NCBI GenBank assembly: GCA_958295465.1
Contig: OY282353.1
Coordinates: forward strand, 4,703,001 to 4,767,000
Direction of reading: 5' to 3'
DNA from: an uncultured Gammaproteobacteria bacterium
Lineage (GTDB): Bacteria; Pseudomonadota; Gammaproteobacteria; HK1
DNA: 64,000 bases
In this document: positions 1-64,000 of the stretch, in pieces
Layout: each line of letters begins with the position of its first letter
How positions within the stretch are numbered: the stretch's first letter is position 1
Program-made: the position numbers and the translations under genes
The notes under the pieces: model-generated
Databases searched by the model: none
What the model was told of the DNA's origin: nothing
What the model saw: the letters and a program-made list of their open reading frames with translations, nothing else

Positions 1-1
1 C

Positions 2-862
2 GTCATCCCGCTCTACACCCCCGAGTGTCGCCGGTGCGAGTACTGCCTGAGCGGCAAGACCAACCTCTGCCAGGCGATCCGCGAGACCCAGGGACGCGGC
101 GTGATGCCCGACGGCACCAGCCGCTTCAGCATCGGCAAGGATTCGATCCACCACTACATGGGGACGTCGACGTTCTCCAACCATACGGTGCTGCCGGAGA
201 TCGCGGTGGCGAAGGTTCGCGAGGACGCGCCCTTCGACAAGATCTGCTACATCGGGTGCGGCGTCACCACCGGGATCGGCGCGGTGATCAACACCGCCAA
301 GGTCGAGCCGGGTTCGAACTGCGTGGTGTTCGGGCTCGGCGGGATCGGGCTCAACGTCATCCAGGGCCTGCGTCTGGTCGGGGCCGACATCATCGCCGGC
401 GTGGACCTCAACCCGGCCAAGCGCCCGCTCGCGGAGAAGTTCGGAATGACGCACTTCGTCAATCCGAACGAGGTCGGAGGCGATCTGGTGCCCTACCTCG
501 TCGACCTCACCAGGGGCGGCGCCGACTATTCGTTCGAGTGCATCGGGAACGTCGGCGTCATGCGCCAGGCGCTGGAGTGCTGCCACAAGGGCTGGGGCGA
601 GAGCATCATCATCGGGGTCGCCGGCGCCGGGCAGGAGATCGCCACCCGCCCGTTCCAGCTTGTCACCGGACGGGTGTGGCGCGGCACCGCCTTCGGGGGC
701 GCCAGGGGCCGCACCGAGGTGCCGAAGATCGTCGACTGGTACATGGACGGGAAGATCAACATCGACGACCTGATCACCCACACCATGCCGCTCGAGGACA
801 TCAACAAGGCGTTCGACCTGATGCACGCAGGCGAGTCGATCCGCAGCGTAGTGCGGTTCTGA
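2..862 (+). CDS. frmA: S-(hydroxymethyl)glutathione dehydrogenase (class III alcohol dehydrogenase), 3' part
   Basis: The reading frame is open from the window edge, so the 5' end is missing. The first residues hold the structural-zinc cluster of medium-chain alcohol dehydrogenases (CRRCEYC followed by a fourth Cys after seven residues). A Rossmann glycine motif (GLGGIGLNVIQG) follows, and the class III signature continues to the end (FGGARGRTEVP, then SIRSVVRF). The enzyme oxidises S-hydroxymethylglutathione, formed spontaneously from formaldehyde and glutathione, to S-formylglutathione with NAD. The S-formylglutathione hydrolase gene starts 4 bp after its stop, which gives the standard two-gene formaldehyde detoxification unit. 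The assignment is secure; only the N-terminus cannot be judged. Confidence 0.95.
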   Translation, partial: VIPLYTPECRRCEYCLSGKTNLCQAIRETQGRGVMPDGTSRFSIGKDSIHHYMGTSTFSNHTVLPEIAVAKVREDAPFDKICYIGCGVTTGIGAVINTAKVEPGSNCVVFGLGGIGLNVIQGLRLVGADIIAGVDLNPAKRPLAEKFGMTHFVNPNEVGGDLVPYLVDLTRGGADYSFECIGNVGVMRQALECCHKGWGESIIIGVAGAGQEIATRPFQLVTGRVWRGTAFGGARGRTEVPKIVDWYMDGKINIDDLITHTMPLEDINKAFDLMHAGESIRSVVRF

Positions 863-866
863 CGGG

Positions 867-1703
867 ATGGAGGCGCTCTCCGAACAACGCTGCCACGGCG
901 GCGTGCAGGGCTTCTACCGGCACGATTCGCAAGAGACCGGCACGCTGATGCAGTTCGCGGTCTACCTGCCGCCGGCCGCGAACCAGGCGCCGGTACCGGT
1001 GCTCTACTTTCTCGCGGGGCTGACCTGCACGGAGGAGACCGCGACCATCAAGGCAGGCGCCCAGGCCCACGCGAGCCGGCTCGGGCTGGCGCTGGTGATG
1101 CCGGATACCAGTCCCCGGGGCGCATCCATCGAGGGAGAGGACGACGATTGGGACTTCGGGACCGGCGCCGGCTTCTACCTCGACGCCAGCCGGGCGCCAT
1201 GGTCCGCGCACTACCGGATGTACGCCTACGTCACCGGGGAGCTACGCGCCCTGGTGGCGGCGCGGTTTCCGATCAGGGACGACGCCACCGGGGTGCTCGG
1301 CCATTCGATGGGCGGGCACGGCGCCTTGACCATCGCACTCAAGAAGCCGGACGCCTACCGGACGGTCTCCGCCTTCGCTCCAATCTGCGCTCCGGCGCAA
1401 TGCCCTTGGGGAGGGAAGGCGTTCAGCGGCTACCTGGGCGATGACCGCGCCGCCTGGGCGGCATTCGACGCGACCGCCCTGATCGGCTCCGGAGCGAGGT
1501 GCGCACCCATCCTCGTCGACCAGGGCCAGGACGACCAGTTCCTCGAGGCCCAGCTCCACCCGCATCTCCTCGAAGCGGCGTGCACGCGAACCGGACAGCC
1601 GCTGGAGCTCCGCCGCCACCCCGGTTACGACCACGGCTACTACTTCATCCAGACGTTCATCGCCGAGCACCTGGAACACCATGCCCGAGGGCTGGCCGGC
1701 TGA
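867..1703 (+). CDS. fghA: S-formylglutathione hydrolase
   Basis: This 278-residue alpha/beta hydrolase has the usual family length. The nucleophile elbow GHSMGGHG places the catalytic serine at about residue 147. The acid lies in the DQGQDDQFL segment, and the histidine in GYDHGYYF near the C-terminus, which is the esterase-D signature. It hydrolyses S-formylglutathione to formate and glutathione, the step after FrmA. The start ATG lies 4 bp after the frmA stop, so the two are probably cotranscribed. It faces the convergent liv operon across about 180 bp. Confidence 0.95.
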   Translation: MEALSEQRCHGGVQGFYRHDSQETGTLMQFAVYLPPAANQAPVPVLYFLAGLTCTEETATIKAGAQAHASRLGLALVMPDTSPRGASIEGEDDDWDFGTGAGFYLDASRAPWSAHYRMYAYVTGELRALVAARFPIRDDATGVLGHSMGGHGALTIALKKPDAYRTVSAFAPICAPAQCPWGGKAFSGYLGDDRAAWAAFDATALIGSGARCAPILVDQGQDDQFLEAQLHPHLLEAACTRTGQPLELRRHPGYDHGYYFIQTFIAEHLEHHARGLAG

Positions 1704-1778
1704 CCCGGGCTTGCGGAGGCGCCGGAGAAGGGAGCCTGCAAGCCCGCGATCTGCTTCCTGCAAACCCGCGGGCCGGTC

Positions 1779-1794
1779 AGCGGCCTTCGCCGCT
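1779..1794. terminator. Weak hairpin between convergent fghA and livF
   Basis: A 6-bp stem (AGCGGC, loop CTTC, GCCGCT) sits in the 178-bp convergent gap. The gap also has an imperfect direct repeat of CCTGCAAGCCCGCG around 1735-1770. There is no T-run, so a role as a two-way terminator is only a guess from position. Confidence 0.25.
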
Positions 1795-1881
1795 ACCGGC
1801 GAAACCCGTACTCCGGGGAAGGCAGACCGAACGAGTGCTGCGCATACGTCCCGGGAGTTCCAAGGGCCACGATCGGCCGGT

Positions 1882-2589
1882 TCAGCCCAGATAGGCGCGC
1901 TTGACCTCGTCGTTCTCCAGCAGCTCCCGGCCGGGGCCTTCGAGCACGATCTCCCCGGTCTCCACGACGTAGCCCCGATCGGCGATCTGCAGGGCCATGA
2001 AGGCGTTCTGCTCGACCAGCAGCACCGGCACCCCTTCGTTGCGGATCGCCAGCACCGCCTCGAAGATGGTCTCGACCAGCATCGGGGCGAGGCCCATGCT
2101 GGGCTCGTCGAGCAACAGCACCCGCGGCTTCGACATCAGGCCGCGGGCCATCGCCAGCATCTGCTGCTCGCCGCCCGAAAGCGTGCCGGCGACCTGGCGG
2201 ATGCGCTCGCGCAACACCGGGAACATGGTGAGCACGTGCTCCTCGCTTTGCCGGACCTCCCGCTTTCCGGTGCGCAGGAAGGCGCCCATTCTGAGGTTTT
2301 CCCCGACCGTCAGGCGGCCGAAGATGCGCCGGCCCTCGGGCACCTGCACGATGCCGCGGCCCACCACGTCGTGGGGCGGGACGTCGGTGAGCGCATCGCC
2401 CTCGAAGCGCACCTCGCCCTCGGCCGGGGCCAGGATGCTGCTGATGGTGTTCAGGGTGGTGGTCTTGCCGGCCCCGTTGGCGCCGATCAGGGTGACGATC
2501 TCGTCCTTGCCGACCTCCAGGGAGAGCCCTCTCAGGGCGTGGATGTTGCCGTAGAAGACGTGCAGGTTGTCGGCTTCGAGGACCGCCAC
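1882..2589 (-). CDS. livF: Branched-chain amino acid ABC transporter ATP-binding protein LivF
   Basis: This is a 235-residue ABC ATPase. Walker A (GANGAGKT) is at about residues 36-43, followed by the LSGGEQQMLA signature and the LLLDEPSMGLAP Walker B of the LivF subfamily. A GTG start at 2589 is preferred because GGAGG stands five bases upstream and the encoded MAVLEADNLHVFYG matches the family N-terminus; longer in-frame reading upstream runs into repeat-derived sequence. LivF and LivG power uptake of hydrophobic amino acids or related amides at the inner membrane. It is the last gene of livKHMGF. The junction with livG is disrupted by a tandem 112-bp repeat, so the close coupling usual for this pair is lost here. 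Confidence 0.95.
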   Translation of the reverse strand: MAVLEADNLHVFYGNIHALRGLSLEVGKDEIVTLIGANGAGKTTTLNTISSILAPAEGEVRFEGDALTDVPPHDVVGRGIVQVPEGRRIFGRLTVGENLRMGAFLRTGKREVRQSEEHVLTMFPVLRERIRQVAGTLSGGEQQMLAMARGLMSKPRVLLLDEPSMGLAPMLVETIFEAVLAIRNEGVPVLLVEQNAFMALQIADRGYVVETGEIVLEGPGRELLENDEVKRAYLG

Positions 2590-2841
2590 TTCAACCTCCA
2601 GCCGCCGCGGCCCCGAGCTTGCCGATGTCCGGGGAGAGTCCTCCCGGAGCAGGGACGTTGCCGGGGAAGACGCGCAGGGTGTCGGCTTCGAGGACCGCCA
2701 CTTCAACCCCCCGCCGCCGCAGCCCTGAGCTTGCCGATGTCCAGGGAGAGCCTTCCCGGAGCATGGACGTTGCCGGGGAAGACGCGCAGGGTGTCGGCTT
2801 CGAGGACCGCCACTTCAACCCCCCGCCGCCGCAGCCCTGAG
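2506..2841. repeat. Three tandem 112-bp copies spanning the livG/livF junction
   Basis: Copies lie at 2506-2617, 2618-2729 and 2730-2841, each beginning CTTGCCG. The first copy is the real livF 5' end. The other two carry the end of livG plus a decayed livF start; they differ from each other at only four positions and from the first copy at many more. Because 112 is not a multiple of three, the extra copies cannot extend either gene in frame. They now form a spacer of about 225 bp between the two ATPase genes. Confidence 0.95.
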
Positions 2842-3624
2842 CTTGCCGGCGCCGGTGCCCAGATACGCTTCGATCACCCGCGGGTCGGCCTGGACCTCCG
2901 CGGGGCTCCCTTCGGCGATCTTCTCCCCGTGGTCCAGGACGGTGACGGTGTCGGACATCCCCATGACCACCCGCATCTGGTGCTCGATCAGGAGGATCGT
3001 GATCCCCATCTCGTCGCGCACCCGGCGCACGAAGTCCATCATGTCGCTGCTCTCGCGCGGGTTCATGCCGGCCATCGGCTCGTCGAGCATCAGCAGTCGG
3101 GGCCGGGTCGCCAGCGCCCGGCCGATCTCCAGCCGGCGCTGCTCGCCGTAGGCCAGGTTGCGGGCGTAGACGTCGCCGCGTCCCGCCAGCCCGACGAACT
3201 TGAGCAGCTCGTAGGCGTCGTCCAGCGCACGCTGCTCGTCTTCGCGGGTGGCGCGGGTGTTGAGCACCGCGCCCCACCAGGTGGACCGGAGGTGCAGGTG
3301 CATCCCGACCAGGATGTTCTCGATGGCGGTGATGTTGCTGAACAGACGGATGTTCTGGTAGGTGCGGTTGATCCCCGCCTTCGCCACCGCGTCGGGGGTG
3401 ATGCCGTCGATGCGCTCGCCGAGAAACCGGATCTCCCCTCCATCCGGCGGATAGAACTCCATGATGCAGTTGAACACCGTGGTCTTGCCGGCGCCGTTCG
3501 GCCCGATGACGCTGTGGATGGCGCCCTCGGACACCGCGAGGTTCAGGCCGTCGACCGCGACCAGCCCGCCGAACCGCTTGGTGAGCCGGTCGCAGACGAG
3601 GATCGGTTCGCCGGCCGCGCTCAC
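2815..3624 (-). CDS. livG: Branched-chain amino acid ABC transporter ATP-binding protein LivG
   Basis: This is a 269-residue ABC ATPase with Walker A GPNGAGKT, the Q-loop segment NRTYQNIRLF, an AYGEQRRLEIGRAL signature and the LLMLDEPMAGMNP Walker B typical of LivG. The GTG start at 3624 overlaps the livM stop by 4 bp (GTGA), which fixes the start and implies translational coupling. The C-terminal KLRAAAAGG and stop lie inside the last copy of the 112-bp repeat. It pairs with LivF to drive the LivHM permease. Confidence 0.95.
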   Translation of the reverse strand: MSAAGEPILVCDRLTKRFGGLVAVDGLNLAVSEGAIHSVIGPNGAGKTTVFNCIMEFYPPDGGEIRFLGERIDGITPDAVAKAGINRTYQNIRLFSNITAIENILVGMHLHLRSTWWGAVLNTRATREDEQRALDDAYELLKFVGLAGRGDVYARNLAYGEQRRLEIGRALATRPRLLMLDEPMAGMNPRESSDMMDFVRRVRDEMGITILLIEHQMRVVMGMSDTVTVLDHGEKIAEGSPAEVQADPRVIEAYLGTGAGKLRAAAAGG

Positions 3625-5354
3625 CGGCTTGCGCCGCCGCGAAGCTCCGCCTCGATGGCTGCCCGGCTCTCCTCTTCCAGCATCCTCTCGCGGCGCCGGG
3701 CCGCCGACGGCCACAGGCCCTCCGCCTTCAGGCGCATCATGACCACGATCACCAGCCCGTAGAACAGGAAGCGGTACTCGCCGAACTCGCGCAGCAGCTC
3801 CGGCAGGCCGATGAGGGCGGCGGCCCCGACCACCACCCCCGGGAGGCTGCCCATGCCGCCGACGATGAGCAGGGCCAGCACGTTGATCGAGATGAGGAGC
3901 TGGAAGCTGTGCGGGAAGATGGAGGCCAGCATCACCGCGAAGATGGCGCCGGCGACCCCGGCGAAGCCGGCGCCCAAGCCGTAGGCGAGCAGCTTGACGT
4001 TGACCAGGTTGATGCCCAGCGCCTGCGCCACGTCCTCGTCGTCGCGGATGGCGGTCCAGGCGCGGCCGAGCCGCGAATTCTCCAGGCGCCACGCGAAGTA
4101 GGCGGCCACCGCGGAGGCCACGAGGGTGATGTAGAAGAGGTCGACCGGATCGTTGAACTCGAAGCCGCCGATGCTCGGGCGCGGGATGCCGAGCACCCCT
4201 TGCGCACCGCCGAGCACCGGGGCGGCGAAATCGGAGAGCACCAGCACCCGCACGATCTCGCCCAGACCCAGGGTGGCCACCGCGAGATAGTCCCCGCGCA
4301 CCTTGAGCACCGGGATCCCGAACAGCACCCCGATGACCACCGACAGCACCACCGCGATCGGCAGCGCCTGCCAGAAGCTCATGTTGGCGATCGCGATGTC
4401 CGCGTTCGACGTGAGCAACGCGGTGGTGTACGCACCGACCGCGAAGAATGCGACGAAGCCGAGATCGAGCAGCCCGGCGAGCCCCAGCTCCAGGTTGAGG
4501 CCCATCCCCATGAGCACGTAGAGCCCCACCAGCATCAGGACCTGGCCGATGAAGTTCCCGGCGAAGGCCGGGAATCCGATGATGAGCACGAGGCCGATGA
4601 GGATCTTGAAGCCGAGCAGCATCCTCGCCTGCCCGGGGGTCGCGTTCTCCCTGAACGAATCGTAGCGCGGCCGGTACGCCTGCCACGCCGCGGCGGTGAC
4701 CGCGGCGGCGGCGAACACGATGAGCGCGCCCTGGGGCTTGAGCCCGTCCCAGGTGAAGAACAGCTCGCGGAACTTCATCAGGAACTCGTATTGCAGCATC
4801 AACTGGATGAGCTCCTGGAACAGCCCGACGAAGAAGGCCCACGTGAGCCCGACCACCAGCGGGCGGCGGAGCTTGCGCGGCATGAGGTAGAGCGCGGCGC
4901 CGAGCAGCCCGCAGAGCGCCCCACCGATGACGAGGACGGCGACGGCGGCGCCGATCGATTGTTCGAAGGTCAGGATGTCGAGCAGATCCTTCTTCAGCGC
5001 GATGAACACCCGGCGCAGCTTGAACAGGTGGATCGAGAGGGCCAGCAGGGCAATGAGCGCGCCGGCCACCGTGCCCGCGCCGAGCCCCTGCGCCACCCGC
5101 GCCGCGAGGCCGGTCCGGCTCGACGCATGCGTCACCCACAGGCCCGCGAAGAACGCCGACATCGCGATGGTGAGGTGCGCGAGGCTCAGGGTCTCGGCGA
5201 TGACCTCGCGCTGGCCGAACATGGTGAGGATGCCCACGAACCCCAGGAACACCGCCACCCCGCCGAAGGTGACGCCCGCCATCACGGTGCGGTAGGGCGC
5301 GGAACGCTGGCGCTCCCGATGCCGGTAGCTCGCTGCGACGACGGTGAACGTCAT
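3621..5354 (-). CDS. livM: Branched-chain amino acid ABC transporter permease LivM
   Basis: This 577-residue inner-membrane permease is on the long side for LivM. It has many hydrophobic segments and the conserved block GLNLELGLAGLLDLGFVAFFAVGAYTTALL near residues 280-310, then LGLGEIVRVL and a C-terminal VGGMGSLPGVVVGA. The N-terminal half carries an additional set of hydrophobic helices (residues 20-260) before the core, as in the longer LivM forms. It forms the transport channel with LivH. It overlaps livG by 4 bp and is separated from livH by 176 bp with no obvious gene. Confidence 0.95.
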   Translation of the reverse strand: MTFTVVAASYRHRERQRSAPYRTVMAGVTFGGVAVFLGFVGILTMFGQREVIAETLSLAHLTIAMSAFFAGLWVTHASSRTGLAARVAQGLGAGTVAGALIALLALSIHLFKLRRVFIALKKDLLDILTFEQSIGAAVAVLVIGGALCGLLGAALYLMPRKLRRPLVVGLTWAFFVGLFQELIQLMLQYEFLMKFRELFFTWDGLKPQGALIVFAAAAVTAAAWQAYRPRYDSFRENATPGQARMLLGFKILIGLVLIIGFPAFAGNFIGQVLMLVGLYVLMGMGLNLELGLAGLLDLGFVAFFAVGAYTTALLTSNADIAIANMSFWQALPIAVVLSVVIGVLFGIPVLKVRGDYLAVATLGLGEIVRVLVLSDFAAPVLGGAQGVLGIPRPSIGGFEFNDPVDLFYITLVASAVAAYFAWRLENSRLGRAWTAIRDDEDVAQALGINLVNVKLLAYGLGAGFAGVAGAIFAVMLASIFPHSFQLLISINVLALLIVGGMGSLPGVVVGAAALIGLPELLREFGEYRFLFYGLVIVVMMRLKAEGLWPSAARRRERMLEEESRAAIEAELRGGASR

Positions 5355-5530
5355 GACGGGTCTTCAATCATTCGCACGTGCGGCGGCCGCGGCGGCCGCC
5401 GTGACGATGGCCGCGACAGTGTCCAGGTGGCCGGCCGGAATGCCGGTACGCTTCCCTTCCCCTTCGACATTCGCTTTCAGGTCCTCCGTCGTCCGTCTTC
5501 GGATGCTGCCGGCCTCGCGCGCCGGCCGGG

Positions 5531-6625
5531 TCAGGCTCTCTGGCTTGCCAGCCGCTCACCCAGGATGCCCTGCGGCCTGAAGATGAGGATCATGACCAGC
5601 ATGGTGAACGCGATCAGGTCGCGTAGCTGGTAGGGCGCGGTGATGCCGATCCCGTCGAGGAACAGCGCCGGCCCCACCGACTCCACCACGCCGAGGAAGA
5701 AGCCTCCCACCATCGCCCCGGGGATGTTGCCGATCCCGCCCAGCACCGCGGCGCAGAACGCCTTGATGCCGGGGAAGAAACCCGTGAAGTAGTAGATCTG
5801 CTTGTAGACGAAGCAGTAGAGCACCCCGCCGATCCCGGCCATGCAGCCGCCGAGGATGAAGGTGAAGATGATGACCTTGTTCACGTCGATGCCCATCAGG
5901 GCCGCCGCGTCGCGGTCCTCCGAGACCGCCCGCATCGCCGTCCCCATCCGGGTCTTCTGCACGATGAGGTAGAGGAACAGCATGGCTCCCAGCGCGGTGA
6001 GGATCACGATCGGCTGCACCACCGGGATCTCGAAGCCGAACAGGTCCAGCCTGCCCTTCATCCATTCCGGATCCGGATACGAGCGGATGGTCGAGCCGTA
6101 CATGCCGCGGAAGGCGTGCTGGAGGAAGAACGAGGCGCCGATCGCGCAGATCAGCGGCGCCAGCGACTTGACGTGGCGAAACGGGCGGTAGCAGATGTGT
6201 TCGACGATCAGCGCGATTCCTGCGCACACCCCCATCGCCAGCGCCATGATGGCGAGCATCGCGAGCAGCGGAAACGCATCCAGGGTCCCGGCGCGATCCA
6301 GCGAGGAGGCGAGGAAATAGGCGCTGAAGGCGCCGGCCATCGTGATGTCGCCGTGGGCGAAGTTGATCAGCCGCAGGATGCCGTAGACCATCGTGTAGCC
6401 GAGCGCGATCAGCGCGTAGACGCCGCCGATGGTGAGGCCGAACATGAAGAAGTCCACCCACTGCGCGGTGGTGTAGGTGCCCTTGACGAAGGTGCCGATG
6501 GTGCCGCCGACGACCACCACCACCACGATCACGCGCAAGGCCCACAGGACCACGTCGACGAAGGTGATGCGCTTGAGGGCCTTGAGCCTCGTGCCGGCAG
6601 GCGCGGAGGCGGCTTGTGCGGTCAA
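5531..6625 (-). CDS. livH: Branched-chain amino acid ABC transporter permease LivH
   Basis: This permease has the LivH core: GLTIGGVYALIALGYTMVYGILRLINFAHGD, then SLAPLICAIGASFFLQH and a C-terminal GAMVGGFFLGVVES. Reading could extend to a GTG at 6712, but that stretch is made of two strong hairpins and encodes an unlikely Arg/Pro-rich leader. A TTG at 6625 is therefore proposed, giving 364 residues; its ribosome-binding site is weak, so the start is uncertain. It forms the membrane channel with LivM and lies downstream of livK. Confidence 0.88.
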   Translation of the reverse strand: MTAQAASAPAGTRLKALKRITFVDVVLWALRVIVVVVVVGGTIGTFVKGTYTTAQWVDFFMFGLTIGGVYALIALGYTMVYGILRLINFAHGDITMAGAFSAYFLASSLDRAGTLDAFPLLAMLAIMALAMGVCAGIALIVEHICYRPFRHVKSLAPLICAIGASFFLQHAFRGMYGSTIRSYPDPEWMKGRLDLFGFEIPVVQPIVILTALGAMLFLYLIVQKTRMGTAMRAVSEDRDAAALMGIDVNKVIIFTFILGGCMAGIGGVLYCFVYKQIYYFTGFFPGIKAFCAAVLGGIGNIPGAMVGGFFLGVVESVGPALFLDGIGITAPYQLRDLIAFTMLVMILIFRPQGILGERLASQRA

Positions 6626-6644
6626 GGGAGAGTTCTCGCTACGC

Positions 6645-6699
6645 GGCGGCGGGGTTCGCGCAACCCCGCCGCCGGGGCGCTCCCGGGAGAGCGCCCCGG
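6645..6699 (-). terminator. Paired hairpins between livK and livH
   Basis: Two adjacent perfect inverted repeats are present: a 12-bp stem (6645-6656 with 6662-6673, GGCGGCGGGGTT and its complement) and an 11-bp stem (6672-6682 with 6689-6699, CCGGGGCGCTC and its complement), sharing two bases. No T-run follows. Such structures after a binding-protein gene commonly protect the upstream message and reduce read-through, which would keep LivK in excess over the permease. The function is inferred from position. Confidence 0.6.
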
Positions 6700-6724
6700 C
6701 TCGGGGCGACACGACTCGATCTGC

Positions 6725-7975
6725 TCAGGGGTAGATCTTGATCGGGTTCTTGCCGATCTCGAAGCTCTCAGGATCGGCATCGACGAACTTGTAGGCCGCG
6801 AACTTGAAGCCCGCGCAGTCACCGTGCTCGTTGCAGGTGACCTCGCCGCCCATGCCGTCGAAGCCCTTGGTGGCGAACAGCGTATCGCGAAGCGCCTGAC
6901 GCCCGATGTAGGTGTTGCCTGCGTCGTCCTTCACCGCCACCTTCTCGATCCCCATCAGCGTCACCGCCATGCCGTCGTACGCGTTCTGGTGGAACGCCTG
7001 GATCGGGGCCTCGCCGTACTTCTCCTTGTACTTCTTCACCAGCTCGGGGTAGCGGTTGCCCATCGCGTCCGGCGAGGTGTCCGGGTTGGTGAACACGAAG
7101 TCCACCGCGCTGTCGCCCGCCGCCTCCAGGAACCCCGGCGCCATCAGCGCGCTGCCGCCGATCGGGGTAGTGTCTTCGAGCCCCTTGATCTCCCCGAACT
7201 GGCGCACGATCTGGGCCGCGGCGGCCACGAAGATCGGGAAGTAGACCGCGCAGGGCTTGGTGGTGGCGATGCGGGTCAGCACCGGGCGCATGTCGACGTC
7301 GGTCGGCGCCACCGCCTCCGCTGCGGTCACCGTGCCGCCCAGCTCCTTGAAGCGGTTCTCGGCCACGCGCACCAACTGCTCGGCGTAGGGGCTGCCGTCG
7401 TGGATGGTGGCGAGGCTCTTGCACTCCATCCGGTTCCAGAAGTACTCGGCGTCCGCGGCGCCGGCCGCGAGGTCGTTGTAGATGGTGCGCATGTAGCCGT
7501 GCAGGCCCTCGGGACGGTCCGCCGCGGTCAGCGACGGTGCGGTGGTCGAGGTGGCCACGCTGGGGATCCCCGCCTTCCAGAGGATCGGGCCGCCGGGGGT
7601 GCCGGCGCTGGAGCAGTCGGGGCCGACCACGACGACGATGTTGCGGTTCGAGGCGAGCTTGGTGGCCGCGGTCTGCCCGCCCTCGGCGTTGCACTGGCTG
7701 TCCTCGGCGTAGAACTTGATCGGATGCCCGGCCACCATGTTTCCGTGGTCGTCCATGGCGATCTCCGCGCCGCGCTTCTGGTCCAGACCCAGGTTGACGT
7801 CCGGCCCGGACAGGGTCCAGTAGCCGCCGATGTGGATCGGCGCCCCCTTCGGAATCTTGACCACGCCGAGCGGGTCGGTGACGGGTCCCACCGTCTCGGC
7901 GGAAACGCCGGACGTGGCGCCGATCGCGACGCCGGCCGCCACGGCGAGGGCCTTCATGACGAGCTTCGTTTTCAT
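6725..7975 (-). CDS. livK: Branched-chain amino acid ABC transporter substrate-binding protein LivK
   Basis: This 416-residue periplasmic binding protein (type I fold, Peripla_BP_6) has a cleavable signal peptide at residues 1-26 (MKTKLVMKALAVAAGVAIG, then a cleavage-like SGVSAE). The mature start PIHIGGYWTLSGPDVNLGLDQKRGAEIA matches the family. The ATG at 7975 is preceded by AGGAGGAG, a strong ribosome-binding site. It delivers ligand to LivHMGF. The ligand cannot be read from sequence; nearby fdrA and DUF1116 genes leave amides or ureides as possibilities besides Leu/Ile/Val. Confidence 0.93.
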   Translation of the reverse strand: MKTKLVMKALAVAAGVAIGATSGVSAETVGPVTDPLGVVKIPKGAPIHIGGYWTLSGPDVNLGLDQKRGAEIAMDDHGNMVAGHPIKFYAEDSQCNAEGGQTAATKLASNRNIVVVVGPDCSSAGTPGGPILWKAGIPSVATSTTAPSLTAADRPEGLHGYMRTIYNDLAAGAADAEYFWNRMECKSLATIHDGSPYAEQLVRVAENRFKELGGTVTAAEAVAPTDVDMRPVLTRIATTKPCAVYFPIFVAAAAQIVRQFGEIKGLEDTTPIGGSALMAPGFLEAAGDSAVDFVFTNPDTSPDAMGNRYPELVKKYKEKYGEAPIQAFHQNAYDGMAVTLMGIEKVAVKDDAGNTYIGRQALRDTLFATKGFDGMGGEVTCNEHGDCAGFKFAAYKFVDADPESFEIGKNPIKIYP

Positions 7976-8300
7976 GGATTCTCCTCCTGACTGATCGAGC
8001 GGTTCTCGATCTCGATTCGGTTCTCGCGAGCCACGTGGCTCCGTGCCTCCCGTTCCGCGAACGGGGTTCAGGGAACCTCGGGCCACGCCGGATTGTGTGG
8101 GTCCCTCCCTCGTCTTGTCCAGTGTGTGCTTCCCCGTCCGTGCGCTTTCCCGTCCGGTGTACGAAGCCGGTGTCGCCATCGGCTGTCCGCCACCATCGTA
8201 CACGGCACGATGGCGCCCGAGCGCGCTCGGGCCGGTGATCGACGAGAGGCGCCGGATGGGCGTGCGGGACCCTTGGCTCCTGGCTGGCGCCGTACCGCGA
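7976..8300 (-). promoter_or_regulatory. livK upstream region with downstream hairpins of fdrA
   Basis: This 325-bp gap has no credible gene. It should contain the liv promoter, but no clear -35/-10 pair stands out. Two inverted repeats lie on the fdrA side: CCATCGT/ACGATGG (8193-8213) and a perfect 18-bp palindrome GCCCGAGC-GC-GCTCGGGC (8215-8232). Both are 70-110 bp past the fdrA stop and could end that transcript. Confidence 0.4.
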
Positions 8301-9872
8301 TCAGGGTTCGCAGCCGAGAATCGCGGCGGCGAACGCGGCGGCATCGGCGTTCGACGGGGCGACCGTCACCCCCGCGGCGCCGAGCATCGCGGCCTGGCGC
8401 TCGCGGTCCTGCGGATCGTCACCGGTGCCGCACACCGACGCAACGACCACGGGTCCCTCCCCGTTCGCATCCGGGACCGCGTCGCAGATCGGCCGGGCGG
8501 GGTCGGGGTGCGCACCGAGCCCGAGCACGACGTCGAGCAGCACCACCGCGACCTCCGGATCGGCGAGGGCTTCGCGCAGCTTCGCGGTCCGAAGGGCAGG
8601 ATCGATCATCGGATGCGGCCGGCCGACGGTGTACTCGTCCGCACCGAGGTCGATCACGGTATGCAGAGCCGTCGTGCCGGTCCGCGCGGGCGAGTCCCGA
8701 CCGCCCTCGCGCGGTGGAATGCCGGACTCGTCCGTCCCCGCCTTCACGGATGGGGCGGCATTCGAGCCGACGTCGAGCCCCGCCGCGGCGAGCACTGCAT
8801 GCGCCTCCGTCGCGAGGGTGCCGCCGCAGAAGAGGCCGCGTAGCAGGTGACGCCCCGGTTCCAGCCTCGCCGCCTCGCGCCGGGCTACCGCGCCGGGGTC
8901 GTAATCCGCGGCGATCGTGCATCCGGTGGCGCGCTCGACCGCGGCCTTGAGCGTGGGGACGAGCACCGGTCCCACCGGCGGCGCCTCGATCACGCTTGCG
9001 CCAGCCCCGAACACCACCGCGGTGCACGGCTTGCCCGCCGCCGCGAGCCGTGCGAAGACGGTACGCGCGGTCCGCGGGCCGGGAGGCTTGGAGACGAGGA
9101 TCAGATGATCGGTCCCGGCGTCCGCCGCCAGGAGGTCGATGGCGTCGAGGGTGCTTACCCCCCCGACCGCATCGGACAGATCGCGCCCTCCGACCCCGAT
9201 TCCGTGCGAGATGCCGGCGCCGGCGCGCGCGAGCAGCACCGCCACTTCCTGCAATCCGGTCCCCGACGCCGCGATCACCCCCACCCGGCCGCGGGGAACG
9301 ACGTTCGCGAACGCGAGCGGCGTCCCGGCGATGTACGCGGTCCCGCAGTCGGGTCCCATCACCAGCAGTCCGCGCGCGTGGGCGCGCTCCTTGAGCGCAC
9401 GCTCCGATTCCCGCGGCACGTTGTCGCTGAACAGCATCACGTTCAGCCCACGGTCGAGCGCGTGCCTCGCCTCGCGGGCCGCGTAGGCCCCGGGGGTCGA
9501 GACGAGCACGAGGTTCGCATCCCCCATGCGGTCGAGGGCGCCGTCGAGGGTGCGGGGCCGCCATTGTCCACCCTCGGCGGGCGCGCGCTTTCGTTCGAGC
9601 GCTTCCCCGGCCCGGGCGAGCGCGTCCTCGGCCGCCGCCTCGCCGCCGGCGCGGATCGCGACGACGAGATCGTTCGGTCCCGCCGCCTCGCCCGCCGAGG
9701 CGAGCAGACCGGCCTCGCGCATGATCTCCAGGTTCGCCGGCGTGCCGACCATCGCCACCGCATCCTCGACCCCCGGCAGCGCGGCGAGGTCCCCCGAGAT
9801 CCGCATCAGCGCGACCGAATCGAGGTAGAAGCCGCGCCGCACCTCGTTGACGACCACCGTGTCCGTGTTCAC
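8301..9872 (-). CDS. fdrA: FdrA-type acyl-CoA synthetase (succinyl-CoA synthetase-like; AllF-like)
   Basis: This 523-residue protein has the FdrA layout: an N-terminal domain starting VVVNEVRRGFYLDSVALMRIS, a CoA-binding-like region with GPDCGTAYIAGTPLAFANVV and VGVIAASGTGLQEVAVLLARAGAGISHGIGVGGRDLSDAVGG, and a ligase-CoA domain at the C-terminus. In E. coli the fdrA-ylbE-ylbF genes act in oxamate carbamoyl transfer during allantoin breakdown; that role is carried over by homology only. The GTG start overlaps by 4 bp the stop of a 24-codon DUF1116 remnant, so fdrA once followed a complete DUF1116 gene. Its apparent partner is now 11 kb away at 20872-22305. Confidence 0.85.
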   Translation of the reverse strand: MNTDTVVVNEVRRGFYLDSVALMRISGDLAALPGVEDAVAMVGTPANLEIMREAGLLASAGEAAGPNDLVVAIRAGGEAAAEDALARAGEALERKRAPAEGGQWRPRTLDGALDRMGDANLVLVSTPGAYAAREARHALDRGLNVMLFSDNVPRESERALKERAHARGLLVMGPDCGTAYIAGTPLAFANVVPRGRVGVIAASGTGLQEVAVLLARAGAGISHGIGVGGRDLSDAVGGVSTLDAIDLLAADAGTDHLILVSKPPGPRTARTVFARLAAAGKPCTAVVFGAGASVIEAPPVGPVLVPTLKAAVERATGCTIAADYDPGAVARREAARLEPGRHLLRGLFCGGTLATEAHAVLAAAGLDVGSNAAPSVKAGTDESGIPPREGGRDSPARTGTTALHTVIDLGADEYTVGRPHPMIDPALRTAKLREALADPEVAVVLLDVVLGLGAHPDPARPICDAVPDANGEGPVVVASVCGTGDDPQDRERQAAMLGAAGVTVAPSNADAAAFAAAILGCEP

Positions 9873-9943
9873 TCCGCGTCCATCCCCTCGGTGAGCGCCG
9901 CCACGGCCCGCTCGAAGCAGACGAACGGCGCGTTCACGATTCC
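9869..9943 (-). pseudogene. 3' remnant of a DUF1116 (YlbE/AllG-like) gene
   Basis: These 24 codons and a stop encode GIVNAPFVCFERAVAALTEG plus MDAE. They align without gaps to the last 24 residues of the intact DUF1116 protein at 20872-22305 (GIVNAPLACFEQAVAALVEG plus MDEG). Homology stops abruptly at the glycine, where unrelated sequence ending the ABM gene begins. The stop still overlaps the fdrA GTG start (GTGA). The remnant is a deletion or insertion scar of the original operon, and its differences show that it is not simply the moved end of the intact copy. Confidence 0.85.
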
Positions 9944-9947
9944 CCGG

Positions 9948-10239
9948 TTACAGAACCTTGCAGACGTGGATGTCGCGCGACTCGATGACGTCCGCGTAGC
10001 GCTCGCGGGTGCGGGCGAGGATCGGCGATGCCTTGTGGGCCTCCGGCGCAGCCTCGCCGGCGTACATCTCGTAGAGGAAGACGCGGTCCTCGCCTTCGAG
10101 CGGATCGCATACCTCGAACCGGAGACAGCCCTCTTCGCTCGCGAGCGTCTGCACCGCGTGCTCCCTGATGATTTCGAGAAACCGCGCCTTCGTGCCCGGT
10201 TTGACCTTAGAAGTCCACCACGAGGCAGATCCGGCTCAT
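9948..10239 (-). pseudogene. Frameshifted antibiotic-biosynthesis-monooxygenase (ABM, YgiN-type) gene
   Basis: The reading starts MSRICLVVDF and then meets a TAA. Ignoring one base there restores KVKPGTKARFLEIIREHAVQ, which leads directly into an open frame ending DIHVCKVL, about 96 residues in all, the normal size of a single ABM domain. The total length is 97 codons plus one base, as expected for a single-base lesion near 10209. A shorter product could start at a GTG at 10154, but it would lack the first strand. Sequencing error is a possible alternative. Confidence 0.7.
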
Positions 10240-10439
10240 TGCACGGTGCCTTCCTGACGATGGGGGGCAAGAGTGTAGCCCGAATCGCGCCGGGCGGTTC
10301 CCTGCCAGTCACGCCTGCCGCATCATGGGCGCGGGGCGGATACGGGGCGTCATCGCCCGGACGCGGCGTCGCCCGGCGGTCCCGCGGCGGGGCCGTGCAC
10401 CACCACCGGCGGCTCCGCCTGTTGCATCATGCTCCACCC

Positions 10440-10643
10440 TGCCGCCCGAGCGGCGTCACCCAGGCGTTCGCGAAGGGCGCGCGCGGCCGCGCCACCGGCA
10501 AGGCCCTCGCCCTCGGCTACGTCCGGGTCGACGGGGTGACCGCCAACGCCGCCTGCGACGTGGAGGTGATCGGCAGGCCCGTTCCCGCGCGCCGGCTCGA
10601 ACGGCCTCCCGCCGATCCGGAAGGAAAGCGGATGCGGGGCTGA
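10440..10643 (+). pseudogene. 3' remnant of a dimethylglycine/sarcosine dehydrogenase-like gene (GcvT C-terminal domain)
   Basis: One frame ends TGKALALGYVRVDGV, VEVIGRPVPARRLERPP and DPEGKRMRG before a TGA. This is the C-terminal pattern of FAD-dependent dimethylglycine dehydrogenase-type proteins, whose GcvT-like barrel ends with a glycine-lysine-alanine LGYV strand and a P.DP.G.RMR tail. Nothing upstream continues the homology. About 65 codons survive, ending 35 bp before the M24 gene, which suggests the two once formed an operon. Confidence 0.55.
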
Positions 10644-10677
10644 ACCCGGCCATCGGCAACGAACTTCGGAGGAGACG

Positions 10678-11934
10678 ATGAAACCCATCGGCATGAACGC
10701 CATTGGCCGCGATGCTTCCGCCAACCCGGCCTTCCCGCCGGCACCCGTCCCCGGTCGGCCCGACGTCGCCCTCGACCGCGTGGCCGCCTGGCGCCTCGGG
10801 CGCCTGCGGGAACAGCTCCACCGCGCCGATGCCGCGCTTGCCGTCCTGACGAGTCCGGTCAGCCTGCGCTACGCCACGGACTTTCGTGACTACGCGCTGT
10901 TCCAGTCCCATATCCCGATCTTCTACGCATTCGTCGCCGCCGACGGACGGGTGATCATGCACGGCGCGAGCCGCACCGCGGCCGGCCGCTTCGACGAAGT
11001 GCGCCCCGCGCGTGCGGTGAGCTTCTTCAACGCGGGCGCGAACCTGAACGACGAGGCGCGCGCCCTCGCCCGGGACGTCACGGACTTTCTGACCGGCATC
11101 GGCGCCTCCGAGCGTCGCGTCGCCGTGGAGTACGTCAACCCGAGCATCACGGGCGCGCTGATGCAGGCCGGGCTGGACGTGATCGACGCCGTCGATCTCG
11201 TGGACCGGGCGCGGTCCGTCAAGTGCGACGGCGAGATCGAGTGCATGCGCTGGTCCCTGCGGGTGGCGGAGGCAGGCATGAGGCGGATGGAAGCGGCGCT
11301 CGCGCCGGGAATCACCGAGAACCAGCTATGGGCGCTGCTGCACGAGACGAACATCTCCAACGACGGGGACTGGATCGACGGGCGGATGCTCTGCTCCGGC
11401 CGCAGAACCAACCCCTGGTTTCAGGAGGCGACCGCCAAGACCATCGATGCCGGCGAGCTCGTCGCCTTCGACACCGACATGGTCGGGCCGTTCGGCTACT
11501 GCGCGGACGTCTCCAGGACCTGGCTCTGCGGGGACGGCGCGGCAACGCCCGGGCAGCGCGAGATCTATCGGCGCGCCTTCGATGAAGTACAGCACAACAT
11601 CGCACTCATCAAGCCCGGCATGAGCCTGCGAGAGGTGAGCGAGCGAGGCTTCCGGCAGCCGGAGATCTTCATCCCCAACCGGTATCCCTGTCTCGCCCAC
11701 GGCGTCGGCATGAGCGACGAGTATCCGAAGATCCACTACCGCGAAGACTGGGAAGCCTGCGGCTACGACGGGATCATCGAGGAGAACATGGTGCTGTGCG
11801 TGGAGAGCTACACCGGCGCGGTTGGCGGCGCCGAGGGGGTCAAGCTGGAGGAGCAGGTGCTCGTCACCAGCCACGGCTGCGAGGTGCTGTCGGACTATCC
11901 GTTCGACGCCCGGCTGCTCGCCGGTCACGGCTGA
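10678..11934 (+). CDS. M24-family metalloprotein related to the DMSP lyase DddP
   Basis: This 418-residue pita-bread-fold protein starts after a strong GGAGG site. The C-terminal domain carries the metal ligands D265, D267, D277, H341, E376 and E391, and a YPCLAHGVGMSDEYP segment with Y336 and D347. The spacing of all eight equals the metal ligands and active-site Tyr/Asp reported for DddP, shifted by 30 residues, as I recall that numbering. Around them, RRTNPWFQE and KLEEQVLVT also match DddP. DddP cleaves dimethylsulfoniopropionate to dimethyl sulfide and acrylate; ordinary Xaa-Pro aminopeptidases share the fold. The upstream GcvT-type remnant suggests a methylated-substrate pathway. Family certain, substrate unproven. 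Confidence 0.7.
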   Translation: MKPIGMNAIGRDASANPAFPPAPVPGRPDVALDRVAAWRLGRLREQLHRADAALAVLTSPVSLRYATDFRDYALFQSHIPIFYAFVAADGRVIMHGASRTAAGRFDEVRPARAVSFFNAGANLNDEARALARDVTDFLTGIGASERRVAVEYVNPSITGALMQAGLDVIDAVDLVDRARSVKCDGEIECMRWSLRVAEAGMRRMEAALAPGITENQLWALLHETNISNDGDWIDGRMLCSGRRTNPWFQEATAKTIDAGELVAFDTDMVGPFGYCADVSRTWLCGDGAATPGQREIYRRAFDEVQHNIALIKPGMSLREVSERGFRQPEIFIPNRYPCLAHGVGMSDEYPKIHYREDWEACGYDGIIEENMVLCVESYTGAVGGAEGVKLEEQVLVTSHGCEVLSDYPFDARLLAGHG

Positions 11935-12064
11935 GCGCCGATGAACGGCTCCGCACCGAGATGCACCCCCAGCGCCTTGATTTGCCGGCTGACCGCCGAG
12001 GTGCTCATGTCCAGGGATTCGGCGGCACCCACGAAGCTCTCCGTGCGGGTTGCCGCCTCGCCGC
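11928..12064 (-). pseudogene. Remnant of a LysR-type regulator helix-turn-helix
   Basis: The minus strand encodes RTESFVGAAESLDMSTSAVS and then RQIKALGVHLGAEPF, the winged helix-turn-helix of LysR regulators (pattern SF..AAE.L....SAVSRQIK.LE..LG). It ends at a stop that overlaps the end of the M24 gene on the other strand. No start codon with a sensible N-terminus and no effector-binding domain are present. The rest of the 328-bp gap between the M24 gene and tam shows nothing recognisable. Confidence 0.6.
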
Positions 12065-12262
12065 CGGTGACCGGCGCCGGATGCCGTTCCCGCGCACCGG
12101 CCGGACACCGTTCGGCACAACGCCCGCCCTCCGGCCGGCAGCCGGCCCCGGCCGGGCCGATACGCCACGTGGCGCACCAGCGGGCATGCGTCGCGGGTCC
12201 GCCGCACCAATCCGGCCACCGTCGAATCGAAGTGAAGCCGGGGTGATCCCGCGCCCTGCAAC

Positions 12263-13084
12263 TCACCCGCGCCGGGTCACGACCATGAACAGCCGGCGGA
12301 AGGGATAGAGGGTATGGCCTCCCGTGCGGCGCGGGTACGCGGCGCGCAGGCGCTCGCGATACACCTCGACGAAGCGTTCGCGGTCCGCGTCCCCGAGCCC
12401 GTTCAGGATCGGGCGAAGCCCCGTCGCCTCGACCCATTCGTACACCGGGTCCTCGCCTTCGAGGCGCTGGAGGTACTCGGTCTCCCATACGTCGATCGCC
12501 GCCGCCTCGGGTGCGAGCAGATCATGGTACTCATCGGCATCGAGCACCCACTTGCGGGCGACGGCCGCCGCGAGCGCCTCGTCACCCAGCCGCGAGCCGT
12601 TCACGCCGCCGTCCGCGAGGGTCTTGCGCATCAGCACGTGCGAAGGCATCGAGAAGCTCAGCGGCATCTGCACCGCGAGGCACCCGCCCGGTGCAAGGAA
12701 ACCGAGGAGCCTCGGAAAGAGCGCCGGGTGGCCGTCGAGCCAGTGCATCGCGGCATTGGAGTAAACGAGGTCCGGCGCCTGCTCCGGCTCCCAGTCCGCG
12801 ACGTCGGCCCGTGTCCACTCGATACGGCTCGGTGTGCCGGCCGCCTTCGCGAGCATCTCGTTCGACAGATCGACGCCGATCACCCGGGCACGGGCGAAGC
12901 GCTCGGCGATCAGCCGGGTGACGTTGCCCGAGCCACATCCGAGGTCACAGACGAGGGACGCCTCGGCGATCGGGACGCGGTCCAGGAGTTCCAGGGCGGG
13001 GCGCAGCCGGTGATCGGTGAACTTGTGGTACTGGCCGGGATCCCAGCGTGTGCCGGCGGGACGAGAGGGATGTGCTTCGTTCAT
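12263..13084 (-). CDS. tam: Trans-aconitate 2-methyltransferase
   Basis: This 273-residue class I SAM-dependent methyltransferase contains WDPGQYHKFTDHRLRPALELL at the start, motif I VCDLGCGSGNVTRLIAERF, VIGVDLSNEML, and the family segments LVYSNAAMHWLDGHPALFPR and YPFRRLFMVVTRR. It methylates trans-aconitate, a by-product that inhibits aconitase. An ATG at 13084 is chosen because the 45 residues before it are Arg-rich and do not match the family. It stands alone on the minus strand. Confidence 0.9.
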   Translation of the reverse strand: MNEAHPSRPAGTRWDPGQYHKFTDHRLRPALELLDRVPIAEASLVCDLGCGSGNVTRLIAERFARARVIGVDLSNEMLAKAAGTPSRIEWTRADVADWEPEQAPDLVYSNAAMHWLDGHPALFPRLLGFLAPGGCLAVQMPLSFSMPSHVLMRKTLADGGVNGSRLGDEALAAAVARKWVLDADEYHDLLAPEAAAIDVWETEYLQRLEGEDPVYEWVEATGLRPILNGLGDADRERFVEVYRERLRAAYPRRTGGHTLYPFRRLFMVVTRRG

Positions 13085-13252
13085 CGGCTCGTCGATTCGC
13101 GCCGCGCAATGCACGTTGCGCACCGTTCGGATCGCATCCCGCCCTGCCGCTCGCGACGTGCGCCTCATCCGGGGTGAAATTCGATCGGGGCGCCGAACGC
13201 ATCGGCCGGCGCGATGCACCGAGCCTGCCGCGGCCGATTCGCCGTTCCGGCT

Positions 13253-15409
13253 TCAGCCCCGGTCATTGCCGGTTTCCCCGATACCGGCGGGCGCCGCAAC
13301 GCTCACCCCCACCAGATCCACCAGCTCCGCCACCACCGCGACCTCGCCCTCGTCCCTGCCGGTCAGGACGATGGGCTCGAACTCGGGGTTGTTCGGCTTC
13401 AAGGTGATCCTCGCGTGTCGCCAGGAGTCGCCGTCCCCGGTTCTTTCGCTCTCGTAGCGCTTGACGGTGTACCGCGCTCCGGTCTCGGGATCGGTGGCGT
13501 CGCGGAGCTGGACGAGCACCGTCTTCCCCTGCCGCGTGCCCTGCACGGGCGCGCGGAACAGGCCATAGGCGCCGTCGGGAATCGCGGGCTCCATCGACCT
13601 GCCGGCGATCCGCGCGACGAACATCCCCGGCCTCAAGCGCCGCCCGCCACCCACCTCGATCCACTTCCAATCCTCCTCGGCTTCGACGCTCCGGGGATCG
13701 CCGAAGGCGCCGGCCGCGATCGCCAGCGGCACGAGGGGGATGCAGGTGACGTAACGCTCCTCGGGCCGTCCTTCGACGATGCGGAGGCCGCCGGAATCCG
13801 AAGCCTCCGCCTCCCGGCCGGCGCCATCCGGTCGAAGCGGCAGAGGCCCGAGGGGCTGGGAGGAGCCATCGGTGCGTTCCGCCTCGATACCCTCCGGCCG
13901 AGCCTGTCGAAGTCCGGCGGGCAAGGGGAATCCATCGGTGGGCTCGGATGCGATACCGTCCGACTCCGCCGGCCCGGCCGGCTTGTCCATGGCGGTCGGC
14001 GCGGACGGCCCAACCGACCCGGCCGGCTCCCCTGATTCGGACAGCCCGCCCCGCCCGATCAACCCACCCGGTCCTGCCATCTCGCTTGGCCCGGCCATCT
14101 CGCTTGGCCCGGCCATCTCGCTTGGCCCGGCCATCTCACCCGGCCCGGCCAGCCCGCCCGATCCGATCAGCCCACCTGGCCGCAGCCGCCGGTATGCCTC
14201 GGTGGCCATCCAGCGGCTGACCGTCCGGTGGAAGGGCTCGTCGTTCATGTAGCGGATGAAGATCTCTTCGTTCTGGTCCATGCGCTCGGTGAACAGGCGC
14301 TCGATCAGTGTGCCGAACACCAGCTCGAACTTGTCTTCGGGGTTGATCGCCGCCGTCTCGCGCAACGCATCGTCGGCCACCGCCGCCTCGACGATCTGGT
14401 CGAAGAACAGTTGATCGGCGTCGTTGAAGTCCGTGCCGAAGCGTTCGTTGACGACGTCGATCAACCTCGACAGCGGCGCCGCCTGCTCGCGGGCCATGCC
14501 GCTGCCCACCTCCGTGGGTCCGTCGAGGGCGCGCGCGCCGCCCTGCCCGAGCGGGATCGATCCCTCGCTGATCTTCCGGAGACGGTAGTACTGAAGGCGC
14601 ACGTCGTCGTCGAACTGGTACGCGGGACCGGAGCGCCGGCGCGGGAGCTTCGCCGCCAGGTGGCGGAGCCATGTGTACAGGCGTTCGAGGTCCGAATCCT
14701 GGTAAGGGATCACCTGGCTCAGGAAGCCGTAGAGGTTGCGGAACGCCTGCACCTTGCCGCGCCACAGCTCGGCTTCTTCTTCCCTCTCCTTGTGCAACGC
14801 GGCAAAGCGCGACACCGCCGGGTCCAGCGCGGCGTTCATCGCCTGGTGGTCCCGCGGGCTCTGGCGCTGCCGGGGCTTGAAGAAGATCTTGCAGAAGCGC
14901 TCGACTTCCTCGCCGAGGTAGATACCGGAAGCATCGAGCTCTTCCCTGATCGCGTACATCCGGGCCGGGTCGGCCTCGTCGCCCATTTCGGCCCCTTCGT
15001 AGTACGTCTTGAACGCCTCGCGGATCTCGTCCCGGCCGTTCACGAAGTCGAGGACGAAGGTGTCCTCCTTGAAAGGATGGGTGCGGTTCAGCCGGGAGAG
15101 GGTCTGCACGGCCTGGATGCCGGCCAGGCGCTTGTCGACGTACATCGTATGCAGCAGGGGCTGGTCGAAGCCCGTCTGGTACTTCTCGGCGACGAGCAGC
15201 ACCTGGTATTCCCCGGTCGCGAAGTGTTCCGGCAGCTCCTTCTCCCGGACGCCCTCGTTCATCTTCTCCTCGGTCCAGGCGAGGTCGGGGTCCCGGTCGT
15301 CCCGGACGACCCCCGAGAAGGCCACCAGCGACCTGATCGCGTAGCCCCTTCTCGAGACGATCGAAGTCCTGCAATGCCCGTTGGAGATGGGTCTTGACGC
15401 GGAAGGCAA
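13253..15409 (-). CDS. N-terminally truncated type I restriction HsdR-like helicase fused to an S24 (LexA-like) peptidase domain
   Basis: Family homology starts near 15345 ([13 protein letters not shown]). The second helicase lobe follows, with [20 protein letters not shown] and motif [10 protein letters not shown], then the HsdR C-terminal region to about residue 430. A low-complexity linker of hexapeptide repeats (AGPSEM type) leads to an S24 domain with the nucleophile in GRSMEP and the general-base lysine in YTVKRYE, both present. The nuclease domain and first helicase lobe are missing, and no hsdM or hsdS is nearby. In-frame sequence before the homology is not family-like, and an overlapping frame starting at 15431 seems to be fused there. 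The 3' half may still be made, but restriction activity is not expected. Confidence 0.7.
14071..14159. repeat. 18-bp tandem repeat inside the HsdR-S24 linker
   Basis: Five adjacent 18-bp units based on GGCCCGGCCATCTCGCTT run from 14071, two of them identical at 14088-14105 and 14106-14123. Less perfect units continue to both sides. On the minus strand they encode hexapeptides of the form (A/I)G(P/S/R)(S/G)(E/G)(M/L). The 18-bp unit keeps the frame, so copy number can change without breaking the protein. Confidence 0.9.
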
Positions 15410-15442
15410 CGTCGAGATCGCTATCGGCCATGGCGATCCTCT

Positions 15443-15571
15443 ATGCTGCCGGCACAGGTGGAGCGGGGACAGTCCGTGTGTGAATTCGAGAAGCTGTTGG
15501 ATTCCCTGGCGACGGTCATCGGCCTCTGCGTGTTCGCGATGATTCTGCTCATGGTGTATGTGAGCTTGTAA
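15443..15571 (+). CDS. Possible small single-span membrane protein
   Basis: A short frame encodes 42 residues from an ATG at 15443, or 31 from a GTG at 15476, which has GGGGA six bases upstream. The C-terminal half, [20 protein letters not shown], is one clear hydrophobic span with a polar, acidic N-terminus (CEFEKLLDS). It lies alone between two minus-strand genes and is not recognised as any family. Chance is possible at this length. Confidence 0.3.
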
Positions 15572-15602
15572 TTGTCGTTACTGACCTGCGAGCACAATCG
15601 TT

Positions 15603-16076
15603 TCATCCGGCCCACAGATCCCTGGCGATGGAGACGGCGTCCTCCCGGCCCCGGTAGAACCCCCGGATCGTCCTCGTTTCCCGGTAGCCCAGGGCGCGGT
15701 AGAAGCTCCGTGCCTCCGGGTTGTTCACCCGTGCTTCGAGCCGGATGAGCCCGATCCCCGCGGTGAGGGCGGTGGCTTCCAGCCAGCGCACGAGGGCGGC
15801 GCCGACCCCCGTGCGGCGGCGTTGCGGATGCACCGCGAACAGGAGGAGGTGGGCCTCGTCGTCGCCGTACTCCATGATGCCGAAGCCCGCGAGCGCGGGG
15901 CCTTCGCGGGCGACGGCGACGTTGACCGCCGGATGCCGGATGCAGGCCAGCACCCGCGTCTCGGTCCATCGCCAGCCGAGCCCCTGCTCGATGCAGTCCC
16001 GCGACATCTCGGCGATCGGCCGGGCGTCGCCGGCTCGGGCGAGCCGGATCTGGTAGTTGAGCGCCTGACGCGGCAT
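15603..16076 (-). CDS. GNAT-family N-acetyltransferase (RimI-like)
   Basis: This 157-residue GNAT domain begins YQIRLARAGDARPIAEMSRDCI and contains the acetyl-CoA loop in AVHPQRRRTGVGAALVRWLE (R/Q-x-x-G-x-G/A), followed by LIRLEARVNNPEARSFYRALGY, the strand and helix typical of RimI-type acetyltransferases. It transfers acetyl from acetyl-CoA to an amino group; the substrate cannot be told. It is a single gene with no coupled neighbour. Confidence 0.8.
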   Translation of the reverse strand: MPRQALNYQIRLARAGDARPIAEMSRDCIEQGLGWRWTETRVLACIRHPAVNVAVAREGPALAGFGIMEYGDDEAHLLLFAVHPQRRRTGVGAALVRWLEATALTAGIGLIRLEARVNNPEARSFYRALGYRETRTIRGFYRGREDAVSIARDLWAG

Positions 16077-16084
16077 GGGCGGTT

Positions 16085-16301
16085 TCGATTCCCGTTCAGG
16101 GATCTCCCGTAAACACGGCGGCTCGGTTCAGCCTCGCGGTAGTGGTGCGGGACGACGACGTGCGGGCGCAGGGTCTCGATACGGATCGATCATGACGCCC
16201 ACCCCTTTCGGGGAGGTGATCCCGAACGCGGAGCCGCTATAGCAGGCGATCTCGACCGGGCCGTCGCGCGGCGCCGGGCGGTCGGCCTGGATCTCGATCA
16301 T
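16085..16301 (-). pseudogene. Internally deleted MBL-fold metal-dependent hydrolase
   Basis: From an ATG at 16301 the minus strand encodes MIEIQADRP, then VEIACYSGSAFGITSPKGVG and VMIDPYRDP, the N-terminal strands of small MBL-fold hydrolases (GHSAF...LIDP). Instead of the HxHxDH core, the DNA passes within a few bases, in another frame, to ETLRPHVVVPHHYREAE, which resembles the conserved C-terminal LRPK.V.P.HY segment. About two thirds of the gene has been lost, and the ends are joined out of frame. Confidence 0.6.
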
Positions 16302-16747
16302 CCGGTCGTGGTTGCGCGTCATCTGCCAGACGTTCAAACCGGTGCCGACTCGGTCATGACTTGCTCCCGGAAATGCCGCATGGCGATTGCTCGGCGAAAT
16401 CGTGGGCACCGTGGCACGCCACCGGGCGAGGCGCAACCGCCGGTTCCCGTACGCTGGCCCGGGGCGCATGGCCGGCATGGTTTGCGGCGCACCGCTCGGA
16501 CCATATCCCGTCCTGCCGCTCACGTTCCACGTTCGGAGCGTCCTCGCTCGCCTTCGTCCAGCGCTTCCGGACCCCCGTGGCCATGGATCGCACGAAGCTC
16601 GGGCTCAAGGCTCTGCTGTCGTGACCAGCCATACCCGCTCCGAAGGGATCGTGAATGCAGTCTGGACGGAGCTCCCGATGTGCTGCACCATCCGTTCCGC
16701 AAACCGGACACGTTCCGCAAGCCTTCAACCACCCGAAGGAGAAGATG
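16302..16747 (+). promoter_or_regulatory. Upstream region of the pot operon
   Basis: About 440 bp separate the MBL remnant from potD. Several short frames cross it, but none resembles a protein. It must hold the pot promoter; no confident -35/-10 pair or operator was identified. AAGGAG at 16736-16741 is the ribosome-binding site of potD. Confidence 0.3.
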
Positions 16748-17818
16748 ATGCGTGCATGCAAGCTGTTTCCCGCGCTGCTGTCGGCGCTCCTCGTGGCGAT
16801 GAGCGCCTCGTCGTGGGCCCAGGACACCCTGCGGCTGCTGACCTGGGGGAGTTACGCCCCGGAGAACGTCATCGAGAGGTTCGAGAAGGAGACCGGCATC
16901 GAGGTCGAGGTGACCTACTCGAACAACGAGGAGATGATCTCCAAGCTTCGCGCCACCGGCGGCGGGGGGTTCGATCTGGCGCAGCCGAGCCATGACCGGA
17001 TCCATGCGGCACAACTGGAGTACAACATCTACAAACCGATGGATCTCTCCATGATCGACACGTCGGTCTACGACACGAGCCTGCTCGGCGCCGTGAAGGA
17101 GAACACCACCATCGACGGCGAAACCTACTCGGTTCCGCATTTCTGGGGAACTTCCGGCCTCGTCGTGAACAGGAAGGAGGCGCCTGATCTCAAGAGCTTC
17201 TCCGATCTGTGCGACCCGCGGTACAAGGGACGGATCTCGATGCGCCTGAAGCGGACGATCCTCATCGGCATGGGCTATGCAATGGGTGAAGATCCCTTCG
17301 CCGCCTATGGGAACATGACGGAGTACGGGCGCATCATCGATGCAGCCGCCGAGAAGCTGATCGAATGCAAGGACAACGTGAAGACCTACTGGACCGGCGG
17401 CGACGATCTGTCGAACCTGCTCCGCTCCGGTGAAATCGTCGCCTCCGACGCCTGGGACGGCACCGCCTTCAAGCTGAACACCGAGAACTCGGACATCAAC
17501 TTCACGCCCCCTGCCCACGGAGCGCTGGGGTGGATCGACACGTTCACGCTGCCGCGCAAGACCAGGGCCGAGGAAGCGGCCTACAAGTGGATCAACTTCG
17601 TGATGCAGCCCGACGTGGCCAAGATGATGTCCAGCCATTCCGGCTACGTCACCGCCCACCGCAACGGGGGCGATCTCACGTCGGATCAGCTCAAGCAGTC
17701 GTTCAACGATGCGTTTTCCAGGCAGGACATCGCCAACATCAAGTGGTTCGCAAACATTCCACCCGGACTCGAGGACATCGAAGGCAAGGTTCTCGAGCGC
17801 ATCAAGGCGGCCCGCTAG
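16748..17818 (+). CDS. potD: Spermidine/putrescine ABC transporter substrate-binding protein (PotD-like)
   Basis: This periplasmic type II binding protein of about 356 residues has a signal peptide (MRACKLFPALLSALLVAMSASSWA, cleavage before QDT). The mature start TLRLLTWGSYAPENVIERFEKETG is the PotD/PotF pattern. Two ATGs overlap; the one at 16748 is better spaced from AAGGAG than the one at 16745. It should bind polyamines or related cations for the PotABC transporter encoded next. A perfect 16-bp stem-loop follows the stop, as often seen after binding-protein genes. Exact ligand not determinable. Confidence 0.9.
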   Translation: MRACKLFPALLSALLVAMSASSWAQDTLRLLTWGSYAPENVIERFEKETGIEVEVTYSNNEEMISKLRATGGGGFDLAQPSHDRIHAAQLEYNIYKPMDLSMIDTSVYDTSLLGAVKENTTIDGETYSVPHFWGTSGLVVNRKEAPDLKSFSDLCDPRYKGRISMRLKRTILIGMGYAMGEDPFAAYGNMTEYGRIIDAAAEKLIECKDNVKTYWTGGDDLSNLLRSGEIVASDAWDGTAFKLNTENSDINFTPPAHGALGWIDTFTLPRKTRAEEAAYKWINFVMQPDVAKMMSSHSGYVTAHRNGGDLTSDQLKQSFNDAFSRQDIANIKWFANIPPGLEDIEGKVLERIKAAR

Positions 17819-17828
17819 CCGGCACCGG

Positions 17829-17863
17829 CCGGGAGGAAAGGCGCCGTGCGCCTTTCCTCCCGG
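17829..17863 (+). terminator. Perfect 16-bp stem-loop between potD and potA
   Basis: CCGGGAGGAAAGGCGC at 17829-17844 pairs completely with 17848-17863 around a 3-base loop. There is no T-run. Its position between a binding-protein gene and the ATPase gene suggests message stabilisation or partial termination, giving more PotD than transporter. Confidence 0.7.
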
Positions 17864-17882
17864 ACCATGCGAAGCCTGACCG

Positions 17883-19004
17883 GTGGCCTACGATCTGGAG
17901 TGTGAGCGCGTAAGAAAGCGTTTCGGCGCGTTCGTTGCGGTCGACGGCGTCTCGTTCCGGATCCCGAGGGGGTCGTTCTTCTCCATTCTCGGTCCTTCCG
18001 GTTGTGGAAAGACCACCCTGCTCAGGATGATCGCCGGGTTCGAGACCCCGAGCGAAGGCGACATCCTGATCAAGGGCAGGTCGGTGCTCGCCTTGCCCCC
18101 CAACCGGCGCAACGTCAAGCTCGTGTTCCAGCACCTGGCGTTGTTCCCGATGATGAACGTCGAGGAGAACATCGCCTACGGCCTGCGCTGCAAGGGCATG
18201 GCGAAGGGTGAAATCGCCCGCCGCACGGCGGACGTGCTCGAGCGGGTCGGGCTGCCCGACGCCCGCCGCAAGGACATCGGCCAGTTGTCGGGGGGCCAGA
18301 AACAGCGCATCGCGATCGCGCGCTGCATGGTGCTCGACCCGGACGTCCTCCTGCTCGACGAGCCGCTCGGCGCTCTCGACCTCAAGCTGCGCGAGCACAT
18401 GAAGATCGAGCTCAAGATGCTCCAGAGCCGGTTCGGGACCACGTTCCTGTACATCACCCACGACCAGTCGGAGGCCCTGGTGATGTCCGACCGGGTTGCG
18501 GTGATGAACGACGGAAGGTTCGAGCAGGTCGGCGAGCCGCGCGAGCTCTACCACCACCCGAAGACCGCGTTCGTCGCCGGATTCGTGGGCGACAGCAACC
18601 GCTGGCCCGGCCGCGTGCTGGACCGCGATCCGGCGGGGATGCGGGTGGAAACGCGATCGGGGCTGATTTTCATCGCCGATGTGACGGACGGGGGGATCGG
18701 GAAGGGGGATGCGGTCGACGTCTTCGTGCGGCCGGAATCGATCGCCGTCACGCGGGGAGAAGGCGCGGGCGGCCAGGACGCGAGCGGCGAGACCAACCGC
18801 CGGACCGGCAGGATCGAGGGCGTGCTGTTCAACGGAGCGAACACCCGCATCCTGGTCAGAACCTCCACCGGGGATCAGATCGAGGCCGATCTCCCGCAAG
18901 GTGGGGCGGAAGCGAACCTCGGGAACGGCGATCCGGTCACGCTGACCTGGAAACGAACCGGTGCGAAGTGCTTCGCACGGGCGGGTGGGACGCAGGCCCG
19001 ATGA
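17883..19004 (+). CDS. potA: Polyamine ABC transporter ATP-binding protein (PotA-like)
   Basis: This 373-residue ABC ATPase has Walker A GPSGCGKT at about residues 37-44, LSGGQKQRIAIARCM and LLLDEPLGALD, then a C-terminal TOBE-like domain (FVRPESIAVTRG). It starts with GTG at 17883, and MAYDLECERVRKRFG fits the family. It energises uptake through PotB and PotC. Its TGA overlaps the potB ATG (ATGA), so the two are translationally coupled. Confidence 0.92.
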   Translation: MAYDLECERVRKRFGAFVAVDGVSFRIPRGSFFSILGPSGCGKTTLLRMIAGFETPSEGDILIKGRSVLALPPNRRNVKLVFQHLALFPMMNVEENIAYGLRCKGMAKGEIARRTADVLERVGLPDARRKDIGQLSGGQKQRIAIARCMVLDPDVLLLDEPLGALDLKLREHMKIELKMLQSRFGTTFLYITHDQSEALVMSDRVAVMNDGRFEQVGEPRELYHHPKTAFVAGFVGDSNRWPGRVLDRDPAGMRVETRSGLIFIADVTDGGIGKGDAVDVFVRPESIAVTRGEGAGGQDASGETNRRTGRIEGVLFNGANTRILVRTSTGDQIEADLPQGGAEANLGNGDPVTLTWKRTGAKCFARAGGTQAR

Positions 19005-19876
19005 CCCGGCAACACGTCCGGCGCCTGACCCTGTTCATGCTGCTGGCTCCATTCCTGCTGTGGATCCTGCTCATGATCGTATTGCCCCACCTCGGCATCT
19101 TCGCGCTTTCACTGCGCGAGAAGGTCGCCCCGCTGGTCTATACCATCGGCCCGAAGAACTACCTGGATTTCCTGCGGGAACCGATCTACTGGAACACGCT
19201 GCTGCGTACCGCGTCGATCTCGATCCTGGTCACCGCCCTGACCTTTCTGGTCGGCTTCCCGATCGCGTACTACATCGCCAAGATAGCGGGGCGGCGCGTC
19301 AAGGGCGCCTTGTTCCTGGCCTGCCTGATCCCGCTGTGGGTGAGCGATCTCGTGCGGGCCTACGGCTGGATGATCCTGCTGCGCGAGACGGGGGTGGTGT
19401 CGAGCGTCCTCCAGTGGACGGGGATCGTGGACGGACCGGTCGAGCTGCTCTACAACGACGCCACCGTCGTCGTCGGCCTGGTGTACACCGTGGTCCTGTT
19501 CATGATCGTGCCGCTGGCATCGACGCTCGAAGGCATGGACGACAGCCTGATCGAGGCGGGCTACAACCTCGGCGGAAGCGGCTTCACGGTCATGCGCAGG
19601 ATCGTCATCCCGTATGCGATGCCCGGAATCGTCGCCGGAAGCATCATCGTCTTCATGCTGACCGCGGGGAGCTATCTGACGCCGATACTGCTCGGGGGAA
19701 AGAACAGCATGTGGTTCACCGAGCAGATCTACGAGCAGTTCATCACCCGTTTCAATTGGGAGTCGGGAGCCACCTTCGGCATCCTGCTCCTGCTGTTCAC
19801 TTCCCTGACCGTCTGGCTCGGCCTGCGCCTGAGCGGACAGTCGCTGGCGACCACGGTGGCGAGGAGCGAGGCATGA
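19001..19876 (+). CDS. potB: Polyamine ABC transporter permease (PotB-like)
   Basis: This 291-residue inner-membrane permease has about six hydrophobic spans and the cytoplasmic EAA-type loop LIEAGYNLGGSGFTVMRRIVIP that docks on the ATPase. The ATG at 19001 overlaps the potA stop; a longer reading exists, but the overlap decides the start. The stop overlaps potC by 4 bp. The order D-A-B-C with two ATGA overlaps indicates one transcript. Confidence 0.92.
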   Translation: MTRQHVRRLTLFMLLAPFLLWILLMIVLPHLGIFALSLREKVAPLVYTIGPKNYLDFLREPIYWNTLLRTASISILVTALTFLVGFPIAYYIAKIAGRRVKGALFLACLIPLWVSDLVRAYGWMILLRETGVVSSVLQWTGIVDGPVELLYNDATVVVGLVYTVVLFMIVPLASTLEGMDDSLIEAGYNLGGSGFTVMRRIVIPYAMPGIVAGSIIVFMLTAGSYLTPILLGGKNSMWFTEQIYEQFITRFNWESGATFGILLLLFTSLTVWLGLRLSGQSLATTVARSEA

Positions 19877-20763
19877 TCCCTTCCGTCCGCCCTTCCAGGC
19901 TGTTCACCTGGAGCTACCGCGCCTGCGTACTCGCCTTTTTCCTGTACCTGATCGCTCCGTTGACCGCGGCCGGGGTCTTCGCGTTCAACGATTCGCTGTT
20001 CGCTTCCATGCCATGGAAAGGGTTCACGCTGGACTGGTTCGTCGGCGACACCGAGCCGAAGATCGGACTGCTGCACGACAACCGTCTTCTCAAGGGGCTC
20101 GGGGTCTCCTTCCTGGTCGCGACGATGGTGTCGCTGGCGAGCCTGCTCGTCGGCCTGACCAACGCCTTCCTGTTCGAACGGCACTGGTTTCCCCTGAAGG
20201 GGCTCTGCTACATGCTGATGATCGTGCCGCTGGTGATCCCCGGAGTGCTCCTCGGAATATCGATCCTCGTCCTCGCGAGCGGAATCGCGAACTACGTCGA
20301 GAACACCTTCGGCTACGAACCGGACTTCCTCCGCCCGGGACTTCCCCTCGTCGTGCTTGGCCAGGCATCGTTCATCATCACCATCACGTCGCTGGTGATT
20401 GCCGCGCGGCTGAGGAAATTCGACCGGACGCTGGAGGAAGCCGCATTCAACCTAGGGGCCAGCCGGACCCGGGTGTTTCTGACCATCACCCTGCCGTACA
20501 TCAGACCGGCCCTGATCGGAGCGGGGCTCGTGGCGTTCCTCGTCTCCTTCGAGAACTTCAACACCACCCTGTTCCTCGTGGGCTCCGACGCCCCCCTGAC
20601 CGTCACGATGTACGACCGGATGTTGAAGGTGGGATCCACCCCCGTGCTCAACGCGGTTTCGCTGCTGTTGATTGTAGGGTCGGGGGCGCTGGCGCTGGTG
20701 AGCGTGTTCGTCCAGCTCGAAAAGAGGCGGTCGCCGGCCCCACGGGCTCCACGGGAACGATGA
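19873..20763 (+). CDS. potC: Polyamine ABC transporter permease (PotC-like)
   Basis: This 296-residue permease is the second membrane subunit. It has an N-terminal hydrophobic span, a periplasmic segment (MPWKGFTLDWFVGDTEPKIG), and the coupling loop LEEAAFNLGASRTRVFLTITLP. It begins at an ATG overlapping the potB stop and ends the operon. The next gene is convergent, 108 bp away. Confidence 0.92.
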   Translation: MIPSVRPSRLFTWSYRACVLAFFLYLIAPLTAAGVFAFNDSLFASMPWKGFTLDWFVGDTEPKIGLLHDNRLLKGLGVSFLVATMVSLASLLVGLTNAFLFERHWFPLKGLCYMLMIVPLVIPGVLLGISILVLASGIANYVENTFGYEPDFLRPGLPLVVLGQASFIITITSLVIAARLRKFDRTLEEAAFNLGASRTRVFLTITLPYIRPALIGAGLVAFLVSFENFNTTLFLVGSDAPLTVTMYDRMLKVGSTPVLNAVSLLLIVGSGALALVSVFVQLEKRRSPAPRAPRER

Positions 20764-20829
20764 CCCCGGCCCGCACGCTCCGGCTCGTGAAACGCGGGCG
20801 CGCAACGGCCGAGGCGCCCGTTCAGCGCG

Positions 20830-20848
20830 TGCGATTCGAGGCGCCGGT
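20830..20848. repeat. Left copy of a 19-bp direct repeat flanking the DUF1116 gene
   Basis: TGCGATTCGAGGCGCCGGT occurs here and, identical and in the same orientation, at 22347-22365. The two enclose the DUF1116 gene and little else. Bases on either side of the 19-mers do not match. Confidence 0.8.
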
Positions 20849-20871
20849 CGTGCTCCCCGCACCCGCCGCGC

Positions 20872-22305
20872 TCACCCCTCGTCCATCCCCTCGACGAGCG
20901 CCGCGACGGCCTGCTCGAAGCAGGCGAGCGGTGCGTTCACGATCCCGGCCCCCACCTGCCCGACCCCCGGCTCCCGGTGGGCGATGCCGGTGTTGATGGT
21001 CGGCGCGAGTCCGCTCGCGACGACCTTTCGCACGTCGATCCCCGTCGGCGTCCCGGCGAAATCCAGCGCGGGGATCGTCCACTCCGGATTCCGCGTCGCG
21101 GTGATCTCGTACATCGACTGGGTCGCCCCCAACGCCGCGCTTGCGCTCCCAGCCCCCACGAAGCCCGCCACCGCCGGGGATGCGGCCATCGCGAACCCGC
21201 CGAGGCCGACGGTCTCCACGATGGTCGAATCGCCCATGTCGGGGTTCGCGTCGTCCGCGGTGAAGCCCGGAAAGTAGAGCCCGCGCGGCATCTCGACGGG
21301 GGCGGTGAACCAGCGCTCGCCGGCGCCGGCGAGCCGCACCCCGAAGTCGGTGCCGTTCCTCGACATCGCGGTGACGATGCTCGCACCGGCAATACCGCGC
21401 ACCGGGTCCATGATCGCCTTGCCCATCGCCATCGCCACGTTCAGGAAGAACTGGTCGTTGCCGCCGATGAATTCGAGCACTTCACCGAGCAGGGCGTTGT
21501 CGCGAGTGGCGCGGGCGAGCGCGGGAGCCAGCGCGCGCAGCAGCAGGCTCGTGCATGCGACGTTGCGCTGGTGCATCTCGTCGCCCATGGAGAGGCCGCG
21601 CGCGACCAGCACCTTCAGCGGCACCCCGTCCTCGGCGCGCAACGCGTCGCCCAGCAGCGGGGCGAGGGTGGACGCGAGCCAGCGCAGGCGATCGAGGACC
21701 GCCTCGTCGTTGCCGCCGAAGCGCATGACCTTGCCGAGCCCCTCGTTCACCGTGCAGTACGCCCGGTTCCCGAAGGCCCGGTTCTCCACCACCATCACCG
21801 GCATCGTGCGCGTGGTCAGCCCGGTCATCGGGCCGACCGCGTCGAAGTGGTGGTTCGGCGCGAACCGCACCCCGCCCGAGGCGGCGAGCGCGGTCGCGGC
21901 CTCCAGGGTCGGCGCCCAGCCTTCGAGCACGATCGCCCCGGCGACGGCGCCGCGCATCGGGCCGCACATCCGCGCCCATTCGATCGGCGGCCCCGCGTGG
22001 AGGATCATCCGATCCTCAAGCCCGTCGATCACCTCCCCGGCCGGGCGCACGTCGACGAGCACCGGGTCCGCGGCGAGCATCCGTTCGACCGCGAGCGCGT
22101 TGGCGGCCTCGACCCGCTCCGTCAACCGGGGGTTCGCGCCGGTAACGCGGTCGAGCGCTTCGAGCACCCGCGCGTCCGCGCTCGCCGGCGGCGTCCACTC
22201 GACGTCGATGACCGGAACGCCGCCCGCGTGCAGATCGTCGGCGAACCGGGGCAGGCCGACGTTCACCACCCGCGGCCCTTGCGAAAGCAGGTCAGCGGCG
22301 GTCAA
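20872..22305 (-). CDS. DUF1116 family protein (YlbE/AllG-like)
   Basis: This 477-residue protein begins GPRVVNVGLPRFADDLHAGG and VIDVEWTPPA, the DUF1116 N-terminus, and contains GLTTRTMPVMVVENRAFGNRAYCTVNEGLGKVMRFGGN and GNDQFFLNVAMAMGKAIMDP. It starts at TTG. E. coli YlbE works with FdrA and YlbF in oxamate carbamoyl transfer; here neither a YlbF-like gene nor a carbamate kinase is in the window. Another DUF1116 gene once stood directly before fdrA, shown by a 24-codon scar there, so this copy is a paralogue or replacement. It is framed by perfect 19-bp direct repeats. Confidence 0.85.
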   Translation of the reverse strand: MTAADLLSQGPRVVNVGLPRFADDLHAGGVPVIDVEWTPPASADARVLEALDRVTGANPRLTERVEAANALAVERMLAADPVLVDVRPAGEVIDGLEDRMILHAGPPIEWARMCGPMRGAVAGAIVLEGWAPTLEAATALAASGGVRFAPNHHFDAVGPMTGLTTRTMPVMVVENRAFGNRAYCTVNEGLGKVMRFGGNDEAVLDRLRWLASTLAPLLGDALRAEDGVPLKVLVARGLSMGDEMHQRNVACTSLLLRALAPALARATRDNALLGEVLEFIGGNDQFFLNVAMAMGKAIMDPVRGIAGASIVTAMSRNGTDFGVRLAGAGERWFTAPVEMPRGLYFPGFTADDANPDMGDSTIVETVGLGGFAMAASPAVAGFVGAGSASAALGATQSMYEITATRNPEWTIPALDFAGTPTGIDVRKVVASGLAPTINTGIAHREPGVGQVGAGIVNAPLACFEQAVAALVEGMDEG

Positions 22306-22346
22306 AGCACGTTACCGGTGCGTCGGATCATGACGGGCGAAGGATA

Positions 22347-22365
22347 TGCGATTCGAGGCGCCGGT
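22347..22365. repeat. Right copy of the 19-bp direct repeat flanking the DUF1116 gene
   Basis: Identical to 20830-20848 in sequence and direction, 1.5 kb away and just upstream of the DUF1116 start. The rest of the 348-bp gap up to 22653 shows no recognisable gene. Confidence 0.8.
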
Positions 22366-22653
22366 GGAGACCGGCGCGCGGCTCCGCCAGGGCCGACCCC
22401 TCCCCGTTGTCCACCGCCTTCCCTCCGACGCAGTCGGTCACAAGGGAGGGCGCGCTCGTGGAAAGCCCGTGGAACACGCTCCCCGCCGAACCCGGCGCCC
22501 GCATGATCCTGCCTCTCGACCGGAGAAATGGCCCGACGGCCAAGGGGACATCCCTGCTTCGCGTGGACACCTCGAAACCATGCCTTGCACGGATACCCCT
22601 GTACCGCCATGCTGGATGCCGGAGCGCCCATGTAGAAGCCGAGGAACGAAGCC

Positions 22654-24225
22654 ATGCGCTTCTTCAATACCACCGGCCCGGTCAATCCCGCGGACCACTA
22701 CTGCATCCCGCCGCTCGCGCGTTTCGACCTCGACGAGGTACTGGCGCTCGTCCGGACGAAGAAGTACTTCGTGCTGCACGCCCCCCGGCAGACGGGCAAG
22801 ACCTCCTCCCTGCTCGCGCTGTGCGACCTGCTCAACCGGCAGGGCTACGCCTGCGTGTACACCACCGTCGAGACCGCGCGCACGGCCCGTGACGACGTGG
22901 AGGAGGCGATGCGGACGGTCCTCTCCGGACTGGGGTCGCGGGCGCGGATGACCTTGGGCGACGAGTTCCTGGCCAGGGAATGGTCCGGCATTCTCGCCGA
23001 GTTCGGCCCGAACGGGGCGCTGGGCGAGGCATTGACGCGCTGGTCGGAGGCATCACCGAAGCCCTTGGTGCTGCTCATCGACGAGATCGACACCCTCCAG
23101 GGCGACCCGCTGCTCTCGACGCTCCAGCAGTTGCGGGGGGGCTACCCCATGCGCCCGGGGGCCTTCCCGCAGTGCGTGGTGCTGTGCGGGCTGCGCGACG
23201 TGCGCGACTACCGCATCCGGTCCACCAGCAGCCCCTTCAACATCGTGGCGGAGTCGTTGCGCTTGGGGGACTTCACGCAGGAGGAGACGCTGACCCTCCT
23301 CGACCAGCACACCGGGGAGACGGGGCAGGCCTTCACGGACGACGCCCGCGAGGCGATATGGACCCAGACCCTGGGCCAGCCGTGGCTGGTGAACGCGCTG
23401 GCCTGGGAGACCTGCTTCAAGAGCAAGGCCGGGCGCGACCGCACCCGCGCGGTGACCGCGGACGACGTCGCCGAGGCGCGTGAAGGTCTCATCGTGCGCC
23501 GGGTGACGCATCTGGACCAGTTGGCGGACAAGCTCCGGGAAGACCGCGTGCGCCGGGTGGTCGAGCCGATGCTCAGCGGGGCGGACGAACGGCGCGCGAC
23601 CAACCGCGACGTCGAGTACGTGCGCGACCTCGGCCTGATTGCCCGGGACAAGCCGGTGCGCATCGCCAACCCCATCTACGCCGAGGTCGTGCCGCGCGAG
23701 CTGGGCTGGATTCTGCAGGAGGAGCTGGACCTGAGCACGACGTGGTACGTGGACGCGGACGACAGCCTGAACCTGGACAAGTTGATGGAGGCGTTCCAGG
23801 ACTTCTTCCGTCGGCACTCGGAGCACTGGAAGAACCGGTTCATGTACGAGGAGGCGTGGCCGCAGATTCTGTTGCAGGCGTACCTGCACCGGGTGGTGAA
23901 CGGGGGCGGTCGCATCGAGCGGGAGTACGGGTTGGGCCGGGGGCGGGTGGACCTGTTGATCATGTGGCCGCAGAGCCCGCCCTCAGGGAGCGGCCGGGTG
24001 CGGGAGTATGTGGTGGAGTGCAAGGTGGTGCGGGTGGGAGACGGGTTGGAGAGCACGGTTCGAGATGGTGTAGAGCAGACGGCGGGTTACATGGCCCGCT
24101 GCGATGCGGAGGCGGGGCATCTGGTGGTGATCGACCGGCGCGAGGGCCGGAGCTGGGAGGAGAAGGTGTTCCACCGGCAGCGGCGGTCGAAGGGTGGCGT
24201 GCAGGTGGACGTCTGGGGGATGTGA
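22654..24225 (+). CDS. AAA ATPase fused to a PD-(D/E)XK nuclease-like domain
   Basis: This 523-residue protein has an N-terminal ATPase with Walker A HAPRQTGKT (residues 43-51), Walker B LVLLIDEID and a long winged-helix-like middle. The last 110 residues look like a PD-(D/E)XK nuclease: GRVDLLIMWP followed by REYVVECKVV (the D and E-x-K triad). Such ATP-binding proteins (AAA-ATPase-like/DUF1703 type) are scattered among genomes and often horizontally acquired. Biological role unknown; defence or mobile-element maintenance are guesses. It starts at ATG 22654 and is followed 23 bp later by an unrelated transporter gene. Confidence 0.75.
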   Translation: MRFFNTTGPVNPADHYCIPPLARFDLDEVLALVRTKKYFVLHAPRQTGKTSSLLALCDLLNRQGYACVYTTVETARTARDDVEEAMRTVLSGLGSRARMTLGDEFLAREWSGILAEFGPNGALGEALTRWSEASPKPLVLLIDEIDTLQGDPLLSTLQQLRGGYPMRPGAFPQCVVLCGLRDVRDYRIRSTSSPFNIVAESLRLGDFTQEETLTLLDQHTGETGQAFTDDAREAIWTQTLGQPWLVNALAWETCFKSKAGRDRTRAVTADDVAEAREGLIVRRVTHLDQLADKLREDRVRRVVEPMLSGADERRATNRDVEYVRDLGLIARDKPVRIANPIYAEVVPRELGWILQEELDLSTTWYVDADDSLNLDKLMEAFQDFFRRHSEHWKNRFMYEEAWPQILLQAYLHRVVNGGGRIEREYGLGRGRVDLLIMWPQSPPSGSGRVREYVVECKVVRVGDGLESTVRDGVEQTAGYMARCDAEAGHLVVIDRREGRSWEEKVFHRQRRSKGGVQVDVWGM

Positions 24226-24248
24226 TTCAAGAAGGAGGACCGACCGTC

Positions 24249-25502
24249 ATGTTGCAGGCACAAAGCGCGCTGGGTCTCGTCGTGCTGCTGTTCCTGGCTT
24301 GGGCCCTGGGCGAGGAGCGCCGGCTCTCGGCCTGGCGGATCGCAGTCACCGGCGCCGTACTGCAACTCGTACTGGCGGCCTCGATGCTGTACCTGCCCGC
24401 GCTCACCGATGCGGTGGCGGCGGCCAACCGGCTCGTCGCCATGCTCGATGCCGCGACCGAGGCCGGGACGAGCCTGGTGTTCGGCTATCTCGGCGGCGGC
24501 CCGCTGCCCTTCGAGGAGGGTTTTCCGGGCGCGAGCTTCGTCCTCGCCTTTCGGGCCCTGCCCGTCATCCTGGTGGTCAGCGCGCTGGCGGCGCTCCTCA
24601 CCCACTGGCGCATCCTGCCGCTCGTCATCCGGGGCTTCGGCCGGCTCCTGGAGCGCAGCTTCCGCGTCGGCGGGCCGGTGGGACTGGTGAGCGCGGCCAA
24701 CGTGCTCGTCGGGATGATCGAGGCGCCGCTCCTGGTGCGCCCCTACCTGTCCCTCCTGTCCCGCTCGGAGCTCTTCGTGCTGATGGCCACCGGCATGGCG
24801 ACGATCGCCGGCACGGTCTACGTGCTCTATTCACTGATCCTGACGCCCGTGCTGCCGGACGCCGCCTCCCAGCTCCTGGTCGCGTCGGTGATCAGCGCGC
24901 CGGCGGCGGTCACCGTCGCCCTCCTGATGGTGCCGCCGCGGGAGCCGCCGACCGAGGGCCGGGCGGAGATACCGCGCGAGAGCGCCGGCGCCATGGACGC
25001 CGTCGTGCGTGGCACCGGGCAGGGCGCGAAGGTGCTGATCGCGGTCGTCGCCATGCTGGTCGTGTTCGTGGCGCTGGTCCACCTCGCCAATGCCGTTCTG
25101 GGGATGCTCCCCGACCTTGCGGGCACGCCGCTCACCCTGCAACGGGTGCTTTCCTGGCCCCTGGCGCCGATCGCCTGGCTGCTGGGCATTCCGTGGGAGG
25201 AGGCCCGGACGGCTTCGCAATTGCTGGCGACGAAGGTGGTGCTCAACGAGTTCGTGGCCTACCTCGACCTCGCGAAGCTGCCGGAGGAGGCGCTCTCCGC
25301 GCGCAGCCGGCTCATCGTCGTCTACGCCCTGTGCGGCTTCGCCAACCTCGGCAGCCTCGGCATCATGATCGGCGGCCTGTCCACCCTCGTCCCCGAGCGC
25401 CGGGCCGAAGTCGTGGCGCTCGGCCCGAAGAGCATCGTGGCCGGATTCCTGGCCACCTGCCTGACGGGTGCGGTCGCCGGCATCCTGACGCCGGCATACT
25501 GA
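24249..25502 (+). CDS. Concentrative nucleoside transporter (NupC-type)
   Basis: This 417-residue membrane protein of the CNT family has the gate and core segments GFPGASFVLAFRALPVILVVSAL, SAANVLVGMIEAPLLVRPYL, MATIAGTVYVLYSLI and ATKVVLNEFVAYLDLAKL, the last matching the conserved NEFVAY motif. It imports nucleosides with cations across the inner membrane. The start ATG at 24249 follows AAGGAGG; longer in-frame reading overlaps the previous gene and is rejected. Purine salvage genes 6 kb away fit such a role but are not linked. Confidence 0.88.
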   Translation: MLQAQSALGLVVLLFLAWALGEERRLSAWRIAVTGAVLQLVLAASMLYLPALTDAVAAANRLVAMLDAATEAGTSLVFGYLGGGPLPFEEGFPGASFVLAFRALPVILVVSALAALLTHWRILPLVIRGFGRLLERSFRVGGPVGLVSAANVLVGMIEAPLLVRPYLSLLSRSELFVLMATGMATIAGTVYVLYSLILTPVLPDAASQLLVASVISAPAAVTVALLMVPPREPPTEGRAEIPRESAGAMDAVVRGTGQGAKVLIAVVAMLVVFVALVHLANAVLGMLPDLAGTPLTLQRVLSWPLAPIAWLLGIPWEEARTASQLLATKVVLNEFVAYLDLAKLPEEALSARSRLIVVYALCGFANLGSLGIMIGGLSTLVPERRAEVVALGPKSIVAGFLATCLTGAVAGILTPAY

Positions 25503-25658
25503 GCGGCGGCGACGCTCTCGCGCGGGCTCATCGACCGGCCCTCGGCCGGCGGCTCCCGCGGTGGCGCCATGCAGCGAAGTGCGGCCGTCACGCCCGTCGA
25601 CTCACGGACCTTTCGGGCTCGAGCCCACCGGGACGCCGACAAGAGGAGTCCTGCCGGC

Positions 25659-28484
25659 ATGAACGAATCGGCGTCCACGAAGCGTTTCGCCCCCTTCGCC
25701 TGCGAGAAGAGGCCGGCCGTCGGTTCCAGGGCGATGGTGGTGGCCAACCACCCGCTCGCTTCCGCCGCGGGAGCGGAGATGCTGCTCGCCGGCGGCAACG
25801 CCGTCGATGCGGCGGTGGCGGCCCTGTTCGCCCTCACCGTGGTCGAGCCGATGATGGTCGGGATACTGGGAGGGGGCGTGGCCCACATCCGTCTGTCCGG
25901 CGGTCGCCACGTGATACTGGACGGGCTGGGCACCGCGCCCTGTGCTGCCCACGGCGCGATGTACGAGACGGTGTCCGACGAGCTGCCGGATTACCGGGAG
26001 ACCGCGGGACGCGCCAACCAGGTGGGTCCGCTCTCCATCGCGGTGCCGGGCGCGCTCGCGGGCTGGTGCCGCGCCCTGCGCGACTTCGGCACGTTCTCCA
26101 TCGCGGACGTGACCGCCCCCGCGATCCGGTTCGCCGAGCGCGGCTTCACGGCGACGCCGTACCTCGCGGACTGCGTGGCGGATCTGGCCTCCGATCTGGG
26201 CCGCGACCCCGGCCTTTCCGCCCTGTTCCTGCCCGGCGGCGCTCCCCTGCGGGCCGGCGACCGGGTCGTGCAACCCGAGTACGCCCAGACGCTGCGCACC
26301 ATTGCCCGCCGGGGCGCCGACGCACTCTACGCGGGTGAGCTGGGCGGCGCGCTGGTCGAGGCCATGTCACGCACCGGCGGCCTCGTCACCCGCGAGGACC
26401 TCGGGACGTACCGGGTGGTCGAGCGCGATCCGATCCGCGGCAGCTACCGCGGCTTCGAGATCCTCGGCCCGCCGCCGCCGGCGTCTTCCGGGGTGCACGT
26501 GGTCCAGATGCTCAACCTGCTCGAGGGCTTCGACGTGGGGGCGATGGGCTTCGGCTCCCCGGACGCGGTACACCTGCTCGCCGAGGTCATGAAGATCGCC
26601 TTTGCCGACCGCGCGGTGGCGACCGCGGACCCCGCCTTCGTCGACGTGCCGGTGGAGCGGCTCACGGACAAGGCTTACGCCGGGCAACGCCGCCGGCTCA
26701 TCGATCCCACTCGCACCCGCCGGTGGGAGCCCGGGGTGTCCGGGGCGGCGCCGAAGTCCGGGCCGGTCCGGCAGGCAGGCCGGGATGCGCCCGGCGGAGC
26801 CGCGGTCTCCGGGGCGTTCGGCCGCGAGTCGGGCTGCACCACGCACGTCACCGTCGCCGACGCCGAGGGCAACGTCGTGGCCACCACCCAGACCATCAAC
26901 GGCCTGTTCGGCGCCTGCGTGCAGGTCCCGGGCACCGGCATGATCGCGAACAACTACATGTTCAACTTCGACCCGCACCCTGGGCGGGCGTTGTCGGTCG
27001 AGCCGGGCAAGCGGGTGTTCACGTCGATGGCGCCGATGATGGTTCACCGGGATGGACAACTGATCTACGCACTCGGCCTGCCCGGAGGATTGAGGATCTT
27101 CCCGTCGGCGTTGCAGGCATTGGTGAACCTCCTGGATCACGGCATGACCCTGCAGGAGGCGGTCGAGGCGCCCCGGATCTGGACCGAGGGTGGGGCCGTC
27201 GAAATGGAAGAGGCATTTCCGGAGGCGGTGGAGAAGGCGCTGGTCGACCGAGAGCACGAGGTCGAGCGCCTGCCGCGCATCGGCGGCGGCATGAACGCGA
27301 TCGCCTTCGGCGGCGACGGATCGTTGACCGGGGCCGCCTGCTGGCGGGCGGACGGCGCCCCGGTGGCCATCGCCGGTGGGCTGGCTCGGGCGGGGGTGCG
27401 CTTCTCCGGCATCCGAGGCGAAGAAACCGCCGCCGGGCAACCGGGAGCCAATCGACTCCGGCATCCGGTTCGCGAGACCGTCGCGCGGTGCGCGCCTCGC
27501 GGTGGAGGAAACACCACCATGACCGAGACCATCGTCGTCCTCGACGCGATCAGCGAGACCGTCGCCAAGCGGTTGCGCGCATTGCTGCCGGAGGGATTCT
27601 CGCTGACCCACGGCACCGCGCTCGGCGACGATCACCTGGCGAAGATCGTCGCCGGGGCGGATTACGCGATCTCGGGCCAGGTGCCGGTCAGCGGCGAAGT
27701 GCTGCGAGCGGCGAAACGGCTGAAGCTGCTGCACAAATGGGGCGTCGGGGTCGACAACCTCGACCTCGGGACCGCCCGCGAGCTCGGGATCAAAGTGGCG
27801 CGCACCACCGGAAGCAACGCGGTGGCGGTGGCGGAGTTCACCATCGGCCTGATGCTCTGCACGTTGCGGCACATTCCGCACGGCCATTTCGGGCTGCAAC
27901 AGGGACGGTGGCAGAGCTGGCACGGGCGGAGCCCCTTCCTGCTGTCCGGCAAGACGGTGGGGCTGGTGGGCTTCGGCGCGATCGGCAAGGCCGTCGCGCG
28001 GCTGTTGTCCGGATTCGGATGCACCATCCTGTACAACAAGCCGCATCGGCTCACGGGCGGCGAGGAGAAGGCGCTGGGCGCCCGGTACGCGCGGCTCCCG
28101 GACCTGCTCTCCCGGTCCGACGTGGTGTCGCTGCACTGCCCGTTGACCCCGGCCACCAACGGGCTCATCGACCACGTCGCGCTGGCGTCGATGAAGCCCA
28201 CCGCGGTTCTGGTCAACGTCGCGCGGGGCGGCGTGGTGGCGGAGCAGGACCTCGCCCGGGCGTTGCGAGACGGTGTCATCCACGCCGCCGCCGTGGACGT
28301 GTACGAAATCGAACCCCTTCCCGCCGACAGCCCCCTGCTGCACATCGACAACCTCACCCTCACCCCGCACCTGGGCGCGCTGGCCGCGGACACTTTCGCG
28401 CCCACCGTCGGGCGCATGTTCGAGAACATCGCCCGCGTCTCTCGCGGTGAGGCCATCCCGGCCCTCGACGTGGTGGTGGATTAG
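25659..28484 (+). CDS. Gamma-glutamyltransferase continuing in frame into a D-2-hydroxyacid dehydrogenase
   Basis: One open frame of 941 codons runs through two normally separate enzymes. Residues 1-580 are a gamma-glutamyltransferase: ANHPLASAAGAEMLLAGGNAVDAAVAA, and the autoprocessing site SGCTTHVTVADAEGN with the catalytic Thr at about 394. About 40 residues of Gly/Arg-rich linker follow, then MTETIVVLDAIS and a complete NAD-dependent dehydrogenase. The start at 25659 follows AAGAGGAG. No signal peptide is seen, unlike most periplasmic GGTs. A separate start with its own ribosome-binding site exists for the second half, so either a fusion protein, two proteins, or both may be made. Confidence 0.75.
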   Translation: MNESASTKRFAPFACEKRPAVGSRAMVVANHPLASAAGAEMLLAGGNAVDAAVAALFALTVVEPMMVGILGGGVAHIRLSGGRHVILDGLGTAPCAAHGAMYETVSDELPDYRETAGRANQVGPLSIAVPGALAGWCRALRDFGTFSIADVTAPAIRFAERGFTATPYLADCVADLASDLGRDPGLSALFLPGGAPLRAGDRVVQPEYAQTLRTIARRGADALYAGELGGALVEAMSRTGGLVTREDLGTYRVVERDPIRGSYRGFEILGPPPPASSGVHVVQMLNLLEGFDVGAMGFGSPDAVHLLAEVMKIAFADRAVATADPAFVDVPVERLTDKAYAGQRRRLIDPTRTRRWEPGVSGAAPKSGPVRQAGRDAPGGAAVSGAFGRESGCTTHVTVADAEGNVVATTQTINGLFGACVQVPGTGMIANNYMFNFDPHPGRALSVEPGKRVFTSMAPMMVHRDGQLIYALGLPGGLRIFPSALQALVNLLDHGMTLQEAVEAPRIWTEGGAVEMEEAFPEAVEKALVDREHEVERLPRIGGGMNAIAFGGDGSLTGAACWRADGAPVAIAGGLARAGVRFSGIRGEETAAGQPGANRLRHPVRETVARCAPRGGGNTTMTETIVVLDAISETVAKRLRALLPEGFSLTHGTALGDDHLAKIVAGADYAISGQVPVSGEVLRAAKRLKLLHKWGVGVDNLDLGTARELGIKVARTTGSNAVAVAEFTIGLMLCTLRHIPHGHFGLQQGRWQSWHGRSPFLLSGKTVGLVGFGAIGKAVARLLSGFGCTILYNKPHRLTGGEEKALGARYARLPDLLSRSDVVSLHCPLTPATNGLIDHVALASMKPTAVLVNVARGGVVAEQDLARALRDGVIHAAAVDVYEIEPLPADSPLLHIDNLTLTPHLGALAADTFAPTVGRMFENIARVSRGEAIPALDVVVD
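27519..28484 (+). CDS. D-2-hydroxyacid dehydrogenase (possible independent start inside the GGT fusion frame)
   Basis: From ATG 27519, preceded by GGAGG about nine bases upstream, 321 residues form a complete D-isomer-specific 2-hydroxyacid dehydrogenase. It has the substrate-domain helix LKLLHKWGVGVDNLDL, the NAD motif VGLVGFGAIGKAVA, the catalytic Arg in NVARGGVVAEQDL, and the acid/histidine pair near AAAVDVYEIEPL and LTPHLGAL. It reduces a 2-keto acid or oxidises a D-2-hydroxy acid; the specific substrate is not evident. The absence of any stop between it and the gamma-glutamyltransferase is the unusual point. Confidence 0.8.
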   Translation: MTETIVVLDAISETVAKRLRALLPEGFSLTHGTALGDDHLAKIVAGADYAISGQVPVSGEVLRAAKRLKLLHKWGVGVDNLDLGTARELGIKVARTTGSNAVAVAEFTIGLMLCTLRHIPHGHFGLQQGRWQSWHGRSPFLLSGKTVGLVGFGAIGKAVARLLSGFGCTILYNKPHRLTGGEEKALGARYARLPDLLSRSDVVSLHCPLTPATNGLIDHVALASMKPTAVLVNVARGGVVAEQDLARALRDGVIHAAAVDVYEIEPLPADSPLLHIDNLTLTPHLGALAADTFAPTVGRMFENIARVSRGEAIPALDVVVD

Positions 28485-28794
28485 GCGCGGCTCACCATCG
28501 GGCTTCCATTGGGCCTCCCGTTCGTGAAATCCCCGACAGGACGGTGAGGACTCGTTCGCCGGCCGGTGTTCGGCTGTGCCGGGCCGGGAACCGAGGACCG
28601 CTGGCTGGCCCGGAGGCGGATTCGACACTTCGAATCCAATCGACCAGGAGTCTGCGCCGCAGAAAGACAGTTCAAGACGAGCGAGCGGAAGGGTGGATCG
28701 GATTCGATGAGGAGGGGGCTGGAACGCAGGGACAGCGGAGTTCGCGATGGCGTGCAGGGCGCGAGAGATTGCCCCGGGGAGCGCGGCGAGAGGG
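28485..28794. other. Gap between convergent genes, no gene seen
   Basis: These 310 bp between the dehydrogenase stop and the CpaE-like stop hold only short frames without family resemblance. No strong hairpin with a T-run was found. Confidence 0.5.
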
Positions 28795-29919
28795 TCATGG
28801 GGGGTTGGGCCGTGTATCCTTGGCGAGTTGGCACCCTCGCCCCGCCCGCGCCCACAGGGGCGGCTCGCAGGGGATGACGACGTCCGGGCGACGTCCCGCC
28901 AGGGCTTGCATGATCTCCCTCGGGGTCAGGGACGTGCGGGGTCCCCGCGGATGGCATTCGATGAGGGTGGTGCTCTGCGGCTCCTCCAGCAGCGCGAGGA
29001 GGTGTGTCGCGTACCCGATGCTGGCCAGGGTCGGCTCGTAGGCGACGAGCCGGGCGTCGGCGGCCTCGAACGCCGCCATCTGCACGTCCGGCTCGGAGAG
29101 CTCGATGACCAGCACCACCTGGGCCTGGTTCGCCAGCCCGTCCAGCAGGCGCTGGACGCTGCGCCCCGTCGGGGGCTCCTCGGGAGGACTCTCCGGGGCC
29201 GGAAACGCCACCAGCCCCAGTCCGGGCTGCACCGGCACGGCCAGCCGCGTGTCGATCTCCGTGCGCGTCAGCGCCGGATCCACGCTCCCTTCCCCCTCCT
29301 CCTCGGCCTCGTCCTGCGCCTGGAGCTCCACTTCGAGCCGGAACAGGGTCACGTCCAGGGCCAGGTTGGGCCGGGCCCCGGTCAGATTCCGCGCGCGTCC
29401 GGCCACCGGGTCGAGGTCCACGCAGAGCACCGTCCGCCCGGCATGAGCGATCCCCCGGGCGACGATCAGGGCGAGCGAGGAGAGCCCCAGCCCCGCGGTT
29501 CCGCTGCACGCCACCACCCTGCCCGCGTGCTGGCGGGCGGGAGCGTCCGGATCCGACAGCGTCATGGTGACCGCCTCCCGGGCGGACGCCGCGCTCAGGG
29601 GCTTGACCAGGTAGTCCGTGGCGCCGGCCCGGTAGCAGGCGCGCACGCTCTGGGCACTGTCGTCGGTGGCGATGACGATGAGGAGGGTGTCGGGGTGGAT
29701 GATCCCCCGCCGCGCGCGCGTGGCCTCGGGGGCCGACATTTCCGCGCCCTCCAGATCCGCCAGGAGGATCTTCGGGCCGGGCTCCCGGGCCACCGTCTCG
29801 AGCATCCCCCGGAACGGCGCCCGGTCCACGCGGGCATTCAGGCCGGACAGCCCCGTGCGCAGTGCGAGGCAGGTCGCCTCGTCCCGCCCGAAGCCCCGGA
29901 CCTCCGGGTGTTCAGTCAT
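28795..29919 (-). CDS. Orphan CpaE-like pilus-assembly ATPase with degenerate P-loop
   Basis: This 374-residue protein has an N-terminal response-regulator-like receiver (residues 1-125, with ILLADLEG and AGATDYLVKPLS) followed by a MinD/ParA-type domain, the CpaE layout. Its P-loop reads CSGTAGLGLSSLAL, without the lysines expected in KGGVGKT, while the Walker B-like VLCVDLDP is kept. CpaE proteins localise tight-adherence pilus assembly at the cell pole, but no cpa/tad genes occur in the window. It may be a regulator that no longer hydrolyses ATP. The start ATG at 29919 is the first credible one. Confidence 0.65.
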   Translation of the reverse strand: MTEHPEVRGFGRDEATCLALRTGLSGLNARVDRAPFRGMLETVAREPGPKILLADLEGAEMSAPEATRARRGIIHPDTLLIVIATDDSAQSVRACYRAGATDYLVKPLSAASAREAVTMTLSDPDAPARQHAGRVVACSGTAGLGLSSLALIVARGIAHAGRTVLCVDLDPVAGRARNLTGARPNLALDVTLFRLEVELQAQDEAEEEGEGSVDPALTRTEIDTRLAVPVQPGLGLVAFPAPESPPEEPPTGRSVQRLLDGLANQAQVVLVIELSEPDVQMAAFEAADARLVAYEPTLASIGYATHLLALLEEPQSTTLIECHPRGPRTSLTPREIMQALAGRRPDVVIPCEPPLWARAGRGCQLAKDTRPNPP

Positions 29920-30215
29920 CGGTCATCCTGCGGCACTCCAGGGGCGGCCCGATGCGAGGAAGGCCCGTCATTCTGAGCCGTCAAGGGGGACTGGAGGATC
30001 CCAACACACTCCTGGCGTCCGAGCCCGGCATGGCCGGAGCCAGGTACCGGGTCGAGGTGCACTGGTTCCCGGCCCTCTACACCTCGTTCTGGCTCGAACG
30101 CTGGCTTCCGATCGTGGCCGTCGGCCCGCCTGCCGGCTCCGGGGGGCGGGAGTGTGCGCCGTAGATCCGTTTGCGGGCGCCGGGAACGGCGCATCCCGCG
30201 CGCCCGCACCCTCCT

Positions 30216-30974
30216 TCAGGCGCCGGCCCGGGAAGCGGCATCCTCGACGAATTCGACAAGCACCCTGCGCACCTTGTCCATTCCCGATTCCAGGTTGGCT
30301 CGAACCGCCTCCATGGTGATGACCTTCGGGCCCCGGCCCGCGGCCCGGTTCGCCACCACCGCGCAGTGCGCGTAGCCCATCCCCAGCTCACGCGCCAGCG
30401 AAGCTTCCGGCATTCCGGTCATGCCCACGAGGTCGCATCCGTCACGCTCCAGGCGATCGATCTCGGCCGCCGATTCGAGCCGCGGCCCCTGGGTCGCGGC
30501 ATACGTGCCGCCATCGGCCACCTCGACCTCCGCGCGGCGCGCCGCGTCGAGCAGCCCGGCGCGCAGGCGCGCGCAGTATGGACACGTGAAATCGACGTGC
30601 ACGGGGTGATCGAGGTCGTCCTCGAAGAACGTATGCGCCCGGGACCACGTGTAATCGACGATCTGGTCGGGGACTGCGACCGCGCCTTCGCCGAGGTCGG
30701 CGCGGATCCCCCCCACCGCCGCGACGGCGACGATCCGCCGCACGCCCGCGTGGTGCAGCGCCCATACGTTCGCACGGTAGTTCACGCGGTGGGGAGGGAT
30801 GGTATGCGGCTCACCATGGCGCGCGAGGAATACGACCCCGATCCCCGCCAGCCGGCCGTGGACCAGCGGCGCGGAGGGTGCTCCCCAAGGCGTGCCGGCC
30901 GGCTCGCGGCGCACGATCTCCAGGCCGTCGAGGGTGGTGAGTCCCGTGCCCCCGATGATCGCCAGATCACTCAT
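30216..30974 (-). CDS. mtiP: S-methyl-5'-thioinosine phosphorylase
   Basis: This 252-residue nucleoside phosphorylase of the MTAP/PNP family has LAIIGGTGLTTLDGL, the phosphate-site FLARHGEPHTIPPHRVNYRAN, AVGGIRADLGEGAVAVPDQIVDYT and CDLVGMTGMPEASLAREL. The Pseudomonas-type methylthioinosine enzyme has the same PPH.VNYRAN pattern, and the phosphoribosyltransferase gene just upstream supports that: methylthioinosine is split to hypoxanthine, which is then recycled to IMP. MTAP activity on methylthioadenosine cannot be excluded. Confidence 0.82.
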   Translation of the reverse strand: MSDLAIIGGTGLTTLDGLEIVRREPAGTPWGAPSAPLVHGRLAGIGVVFLARHGEPHTIPPHRVNYRANVWALHHAGVRRIVAVAAVGGIRADLGEGAVAVPDQIVDYTWSRAHTFFEDDLDHPVHVDFTCPYCARLRAGLLDAARRAEVEVADGGTYAATQGPRLESAAEIDRLERDGCDLVGMTGMPEASLARELGMGYAHCAVVANRAAGRGPKVITMEAVRANLESGMDKVRRVLVEFVEDAASRAGA

Positions 30975-31067
30975 TCGAGTCCGCGTGTTTCCACACGGGC
31001 ATCGACGGCCACCGGCGATGCGGTGGCTTCCCTCCCGCCCGGCGGCGCCGCCGTTCGTTGCGGCGCG

Positions 31068-31616
31068 TCAGCTCTCCTCGAGCGCATAGATCGCGGGGAG
31101 GTTGCGAAAGTAGCCCCGGTAATCCATCCCGCAGCCGAACACGTATCGATCGTCCACCTCGAGTCCGGTGAAGTCCGCGCGGGCGAATGCCCGGGGCCGC
31201 CCGATCTGCTTGTCGACGAGCACCGCGCAGTAGATCTCGCGCGGGCCCAGCTCGCGGCAGTGCGCGATGATTGCCGCGAGGGTGATGCCTTCGTCGAGGA
31301 TGTCGTCGACGACGAGCACGCTCCGGCCCTTGAAGTCGCTCGACGGATGGGCGATCCACTCCAGGGTCCGGCCCCGCACGTCGCCCCGGTAGCGGGTCGC
31401 GTGGACGTAATCGATCTCGACCGGGAACTCGAGCTGCGACACGATCCGCGATGCCGGCACCATGCCACCCATCATGACCGGGATGACCAGCGGGCTGCTC
31501 GCACCGAGAACGCCCGAGATCTCGCGCGCGAGCTTCGTATAAGCGGCGTCCACGTCGGCCTCGCTGCATACGAGATCCGCTTCCTCCAACACCCGCGCGT
31601 ATCGTGCCGGATCCAT
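31068..31616 (-). CDS. hpt: Hypoxanthine-guanine phosphoribosyltransferase
   Basis: This 182-residue type I phosphoribosyltransferase contains the PRPP-binding motif SVLVVDDILDEGITL, preceded by LVIPVMMGGMVPASRIVSQL and the flexible-loop region ATRYRGDVRGRTLEW. It ends with YFRNLPAIYAL as in the gammaproteobacterial HPT-like family. A start at 31616 (MDPARYARVLEEAD) is favoured over 31661 because the extra 15 residues are not conserved-looking. With mtiP 93 bp downstream on the same strand, it completes a purine salvage pair. Confidence 0.85.
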   Translation of the reverse strand: MDPARYARVLEEADLVCSEADVDAAYTKLAREISGVLGASSPLVIPVMMGGMVPASRIVSQLEFPVEIDYVHATRYRGDVRGRTLEWIAHPSSDFKGRSVLVVDDILDEGITLAAIIAHCRELGPREIYCAVLVDKQIGRPRAFARADFTGLEVDDRYVFGCGMDYRGYFRNLPAIYALEES

Positions 31617-31824
31617 GGTCAGCTTCCCGGGCCCGACGCTCGCCGGGCACTGCGCGGCCATGCGCCGCCCGGCGCGGCAACCGCGGGTCCGATACCGGCC
31701 GGTTCAGGCATCGATGCGCTTCGAGTGTGCATGGTGGTGGTCCGGTTCCGCACCGGCGCCGAACCGCCGGCGCCGATCGGCCGGAGCGGATTCGGGGAAC
31801 GGCCCCCGTCTCCCGAGCCGCATG

Positions 31825-32568
31825 CTATTGCGCCACGACGACCTCTTGGAGGCCCTCCTCGTCCTCGTCGAAATCATCGAGTGGGGGATTGCCGTCGTAA
31901 ATGAGGAAGGTCCGTCGCTGGTGGTAGGCCTCGCGGGTGAAGACGTACGGATCGAACGCCGATTCGTCACGTACCTTCGCCGCGCTCGCGAGGTCCTCCC
32001 GCTGGGCGACGACCTCCAGCAACGCCAATGGAGGCGCGGCGACGTAGGTCAACACGTCGGTCAGCATTTCGACGGCGATCCCCGGTGTATCCCGGATCGA
32101 GCTCGGCCCCAGCACGGGATAGTGCACGTAGTTCCCCTCCTCCATGCCCCATACCGCGAGGGTCTGGCCGAAGTCCTCTTCGTGCCGCTCCAGACCGAAT
32201 CCGGTCGATACGTCGAACAGGCCGCCGATGCCCAGCGTGGTGTTGAACACGAATCGAGCGGAATCCTGCATCGCAAGCTCGAACTTGCCCTGGAGAAGCT
32301 GGTTGAGCACGGTGCCGGGATACGCCGCGTTGTCCAGGAAGTTGTGGACGCTCCTGCGCAGCCCCCTCGGAAGCTTCGAGTAGAGGCTGGAGACGGGCTC
32401 CAGCACGGCCCGGTCGACCGTGTCGTTGAACGCATAGAAGGACCGGTTCGCGGGCTCCCACGGATCGGTCGGGTCGACGCTGGTTACCGTCGTGGCGCAA
32501 CCGGAAACAGCGAGCACGATCGCACCGACGATGATTGCCCGACAGCCATGCAATGTATGAGTGATCAT
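31825..32568 (-). CDS. mlaA: Outer-membrane phospholipid-asymmetry lipoprotein MlaA (VacJ)
   Basis: This 247-residue lipoprotein has a signal peptide ending in a lipobox, VLAVSGC. The MlaA body follows: DPWEPANRSFYAFNDTVDRAVLEPV, FLDNAAYPGTVLNQLLQGKF, DFGQTLAVWGMEEGNYVHYPVLGPSSIRDTPG. It removes misplaced phospholipids from the outer leaflet and passes them to MlaC for retrograde transport. No mlaBCDEF genes are in the window. ATG 32568 is chosen because the lipobox is then at a normal distance. Confidence 0.93.
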   Translation of the reverse strand: MITHTLHGCRAIIVGAIVLAVSGCATTVTSVDPTDPWEPANRSFYAFNDTVDRAVLEPVSSLYSKLPRGLRRSVHNFLDNAAYPGTVLNQLLQGKFELAMQDSARFVFNTTLGIGGLFDVSTGFGLERHEEDFGQTLAVWGMEEGNYVHYPVLGPSSIRDTPGIAVEMLTDVLTYVAAPPLALLEVVAQREDLASAAKVRDESAFDPYVFTREAYHQRRTFLIYDGNPPLDDFDEDEEGLQEVVVAQ

Positions 32569-32905
32569 GGAAGGCCACCCAGCTCCGGGGGATCCGGGAT
32601 GTCGCGTCCGATGATGCTGGATTCGGGGATCGTGTTCAAGGACCGCCGGCAGCAATTTCCGCTGGCGCCCGGACACGGGCTGCATGGCCGGAAATTTCCG
32701 GCCTCCCCGGCCGCCCGAGCATCCGGCGGCGACCCCTGGCCGGGACCGAGGTCTGCCTGCCTTGCTCCCTCGCGGCAGCGCGAAGACAATGCCCACGACA
32801 GCCGCCCGTCGCGGATGTGGAGATGGGGACGTGGAACGCGAGAGCGAGCCGGCGGCGGATCATGTCTGGCTGCGCAATATGTCGCGGGAGCAAGGGAGGC
32901 GAGAC

Positions 32906-34561
32906 GTGGAACGCGAGTCGATGGAGTTCGACGTCGTCATCGTCGGGGCGGGGCCGTCGGGGCTCGCCACCGCGATCCGGCTGAGGCAGCTCTGCGCCGA
33001 GCACGGATCGGACCTCTCGGTGTGCATCGTCGAGAAGGGGTCCGAGGTCGGGGCCCACATCCTCTCCGGCGCGGTGCTGGAGCCGCGCTCGCTGGAAGAG
33101 CTGTTCCCGGACTGGAAGGAGCGCGGGGCGCCGCTGCACACCCCCGCGCGGGAGGATCGGTTCCTCTTCCTGACCAGGGGCGGCGCGGTACGGCTGCCGA
33201 CTCCGCCCCAGATGCACAACGACGGCAATTACATCATCAGCCTCGGGAACCTGTGCCGCTGGCTGGGTGAGCAGGCGGAGGCGCTCGACGTCTCGATCTT
33301 CCCGGGCTTCCCCGCCGCCGAGGTGCTCTACCACGAGGACGGCTCGGTCAGGGGGGTCGCGACCCGGGACATGGGGATCGGACGCGACGGGCAGCCGAAA
33401 GGGAGCTTCGAGCCGGGGGTGGAGCTGCACGCGCGGGCCACCGTCTTCGCCGAGGGCTGCCGCGGCCACCTGACCAAGGCGCTGTTCGAGCGCTTCGATC
33501 TCCGCGCCGGCGTCGACCCGCAGACCTACGGCATCGGCATCAAGGAGCTGTGGGAGATCGAGCCGGCCCGGCACGAGCCGGGGCTGATCGTGCACACCCT
33601 CGGATGGCCGCTCGACCGCTCGACCTACGGCGGCTCGTTCCTCTACCACCTCGAAGACCACCAGGTCGCGGTGGGGTTCGTCGTCGGCCTCGACTACGCC
33701 AATCCGCATCTCAGCCCCTTCGATGAGTTCCAGCGGTTCAAGACCCACCCGAAGATCCGTCCCACGTTCGAGGGCGGGCGGCGGATCGCCTACGGCGCGC
33801 GCGCGATCAGCGAAGGCGGCCTCCAGTCGATCCCGAGGCTCACGTTCCCGGGCGGGCTGCTGGTGGGGGACACCGCCGGATTCCTCAACGTCCCGAAGAT
33901 CAAGGGGACCCATACCGCGATGAAGTCCGGGATCACCGCCGCGGAGGCGATCTTCGACGCGCTGAACGACGCGGCCCCGGAGGCCGCGGCTTCCGGAGCC
34001 TGCGCGGTGGAGATCGCCGATTACCGTATCCGCCTCGAAGGCACCTGGCTCTGGGACGAGCTGCGCCGCGTGCGCAACCTGCGTCCGTCGTTCCGCTGGG
34101 GGCTGTGGGGCGGGATGCTCTACTCGGGGCTCGACACGTACCTGTTGCGCGGCCGGGCGCCGTGGACGCTCCACCACCATCCCGACCACGCCACGCTCGA
34201 GCGGGCCTCCGAATGCCCGCGCATCGAGTACCCGAAGCCCGACGGCGTCGTGAGCTTCGACCGGAACTCCTCGGTCTTCCTCTCCAACACCAACCACGAG
34301 GAGGACCAGCCAGTGCATCTCACCCTGAAGGACGATTCGGCGCCCATCACCGTCAACCTCGCCGAGTACGATGCGCCCGAGCAGCGCTATTGCCCGGCGG
34401 GGGTCTACGAGATCGTGCGCGAGGAGGGGAGCGGGCCGAGGCTGCAAATCAACGCGCAGAATTGCGTGCACTGCAAGACGTGCGACATCAAGGACCCGAC
34501 GCAGAACATCCACTGGATCGCCCCGGAAGGCGGCGGGGGCCCGAACTATCCGAACATGTAG
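32906..34561 (+). CDS. Electron transfer flavoprotein-ubiquinone oxidoreductase
   Basis: This 551-residue enzyme passes electrons from ETF to ubiquinone on the inner membrane. The FAD motif [19 protein letters not shown] stands at the N-terminus. The C-terminal 4Fe-4S cluster ligands are in CPAG, then [19 protein letters not shown], the ETF-QO signature. The GTG start at 32906 follows GGGAGG; an upstream frame is not family-like. The next gene is an acyl-CoA dehydrogenase, whose electrons reach the quinone pool through ETF and this enzyme. Confidence 0.95.
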
Positions 34562-34662
34562 CTCCCAACCCGGCATAGCCGGAACCAAACGCCGGTTGAC
34601 GGAAAAATCTTCGTCGTTTTGTCGGAGATTTCACGGATAAGGGACTAAGGAGGTCACGGCAG

Positions 34663-36450
34663 ATGGCAACGTATCAGGCACCGCTGAGGGACATGAAGTT
34701 CGTGCTGCACGAACTCCTCGACGCCGAGCGGGAGTTCGCGGCGCTGCCCGGATTCGAGGAGGTGACCCGGGACCTGATCGACCCGGTGCTCGAAGAGGCG
34801 GCGAAGCTCTGCGAGAACGTGGTGTTCCCGCTCAACCGGACCGGAGATCAGGAAGGCTGCACCTTCGAGGACGGGACGGTGCGCACCCCGAGCGGGTTCC
34901 GCGACGCCTACCGCACGTTCGTCGAGGGCGGTTGGAACGGACTGTCGTGCAACCCGGAGTTCGGCGGGCAGGGACTGCCCGGCACCCTCAGCGTATTCGT
35001 CGAGGAGATGCTGCAATCGGCGAACGTGGCCTTCGCGCTTTATCCGGGCCTGACCCACGGCGCCTGCATCACGATCGACAAGCACGCCGACGAGGCGTTG
35101 CGCCGGCGCTACCTGCCCAAGCTCGTCGAGGGGACCTGGTCCGGCGTCATGTGCCTCACGGAATCCCACTGCGGCACCGACCTCGGGCTGCTGCGCACGC
35201 GCGCCGAGCCGGCCGGCGAAGGGCGCTACCGGGTCACCGGCACCAAGATCTTCATCACCGGCGGCGAGCAGGACCTGAGCGAGAACATCGTCCACCTCGT
35301 GCTCGCCCGGCTGCCGGACGCGCCCGCCGGGGTGAAGGGCATCAGCATGTTCCTCGTGCCGAAGTTCATCGCCGGGGAGGACGGCTCGCTCGGCGAGCGC
35401 AACGCGGTCTCCTGCGGCTCGATCGAGCACAAGATGGGGATCCGGGGCGCGAGCACCTGCGTGATGAACTACGACGGCGCGATCGGCTACCTGATCGGCG
35501 AGCCGCACCGCGGGCTCCAGGCGATGTTCTCGATGATGAACTACGAGCGCATCATGGTCGGGCAGCAGGGGCTGTCGCTGGGCGAGGTCGCGTACCAGAA
35601 CGCGGCCGACTACGCCCGCGAGCGGCTCCAGGGCCGCAGCCTCAAGGGTCCGGTGGCGCCGGACCTGCCCGCCGACCCGATCATCGTCCACCCCGACGTG
35701 CGGCGGATGCTGCTCGCCACCCGCGCGTACAACGAAGGCGCCCGCGCGCTGATCGCGTGGACCTCCCTGCAGGTCGACCGCTCGACGCGCCACCCGGACC
35801 CGTCGGTCCGCGAGGCCGCCGCGGACGTCGTCGGGCTGATGATCCCGGTCATCAAGGCGTTCTTCACCGACTACGGCTTCGAGAGCTGCCACCAGTGCCA
35901 GCAGGTGTTCGGCGGCCACGGCTACATCGCGGAGTGGGGCATGGAGCAGCTCGTGCGCGACGCCCGCATCGCGCAGATCTACGAAGGGGCGAACGGGATC
36001 CACGCCCTCGACCTCGCCGGCCGGAAGCTCGCGATGAACGGCGGGCGGGCGATCCGGGCGTACATCGGGTCGGTGTCGGCGTTCATCGCCGAGCGGCGCG
36101 AGGTCCCCGGACTCGATGAGTTCCTCGACCCGCTGGCGGCGGCGCTCGCGCGGCTCACCGAGGCCACGCAGTGGTTGAACGAGGCGGCGAGGCGGGACCC
36201 GGACGAGATCGGCGCCGCGTCCTACGACTACCTCCGGCTGTTCGCGCTCGTCGCGTTCGGACGGATGTGGGCCGAGAGCGCGCAGATCGCGCTGGCGAAG
36301 CAGGAGGGGGACAACTCCGGGTTCTACCGCGCGAAGCTCGCCACCGCGAGGTTCTTCGTCCGGCGCCTCCTGCCCAACACCGCCTCGCTGCTCGCGACGC
36401 TGCGCGCGGGCGCGGACACGGTGATGGCGCTGGAAGCCGAGGCGTTCTGA
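34663..36450 (+). CDS. Acyl-CoA dehydrogenase of the large DmdC/FadE-like type
   Basis: This 595-residue flavoprotein begins YQAPLRDMKFVLHELLDAE, the N-terminal motif of the long acyl-CoA dehydrogenases that include 3-methylmercaptopropionyl-CoA dehydrogenase (DmdC). It has the flavin segments MCLTESHCGTDLGLLRTRA and TGTKIFITGGEQDL and a C-terminal extension beyond the usual 400 residues. GGAGG precedes the ATG. Substrates in this family range from fatty acyl to methylmercaptopropionyl-CoA and cannot be told by eye; the DddP-like gene 23 kb upstream makes a sulfur substrate worth testing. It follows etf-QO by 101 bp. Confidence 0.88.
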   Translation: MATYQAPLRDMKFVLHELLDAEREFAALPGFEEVTRDLIDPVLEEAAKLCENVVFPLNRTGDQEGCTFEDGTVRTPSGFRDAYRTFVEGGWNGLSCNPEFGGQGLPGTLSVFVEEMLQSANVAFALYPGLTHGACITIDKHADEALRRRYLPKLVEGTWSGVMCLTESHCGTDLGLLRTRAEPAGEGRYRVTGTKIFITGGEQDLSENIVHLVLARLPDAPAGVKGISMFLVPKFIAGEDGSLGERNAVSCGSIEHKMGIRGASTCVMNYDGAIGYLIGEPHRGLQAMFSMMNYERIMVGQQGLSLGEVAYQNAADYARERLQGRSLKGPVAPDLPADPIIVHPDVRRMLLATRAYNEGARALIAWTSLQVDRSTRHPDPSVREAAADVVGLMIPVIKAFFTDYGFESCHQCQQVFGGHGYIAEWGMEQLVRDARIAQIYEGANGIHALDLAGRKLAMNGGRAIRAYIGSVSAFIAERREVPGLDEFLDPLAAALARLTEATQWLNEAARRDPDEIGAASYDYLRLFALVAFGRMWAESAQIALAKQEGDNSGFYRAKLATARFFVRRLLPNTASLLATLRAGADTVMALEAEAF

Positions 36451-36475
36451 GCCCGCGGGCCACCGGGCGGGACCG

Positions 36476-37402
36476 ATGTATCTCGTCAGCGGGGAAGCTC
36501 TCTTCGACTGCTTCGTCGATGACGGGCCGGACGCGGATCATGCGCACATCAACGCGGTCACGGGCGGTGCGCCGTTCAACGTCGCGCGGGGGATCGTACG
36601 TCTCGGCGGCAAGGCAACGTTCTTCGGCGGTATTTCGACCGATCCGCTGGGCCGAAGGATTCGCCGCATCCTCGACTCCGAGGGCGTCGGCACGGAATAC
36701 GTGGTCGACGTGGCGGCGCCGACTCCGCTGAGTGTCGTCGCCACCGATCCGCGAGGGGAGCCGAGCTACGTCTTCTACAATCAGGGAACCGCAGAGTGTG
36801 CGCTTACCCGTCGATCGAACCCCGCGCTCGATGAGCGTATCACCGGCCTTCACTTCGGCTCGTACACCCTGGTGGCGGAGCCGACCGCCGACGCCCTGGC
36901 GGCCCTGGCCTCGGCTCAGCGCGATCGGTTCATTTCCGTGGACCCGAACGTGCGCCCCGCGATCGTCCCGGACATGCGGGAGTGGCGACGGAGGGTGGAG
37001 GCGATGGTGGCGCTCGCCAACCTGGTCAAGGCCAGCCGAGAGGATCTCGAAACGTTGTATCCGTCGAAGGCAGTCGAGGGGATCGCGCGGCGCTGGCTGG
37101 ATTCGGGCCCCGACCTCGTGGTCGTGACCGGCGGAGCGGCGCCGGTGCAGGCGTACCGCAGGGGCGAGCGGGTGGAGCATGTTCCCCCCGTGATCGCGGT
37201 GGTGGACATGGTTGGGGCCGGCGACACGTTCCAGGCCGCGCTGCTTGCAAGGATCGCGGAGTTCGGTCCCCCGGCGGACGTGGTCTCGGAGCTGCGCGGC
37301 TGCGCGCTCCGGGAGACCCTCGCATTCGCCGCCGCCGCCGCCGCGCTCACATGCCAGCGCCGGGGTGCCGGCGCCCCGGCGAGGAAGGAGTTGGTCGTCT
37401 GA
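36476..37402 (+). CDS. PfkB-family sugar kinase (fructokinase-like)
   Basis: This 308-residue ribokinase-fold enzyme has an N-terminal GEALFDCF, the substrate-binding GGAPFNVARGIVRLGGKATFFGGISTDPLGRRI, and the catalytic VDMVGAGDTFQAALLARI with the base Asp in GAGDTF. It phosphorylates a sugar with ATP; fructose is the likeliest substrate by family resemblance. A decayed sugar ABC permease gene lies directly downstream, so the kinase may be the survivor of a sugar uptake operon. Confidence 0.88.
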   Translation: MYLVSGEALFDCFVDDGPDADHAHINAVTGGAPFNVARGIVRLGGKATFFGGISTDPLGRRIRRILDSEGVGTEYVVDVAAPTPLSVVATDPRGEPSYVFYNQGTAECALTRRSNPALDERITGLHFGSYTLVAEPTADALAALASAQRDRFISVDPNVRPAIVPDMREWRRRVEAMVALANLVKASREDLETLYPSKAVEGIARRWLDSGPDLVVVTGGAAPVQAYRRGERVEHVPPVIAVVDMVGAGDTFQAALLARIAEFGPPADVVSELRGCALRETLAFAAAAAALTCQRRGAGAPARKELVV

Positions 37403-37450
37403 ATCAGTCGGCAGATCCCGGCGCATGCCGGTCCACCTCAGCCTGCACGA

Positions 37451-37784
37451 ATACCCTGACCGAGCTGATCCTGTCCGCGATACCGAGTGCGTTCGGTACT
37501 TTCCTGATGCGACAATGCTACCTGTGCGTCCCCTCCGGGCTGGAGGAAGCCATGATCATCGACGGCGCAATCCAGCGGCAGGTTTACTGGAAGATCGGCT
37601 TCCCGCCGGGCACCACGGGGATGGTGGTGATCGGCATCGTCGCGCTGAGGGACTGCAAGATGACCGGCAGCAGACCGGTCGTGCTCACGGGCATCGTGCT
37701 TTCCACCATACCTGCACTGCTCCTCTACCTTTTCGGTCAGGAATACCTGGTCGAGGGGTCCCTGCCGGAGGTATGAAAGGCTGA
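37451..37784 (+). pseudogene. Remnant of a carbohydrate ABC transporter permease (MalG/UgpE type)
   Basis: One frame encodes SAIPSAFGTFLMRQCYLCVP and the EAA coupling loop GLEEAMIIDGAIQRQVYWKI, then jumps to STIPALLLYLFGQEYLVEG. The C-terminal end PAGGMKG is recovered only in the next frame. Compared with the family, the N-terminal half and a stretch after IVALRD are missing, and there is a late frameshift. The restored stop overlaps the ATG of the following dehydrogenase gene (TGATG), as in a former operon. Confidence 0.7.
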
Positions 37785-38761
37785 TGAAGATCCTGTTCGC
37801 CGACGTGTTCCCGCCGCCGCGGCTCGAACGGCTGCGCGGCGAGGGCCACGAGTGCCGGTACGCGCCCGCTCTCACCGGCGACGATCTCCCCGGCGCGGTG
37901 CCCGGATTCGAGGCCCTCGTCGTGCGCAGCACCCGGGTCGGCGCAGCAGCGCTGGAAGCCGGCGATTCGCTGAAGCTCGTCGTGCGGGCGGGAGCGGGCA
38001 CCAACACCATCGATACCGGGCGTGCCAGAGAGCTCGGCATCGACGTCTGCAACGTGCCGGGCGCGAACGCGCTGGCGGTGGCCGAGCTGACGCTGGGGCT
38101 GATCATCTCGGCGGATCGCAGGATCCCGGACAACGTGGCGGATCTGCGCAGCGGAGCGTGGAACAAGAAACGCTACTCCAGGGCTCGCGGGCTGTTCGGG
38201 CGCTCGCTCGGGGTGGTGGGGGCCGGGGCGATCGGGCTCGCGGTCGCCGAACGCGCGGCGGCGTTCGGGATGCGGATCCTGGTGCTCGCGAGCCCGCGGC
38301 GCGGAGGCGCCGCCCGCGCGCGCCTCGCCGCACTCCGGGCGACGGAGCCGCCGTCACTCGGGGAGCTTGCCGAGAAGAGCGACTTCCTCACTCTGCATGT
38401 GCCCGGTGGTGCGCAGACCGCGGGACTCGTCAATCGCGACATCCTGGCGCGCATGCGTCCGGGCGCGGTCCTCGTCAACACCTCGCGCGCGGATCTCATC
38501 GACGAGCCGGCGCTGATCGAGGCGCTGGACACGCAGGGGATCCGCGCCGTCGTCGACGTATTCGACGGTGAGCCGGCGAGCGGCGAGGCCCGGTTCGACT
38601 CCCCGCTTGCCCGGCATCCGCACGTATACGGGACACACCATATCGGCGCGTCCACCGAACAGGCGCAGCTCGCGGTCGCGGATGGCGTGGCCAGCGTCAT
38701 CGCCGCCTTTGTCGATGGTAAGGTGATCAACTGCGTGAACGCGGCGCCGAACGCCGCCTGA
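37784..38761 (+). CDS. D-2-hydroxyacid dehydrogenase, phosphoglycerate dehydrogenase-like
   Basis: This 325-residue NAD-dependent dehydrogenase has the segments LKLVVRAGAGTNTIDTGRAREL, GVVGAGAIGLAVAERA, VLVNTSRADLIDEPALIEAL and a C-terminal HHIGASTEQAQLAVADGVA. The HHIGAST.EAQ block is typical of SerA. No ACT regulatory domain is present. It lies 13 bp before serC, supporting a role in serine synthesis (3-phosphoglycerate to phosphohydroxypyruvate). Its ATG overlaps the restored stop of the permease remnant. Confidence 0.85.
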   Translation: MKILFADVFPPPRLERLRGEGHECRYAPALTGDDLPGAVPGFEALVVRSTRVGAAALEAGDSLKLVVRAGAGTNTIDTGRARELGIDVCNVPGANALAVAELTLGLIISADRRIPDNVADLRSGAWNKKRYSRARGLFGRSLGVVGAGAIGLAVAERAAAFGMRILVLASPRRGGAARARLAALRATEPPSLGELAEKSDFLTLHVPGGAQTAGLVNRDILARMRPGAVLVNTSRADLIDEPALIEALDTQGIRAVVDVFDGEPASGEARFDSPLARHPHVYGTHHIGASTEQAQLAVADGVASVIAAFVDGKVINCVNAAPNAA

Positions 38762-38774
38762 ATGGAACGGGGCG

Positions 38775-39860
38775 ATGTCGAATCGAAAGCACAACTTCTG
38801 CGCGGGGCCGTGCACCCTGCCCATCGGCGTGCTCGAAGAGATGCGCGACGAATTCCTGGACTACCACGGAGCGGGCCTCTCGCTCATCGAGATGAGCCAC
38901 CGTGCGGCGGAGTACGACGCGGTCCACCAGGAAGCGAGGCGCCTGGCGCTGGAGGTGTTCGGGGCGCCGGAGGACTTCGACGTGCTGTTCATCCAGGGCG
39001 GCGCAATCCTGCAGTTCGGCATGGTGGCGATGAACCTGCTCGGTCCGGGCCGGTGCGCGGGCTACGTGAACACCGGGGCGTGGGCGAAGGGCGCGATCGC
39101 CGACGCCCGGCACTACGGCGAGATCTACACCGCCTGGGACGGCGCTGCCGACGGATATGCACGCACCCCGGACGACTCCGAGATCGAGGTGCGGGACGGG
39201 ACGCGCTATCTCCACGTCACGTCCAACGAGACCATCGGCGGGATCCGGTTCCCCGAGTTCCCCGTGGTGGACGTACCGCTGGTCGCGGACGTGTCCTCGG
39301 AGATGATGGCGCGGCGCATTCCCTGGGAGCGGTTCGATCTCGTCTACGGCGGCGTGCAGAAGAACCTCGGCCCGGCCGGGATGGCGATGGTCTTCATCCG
39401 GAAGTCGGTCGCGACGCCGGCCAACGAGTCCATCGCCCGCTACCTGCGCTACGACGTCCACCTCGACAAGGAATCCCTGTTCAACACCCCTCCGATGTTC
39501 ACCATCGCGATGGTCGGCAAGGTGCTGAAGTGGATGAAGGCCAGGGGCGGCCTGGACGTCATCGAGCGCGAGGCGGCGGAGAAGGCGGCGATCCTGTACC
39601 GGCGGATCGACGAGAGCGAGGGCTTCTACTCCTGTCCGGTGGATTCCGCGTCGCGTTCCCACATGAACGTGGTGTTCCGGCTTGCGGACGAAGCGCTGGA
39701 GCGTCGTTTCCTCGCCGGGGCGGAGTCCGCGGATCTGCTCAACCTCAAGGGCCATCGCAGCGTGGGGGGGTGCCGGGCGAGCATCTACAACGCGATGCCG
39801 CGCGACGGGGTCGAGGCGCTCGCGGACTTCATGCACCGGTTCCGCACCGGGCACCGGTAA
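38775..39860 (+). CDS. serC: Phosphoserine aminotransferase
   Basis: This 361-residue class V PLP aminotransferase opens with RKHNFCAGPCTLPIGVLEE and SLIEMSHRAAEYDAVH. It contains VLFIQGGAILQFGMVAMNLL, LHVTSNETIGGI, and the PLP lysine in YGGVQKNLGPAGM, and ends with RSVGGCRASIYNAMP, all SerC features. It converts phosphohydroxypyruvate to phosphoserine. It is flanked by a SerA-like gene and a DUF1015 gene, an arrangement seen in other bacteria. Confidence 0.93.
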   Translation: MSNRKHNFCAGPCTLPIGVLEEMRDEFLDYHGAGLSLIEMSHRAAEYDAVHQEARRLALEVFGAPEDFDVLFIQGGAILQFGMVAMNLLGPGRCAGYVNTGAWAKGAIADARHYGEIYTAWDGAADGYARTPDDSEIEVRDGTRYLHVTSNETIGGIRFPEFPVVDVPLVADVSSEMMARRIPWERFDLVYGGVQKNLGPAGMAMVFIRKSVATPANESIARYLRYDVHLDKESLFNTPPMFTIAMVGKVLKWMKARGGLDVIEREAAEKAAILYRRIDESEGFYSCPVDSASRSHMNVVFRLADEALERRFLAGAESADLLNLKGHRSVGGCRASIYNAMPRDGVEALADFMHRFRTGHR

Positions 39861-39890
39861 GCCACCCGACGGGGCGCAAGGGCCGGGCGC

Positions 39891-41120
39891 GTGGCCTTCA
39901 TCCACCCGTTCGAGGGCTACCTCTTGGCGGCGGAGCGCGCCGGCGCGGTCGTCGCACCGTTGTACGACTCCCTGACCGCCGATGAACGGCGCCGGTACGC
40001 CGACGCCCACCCCGACAACTACTTGAACGCGATGCGCACCGCCGAGGAGCTCGCATCGGATCCCGCGTCCGATCTGCCCGCGCTTCTCGACCGGAATGCG
40101 AGTTACGTGCGCCGGTGCATCGACGACGGGACGTTCCTCGCGCAGCCGCCGTGCGTGTTCGTATACCGGCTGGCCTGCCACGGCCACGTGCAGCGCGGCG
40201 TCGTGGCGGAGATGCCGATCGGCGCCTACCTGGACGGTCGGATCAAGCGCCACGAGCTGACCCGCGTCGCGCGTGAAGACGCACTCGCCGGGTACATCGA
40301 CCACGTCCGCGCGGCATCGAGCCCGGTGTGCCTGGCCTATCGAGCCGACGGCGGGATCCGGGAGCGGGTCGATGCCGCCACCCGCTCGCGCGCCGACCTC
40401 TCCCATACCTCGGCGGACGGGGTCGAGCACGACGTCTGGATGCTCGACGGGGCGGATGCGAGCGCATTGATCGCCGCGTTCGACCGCGTATCGACCGCGT
40501 ACCTCACCGACGGGCACCACCGATGCGCCGCGACGGCCAGATTCTCGGCGTCCGGCGCAGGCGCCCGGCTGCTCGTCGCCCTCTTTCCCGACGACGAGCT
40601 GCGGATCCTGCCCTACCACCGCGTGGTGCGCGATCTCGGCCCGCATACGGCGGAATCCTTCATTGCCCGCCTCGCCGAGGATTTCACCGTGGAGCCGCTG
40701 TTGCCGGACGGCGGATCCGACGCGACCCGACCGCGGGCGCGAGGTGAATGTGCGGTCCACGTCGACGGTGGCTGGTTCCGCTTCCGGCTCGCCGGCGGCG
40801 AAGCGTCGGGGCCGGACCCGGTGGCGGCGCTCGACACCGCGATGCTTCAGGCGCAGGTGCTCGGACCGATGCTTGGAATCACGGACCCCCGCGGCGACGA
40901 GCGCCTGGGCTACGTCGACGGCGCCGGCGGGCTCGCCGCGCTCGAGGACGCCTGCCGCGGGCAGTGGCGGGCCGCATTCGCGCTGTACCCGACGAGCATG
41001 GGCGAGCTCGTCGCGGTCGCCGACGCCGGGGCGGTGATGCCACCGAAATCGACGTGGTTCGACCCGAAACCCCGTTCCGGATTCTTCCTCCACGATCCGC
41101 TACGGCTGTACGAGCGCTGA
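39891..41120 (+). CDS. DUF1015 family protein
   Basis: This 409-residue protein starts at GTG 39891. It shows the DUF1015 landmarks: an early VVAPLYDSL, PDNYLNAMR, VFVYRL, GRIKRHELT, YLTDGHHRCAAT in the centre (the most conserved stretch), and a C-terminal MPPKSTWFDPKPRSGFF. The family frequently accompanies serA/serC and may act in phosphorylated amino-acid metabolism, but no reaction is established to my knowledge. It follows serC by 30 bp and is probably in the same transcript. Confidence 0.85.
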   Translation: MAFIHPFEGYLLAAERAGAVVAPLYDSLTADERRRYADAHPDNYLNAMRTAEELASDPASDLPALLDRNASYVRRCIDDGTFLAQPPCVFVYRLACHGHVQRGVVAEMPIGAYLDGRIKRHELTRVAREDALAGYIDHVRAASSPVCLAYRADGGIRERVDAATRSRADLSHTSADGVEHDVWMLDGADASALIAAFDRVSTAYLTDGHHRCAATARFSASGAGARLLVALFPDDELRILPYHRVVRDLGPHTAESFIARLAEDFTVEPLLPDGGSDATRPRARGECAVHVDGGWFRFRLAGGEASGPDPVAALDTAMLQAQVLGPMLGITDPRGDERLGYVDGAGGLAALEDACRGQWRAAFALYPTSMGELVAVADAGAVMPPKSTWFDPKPRSGFFLHDPLRLYER

Positions 41121-41247
41121 CGCGGACGGGCGCCCTCGGCGGCGTCGCCACCGCCCCGGATATCCGGCACGGAGGCGAAATCCGCGTGCGGTACAGTGCG
41201 CGAGGCGGATGCGCCGCAAGGGCGATCGGGATGGGCCGGAACCGGGA

Positions 41248-41622
41248 ATGAGGACGATGCTGGCGATCGCCGCCGGGGGCGCCTGCGGCGCGCTTCTGCG
41301 CTTCTGGGTCACGCAGGGCGCATACGTCCTCTTCGGACGGGAATTCCCGCTCGGCACCCTGGCCGTGAACGTCACCGGATCGGTGGCGATGGGCGTCGCC
41401 TACGTCATGTTCTTCGAGCGCTACGACGTCGCGCCGGAATGGCGCGCCGCACTGACCATCGGCTTCCTGGGCGCGTTCACCACGTTCTCGACCTTCTCGA
41501 TGGACACCCTCCTGCTCATCCATCAGGGCGAGCACGTCAAGGCGGGGGCGAACGTCGCGCTGAGCGTCGCCCTGTGCCTCGCCGGGTGCTGGCTGGGTAT
41601 GGCCGCGGCCCGGCAGCTCTGA
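41248..41622 (+). CDS. crcB: Fluoride ion channel CrcB
   Basis: This 124-residue membrane protein with four hydrophobic spans begins AAGGACGALLRFWVT. It has FPLGTLAVNVTGSVAMG with the conserved Asn, and GFLGAFTTFSTFSMDT with the Phe/Thr track of Fluc channels. It forms dual-topology dimers exporting fluoride. ATG 41248 gives the usual family length; a start at 41209 would add a charged leader. No convincing fluoride riboswitch was recognised upstream. Confidence 0.93.
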   Translation: MRTMLAIAAGGACGALLRFWVTQGAYVLFGREFPLGTLAVNVTGSVAMGVAYVMFFERYDVAPEWRAALTIGFLGAFTTFSTFSMDTLLLIHQGEHVKAGANVALSVALCLAGCWLGMAAARQL

Positions 41623-41650
41623 TCTCCGATCACAGGTGGCCGGACGGACG

Positions 41651-41777
41651 GCGGACCTGTCCCTCGCACGGATACGCGATCCTTTCGGCCGGCGGGCCTG
41701 TCGTCCCTCGCGCCGATACGTGATCCCTTCGGCCGGCGGGCCTGTCGTCACTCGCGCCGGTACGCGACCCCCTCGGC
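41651..41777. repeat. Three tandem copies (~44 bp) at the 3' end of the trypsin-like gene
   Basis: Units at about 41651-41690, 41691-41734 and 41735-41777 each begin GGCGG(A/G)CCTGTC and end CGGCC. The third contains the stop and last codons of the minus-strand protease-like gene; the other two lie beyond its stop. Copy 1 is about four bases shorter and more diverged. Confidence 0.8.
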
Positions 41778-42698
41778 ATCGAGAAACCGCATGATCACGT
41801 TCGTGGGCACGGCGAGGCCCATGTTCAGAAACTGGTGCTCCACGTGCTCCAGCCCCCCGCCGGGCGTCGCCGGATGGAATCCGAGCGGATGGTGCATGGT
41901 GTGGGACTGGATCCCCCACACCACCGCCTCGGCATCGAAGACCGGTCCGCCCATCTGTCCGACGAGGCTCGGCGAGGAGGTCTCGATGAAGGGGCTCAGC
42001 GTGCCCTCCCGGCTTCCCGGGGCCCTGGTGTTGACGATGCGCGTGAACATCCCGTCGAGGGGGAACATCGGCACCGGCACCGAGCCGGCGGGCAGGGTGA
42101 ACGTATCCGACCCCTCGTCGTAGATCGGCACGATCCGGACGAAGGGGAAGCCGAGCTTGCAAAGGCTCCGGCCGGGCGTGTACCCCCCGGCGGGGTCCTT
42201 GAACACCGGGTAATGCGCGATGGAAGCCGGATCGAAGGGCTCCAGGCGCCCGAGGGCGAGATCCGCGTCGGGCAGCATCTTCGCTTCGACCATGCGTGCA
42301 CCGTCGGCGCCCCACCACGCCGAGTGGTTGCGCACGGAGACGGCCCGCGGGTGGTTGAAGGTCCGCACGCCCTTCTTGCGGAAGCGCTTGTCCGCCACCG
42401 TGTCGTGCTGGAACTGCACCACGTTGTCCCGGTAGCCCCGGTGCGTGCGCACGCTCTCCTGCTGCTGGCGCACGATGTCGAGAAGATGTCCCGCGGTGAG
42501 GATCCAGCCCTCGGCGTTGAGCACGACGTACGCGCCGACGGTGCTCTGGCACTCGCCTCGTGTCGTCCGGCTCGAGAGCACCAGCGGCCGGGTGAAGCCG
42601 GCCGCGATGGGAACCGCCTTGCTGAACAACTGCGCCTCCTTGGCCCGCGATCGAGGCGCCTCGGCCGCGGATGTCCGGGTCGGGCCGATCTTCGCCAT
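41748..42698 (-). CDS. Trypsin-like (S1) protein lacking the catalytic serine
   Basis: From ATG 42698 the product has 316 residues with a trypsin fold. The histidine motif LTAGH places His at residue 71, and DADLALGRL places Asp at 146. At the serine motif, where GDSGGP is expected, the sequence is GQMGGPVF, with methionine at position 249. Two of the three catalytic residues are therefore present and the nucleophile is absent. The rest of the domain looks intact, suggesting a non-proteolytic binding or scaffold role. No signal peptide is evident. Longer upstream reading is Arg/Ser/Pro-rich and rejected. Confidence 0.7.
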   Translation of the reverse strand: MAKIGPTRTSAAEAPRSRAKEAQLFSKAVPIAAGFTRPLVLSSRTTRGECQSTVGAYVVLNAEGWILTAGHLLDIVRQQQESVRTHRGYRDNVVQFQHDTVADKRFRKKGVRTFNHPRAVSVRNHSAWWGADGARMVEAKMLPDADLALGRLEPFDPASIAHYPVFKDPAGGYTPGRSLCKLGFPFVRIVPIYDEGSDTFTLPAGSVPVPMFPLDGMFTRIVNTRAPGSREGTLSPFIETSSPSLVGQMGGPVFDAEAVVWGIQSHTMHHPLGFHPATPGGGLEHVEHQFLNMGLAVPTNVIMRFLDAEGVAYRRE

Positions 42699-42933
42699 CC
42701 GGGTCGCGAAAGGCAACGGCCGGGTGACGATCCCGGGACCCGCCGCCCTCTCTCCCTTGTCGGGCTCGACGATGTATCGTGTGTCCGCTCCGGCGTTCGG
42801 CCGGGGCCGGGACCCGGGGCGGCGACGATGAGGCCAGCGCGGGGTGGTGTGTGACGCGCTCGTTCGGCCGGGGCCGGGATGACGACGAGGCGAGGAGCTC
42901 GACGATGAGGCACGCGGTGCAGGGCCTGCCGGC

Positions 42934-44913
42934 ATGAGGACACTTCCGTACGGGGCCTGGCCGTCCCCGATCACCCCCGACGCCATCGTCGCCGACACCA
43001 TCCGGCTCTCGTCGGTCAGCCTGGACGCGGGCCGGATCGGCTGGCTCGAAGGGCGTCCCGGCGAAGGCGGGCGCAACGTCCTCGTCCGAGCCGGCGTTCG
43101 GAACGATGCCACGGCACGGCCCGCCGACGTCACCCCCGCGCCGTTCAACGTGCGGTCGCGGGTTCACGAATACGGCGGCGGCGCGTATGCCGTCTCCGGG
43201 GACCGGATCTGGTTCTCGAACGACGAGGACGGCCGGGTCCATGCGCAGGCAGGCGCCGCCGTGCCGATCCCGGTGACGGTGGAAGGCACGTTCCGATTCG
43301 CGGATCTGACCGTCGATCCCGTCCGGCGGCGCCTGCTCGCGGTACGCGAGACGCATCGTGACGGTGCGCCGCCGGTCAACGACCTGGTCGCGATATCCAT
43401 CGACGACGGCTCCATGAGAACACTCGCCTCGGGCCATGACTTCTTCGCGGCGCCGGCCCCCGGCCCCGACGGGCGCCGGCTCGCGTGGCTCGCCTGGGAT
43501 CAGCCCGACATGCCCTGGGATGCGGCGGCCCTGTATCTCGCCGAGCTCGACCGGGACGGCGTTCCCGGTGCGCCGCAACGCATCGCGGGAGGGCCGGGGT
43601 GCGCGGCGTTCCAGCCGGCATGGTCGCCCGACGGCGCCCTGTGGTGCGTCGCCGATCCGGAAGGATGGTGGAACCTCCACCGCTGGCGCGACGGCGAGCT
43701 CCGGTGCATGTATCGGGCCGAAGGCGAGTTCGGAAAGCCGCTGTGGCAGCTCGGGACCACCACGTTCGGGTTCGACGCCAGCGGATGCGTGGTGTGCACG
43801 TGGCGTAGCGGCGGCGCATGGCGGCTGGGCTGGCTCGATCCGGACGGCGCCATGACCACCATCCCGCTGCCGTGGACGAGCATCGATTCGCTTGCGGTCG
43901 ATGGCTCGACCGCCGCGTTCATCGGCGGCGCGCCGGATCGGAGCGCCGCGGTGGTGAGCCTGGACCTCGAATCCGGGGAGACGCGCGTGCATCGCGCATC
44001 GAGCGCGCTGTCGATCGATGAGCCCGTGCTGTCGCGTTCCGTCGCGCTCAGCTACCCCACCGGAGGCGGGGAGGAGGTCGCGCACGGCTTCTACTACCCG
44101 CCGCGCAACGCGGCGTGCCGGGGGCCGGCCGGCGAGTCGCCGCCGCTGCTGGTCATGAGCCACGGCGGGCCGACCGGGGCGACCTCCGACACCCTGAATC
44201 CGATGACCCAGTTCTGGACGAGCCGCGGCTTCGCGGTGCTCGACGTCGATTACCGAGGCAGCACCGGGTATGGCCGCGCGTATCGCGAGCGGCTCTACGG
44301 AGCATGGGGGGTGGTGGACGTCGAGGACTGCGTCGCGGGCGCGGTTCACCTGGCCGAGACCGGCCGTGCCGACCGGGATCGGCTCGCGATCCGCGGCGGC
44401 AGCGCCGGCGGCTACACCACGCTGTCCGCGCTCACCTTCCACGACGTCTTCCGGGCCGGCGCGAGCTACTACGGCATCTGCGACCTGGAGGTGCTCGCAG
44501 CCGACACCCACAAGTTCGAGGCGCGGTATCTCGATCGGCTGGTTGGCGCTTGGCCGGCGGAGCGCGACGTGTACCGCGCCCGCTCGCCGCTCCATCATGC
44601 CTCCCGGCTGGGGTGCCCGATCATCTTCTTTCAGGGGCTCGACGACCGGGTGGTTCCCCCGAACCAGGCCGAGCTGATGGTGAACGCCCTCGACCGCCGG
44701 GGGCTGCCCGTGGCCTGTCTCATGTTCGAAGGGGAAGGACACGGCTTCCGCAAGGCCGCCACCATGCGCCGGTGCCTGGAGACGGAGCTCGCGTTCTATG
44801 CCCGGGTGTTCGGGTTCGAGCCGGCGGACACGCCGGCGCCCGTGGAGATTCCGCAACCTCCCGAGATCGTGGGTGTTGTAACATATAGGGATGCGATTCG
44901 TGACGGGAACTGA
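42934..44913 (+). CDS. S9-family prolyl oligopeptidase (dipeptidyl aminopeptidase-like)
   Basis: This 659-residue serine peptidase has an N-terminal beta-propeller (residues 1-390) and a C-terminal alpha/beta hydrolase. The catalytic serine is in RGGSAGGYTTLSAL at residue 490, the aspartate in GLDDRVVPP near 571, and the histidine in EGHGF at 603. It cleaves short peptides in the cytoplasm; no export signal is seen. The last 15 or so residues (VGVVTYRDAIRDGN) come from sequence that looks more AT-rich, and probably extend into the left border of the neighbouring island. Confidence 0.9.
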   Translation: MRTLPYGAWPSPITPDAIVADTIRLSSVSLDAGRIGWLEGRPGEGGRNVLVRAGVRNDATARPADVTPAPFNVRSRVHEYGGGAYAVSGDRIWFSNDEDGRVHAQAGAAVPIPVTVEGTFRFADLTVDPVRRRLLAVRETHRDGAPPVNDLVAISIDDGSMRTLASGHDFFAAPAPGPDGRRLAWLAWDQPDMPWDAAALYLAELDRDGVPGAPQRIAGGPGCAAFQPAWSPDGALWCVADPEGWWNLHRWRDGELRCMYRAEGEFGKPLWQLGTTTFGFDASGCVVCTWRSGGAWRLGWLDPDGAMTTIPLPWTSIDSLAVDGSTAAFIGGAPDRSAAVVSLDLESGETRVHRASSALSIDEPVLSRSVALSYPTGGGEEVAHGFYYPPRNAACRGPAGESPPLLVMSHGGPTGATSDTLNPMTQFWTSRGFAVLDVDYRGSTGYGRAYRERLYGAWGVVDVEDCVAGAVHLAETGRADRDRLAIRGGSAGGYTTLSALTFHDVFRAGASYYGICDLEVLAADTHKFEARYLDRLVGAWPAERDVYRARSPLHHASRLGCPIIFFQGLDDRVVPPNQAELMVNALDRRGLPVACLMFEGEGHGFRKAATMRRCLETELAFYARVFGFEPADTPAPVEIPQPPEIVGVVTYRDAIRDGN

Positions 44914-45065
44914 TCATAGCTGCACCGAACCGATGAGACCACTGGTCACGTCCATGAATGGTCGCGATTGGACGTCGCTGGGTCGCGGTTTACGATCACC
45001 CGATCCGGTCTTCCGGGCGCACCTGAACTCGTGGATCAACGGCTCTTGTTATCGCGACGTGACGG

Positions 45066-46496
45066 TCATGTGCTTCCTCCGTAAAAGGACCGAACACCGT
45101 CAAGTAATGCAAGGGCGCGATCCTTATCTGTATCGTCGTACTTTAGCTGCCTTACCAAATAGCTGTATGCCGACGCCATAACTTCCCTGTTCCCGGCGGC
45201 CGCGCGCAACGCCCAGCCGCGACATTCCCGCACAAACTCGGGGAACGGGCAGCTATCGAGGTAGGCATCCAGATTCCCCCACGCCTTGGCCTGTTCGACA
45301 GACGGCCATGCGCCGACCTTGCCGGGTGCGTCGGGATGAAACAGCAGACTCAGTTCGAGTGTGACAGGATCCAGGCTGGCCGGGCCATCGCCAACATCTC
45401 CGTAGTCGATCAACTCCGTATCGACGGGCGACACGAAAATATTTTTACCATGAAGATCGCCATGACAGCACGCCCATCGTACTTGTATTGTCCGGCCTTC
45501 GAAATTCTGAATCCAGTCGAGATTAAATGTATCCCGAACTTGGTTGAGAGACTGGTCACTGAGAAGCCGTTTCCGTATCTCCCGGATCGTCATTCGCATT
45601 TCTGGAACCCCGGCGATCCATCGCGCCATCGCGGTTTCCACGCTACGAATAACGGTTTCAGCTCTTTCAGGGGATTTGCTCGCAATATCGAAAACACATT
45701 CGTCCGATCCCTCGGCAAGACCGAAAAATATCCCTGCCAGCTTGTGCGCGCCATATTCCAAGGTAGCTAGCTTTCTCGGCGTCGCGGCAGGTGCTAGCCG
45801 GGTTATATGCAAGTCATAGCATTCACCCTCTTTTCGAATATCATCGGGCGTCGAGAGTTTGGCCACGGCGTCGTGCACCAATACGCCCTGGTGGTCGGTA
45901 ACGCGCAGGCGGATGACGTGGGCGCCCGACAGGCCGCCCCCGATTTCGGAGACGGCGCAGCGCACTCCCTGAAACCTCCTCGCGAATATCCGAATCAGCC
46001 GATCTTTGGCGAGACTCAAGTCGAGATCCCTGCACTCCAGTTCGACATCTAACAGGCTTTCGATCGCCTGCGCGACTTGCGTCAGAATTTCCGGACACCT
46101 GTCAATGTTGTATTTCTTGAGAAACAGGATGGTCCCGGTCTTCCGACCTTCGCTCCAGATGTCCATCTGCTGCTGGTTCTGCAACACGAGACCAGAAAGA
46201 AAGTCCTCAGCAGGCGATCCGGTCAGTACGAAGATCGGTGTGCCAGGCGCGACAGTGCGTATCCTGTTGAAGACCGCGTGGCCGTGTTCGGGATCGGAAT
46301 CAAGAGCCCCGCTCACCGTCGGAATTTTCAGATCGAGTATAACGAGATCGAGAAAATCATTCTCCAGCATCTCATATGCCTGTTCGCGGCTGCCGGCGAT
46401 TCGGACACAGCAATCGCCGGGCAGGGCAGCGACGATCTCTTGCAGCTCTTCGACGAAGTCGTCGTCGTCCTCAACGATGAGTATATGCAGGGTCAC
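45066..46496 (-). CDS. Response regulator fused to an aminoglycoside-phosphotransferase-type kinase
   Basis: This 476-residue protein has a receiver domain at residues 1-145: acidic cluster at 9-13, phospho-acceptor D55 in LVILDLKIP, T92, K127, with an insertion after the acceptor strand. From about 160 it has an APH/protein-kinase fold: Gly-rich loop GGGLSGAH (186-193), ATP lysine in AVAKL (K213), E223, catalytic loop CCHGDLHGKN (D347, N352) and metal site LIDYGD (D364). All kinase residues are present, so activity is plausible; the target is unknown. Its GTG start overlaps the histidine kinase stop by 4 bp, pairing the two as a two-component system in the restriction operon. It is the operon's last gene. 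Confidence 0.8.
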   Translation of the reverse strand: MTLHILIVEDDDDFVEELQEIVAALPGDCCVRIAGSREQAYEMLENDFLDLVILDLKIPTVSGALDSDPEHGHAVFNRIRTVAPGTPIFVLTGSPAEDFLSGLVLQNQQQMDIWSEGRKTGTILFLKKYNIDRCPEILTQVAQAIESLLDVELECRDLDLSLAKDRLIRIFARRFQGVRCAVSEIGGGLSGAHVIRLRVTDHQGVLVHDAVAKLSTPDDIRKEGECYDLHITRLAPAATPRKLATLEYGAHKLAGIFFGLAEGSDECVFDIASKSPERAETVIRSVETAMARWIAGVPEMRMTIREIRKRLLSDQSLNQVRDTFNLDWIQNFEGRTIQVRWACCHGDLHGKNIFVSPVDTELIDYGDVGDGPASLDPVTLELSLLFHPDAPGKVGAWPSVEQAKAWGNLDAYLDSCPFPEFVRECRGWALRAAAGNREVMASAYSYLVRQLKYDDTDKDRALALLDGVRSFYGGST

Positions 46497-47377
46497 CGTT
46501 CCCACCGAATCTCGAACCGTGCACCCCCCTCCGTTGCGGGCTGCAAGGTGCACGCGCCACCCAACGTCTCGATCGCCTGTCTGGCAATAGCCAGTCCAAA
46601 CCCGCTATGCCCCTTCTTGGTGGTCTTGCCGATGCCAAATGCAGCCTCCGCCGGACCGATTACTCCCGGGCCGCGATCCAGCACCCCGACCCAGTAGTCG
46701 ATGTCGGTCTCGCCCCAATTCACAACAATCGGATGCGGTTCGTCGCCGGGAGCACCGGTAACTGCTTCCAGCGCGTTTCGTATGCCATTAGAGATCGCCA
46801 GCCGCAGCAATGCGGGATCGGACGTGATCAACATAGGTTTGGAGCCGAGCAACGAGACCTTTACTGGTCCGTTTCCGGCAACTTCCGACACGATTTCAGC
46901 AAGCAATTCGGCTAAATCAAATTCACTTGGCCTCGGAACCGCCGCAGCGCTTTTCAATTGTTCAATCACCTCGAAAATCCGCTTAATGGTATCCATATGT
47001 TTTTTGGTTCTGGAATCCAGGTATTCGGGGACTTCGCGCGCAGCAGCGGAAGCGATCAAACCGACGGGCGACGAGATTTCGTGAAGTATCTGCCCGGTGA
47101 TTTCCTTGGTCACTTCATTCCGGATCTGCGCCCGGACATCCGGAGGAATCTCAATTTCCTCCAAGGCATCTTCAGCTACGGGAGATGCAGAACTCGATAC
47201 CCGTTTGATGGCAAACTCCAAGCCGGTGTGCACATATGAAACGGTTTCATTTCTTAGGGCATCTCGGAGAATCTGAAGATCGGACAGGTCGCTGTTGCGT
47301 GCAAGGAAGCGTGCGGCTTTCAACCGGTCATGTGCCGAGTCGGACGAAAGGTTCTTTAGCGCTTCTTCTCGCGTCAT
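46493..47377 (-). CDS. Soluble sensor histidine kinase with HEAT-like N-terminus
   Basis: This 294-residue protein has no membrane span. Residues 1-60 look like two HEAT-type helical repeats (HDRLKAARFLARNSDLSDLQ). The H-box ILHEISSP puts the phospho-histidine at H99, followed by a HATPase domain with NGIRNALEAV (N-box), LDRGPGV (G1) and KKGHSGFGLAIAR (G2). It should autophosphorylate and pass phosphate to D55 of the downstream regulator. Start and stop both overlap neighbours by 4 bp (ATGA with the ATPase gene, GTGA with the regulator gene), so the three are coupled. The cytoplasmic location suggests an internal signal, perhaps DNA or ATPase state. Confidence 0.85.
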   Translation of the reverse strand: MTREEALKNLSSDSAHDRLKAARFLARNSDLSDLQILRDALRNETVSYVHTGLEFAIKRVSSSASPVAEDALEEIEIPPDVRAQIRNEVTKEITGQILHEISSPVGLIASAAAREVPEYLDSRTKKHMDTIKRIFEVIEQLKSAAAVPRPSEFDLAELLAEIVSEVAGNGPVKVSLLGSKPMLITSDPALLRLAISNGIRNALEAVTGAPGDEPHPIVVNWGETDIDYWVGVLDRGPGVIGPAEAAFGIGKTTKKGHSGFGLAIARQAIETLGGACTLQPATEGGARFEIRWER

Positions 47378-49206
47378 GACGTTCTATAACGGCTATAGAA
47401 TGCCGCACGCCTTTTGAAGGCTTTTGCGCCGCCTTCCATGACTGTCGTTATCGCATTGACGACGGACGGATCATCGAGATTAGAGGCCAATACAGGAAAT
47501 CCGCGTTTGCCATCGGAGCTGAGCTGTATCACACGGTCCGCACCTCCGAGCACGGGGATATTCGGGTTATGCGTCGAGAAGATGATCTGGCTGTCGGTTC
47601 TCCTTGCAAGAACCGAGAAGATTAGCGTATCCACGATGAACGCGTTGTCGATATGATCCTCCGGCTGATCGACAATAAGAACACGTTCGGAATGCCGCAG
47701 GACTAGTGGCAGAATCACTGTACAGCGCTGCCCGGTGGACAGCTCGGCGATACCCTTATAGTCCGCTCCGTCGAGAAGCTGTAACGCGACGGTATCCTCT
47801 ACAGCAACGGTGGCAAGCACGCCAAGGTCGCATTCGCGCAAGTGGCCTAGTGCGCGCGCGGCCCGGTCCTTCGTGATCCCGGCGGCTTCGGCGATTAGAT
47901 CAAAATCATTAGTGTCCACCGCTTCGATCAGTTCGCGCGGGCTGACGTTTCTGGCGAGAGTCGAGGAGAGTTCGTTGTACCGCAGACCACTGCCGCGCAA
48001 CGCGTCCGCTATGGCGGCTGCAAAAGCTTCGAACTGTCCAGCACGGGAGACCCTGACGCGGATGCGCCCCCCGAGGGTTTCAGTCAATTTCGTAGCCACG
48101 GCATTGCGCACGCCGAAGCGCTGTTCCGTGATCGAATCCAGTCGACCCAGAGCGGCATCGCGCTGCACAAGAAAAGAATTGAGCGCTTTCCGCCGCTCAA
48201 TCAGCACCTTTTTAAGCGATTCCAGGTGCGCCTTGCGCTGCCGGAGTTGTTGCCCTTGGCGAACAATCGCGCCCGCTCCTTCCTGAAGGGTTTCGACCTC
48301 CTTGCGCAATTGCCTTGCGCGATCTTCGATGTTGAGCTTGTTTTCCTGCGACGATCGAAGATGCGACTCCGCTTCGGACATGGCGTTCTGCAACTCCCGG
48401 CGGGCGTTGTCCAGGTGATCCTTGGCACGTCCGACGCTTTCGCGGCATTTCGCGAGCAGATCAGGGCCAGCGCCTTCCGGCCAAGGTTCAAGGGTAGGTT
48501 GAGGAGACGCTAGCGATGACTGCCACCTGGATACAGACTGTTTAAAACGCTCGATCGCGCTAACACCGACGGCAGATGCTGCCATATTGGCGGAGATCGC
48601 GTCGAGCTGGTTTTTCTTCTCGTTGGCGTTCGCAGAAACCCTCGCCAATTTCTGTTCCTGTGGGACAAGTTCGGCAATTTGCTTGTCAAGAGCAGGGATT
48701 TCCTCGATCTGCCCCGCGAGCTCGTCGATCTCACGACGCTGCGCCTTCATTTGGACAGTAAGAGAGCGCACTTCGGAAGACGCTTCAGATTCGCGCGCTT
48801 CCATCAATTTCTGGTTTTCACTGAAACTGTCGAGCAACCCGATCCGGCCATGCGCCCGAAGTCCGACGGTTTCGATCTCAGTCTGTGAGAATATTATCGG
48901 GCGAACAAACGATCCTGATGCGCGGGGTGACTCGTCGGAAGCCGAGCGTGTCACAAGGACGTCCCGCTCGCCATCGGACAGCGTGACTGTCACCTGTCCG
49001 CTCGTCAGTATGGATAGCGCGTGATCCAGGCTCCGTTTCGTCGAATCCGACGTGTACCCCCGCACGCCGAGGCAAAACCGGACGAGTTCAATAAGCGAAG
49101 TCTTCCCTGTACCGCGCTCACCGATAACGACGTTAAGCCCCGTCGCAAACGACACGTCGAGACCGTCGAGGAACCCTTCCTCTATCTGGACACGTTTAAT
49201 TCGCAT
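47374..49206 (-). CDS. SMC/Rad50-like AAA ATPase with coiled coil
   Basis: This 610-residue protein has Walker A VIGERGTGKTS (K35) at the N-terminus. A long heptad-rich region lies between about 130 and 370, including KAQRREIDELAGQIEEIP and RKEVETLQEGAGAIV. The C-terminal half-domain carries signature ELSTGQ (488-493), Walker B RVLIVDQPED (D513) and the His switch in FSTHNPNIPV (H546). This is the split ABC head of DNA-end or filament sensors. It lies 48 bp after the Res gene and overlaps the histidine kinase by 4 bp. A role as damage or invader sensor for the kinase is inferred from coupling only. Confidence 0.85.
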   Translation of the reverse strand: MRIKRVQIEEGFLDGLDVSFATGLNVVIGERGTGKTSLIELVRFCLGVRGYTSDSTKRSLDHALSILTSGQVTVTLSDGERDVLVTRSASDESPRASGSFVRPIIFSQTEIETVGLRAHGRIGLLDSFSENQKLMEARESEASSEVRSLTVQMKAQRREIDELAGQIEEIPALDKQIAELVPQEQKLARVSANANEKKNQLDAISANMAASAVGVSAIERFKQSVSRWQSSLASPQPTLEPWPEGAGPDLLAKCRESVGRAKDHLDNARRELQNAMSEAESHLRSSQENKLNIEDRARQLRKEVETLQEGAGAIVRQGQQLRQRKAHLESLKKVLIERRKALNSFLVQRDAALGRLDSITEQRFGVRNAVATKLTETLGGRIRVRVSRAGQFEAFAAAIADALRGSGLRYNELSSTLARNVSPRELIEAVDTNDFDLIAEAAGITKDRAARALGHLRECDLGVLATVAVEDTVALQLLDGADYKGIAELSTGQRCTVILPLVLRHSERVLIVDQPEDHIDNAFIVDTLIFSVLARRTDSQIIFSTHNPNIPVLGGADRVIQLSSDGKRGFPVLASNLDDPSVVNAITTVMEGGAKAFKRRAAFYSRYRTS

Positions 49207-49254
49207 GGCGAAGCCTCAATAAGCAATTTAACGAGACTGGGCATCTCTCCCGCA

Positions 49255-52008
49255 TCACACACCTCCGTCCGGCAACTGAGAGGCCTCCGTGACGACGCGG
49301 TAACCACGTTGGCCCATCCCCAGCGTTTCCCGGAAATGCTTCTGACTAAAGAGAATCTTGCGCTTCTCGTCCGGGCGCAGCTCGTCGAGGTTGAGCGTAC
49401 CCTTGGTTTCGCGGACGAGATAGAGTAGGTTGTCATCGCCGTCCGGGTTCTCCATGACGAGGGCCCAGTCTGGGTTGTAACTGCCGATCGGCGTTTCGAC
49501 GGTAAACCAGGACGGAAGCTTGATGTAGAGATGCACGTCCTTCCGTTTCTCCAGCGCTTCGATAAACGGCTTCTCGATGGTCTTGGAATCGAACGGGACG
49601 CCGTCATAGATATGCGTACCACCGGCGCCGTTCTTTTCCGTGCTCGGCACGATGTAATCCTCCCAAGTCTCAATCTCGGACACGAAGAGAGTCATCTCGT
49701 ACCATTCGTCGAGTTTCTCGTAGCGAATGCCGTGAACTAGCTGATCGGCGAGCTTGTTTTTGATAATGCGGACAGCCGTTCTTGAAAATTCATGGGGATT
49801 CTTCAGCGCCGCCGCGCGGTTGCTGGTACGCCGGAATATCTCTAGCAGCGTTCTGCGGCTCACACGCATCGGCGGCGAGGTGTTCTCCATCAGATTTTCC
49901 ATGATCTCGACGAGGTTCGGCAGCGGATAGCGGCCGGCAAGGTCGATGGCGGTACGCGCGCCACTTTGCGCCAGCGCTTCGAACGTATCCTTATCGTTGG
50001 CGATCACCTCGGCCTTTGAGATCGATACGCGGGGCTTGCGGATCGCCGTACAATCAAGTTCAGGTAGGACTTCCTTGATGAGTCGGTCGCTGTCGATGGT
50101 GACGGCATAGCGAGTCTTGTATTTGATTAGGTCCCACAGTTCTTTGAACTCGGGTTTCAAGATATACGCCTTGCGCAGCCGCAGGATCGCCTTCTTGCGA
50201 GCGTCCGGTGGTTCCGGCGGTGTGCCGTCCTTGCCGTATTCGACCTCGATTTCGCTTTGCAGCTCGGCGACAAAGCGCTCGTAGGTCTCGCTTGCAACGA
50301 CTGTGAGGACGTTGATCCGATCGTCCTGTACGCGTTCACCTACCTGGTTGACCGGCAGGCGCACACCGCGACCGACCTGCTGGCGGCGTTCCGTATCGGA
50401 GCCGACTTCCCGCATCGTGCAAATCTGGAATACGTTGGGGTTGTCCCAACCTTCCCGCAGAGCGGAGTGAGAGAAAATGAAGGACACCGGTTCATCGAAC
50501 GACAGCAGATCCTCCTTGCGTTGCATGATCAAGCTGAACGCTTCTTCGTCCGCCTTGCTCTTACCGGTCGAATCCAGATACTCGATCGCACCGCCCCTAT
50601 TTGACTTCGTGGCGAAATATGCGGCCCGTACGTCTTCGGGATTCCGGTCACGCCACTCGGGATACGACACCTTCAATTCGTTGAAGGCGCGGTCGAACAG
50701 CTCCCGGATGATGCCATCCTTAGCCACATAGTTGCCCACCTTGTCAATGAAGAACAGGGACAGGACTTTGATCCCTTCGTCTCGGAAACGTGCCTGTTTA
50801 CGGAAGTGTTCCTCGATCGTGTAGCGAATTTGCGCCTCAAATATCGTCTCCTTCTCGACGCCTATGATTTCGCCGATGTGAAGCTCGACGTTATTGGCGA
50901 AGCGAATGAATTTGCCACCGTAGCTGATTTCCTCGACGACATAGCCCTTGTAGTCGACGCGCCCAGTCTTCTCCTCCAAGTCGTCATCGCCCTTGACGGT
51001 CAGCGCGGTCTCCTTGATCATACCGCTTCTCATTAGCTTGTGTACGCCGAGCCGTGCGACAGGCTTCTTTGATCGGATCTTGATTTCTTCGAGGCGCAGA
51101 AACGGTTGGTTATGGTTGTCTTCCTCGACGACCGAGGCCACTTCGATCCGTTTCACGAGCCCCTGCCGGTAGGCGTCGTAGGGCGTGAGGCGGTAAGTCA
51201 GATTGTAGGGGTTTCGGTGGGTGGCGCTGTAACGCAGCGCAAACAGTGGGTGCAGGCTGGCGAGCGCAGCAATACGGTTCTCGCTCTCCATGTTCTGCGG
51301 CTCGTCAAGGATAAGCGCGGGCCGACTGGCCTGGATCAGGCTCAGCGGTCGCTCGCCTTGAAGCCTGTCCGTCGACTGGCGGATAACGTTTTCGGCGCGG
51401 GCAAAAGCGTCGATGGTCATGATCATGATTTCCAGCCCGTCCGACAGGGCGAACTGGCGCACTTGGCTCAGGTTGGCCGAATCGTAGACGTAGTAGCGAT
51501 ACGGCGGATTGTCATACAGCGCCTTGAGATGCGATTCGGTGACTTGGAGCGTCTTGTACACACCCTCTCGGACGGCGACGGACGGGACGACGATGATGAA
51601 CTTGCGCAACCCGAAACGCCGGTACAACTCCATCACGGTACGCAGGTAGACATAGGTCTTGCCGGTACCAGTCTCCATCTCGACGGAGATGTTAGGAAAC
51701 CGCCCGGGGATACCGTCTACGTTTTCGAGGGAATCGAAATCAGCAACGTCACCGGCGAAGTCAGGGAGGGGTGCCGATATGACCTTTAGTTGATGGTCGG
51801 GCTCGATACCTGTTTCACCCTGAACATATTGAAGGTTCCTGAGCAGCATATCTTCAGACAGATCAAGCCGGTTAGCGATCGCGAAGAATCCGTCTTTGTC
51901 GGAAACGATCAGTTCACTGCGAACATAGGGCTGCCCTTCAAACAAGCCACAGGTGGCTTCGATTGCGGCGAGTTGGTATTCCTGCGTTGCGTCGAAACGG
52001 AGTTCCAT
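49255..52008 (-). CDS. res: Type III restriction enzyme Res subunit (helicase-nuclease)
   Basis: This 917-residue SF2 translocase-nuclease has Walker A METGTGKTYV (K117), motif II as LILDEPQNM, and motif VI RRQQVGRGVRLP. The C-terminal PD-(D/E)XK nuclease is visible as YNPDWALV followed by YLVRETKG. The motif II variant DEPQ is usual for type III Res proteins. Together with Mod it cleaves DNA bearing oppositely oriented unmethylated sites after ATP-driven movement. It starts 6 bp after the mod stop. Helicase and nuclease motifs look intact, so the system is probably active. Confidence 0.92.
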   Translation of the reverse strand: MELRFDATQEYQLAAIEATCGLFEGQPYVRSELIVSDKDGFFAIANRLDLSEDMLLRNLQYVQGETGIEPDHQLKVISAPLPDFAGDVADFDSLENVDGIPGRFPNISVEMETGTGKTYVYLRTVMELYRRFGLRKFIIVVPSVAVREGVYKTLQVTESHLKALYDNPPYRYYVYDSANLSQVRQFALSDGLEIMIMTIDAFARAENVIRQSTDRLQGERPLSLIQASRPALILDEPQNMESENRIAALASLHPLFALRYSATHRNPYNLTYRLTPYDAYRQGLVKRIEVASVVEEDNHNQPFLRLEEIKIRSKKPVARLGVHKLMRSGMIKETALTVKGDDDLEEKTGRVDYKGYVVEEISYGGKFIRFANNVELHIGEIIGVEKETIFEAQIRYTIEEHFRKQARFRDEGIKVLSLFFIDKVGNYVAKDGIIRELFDRAFNELKVSYPEWRDRNPEDVRAAYFATKSNRGGAIEYLDSTGKSKADEEAFSLIMQRKEDLLSFDEPVSFIFSHSALREGWDNPNVFQICTMREVGSDTERRQQVGRGVRLPVNQVGERVQDDRINVLTVVASETYERFVAELQSEIEVEYGKDGTPPEPPDARKKAILRLRKAYILKPEFKELWDLIKYKTRYAVTIDSDRLIKEVLPELDCTAIRKPRVSISKAEVIANDKDTFEALAQSGARTAIDLAGRYPLPNLVEIMENLMENTSPPMRVSRRTLLEIFRRTSNRAAALKNPHEFSRTAVRIIKNKLADQLVHGIRYEKLDEWYEMTLFVSEIETWEDYIVPSTEKNGAGGTHIYDGVPFDSKTIEKPFIEALEKRKDVHLYIKLPSWFTVETPIGSYNPDWALVMENPDGDDNLLYLVRETKGTLNLDELRPDEKRKILFSQKHFRETLGMGQRGYRVVTEASQLPDGGV

Positions 52009-52014
52009 AGCACG

Positions 52015-53889
52015 TCACAGAACCTTCAGCCTGCACTGGAGCGCTAGGTTGGCGGCTAGCGTGTCGTCGAGCGCAGTATCACGGCAGACGAACAGGTCGT
52101 CGCGCGTCAGTCCGAGCGTCCTAACCGCATCCATGCCCAGCTTGTCGTCCAAACAGATGTGGAAGCTCTGCTCCCGTTGGGGGTCGGTCACACGCCAGAC
52201 GTTCTGCCCGTCCACTTCGTGTTTCTCGATTTCTGAGGTAAGTGCGTAGCCCTCGCGCAGAGCAACCTCCCAAACAACGTTCTCCGATTTCCAGCCGGGT
52301 GCGAGCGTGTCCGCGAACGCGTTAAGTTGTTCAACATATGCCTCTGCGTCCTTGGTTTCGATGCCTGTCCAGCGGCGGATATTCGATTCGGCAAGCCGGA
52401 ATACGCGTACGGCGAGATTGGCCGTGTCGCCGTTGCTGTCGGCAAGCATCGTGTTCTGTTCATAGGCGAGCCTCCTTGCCACCGTGCGAATCCGATGTAG
52501 ACCGAGCTGGCTTATCGTCGCGTAGCCGCGGCGGACCGCTTCGCCGTCGGTGTCGAGCACTTCGGGTAGCTGGACACAAACATAACGGCGGTGCCCGCCA
52601 TCCCGGCGATTCTGTTCCATGACGGCATGAGCCGTCGAACAGGAACCGGCGAAGAAATCCATGACGAGATCGTCTTCCGAGGATAGTTGCTCTACGAAGC
52701 GGCGAAGCAATTCCGCGGGTTTGGGAAAATCTAACGCCTGGAAGCCGAAAATTTCGCGCACTTCTTCCGTCCCGTGCGAGGTATGAACATCATCAATGAT
52801 TGTTGGGAACGCCATGAACTGGCTTTGGAGGTCCTTCTTGAATTTTTTCTCCCGTGGCCGACCGTTGGGATTTGCCGGGAACAGGACGCATCCACCGTCA
52901 ATCAACTTTTGCATACGTTTTTTCGAGTACCGCCAACCGCGGTTTGCGGGCGGCTCATGGGTGAACCCGGTTGTGGGGTCAGTGATTGGGAAGTGCAGGT
53001 TCGGTCGTTGCTCGGCCGTGGCGAGCCCCAACATGCTGCGGCTCATCCACGGGCCGCGTGGATCATTGTCTGGGTTCTGGAACTTCGTCTCGTCCCTCTC
53101 GCTGCCGCGAAACAATCCATCGGGGCTACGGCGGTAAGAGAGCAGATATTCATGATCGATGGATACCTGCGTAGTTGAGCGCGAATCCGGAAATTTTCGA
53201 CTTTTCCATACAAACTGGGCGATGAAGTTTTCCTCACCGAAGACCTCATTCATAAGGAATTTGAGCGCCGCAACTTCGTGGTCCGAAATGCTGACGCAGA
53301 TCACACCATCTTCGTTCAAGAGTTGCCGCGCCATAACGAGGCGCGGATACATCATCGACAGCCACGTCGAGTGATAACGCCCGCCCGTCTCCGGGGTAGA
53401 GGTTAGGTATTCGCCGTTGCAGTTTTTTTGTCCGGTGATGCGCAGATAGTGGTCGAGCGGATCGGCGAAGTTGTCAGGATAAACGAAATCATTGCCTGTA
53501 TTGTACGGCGGGTCGAGATAGATCATCTTCACACGACCGAAATACGCCCGGTAGATAACCTTAAACGTCTCAAGGTTTTCGCCTTCGATGAAGGTGTGCT
53601 GAGCTTCTGTGAAATTGACGCTTTCATCGATGTCGGGAACAAGTGTCGCGCTCGTGGGTGCCTGGAGCATGGCGACGGCATCCCTTCGTCCAGCCCATGT
53701 GAACGAAAACCGCTCCGGCCGGTCTTCGATCTCCTCGCCGAGTAGCTCGCGGAGCTTCGCGAAATCGAACCGGTCTTCGGTAAACGCCTGCGGTGTAAGA
53801 AGGCGAAGCTGGGCAACGAGCTCATCGCGAGGCGAAGACGAATCGCTCGCGACGCGCTCCCTCGGTTTCGATTTTTGTTGCCCTGCCAA
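52015..53889 (-). CDS. mod: Type III DNA N6-adenine methyltransferase Mod
   Basis: This 624-residue beta-class methyltransferase has the catalytic motif DPPYNTGND at about residues 126-134, before the SAM-binding MDFFAGSCSTAHAV near 455, which is the order expected for Mod. The variable centre is the target-recognition region. It methylates one strand of a short asymmetric site and forms the restriction complex with Res. A TTG start at 53889 is proposed, four bases after the upstream stop, because longer reading overlaps the RHH gene and is not family-like. Confidence 0.92.
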   Translation of the reverse strand: MAGQQKSKPRERVASDSSSPRDELVAQLRLLTPQAFTEDRFDFAKLRELLGEEIEDRPERFSFTWAGRRDAVAMLQAPTSATLVPDIDESVNFTEAQHTFIEGENLETFKVIYRAYFGRVKMIYLDPPYNTGNDFVYPDNFADPLDHYLRITGQKNCNGEYLTSTPETGGRYHSTWLSMMYPRLVMARQLLNEDGVICVSISDHEVAALKFLMNEVFGEENFIAQFVWKSRKFPDSRSTTQVSIDHEYLLSYRRSPDGLFRGSERDETKFQNPDNDPRGPWMSRSMLGLATAEQRPNLHFPITDPTTGFTHEPPANRGWRYSKKRMQKLIDGGCVLFPANPNGRPREKKFKKDLQSQFMAFPTIIDDVHTSHGTEEVREIFGFQALDFPKPAELLRRFVEQLSSEDDLVMDFFAGSCSTAHAVMEQNRRDGGHRRYVCVQLPEVLDTDGEAVRRGYATISQLGLHRIRTVARRLAYEQNTMLADSNGDTANLAVRVFRLAESNIRRWTGIETKDAEAYVEQLNAFADTLAPGWKSENVVWEVALREGYALTSEIEKHEVDGQNVWRVTDPQREQSFHICLDDKLGMDAVRTLGLTRDDLFVCRDTALDDTLAANLALQCRLKVL

Positions 53890-53893
53890 TGGA

Positions 53894-54088
53894 TTATCGA
53901 CTCTTGCCCAGTGCCTCTGCGGCGAATGAGGCGTCTTGCGCCTCCATCTGCCGCTTCGCAACATATTCGCGCATAAATTCGCGTATCACCTGCGCTGCGG
54001 GCTTGTCCTCGGCACGGCACGCTTCGAGGAACCCCTCACGGAGCGTACGCTCGACCCGAATGCGGAGCCCTGCATTCTTCGTTGCCAT
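53894..54088 (-). CDS. Ribbon-helix-helix small regulator
   Basis: This 64-residue protein contains LRIRVERTLREGFLEACRAE and AAQVIREFMREYV, an RHH (Arc/CopG-like) fold with strand then two helices; the helix-turn position carries Ala-Ala-Gln-Val-Ile. It starts at ATG 54088 and is the first gene of the mod-res operon. Two direct 9-bp repeats stand immediately upstream, the usual site layout for self-repressing RHH proteins, so it is a good candidate for the operon repressor, delaying Res or the kinases on entry into a new cell. An antitoxin role has no partner here. Confidence 0.7.
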   Translation of the reverse strand: MATKNAGLRIRVERTLREGFLEACRAEDKPAAQVIREFMREYVAKRQMEAQDASFAAEALGKSR

Positions 54089-54095
54089 GGCAGCA

Positions 54096-54127
54096 GTGTA
54101 GCCATTGGATGCACAAATGTGTAGCCA
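54096..54127 (-). promoter_or_regulatory. Direct-repeat operator/promoter of the island operon
   Basis: On the minus strand TGGCTACAC occurs twice (54119-54127 and 54096-54104), 23 bp apart, ending 7 bp before the RHH start codon. Each copy contains an extended -10-like TGGCTACA(C). The spacing of about two helical turns suits binding of adjacent RHH dimers on one face of DNA. Confidence 0.5.
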
Positions 54128-54299
54128 AATTTCCGATTGACATGAAGAAATTCTGGTGCCGGGGTCCCGTATCCCGCTTGCGAATGTCCGCACCGATGCT
54201 ATCTGCGAGTCGCGATACCGGCACCACGGCGGCTCCGACCCGATAGAGACCGGGCCGGAACGGCGAACCCGAAGTCCCCCAGACCCAGATAAGGGTCAA

Positions 54300-54554
54300 C
54301 TAATTGATCAGACACAAATATTTCAGCTTTCGGAGATTCCAGGTACTGAGAACATTTGAGGTGTGCGGTACGGCCTGAATCGGTGTCGGCTCGGTGAGGA
54401 AAGACAGCGCCGGCACCGTAGGTTCGGCGGGGACCCGACAGGTGTTGCGGCAGCGAGTCGCGAGTTCGCCGAACAGGGTATCGAGGCTGTGAATGGGACG
54501 TACCCGGATGTCGAGCCCCTTGAGGGTGCGGAACCAACGTTCGATGTCAGCCAA
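54300..54554 (-). mobile_element. Remnant of an IS1634-family transposase
   Basis: The minus strand encodes ADIERWFRTLKGLDIRVRPIH, then directly SLDTLFGELATRCRNTCRVP and LTEPTPIQAV. Both parts resemble the C-terminal third of IS1634-type DDE transposases, where VERAFRSLK..D..VRPIHH and ELA...RNTCR..TPTQ segments are about 80 residues apart. The piece between, including RVRAHIFLCMLAYY, is deleted. No terminal inverted repeats were found. Confidence 0.65.
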
Positions 54555-54701
54555 TCCCTACGGATCGGCAAGCTCGCCGGCAACGGGCCGAGGCTCTGGC
54601 TGAAGATGCAACAGAACCACGATCTCTGGCACGCCGAGCAACGGCTGAAGGTCGAGTTGGCGAAAATCCATACAGCAAGGGCAGGGACAGGGCTTGGCTG
54701 A
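54545..54701 (+). pseudogene. 3' remnant of a HigA-type antitoxin gene
   Basis: The plus strand encodes SQSLRIGKLAGNGPRLWLKM and QQNHDLWHAEQRLKVELAKI before a stop. This is the C-terminal half of XRE-family HigA antitoxins (pattern LR..K..GN.P.LWL.MQ..YDLW.AE). The DNA-binding helix-turn-helix and the HigB toxin are absent. It abuts the IS1634 remnant, so an insertion-deletion event probably removed the rest. Confidence 0.65.
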
Positions 54702-54769
54702 CCGTCACAAGTCCCTGGGCATCACGGTCACGATACGCCGCGGGCGGCGTTGCCCGCGGCATCCGTGCA

Positions 54770-56122
54770 TCAGCCCGCGCCGAAGACCTCGTGCACCGAG
54801 TCGCGCACGATGGCGACGATGTCGTCGAGGATCTCGTTCGGCGCCATGATCGGGGGCGCGAGGCAGATGACGTCCTCGCCCTTGAGCCGCGTGAAGAGCT
54901 TTCGGGAGATCATCGCCTTCATGAGCCTCGGACCGATACCGTCCTCGGGGGTGAACCGGGCCTTGGTGGCGCGGTCCTTCACCACCTCGACGCCGCACAT
55001 GAGGCCCAGGCCGCGAATGTCGCCGACGTTGGGATGGTCCGCGAGCGCGTCCTTGAGACCTACCAGCAACCGCTTGCCCTTCTCACGGGCCTGGACGGGG
55101 AAATCCTCGCCTTCGATGATGTCGAGGGCCGCGAGCGCGACCGCGCAGCCGACGGGGTGGGCGCTGTAGGTGTAGGCGTGCATCCAGGGTTTTCCGCTGT
55201 CTTCCATGGCGTTCGCGATCTCGTCGCTCACCCCGATGCCACCGAGCGGGAAGTAGCCCGACGTGATCGCCTTCGCATACTGCATGAGGTCGGGCTGCAC
55301 GCCCCAATGCTCCAGCCCGAACATGCGGCCGGTGCGGCCGAAGCCGGTGATGACCTCGTCGGAGCAGAGCAGCACGTCGTACTGGTCGCAGATCTCGCGA
55401 ATGCGTGGAAAGTAGTCGTCCTGGGGCGGAATGACCCCGCCCGCGCCGTGCACCGGCTCCGCGATGAACATCGCCACGGTGTCGGATCCCTCTTCGAGGA
55501 TCTTCTTCTCCAGCTCGTTCGCGGCGGCGATCCCCTGGCTCACCCCCTCCGGCGCCTCGTAGCGGTAGGGGTAGGGCGAGGGAATGTGGGAGAAGCCCGG
55601 CACGCGCGGCTCGAACATCGGCCAGTAGGTGGAGATGCCCGTGGCGCACATCGCGGCCAGGGTCACGCCGTGGTAGCCGAGTTCGCGCGAGATCACCTTG
55701 AACTTGCCCGGCTTGCCCCTGAGCTTCCAGTAGTAGCGGGCCATCTTGATGTTCGAGTCGGTGGCCTCCCCGCCGCCGGAGGTGAAGTAGAAGTGGTTGA
55801 TGTCCGGATAGGCCATCCGTGCGAGGCGCTCCGCGAGCTCGATCGCCTTGGGGTTCGAACTGCCGGCATAGCCCGACGCGTAGCCGAGCTCGCTCATCTG
55901 CGCGGACGCGGCATCCGCCAGCTCCCGGCGCCCGTTCCCGCAGGTGTTGTTCCACAGCCCCGCGAGCCCGTCGATGAACGCATCGCCGTTGGCGTCGTAG
56001 AGCATCGCGCCCTCGCCGCGGGTCCAGACCCGGCCGTTCGCGTGCATGGGGCTGCTGTGCAGCGGATGGATCAGATGGCTTCGATCCCGCTCGATGAGGG
56101 CGGCGTTCACGTCGTTGGTCAT
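54770..56122 (-). CDS. Class III PLP-dependent aminotransferase (omega-amine/putrescine type)
   Basis: This 450-residue enzyme begins DRSHLIHPLHSSPMHANGR. It contains FTSGGGEATDSNIKMARYYW, VAMFIAEPVHGAGGVIPP, LLCSDEVITGFGRTGRMFG (PLP aspartate) and the lysine in YAKAITSGYFPLGG. The family transfers amino groups from putrescine, cadaverine, beta-alanine or taurine to pyruvate or 2-oxoglutarate. The polyamine transporter elsewhere in the window makes putrescine reasonable but unproven. ATG 56122 follows AGAGGA; longer reading is discarded. Confidence 0.87.
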   Translation of the reverse strand: MTNDVNAALIERDRSHLIHPLHSSPMHANGRVWTRGEGAMLYDANGDAFIDGLAGLWNNTCGNGRRELADAASAQMSELGYASGYAGSSNPKAIELAERLARMAYPDINHFYFTSGGGEATDSNIKMARYYWKLRGKPGKFKVISRELGYHGVTLAAMCATGISTYWPMFEPRVPGFSHIPSPYPYRYEAPEGVSQGIAAANELEKKILEEGSDTVAMFIAEPVHGAGGVIPPQDDYFPRIREICDQYDVLLCSDEVITGFGRTGRMFGLEHWGVQPDLMQYAKAITSGYFPLGGIGVSDEIANAMEDSGKPWMHAYTYSAHPVGCAVALAALDIIEGEDFPVQAREKGKRLLVGLKDALADHPNVGDIRGLGLMCGVEVVKDRATKARFTPEDGIGPRLMKAMISRKLFTRLKGEDVICLAPPIMAPNEILDDIVAIVRDSVHEVFGAG

Positions 56123-56234
56123 GCGCGTGTCCTCTTTGCGTTCGGCAGCCCGCGGCGGCACGAGCGGCGCGCTTCCCCGAAGGTACGGCATCGTCTCCCC
56201 GGCGGGAGCGGCACGGTAACGGGATTTGCCGCCG

Positions 56235-57179
56235 CTACGCAACGGGGCCGGGGCCGGATCGACGTGGGGGAGGAGAAGGCTGTCCGAGGTCGCCGCAATC
56301 CGCCACGGTGCGTGCGGGGGGACGTCCGGCGCCGGTGTCGCCGAGCCCCGCTGCGAAGCGCACGAGATAGTCCATGGCCCGGATCGCGCGCGACCCGTAC
56401 CACGACGCCGTCTCTCCGTCGAAGAGCCGGATGGCGGGGGGTCGCGCACCGGCGCGGGCGCGGATTTCCGAGATGTGGCGCTCCTTGAACGGAAACGGCT
56501 CGCTCGACAGCAGCACCAGGTCCACGCGGCCGAGAAGCTCCGCGGTGAGTGCGAGCTCCGGGTAGCGCAGCCCGCGGTCGTTGCGGTCGCCGCCGTCGGT
56601 GGTGACGAGGTTGACGAGGGCGAGGGTGCGCGAGACGTAGGTGTCGGGCGAAACGGTCATCCACGGGTCGCGCCAGATCAGGTAGAGGACCCGCCGTTGC
56701 GGGAAATGGCGCGCGGCGGATTCCAGCGCGGAGACCGCGCGCTCGAAGGCGCGACACAGGCGCTCCGTGGCCTCGCGGCTCGCGAAGATGCCGCCCACGA
56801 GCCGGTACAGGGCCGGGTTGTCCCGCGGGCCGAGCGGATGGGTGACGATCACGTCGGGCACGAACGCGGCCAGCGCATCGGCATCCTCCCGGCGGTTCTC
56901 GTCCACGTTCAGGATGACGTGGGTCGGCTCCAGCGCGCGGATGCGGTCGAGGCGCGGGGTCTTGGTGCCCCCCACCCGCGGGACGTTCGCGACGCCGTCG
57001 TGCGGATGGATGCAGAACGGGGTGCGCCCGACCACCCGGTTCCCGGCCCCGAGGTCGAAGAGAAGCTCGGTGATGCTCGGAACCAGGGAGACGATCCGCG
57101 CCTCGCCGGAGGCGGGCGCGTGCGTGGTCCCGGCCGCGTCGCACAGCGCCGGGTCCGGCGTCAGTCGCTGCCGGCCCAC
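56235..57179 (-). CDS. BtuF-like cobalamin/helical-backbone metal-binding protein
   Basis: The core starts ARIVSLVPSITELLFDLGAG and VVGRTPFCIHPHDGVANVPRVGGTKTPRLDRIRALEPTHVIL, the type III periplasmic binding protein pattern seen in BtuF and in cytoplasmic relatives. VLYLIWRDPWMTVSPDTYVSRTL and LLSSEPFPFKERHI follow. No signal peptide is seen with the GTG start at 57179, so a cytoplasmic relative of unknown ligand is likelier than a true BtuF. No btuCD genes adjoin. Confidence 0.75.
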   Translation of the reverse strand: MGRQRLTPDPALCDAAGTTHAPASGEARIVSLVPSITELLFDLGAGNRVVGRTPFCIHPHDGVANVPRVGGTKTPRLDRIRALEPTHVILNVDENRREDADALAAFVPDVIVTHPLGPRDNPALYRLVGGIFASREATERLCRAFERAVSALESAARHFPQRRVLYLIWRDPWMTVSPDTYVSRTLALVNLVTTDGGDRNDRGLRYPELALTAELLGRVDLVLLSSEPFPFKERHISEIRARAGARPPAIRLFDGETASWYGSRAIRAMDYLVRFAAGLGDTGAGRPPARTVADCGDLGQPSPPPRRSGPGPVA

Positions 57180-57268
57180 GTCTTCCGCGGGAGTTTCACG
57201 GACGTGTTCGAGTCGCGCAACGCCGGATCCGGTGTCGGTCGGTGCCGGGCATCGGTTGCCATCGAGCG

Positions 57269-57832
57269 TCAGTCGCCGCCGGTGTAGAACTCCGGCCACT
57301 GCTCCTTCACCGCCGGGCTGTCGCTCGCCAGCGCGTGGCAGATGCCGAGAAACCGCGGGCGCTCCGGCTCCTCCGTGCGCGCGTGCTCCTCCGGCTCCCG
57401 GTGGCGGCGCCGTGCGGTCATGGTCTGAAACGCGGTGGTCGCGATCGGATCGACGAGCTCGACGAGATGGGTGCATCCCTGCACGCCGCCGACCCGCGCG
57501 CGCACCGCGCGCCGAAAGCCGGGCCCGATGGTCAGGCCTTCGAGCCGCTTGAAATTGCCGGTGATCGCCGGACACATGCCGAACGGCCCATGGTCCGTCA
57601 CCGCCTCCACCTCGTGGATCAGCATCGCATCGTCGATGGTGAGGCGCAGCCACATCTCGTGCACCGGCTCGCCCGTCCGGACCTCGCCCCGGTGGCGGTT
57701 GGGAAAGGAATAGGTCTTGGTATCGACCATGCGGCCTTCGACGTCCCATAGCCCGTCGTCCCGGAGATAGCCGCGGCATTCGACGTTGCGGGTATGAAGA
57801 TGCTTTCTGGGGGCAGGCTCGGACAAGGGCAT
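57269..57832 (-). CDS. DUF2889 family protein
   Basis: This 187-residue protein reads HTRNVECRGYLRDDGLWDVEGRMVDTKTY, EPVHEMWLRLTIDDAMLIHEVEA, and GCTHLVELVDPIATTAFQTM. These are the landmarks of DUF2889, a family common in Pseudomonadota without an assigned reaction. It ends 89 bp before the BtuF-like start on the same strand, so the two may share a transcript. ATG 57832 gives the normal length. Confidence 0.85.
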   Translation of the reverse strand: MPLSEPAPRKHLHTRNVECRGYLRDDGLWDVEGRMVDTKTYSFPNRHRGEVRTGEPVHEMWLRLTIDDAMLIHEVEAVTDHGPFGMCPAITGNFKRLEGLTIGPGFRRAVRARVGGVQGCTHLVELVDPIATTAFQTMTARRRHREPEEHARTEEPERPRFLGICHALASDSPAVKEQWPEFYTGGD

Positions 57833-58234
57833 CGGTTGCGCGCTCGACGGTGGGGCAAGGCGCGTGAAGGTACGGGCGGGGCGCGGCGGCGGTCAAGGCC
57901 CGGTCCCGGCGGCCGGTAATTCCCGTCAAGCCTCGAAACGTTCATCGAATCGCCACGACCGGACGCCCGGGCGGCAGGGAAAGCCGCGAAGTCCCGATGA
58001 CGCGGCCATGTCCGGGACGTTACCGGGAACTGCCGCCCGGCAGCCCGGGGCCATTGCTTCAATCTCGCCGAATTCCCTGCTTCAGCCCGTCGGCTCGGGA
58101 ATCGTCCTCCGCGCTTTCTGCCTGGAACCGAGGTGTGGAACGATCCGGCCGGCGGCCCGGCGAGGCGGTGGTCCCCTGCGTCGCAATGCAACCCTCCCCC
58201 TTGGGCGTCACGACTTCGGACCCATGACCCCGCA

Positions 58235-58276
58235 TTGCCGGCGAGAAGTGTGGCCACTATATTGTGCGGTGCACAA
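58235..58276 (+). promoter_or_regulatory. Sigma-70-like phaC promoter with overlapping palindrome
   Basis: TTGCCG (58235-58240) and TATATT (58258-58263) are separated by exactly 17 bp, a good sigma-70 promoter. A perfect inverted repeat TTGTGC-GGT-GCACAA (58262-58276) overlaps the end of the -10 and the start region. A repressor bound there would block transcription. Paracoccus PhaR binds sites of a CTGC-N(3-4)-GCAG kind, so a PhaR-like regulator is possible. The rest of the 497-bp gap 57833-58329 holds no visible gene. Confidence 0.6.
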
Positions 58277-58329
58277 ATCAATCGGATCCCGAACGCGAGG
58301 TCGTCGCCGGACGCCTTCGAGGAGCAGGC

Positions 58330-60126
58330 ATGAACCACGATTCCGCTGGAATGAACCCTTCGCTCGACGAGCCGCGGGCTCCGTCGCCGAGACCCGCCGG
58401 AGCCGGCGCCGGCATCGGATCCCGGCCGGCGCCGGGCTCCGGTGCATCCGGCGCGGGCGTGTCGTTCGATCCGCTGCGCCTGGACGACGCCATGCGGCGG
58501 CTCGGATCCCGGCTCGCGGCCGATCCGTCGCCTCTCGCCGAAGCCTGGATCGACCTCGCTCGATCATGGGGGGAGCTCTGGACCTATGGCGTCGCCCGCA
58601 TGGCCGGCGCCGAAGCGGAGCCGGTGGTGCGTCCGGACGACGACGACCGCCGGTTCCGGGACCCCGCCTGGGACGACGTCCCGTGGTTCGACCTCCTGAA
58701 GCAGGCATATCTCGTCAACGCCCGCGCCTGTACTTCGCTGCCGGCCAGCGTCGCGGGTCTCGACGAATCCAGCCGGGACCGGCTCGAATTCGCCGCCCGG
58801 CAGATGGCCGATGCGCTCGCTCCCACGAACTTCTTCCCCACCAATCCGGAAGCGCTTCGCGCCGCGGTCGAGTCCGGCGGGACCAGCGTCCTCGACGGTA
58901 TGCGGCAGCTCGTCCGGGACTTCGACCCGAGGACCGGGAGGCTCGACGTGCGGATGTGCGCACCGGATGCCTTCGTGGTAGGCGAGACCATCGCGGCCAC
59001 GCCGGGCAAGGTGGTCTTCCGGAACGATCTCATCCAGCTCATCCAGTACGCGCCGGCCACCCCGGCGGTCCGCCGCCGGCCGATGCTCCTCATCCCCCCG
59101 TGGATGAACAAGTTCTACGTGATGGACCTGCGCCCCGGAAACTCCATGGTCGAGTGGCTCGTGGGCCGGGGCCATACCGTGTTCATCATCTCGTGGGTGA
59201 ATCCCGATTCGTCGTTCGCCGGCAAGGGTTTCGACGACTACATGCTCGAAGGGCCGTTCGCGGCGCTGGAGGCGATCGAGCGCGCCACCGGCGAGCGGGA
59301 GGTGAACGCGGTCGGCTACTGCCTCGGCGGGATTCTTCTGAGCGCGCTCTCGGCCTGGCTTCACGCCAGGGGCGACCCACGGCTCGCGAGCACCACGTAC
59401 CTCGCGACGATGGTCGATTTCTCCGACGTGGGCGCGGTCGGGGTGTTCATCGACGAGGAAGGGCTCCCCGCCCTCGAATCCGCCATCTCGGCGCAAGGGT
59501 ATCTCTCCGGACGGCAGGTCGCGGACACCTGGCGCGCGGTGCGGGCCAACGATCTCATCTGGTCGTTCCACGTCAACGGCCATCTGCTCGGCAAGGAGCC
59601 GCCCGCGCTCGACCTCCTGTTCTGGAACTGCGACCCGACGAACATGCCCGCGGCGATGCACACCTTCTTCATGCGCAACATGTACGTCGGGAACCGGCTG
59701 CGCGAGCCCGGCGGGCTCACCCTCGCGGGCGAGGCCATCGACGTCACCCGCATCACCACCCCGTCCTACGTGTTGTCGGCGGTCGAGGACCACATCGCAC
59801 CGTGGAAGACGACCTACGAGACCACGCAGCTCTTCGCCGGTCCGGTGGAGTTCGTGCTCGGAGCGTCGGGACACATCGCCGGCGTCGTCAATCCTCCCGC
59901 GAAGCACAAGTACAAGCACTGGACGGGCCGGGAGACTCCGGCCTCGCCCGATGCGTGGCTCGCTGCCGCGCAAGAGCATCCGGGCTCCTGGTGGCCGCAC
60001 TGGGACCGATGGCTCGAACCGTTCGGCGGCGGCGAGGCACCGGCCCGGATCCCCGGCGAAGGCGGACTCCCCGCGATCGAGGACGCCCCCGGCAGCTACG
60101 TCATGCGGCCGATGCCGCAGGATTGA
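58330..60126 (+). CDS. phaC: Class I poly(3-hydroxyalkanoate) synthase
   Basis: This 598-residue polymerase has the lipase-box variant GYCLGG with the catalytic Cys at 331, Asp at 487 (VEDHIAPW) and His at 515 (GASGHIAGVVNPP), plus LLIPPWMNKFYVMDLRPGNS and FIISWVNPD. It joins hydroxyacyl-CoA units into storage polyester on granule surfaces. The N-terminal 60 residues are Pro/Gly/Ala-rich. ATG 58330 follows GGAG. A second phaC lies 1.4 kb downstream beyond a fic gene. Confidence 0.93.
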   Translation: MNHDSAGMNPSLDEPRAPSPRPAGAGAGIGSRPAPGSGASGAGVSFDPLRLDDAMRRLGSRLAADPSPLAEAWIDLARSWGELWTYGVARMAGAEAEPVVRPDDDDRRFRDPAWDDVPWFDLLKQAYLVNARACTSLPASVAGLDESSRDRLEFAARQMADALAPTNFFPTNPEALRAAVESGGTSVLDGMRQLVRDFDPRTGRLDVRMCAPDAFVVGETIAATPGKVVFRNDLIQLIQYAPATPAVRRRPMLLIPPWMNKFYVMDLRPGNSMVEWLVGRGHTVFIISWVNPDSSFAGKGFDDYMLEGPFAALEAIERATGEREVNAVGYCLGGILLSALSAWLHARGDPRLASTTYLATMVDFSDVGAVGVFIDEEGLPALESAISAQGYLSGRQVADTWRAVRANDLIWSFHVNGHLLGKEPPALDLLFWNCDPTNMPAAMHTFFMRNMYVGNRLREPGGLTLAGEAIDVTRITTPSYVLSAVEDHIAPWKTTYETTQLFAGPVEFVLGASGHIAGVVNPPAKHKYKHWTGRETPASPDAWLAAAQEHPGSWWPHWDRWLEPFGGGEAPARIPGEGGLPAIEDAPGSYVMRPMPQD

Positions 60127-60323
60127 CGCTCCGGCCCCGGCCGGCGGCGACCCGCCGCAGCGCGCAGCCGTTCCCGGACCTTCTCGCGCAACAAGCCGCT
60201 CCGGGAGGGGCGGCCGGGCCGTGGTTTCCCGTCATCACCGAATCGATCCGGGTCCGAGGGCGCAGCCCGGCTCGCCCGCACCCCCGGCGCTATACTGGCC
60301 TGGAGATTCGGTGGGGACGGCCG

Positions 60324-61283
60324 ATGGAACGGAAGATTCAACCGTGGAAGCCGGCGGCGGCACTGAATGAGCACACTGCCTATCCGCACGATGAGGAGTA
60401 CGAAAGGAATCTCGCGGCATGGCGCAAGTCGATCGGCACCCCGAAGCGCCGCAGACGGTCCGAGCAGCGGTTCGCCGCATACTGGACCGAAGACCGCAAA
60501 CGTCGATTCGCCATCGACAGCGGAGAGATAGAAGGACTCTACCGACTGCGCCCGCGGGCCAAGGAGCTCCTCGTTCGAACCGGTCTGGAGCACGCCAGGG
60601 AGGAGGATCAGATAGAGCCCGTGCACGCGACACAGGCGTTGCGCACGTTGCTGCTCGACGAGCTGAACGCGTTGCAGCGCATGGTGGAGCATGCACATGG
60701 CGGACAGCCGCTCACCATCGAGGAAATCCAGGCATGGCAGCGCGAGGCGACCCGGCACCAGGAGGAACGCCTCGTCGAGATCGAAAGCGACGAGGGGACC
60801 CTCACCCGTATGCGGGTATCCATGGCCCCGGGACGGTTCAAGCAGCATGAGAACCTGATCGTATCGGGACACACCGAGTACGAGTTCTGCCCTCCCGACC
60901 GCGTGCAGCCGGAACTCGAGAGAGTCCTGGCTCTGGACGAGGTCCATCGGGCCGGCCCCGCGCCCACCGCGACGTGCGCGGCGTGGATGCACGCGGCGTT
61001 CAACGCGGTGCATCCGTTCCCGGACGGCAACGGCCGCACCGGCCGTCTCCTCACGGCATGGGTCTACCTGCGCAGGAACGAGCATCCTCCGCTGATCACG
61101 ATCGAAGATCGGGCCGAGTACTTCCAGGCGATGCGCAAGGCGCACCGGGGCGATCCGGAGCCGTTGCGCGCCCTGATCCACGAGAGTGCCGCGGTGATGA
61201 CCGAGCTGTCGCTCATGGCCACGAGGGACCGCGGCAAACGACGGAAACGCGAGGCGGCAGCGGACCGGGATCGGGAGCCATAG
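60324..61283 (+). CDS. Fic-domain protein (putative AMPylase)
   Basis: This 319-residue protein carries the Fic motif HPFPDGNGRTGR starting at H230, complete with the catalytic His and the phosphate-anchoring Gly-Asn-Gly-Arg. An N-terminal inhibitory-type motif SGEIEG (66-71, pattern S/T-x-x-x-E-G/N) suggests self-inhibition by an intramolecular helix. Fic proteins usually transfer AMP from ATP to hydroxyl side chains of a target protein. No antitoxin gene adjoins, in line with the built-in inhibitory motif. Its place between two PHA synthase genes is unusual; functional linkage is not shown. Confidence 0.88.
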   Translation: MERKIQPWKPAAALNEHTAYPHDEEYERNLAAWRKSIGTPKRRRRSEQRFAAYWTEDRKRRFAIDSGEIEGLYRLRPRAKELLVRTGLEHAREEDQIEPVHATQALRTLLLDELNALQRMVEHAHGGQPLTIEEIQAWQREATRHQEERLVEIESDEGTLTRMRVSMAPGRFKQHENLIVSGHTEYEFCPPDRVQPELERVLALDEVHRAGPAPTATCAAWMHAAFNAVHPFPDGNGRTGRLLTAWVYLRRNEHPPLITIEDRAEYFQAMRKAHRGDPEPLRALIHESAAVMTELSLMATRDRGKRRKREAAADRDREP

Positions 61284-61534
61284 CCGTCCCCCGGCTCGAA
61301 CCCGCGGTATCGCGGGGCAAACCGCCTTCCCGTCGAGGCAAACGACGGCGGTACGCCGGCGGTACGTTTCAAGGCAGGCGGCATGGTGGCGCCTCTTCAC
61401 GTGGGGAGAGCGCGTCACGGTGGAGAAGCCCCCGCCTTCGCCGGCGGCGGGCCGGAACGTGCGAGGCCCTTGCGGCACATCGGTCGGGCGCGGCGTATCA
61501 TTCCGCATCATGATCTCAGCGGAAGACGTATCCC

Positions 61535-63577
61535 ATGAGCGATCAATCGACCCCGGCCCCACGGACCCCCGACCCCGAGCACCTGCGCGCCGCGATGGGC
61601 CGGGTCGCCGAGCGGAGCCGGCGTATCGTGCAGGCGTTCGCCGAACGCCAGGCGAGCGGCGCCGGCGAGTTCAATCCTCTCACGCCCGCGGTGGTGTCCA
61701 AGGCGTATCAAGCGCTGTGGCAACAGATGCTGGCCGATCCGGCGCGGCTGGTGCAGGCGCAGGTCTCGCTGTGGCAGGACTACGCGAAGCTGTGGGAGAG
61801 CACGGCGCGGCGGATGGCCGGGGAGGAGGCCGGGCCGGTGGCGGCGCCCGAGCCGGGCGACCGCCGGTTCACCGACGACGCCTGGACCGAAAACCCGATC
61901 TACGACCACATCCGGCAGAGCTACCTGCTCGCGTCGAAGTTCATGCTCTCCACGGTGCGCGAGACGGAAGGGCTCGATGCCCACACCGCGCAGAAGGTGG
62001 ACTTCTACACCCGCCAGTTCATCGACGCCCTCGCGCCGACCAATTTCGCGATGACGAACCCCGAGGTGGTCCGGCGCACCGTGGAGACCGGCGGCGAGAA
62101 CCTCGTGCAGGGACTCGAGAACATGCTCGAAGACCTCGAGCGGGGCCAGGGCCGGCTGCGGATCAGGATGACCGACCAGGAGAAGTTCAGGCTGGGCGAG
62201 AACGTCGCCGTCACCCCCGGCAAGGTCGTGTTCGAGAACGACCTGATGCAGCTCATCCAGTACGCACCCGCCACGGAGACGGTGCGCAGGCGGCCGCTGC
62301 TCATCATCCCGCCATGGATCAACAAGTTCTACATCCTGGACCTCCGCCCGAAGAACTCGTTCATCAAGTGGGCGGTGGATCGGGGTCGCACCGTGTTCGT
62401 GATCTCCTGGGTGAACCCGGACGAGCGGCTGGCCGAAAAAAGCATGGACGACTACATGCTGGAAGGCCCCATCGCCGCTCTGGATGCGATCGGGCAGGCG
62501 ACCGGCGAGCCCCGCGTCAACGTGATCGGGTACTGCCTGGGCGGCACCCTGCTGGCCGCGACCCTCGCGTATCTGAAGGCCGCGGACGCGCCGGTGGCGG
62601 CGAAGGCCGGGGCGGCCATTGGCGCCCCCGCCGGCGCGGTGGAGGGCGCGGAAGCGGCGAAGGCCGGAGAGGTTGCGGAGACCGGGGATGCCGAACCGGG
62701 CACGCCGCCGGGGAACGCCGTCGAGGACACCGGGGATGCGGGGGATGTCGGGGATGCGGGGAACGCCGGGGATGCACGGAGTGCAGCGAACATACCGCTC
62801 GCGGCGGCCGTCGCACGGGCTGCCCTCCGGCGTCCCGTCGTCGAATCCGCGACGTTCTTCACCACCATGGTCGACTTCGAGGAGCCCGGCGAGCTCGGGG
62901 TGTTCATCGACGAGGAGCAGCTCTCGCTGGTAGAGGAGTCGATGCAGGAGAAGGGCTACTTCGATGGCACCAGCATGGCGGAGGCGTTCAACCTGCTGCG
63001 CGCCAACGACCTCATCTGGAGCTTCGTGATCAACAACTACCTCATGGGCAAGGACCCGTTCCCCTTCGATCTTCTGTACTGGAACTCCGATTCCACGCGC
63101 ATGCCCCGCGTGATGCACTCCGTCTATCTGCGCGACCTGTATCAGCACAACCGGCTGCGGGAACCCGGCGGCATCACCCTCGACAGGGTTCCGATCGACC
63201 TCACCACCATCGATGTACCCGTCTACATCCTCTCGACCCGCGAGGATCACATCGCCCCGTGGCGCTCCACCTACGCGGCGACCAGGCTCTACCGCGGTCC
63301 GATTCGTTTCGTCCTTGCGATGTCCGGACACATTGCCGGGGTCGTCAATCCGCCCGCCGCGAACAAGTACGGCTACTTCACCGGAGAGCTTGCCCCCACA
63401 CCGGATGCCTGGCTGGAGGCGGCCACCGCCCATGACGGCTCCTGGTGGCCGGACTGGGACGCCTGGGTGAGCGGGCACGACGGCGGCGAGACGGCGCCCC
63501 GCGAGCCGGGCACCGGCGCCCTGCCGGTCATCGAGGACGCCCCCGGACGCTACGTGAAGGTCCGCATCGACGAGTGA
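61535..63577 (+). CDS. phaC: Second class I PHA synthase with a low-complexity insertion
   Basis: This 680-residue synthase is paralogous to the upstream one (LIQYAPATETVRRRPLLIIPPW, FVISWVNPDE, VNVIGYCLGGTLLAATLAYL). Catalytic Cys is at 334, Asp at 571 (REDHIAPW) and His at 599 (MSGHIAGVVNPP). The Cys-Asp distance is 237 residues against 156 in the first copy; the extra 81 residues (about 350-430) are rich in Ala, Gly, Asp and Glu with GDAGDVGDAGNAGDA-like repeats. The catalytic triad is intact. The insert sits near the region covering the active site in known structures, so it could affect substrate entry or partner binding. Confidence 0.9.
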   Translation: MSDQSTPAPRTPDPEHLRAAMGRVAERSRRIVQAFAERQASGAGEFNPLTPAVVSKAYQALWQQMLADPARLVQAQVSLWQDYAKLWESTARRMAGEEAGPVAAPEPGDRRFTDDAWTENPIYDHIRQSYLLASKFMLSTVRETEGLDAHTAQKVDFYTRQFIDALAPTNFAMTNPEVVRRTVETGGENLVQGLENMLEDLERGQGRLRIRMTDQEKFRLGENVAVTPGKVVFENDLMQLIQYAPATETVRRRPLLIIPPWINKFYILDLRPKNSFIKWAVDRGRTVFVISWVNPDERLAEKSMDDYMLEGPIAALDAIGQATGEPRVNVIGYCLGGTLLAATLAYLKAADAPVAAKAGAAIGAPAGAVEGAEAAKAGEVAETGDAEPGTPPGNAVEDTGDAGDVGDAGNAGDARSAANIPLAAAVARAALRRPVVESATFFTTMVDFEEPGELGVFIDEEQLSLVEESMQEKGYFDGTSMAEAFNLLRANDLIWSFVINNYLMGKDPFPFDLLYWNSDSTRMPRVMHSVYLRDLYQHNRLREPGGITLDRVPIDLTTIDVPVYILSTREDHIAPWRSTYAATRLYRGPIRFVLAMSGHIAGVVNPPAANKYGYFTGELAPTPDAWLEAATAHDGSWWPDWDAWVSGHDGGETAPREPGTGALPVIEDAPGRYVKVRIDE

Positions 63578-63775
63578 AGCGGAGCGGCACGCTCTCCGGC
63601 CCGAACCGCGGGCGGGCGGGGTTCGTCACCTCCGCGCCGGATGGATTCGCCGGTGCATCGAACGTCACCCGCAGACTGAGGAACCTGTCGGGGAAATCGG
63701 CCGACGGACGGCAATCACCGCCCGAAATCTCCAGCCCGCATTTCTCACCAGCGCGCGTCTCCGACCATTGCCGCG

Positions 63776-64000
63776 TCAGCGGAGGGGTTCGAGGATGCTG
63801 ACGTAGTTGGCGACCGCGACGCCGCCCATGTTGAAGGTGCCGGCGAGCTCGGCGCCTTCGATCTGCATGTCCCCCGCCTCGCCGCGAAGCTGCATCGACG
63901 CGGCGACGTGCATGGAGACGCCGGTCGCCCCGATCGGGTGGCCCTTCGACTTGAGGCCGCCGGACGGATTGACGGGCAGGCGGCCGTCCTTCTCCGTCCA
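63776..64000 (-). CDS. Thiolase (acetyl-CoA acetyltransferase family), 3' part
   Basis: The last 74 codons of a minus-strand gene encode [40 protein letters not shown] and a final SILEPLR. The GHPIGATG segment with the catalytic His is the thiolase signature. The version without a final second-cysteine CGGG loop (here [11 protein letters not shown]) resembles the SCP-x/non-condensing-type branch more than PhaA. The 5' end lies beyond the window. It is convergent with the second phaC. Confidence 0.85.

Follow-up and report, generated by a model that had tools for sequence, protein, structure and literature searches.

A mobile trio of genes for an SMC-like ATPase, a histidine kinase and a response regulator-kinase beside a type III restriction system

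Introduction

Two-component signalling is among the commonest sensing devices of bacteria, and Detocs is the only defence system using it that we found in the literature searched. The chromosomal locus described here raises the question of whether a second such system exists. In a window of 64,000 nucleotides (the whole stretch of DNA that was analysed) from an uncultured gammaproteobacterium, genes for a small RHH-like protein and a type III restriction pair (Mod and Res) are followed by genes for an SMC-like ATPase, a soluble histidine kinase (HK) and a response regulator (RR) with a kinase as its output domain. The initial annotation took all six for a single defence system, with restriction as its first line and a phosphorelay behind it. 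Do the six genes belong together, or do the last three, hereafter the trio, constitute a unit of their own, and what would such a unit do?

Results

The ORF calls agree with the six minus-strand genes and their order as originally given, and also with their spacing, gaps of 4, 6 and 48 bp being followed by two 4-bp overlaps (Table 1). The genes lie in an island of 9.9 kb with approximately 56% GC, within a chromosome of 69% GC. The impression that the block is more AT-rich than its flanks was correct, since its GC content is 55–58% against mostly 66–72% nearby; the trio has 56.4%, Mod-Res 56.6% and the rest of the window 69.1%. In a genome of the same genus (G661) the site is empty, with the S9 peptidase and aminotransferase genes only 62 bp apart, and the island flanks are 94–95% identical to that genome. 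The transposase and antitoxin remnants noticed at one edge are those of an IS1634 element and of HigA, both at the right edge. The S9 peptidase gene (42934–44913 of the window) has lost its native 3′ end through the insertion, and its last ~22 residues are new, as homology to the empty-site genome ends at about 44845. Long minus-strand ORFs over the peptidase and aminotransferase genes resemble the shadow frames of GC-rich DNA and were not accepted as real genes.

Table 1. Features of the island and its edges (positions in the window)
Feature	Position	Strand	Evidence
Inserted island, between S9 peptidase gene and aminotransferase gene	44846..54735 (ends approximate)		Empty site in same-genus genome; GC drop
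RR whose output domain is a TCAD9/APH-type kinase (proposed effector)	45066..46496	-	Response_reg and TCAD9 (Pfam) above cut-off
Soluble HK, HEAT-like helical repeats at its N-terminus	46493..47377	-	HATPase_c over cut-off; H99/E100, N-box and G-box residues
TrlF/Ppl-superfamily ATPase, SMC/Rad50-like, lacking the PHP nuclease domain (proposed sensor)	47374..49206	-	NCBIfam TrlF and Ppl matches; conserved motifs
Type III restriction endonuclease Res (neighbour of trio)	49255..52008	-	PADLOC REase_III 2.8e-235; Pfam ResIII and, over cut-off, RE_endonuc
Type III methyltransferase Mod (neighbour of trio)	52015..53889, TTG start	-	PADLOC MTase_III 4e-163; Pfam N6_N4_Mtase
Small RHH-like protein, first of the Mod-Res genes	53894..54088	-	RHH_9 match weak, E=3.5e-4, below cut-off
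IS1634 transposase remnant, right island edge	54300..54554	-	52.5% identity over 39 aa to IS1634 transposases, E=3e-3
HigA antitoxin remnant, right island edge	54549..54680	+	55% identity, E=4e-8, to HigA antitoxins

The SMC-like ATPase was rightly recognised as such; more narrowly, it corresponds to the C-terminal two thirds of a protein of the TrlF family. It matches positions 290–943 of the 944 of the NCBIfam TrlF model (E=1.9e-69; 235 bits, under the cut-off of 350) as well as the Ppl model (4.5e-22), and the TrlF and anti-phage Ppl models match all 11 trio ATPases scanned. Walker A, Q-loop, LSxGQR signature, DQPED and H-switch are conserved in the trio ATPases, which begin at the Walker A domain and have no N-terminal PHP nuclease domain; of three full-length TrlF proteins that were scanned, two have PHP. 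The ATPase tree has three supported groups, namely kinase-type trio (14), phage-type (7) and TrlF (7), with 100/100 support for the trio ATPase as a group of its own.

In the HK, for which no membrane-spanning domain was found, H99, E100 and the N-box and G-box residues are invariant at the 13 loci at which the trio occurs (see below). Its first 60 residues were modelled as helical hairpins (pLDDT ~80–88), and Pfam HEAT_2 matches the longer kinases of phage-type relatives. Also invariant at the 13 loci are E9, D10, D55, T92 and K128 of the receiver and the kinase motif H345, D347, N352 and D364 of the RR. The fusion of this RR to an APH-type kinase, as first proposed, stands: TCAD9 scores 51 bits in the window copy (cut-off 40) and APH falls just under its cut-off there, but is matched in all 12 members scanned. 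The structure models of the HK and of the RR-kinase are of low confidence (mean pLDDT 62 and 65, respectively); Foldseek with the latter matched receivers and APH kinases (aminoglycoside phosphotransferases), and such models bear out no more than a receiver with an APH-like fold and helical repeats. Because the phospho-acceptor, kinase and ATPase motifs are kept, all four activities should be intact, judging from the sequences. The expression "complete phosphorelay" was too strong, since there is a single His-to-Asp step, without an Hpt domain or a second receiver. In PADLOC 2.0.0 neither the HK nor the kinase output has a specific model.

The idea of a new system had been made dependent on homologues of the last three genes being found together near defence genes elsewhere. 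They are, also without Mod/Res: the 13 trio loci comprise the window, an Erythrobacter contig from the genome scan that lacks Mod/Res, nine plasmid loci (Rhizobium, Caballeronia, Shinella, Klebsiella, Phaeobacter, Leclercia, Rhodococcus, Vibrio and Pantoea, spanning Alpha-, Beta- and Gammaproteobacteria and Rhodococcus) and two prophage contigs, and several of them are near defence or toxin–antitoxin genes. In one prophage contig, that of a lambdoid-like phage, the trio has replication genes on one side and NinB/RusA-like genes on the other; in the second contig it lies at the prophage end, beside tail-fibre and UmuDC genes. Other neighbours are Hachiman HamAB, VapBC on both sides at one locus, an AbiEii-like gene, a Fic protein and, in Rhizobium, a UvrD/E1-like cluster. 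ATPase, HK and RR-kinase genes keep the same order at all 13 loci, with overlapping or adjacent ORFs, and their products share 32–60%, 24–55% and 28–53% identity, respectively, with those of the window. The three genes co-evolve: their protein identity matrices over the 13 loci correlate at 0.95–0.96, a value that none of 5000 permutations attained. At each of the other 12 loci the GC content of the trio is lower than that of its surroundings. The trio is a genuine conserved unit, horizontally mobile and independent of Mod/Res.

It is also rare, being present among 398 sampled genomes of the phylum in the window's own genome alone (0/397 others), which is likewise the only carrier in the family sample of 17 genomes. 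A blastn search of complete E. coli genomes with the Klebsiella copy or a prophage copy found no trio; in GenBank phages no RR-kinase was found, and the ATPase gave short C-terminal matches only. One viral match (L019) was discarded as an unrelated kinase-like protein matching over 35 residues. In Piscirickettsia plasmids (L014, L015 and many related ones) the HK and RR genes are present, but the ATPase gene is fragmented or missing nearby. Upstream of the Rhizobium trio (L013, 4137–8840) is a gene for a protein of 1567 residues with weak AAA and HEAT matches and no PADLOC match which, clustered with UvrD-like and E1-like genes, is a candidate unknown defence gene. Upstream of the Klebsiella trio (L007, 5426–6541) there is a SMEK-domain gene, the N-terminus of whose product matches an Argonaute-associated REase model.

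The restriction genes behave differently. Mod methyltransferase and Res helicase-nuclease make up an ordinary type III pair, preceded by a gene that does exist where an RHH regulator had been annotated, although its RHH match is weak and below cut-off. A tblastn search of the flanks detected Mod/Res at none of the other 12 trio loci, including that of the closest relative, in Rhizobium, and the best plasmid relatives of Res sit in records other than the trio records. Since Mod/Res are absent from those 12 loci, the type III system is a neighbour and not a component, and the trio genes are not parts of a type III restriction-modification system. On the same ground we rejected the six genes as one system with restriction as the first line.

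When viral contigs were scanned with the ATPase alignment, nine further ones (L048–L056) came to light in which an ATPase gene is followed by those for an HK of about 372–374 residues and an RR of about 250–265 residues without a kinase domain. The receiver residues are kept in this phage type, except that T92 is replaced by S. The alignment of these HKs to H99 is about four residues out of register, and the phospho-histidine is likely conserved, an HE motif being visible nearby in the sequences. For the C-terminal 110 residues of the RR there was no Pfam or convincing PDB sequence match; this output is small and possibly DNA-binding, and a winged helix is our reading of its sequence only. The phage-type operons adjoin phage recombination genes, with a serine recombinase in one case (L055). 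The occurrence on phage contigs of ATPase, HK and RR with another output in place of the kinase argues that the output domains are exchangeable and the core modular, and that this core acts as a sensor relay. Output domains are likewise exchangeable in known conflict systems.

Discussion

We favour, with moderate confidence, the view that the trio is an autonomous mobile three-gene defence module that sits behind an independent type III restriction system by chance. Its mobility, its carriage by prophages and plasmids and its neighbours (Hachiman, VapBC and AbiEii) are best explained, we infer, by defence against mobile elements. From the ligand and the direction of signalling to the kinase substrate and the defensive outcome, the inferred course of events would be as follows. 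The TrlF/Ppl-type SMC-like ATPase would engage abnormal invader DNA, e.g., free 3′ ends, or read nucleotide depletion, and would signal via the HEAT-like repeats of the soluble HK. The HK would then autophosphorylate at H99 and pass the phosphate to D55 of the receiver, which would unleash the fused APH/TCAD9 kinase; by modifying a host or phage target, this kinase would stop the propagation of the phage or plasmid, probably via growth arrest. However, PADLOC gave no specific match to the HK or the kinase part, and carriage by plasmids and prophages would also fit a stress or addiction module serving its carrier.

A trio of this latter kind would serve mobile elements in stress response or stabilisation: on sensing that DNA is damaged or the carrier lost, it would arrest growth through the kinase, with no anti-phage role. 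We consider this unlikely: while it would accommodate the frequency of the trio on plasmids, its presence in two prophages, the VapBC, HigA and other toxin–antitoxin genes nearby and the Rad50/SMC-like nature of the ATPase, there is no antitoxin-like partner gene, and one copy of the trio is in a chromosomal island flanked by housekeeping genes, another next to a dedicated defence system. An SMC-like ATPase and many plasmid carriers would also suit a module which, by analogy with the SMC-based Wadjet or DdmABC, targets competing plasmids and not phages, but the trio includes no nuclease and is carried by prophages too, which makes such a role improbable. Least probable of all is one integrated defence system of six genes, with the trio as a reserve called upon after failure of type III restriction, for the shared strand, the 48-bp gap, the matching GC contents and an apparently single insertion are outweighed by the distribution of Mod/Res given above.

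If the defence module reading is extended to the phage-type operons, an unnamed immune-signalling superfamily can be proposed, tentatively and as something that we would not yet call probable. A TrlF/Ppl-type DNA-sensing ATPase would act through a HEAT-repeat HK on a receiver with interchangeable outputs: in the chromosomal, plasmid and prophage copies this would be an APH-type kinase acting as effector, and on the phage contigs a small output domain that possibly binds DNA. Were this true, one sensor family would drive either direct attack by a PHP nuclease, as in TrlF/Ppl, or two-component signalling, and the TrlF/Ppl ATPase sensor would be separable from its nuclease and pluggable into other outputs. 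It would also provide a tractable system of SMC-like sensor, His-Asp transfer and kinase with the single-residue switches H99, D55 and D347.

That no named system has this gene set, as was first supposed, agrees with our literature search, whose coverage is incomplete, and a recent description is possible. By its logic the closest system is Detocs (DtcABC), which also relies for phage defence on an HK and an RR bearing an enzymatic effector; the trio has such a pair, with HATPase_c and Response_reg over cut-off. However, the effector of Detocs is a PNP that degrades (d)ATP, and a buffer protein, DtcB, goes with it, whereas in the trio an SMC-like ATPase is added and the output is an APH-type kinase: the 12 members scanned all have TCAD9/APH and none matches PNP (PF01048), and the trio operon contains no further receiver-like gene that would encode a phosphate buffer at any of the 13 loci. 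HATPase and REC appear among the abbreviations of one figure of DefensePredictor, and its text mentions a purine phosphorylase among these systems; the one in question is probably Detocs-like and was not retained as the same system. The TCAD9 domain of the output (Pfam PF19974) belongs to ternary conflict systems (described in PMC7159879), and the trio resembles the vWA-MoxR-VMAP ternary system in this TCAD9/APH-family kinase, but no vWA, MoxR, VMAP or iSTAND domain occurs among the six island proteins. Lamassu (LmuAB) does not apply either, as LmuB models match the ATPase only (best E=1.4e-14) and there is no LmuA match in the block.

By its sensor, the closest system is TrlF/Ppl, whose SMC-like ATPase domain is homologous to the trio ATPase over its whole length. 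Ppl is an anti-phage protein, reported to be a 3′–5′ exonuclease that nucleotide depletion and 3′ DNA ends activate (PMC12904381). In TrlF and in Ppl a PHP domain forms the N-terminal part of a single protein, whereas the trio ATPase is without PHP, belongs to a separate group of the tree and is encoded together with the HK and RR genes. The natural reading is that the trio may have retained the sensor ATPase and exchanged the nuclease for signalling. As for full-length TrlF genes, one (L058, 602–5372) is beside brxL on a Klebsiella plasmid and another (L059, 2751–7237) lies amid DUF1156, DUF262 and DUF499 genes on a haloarchaeal plasmid, and these neighbours suggest that TrlF itself is linked to defence.
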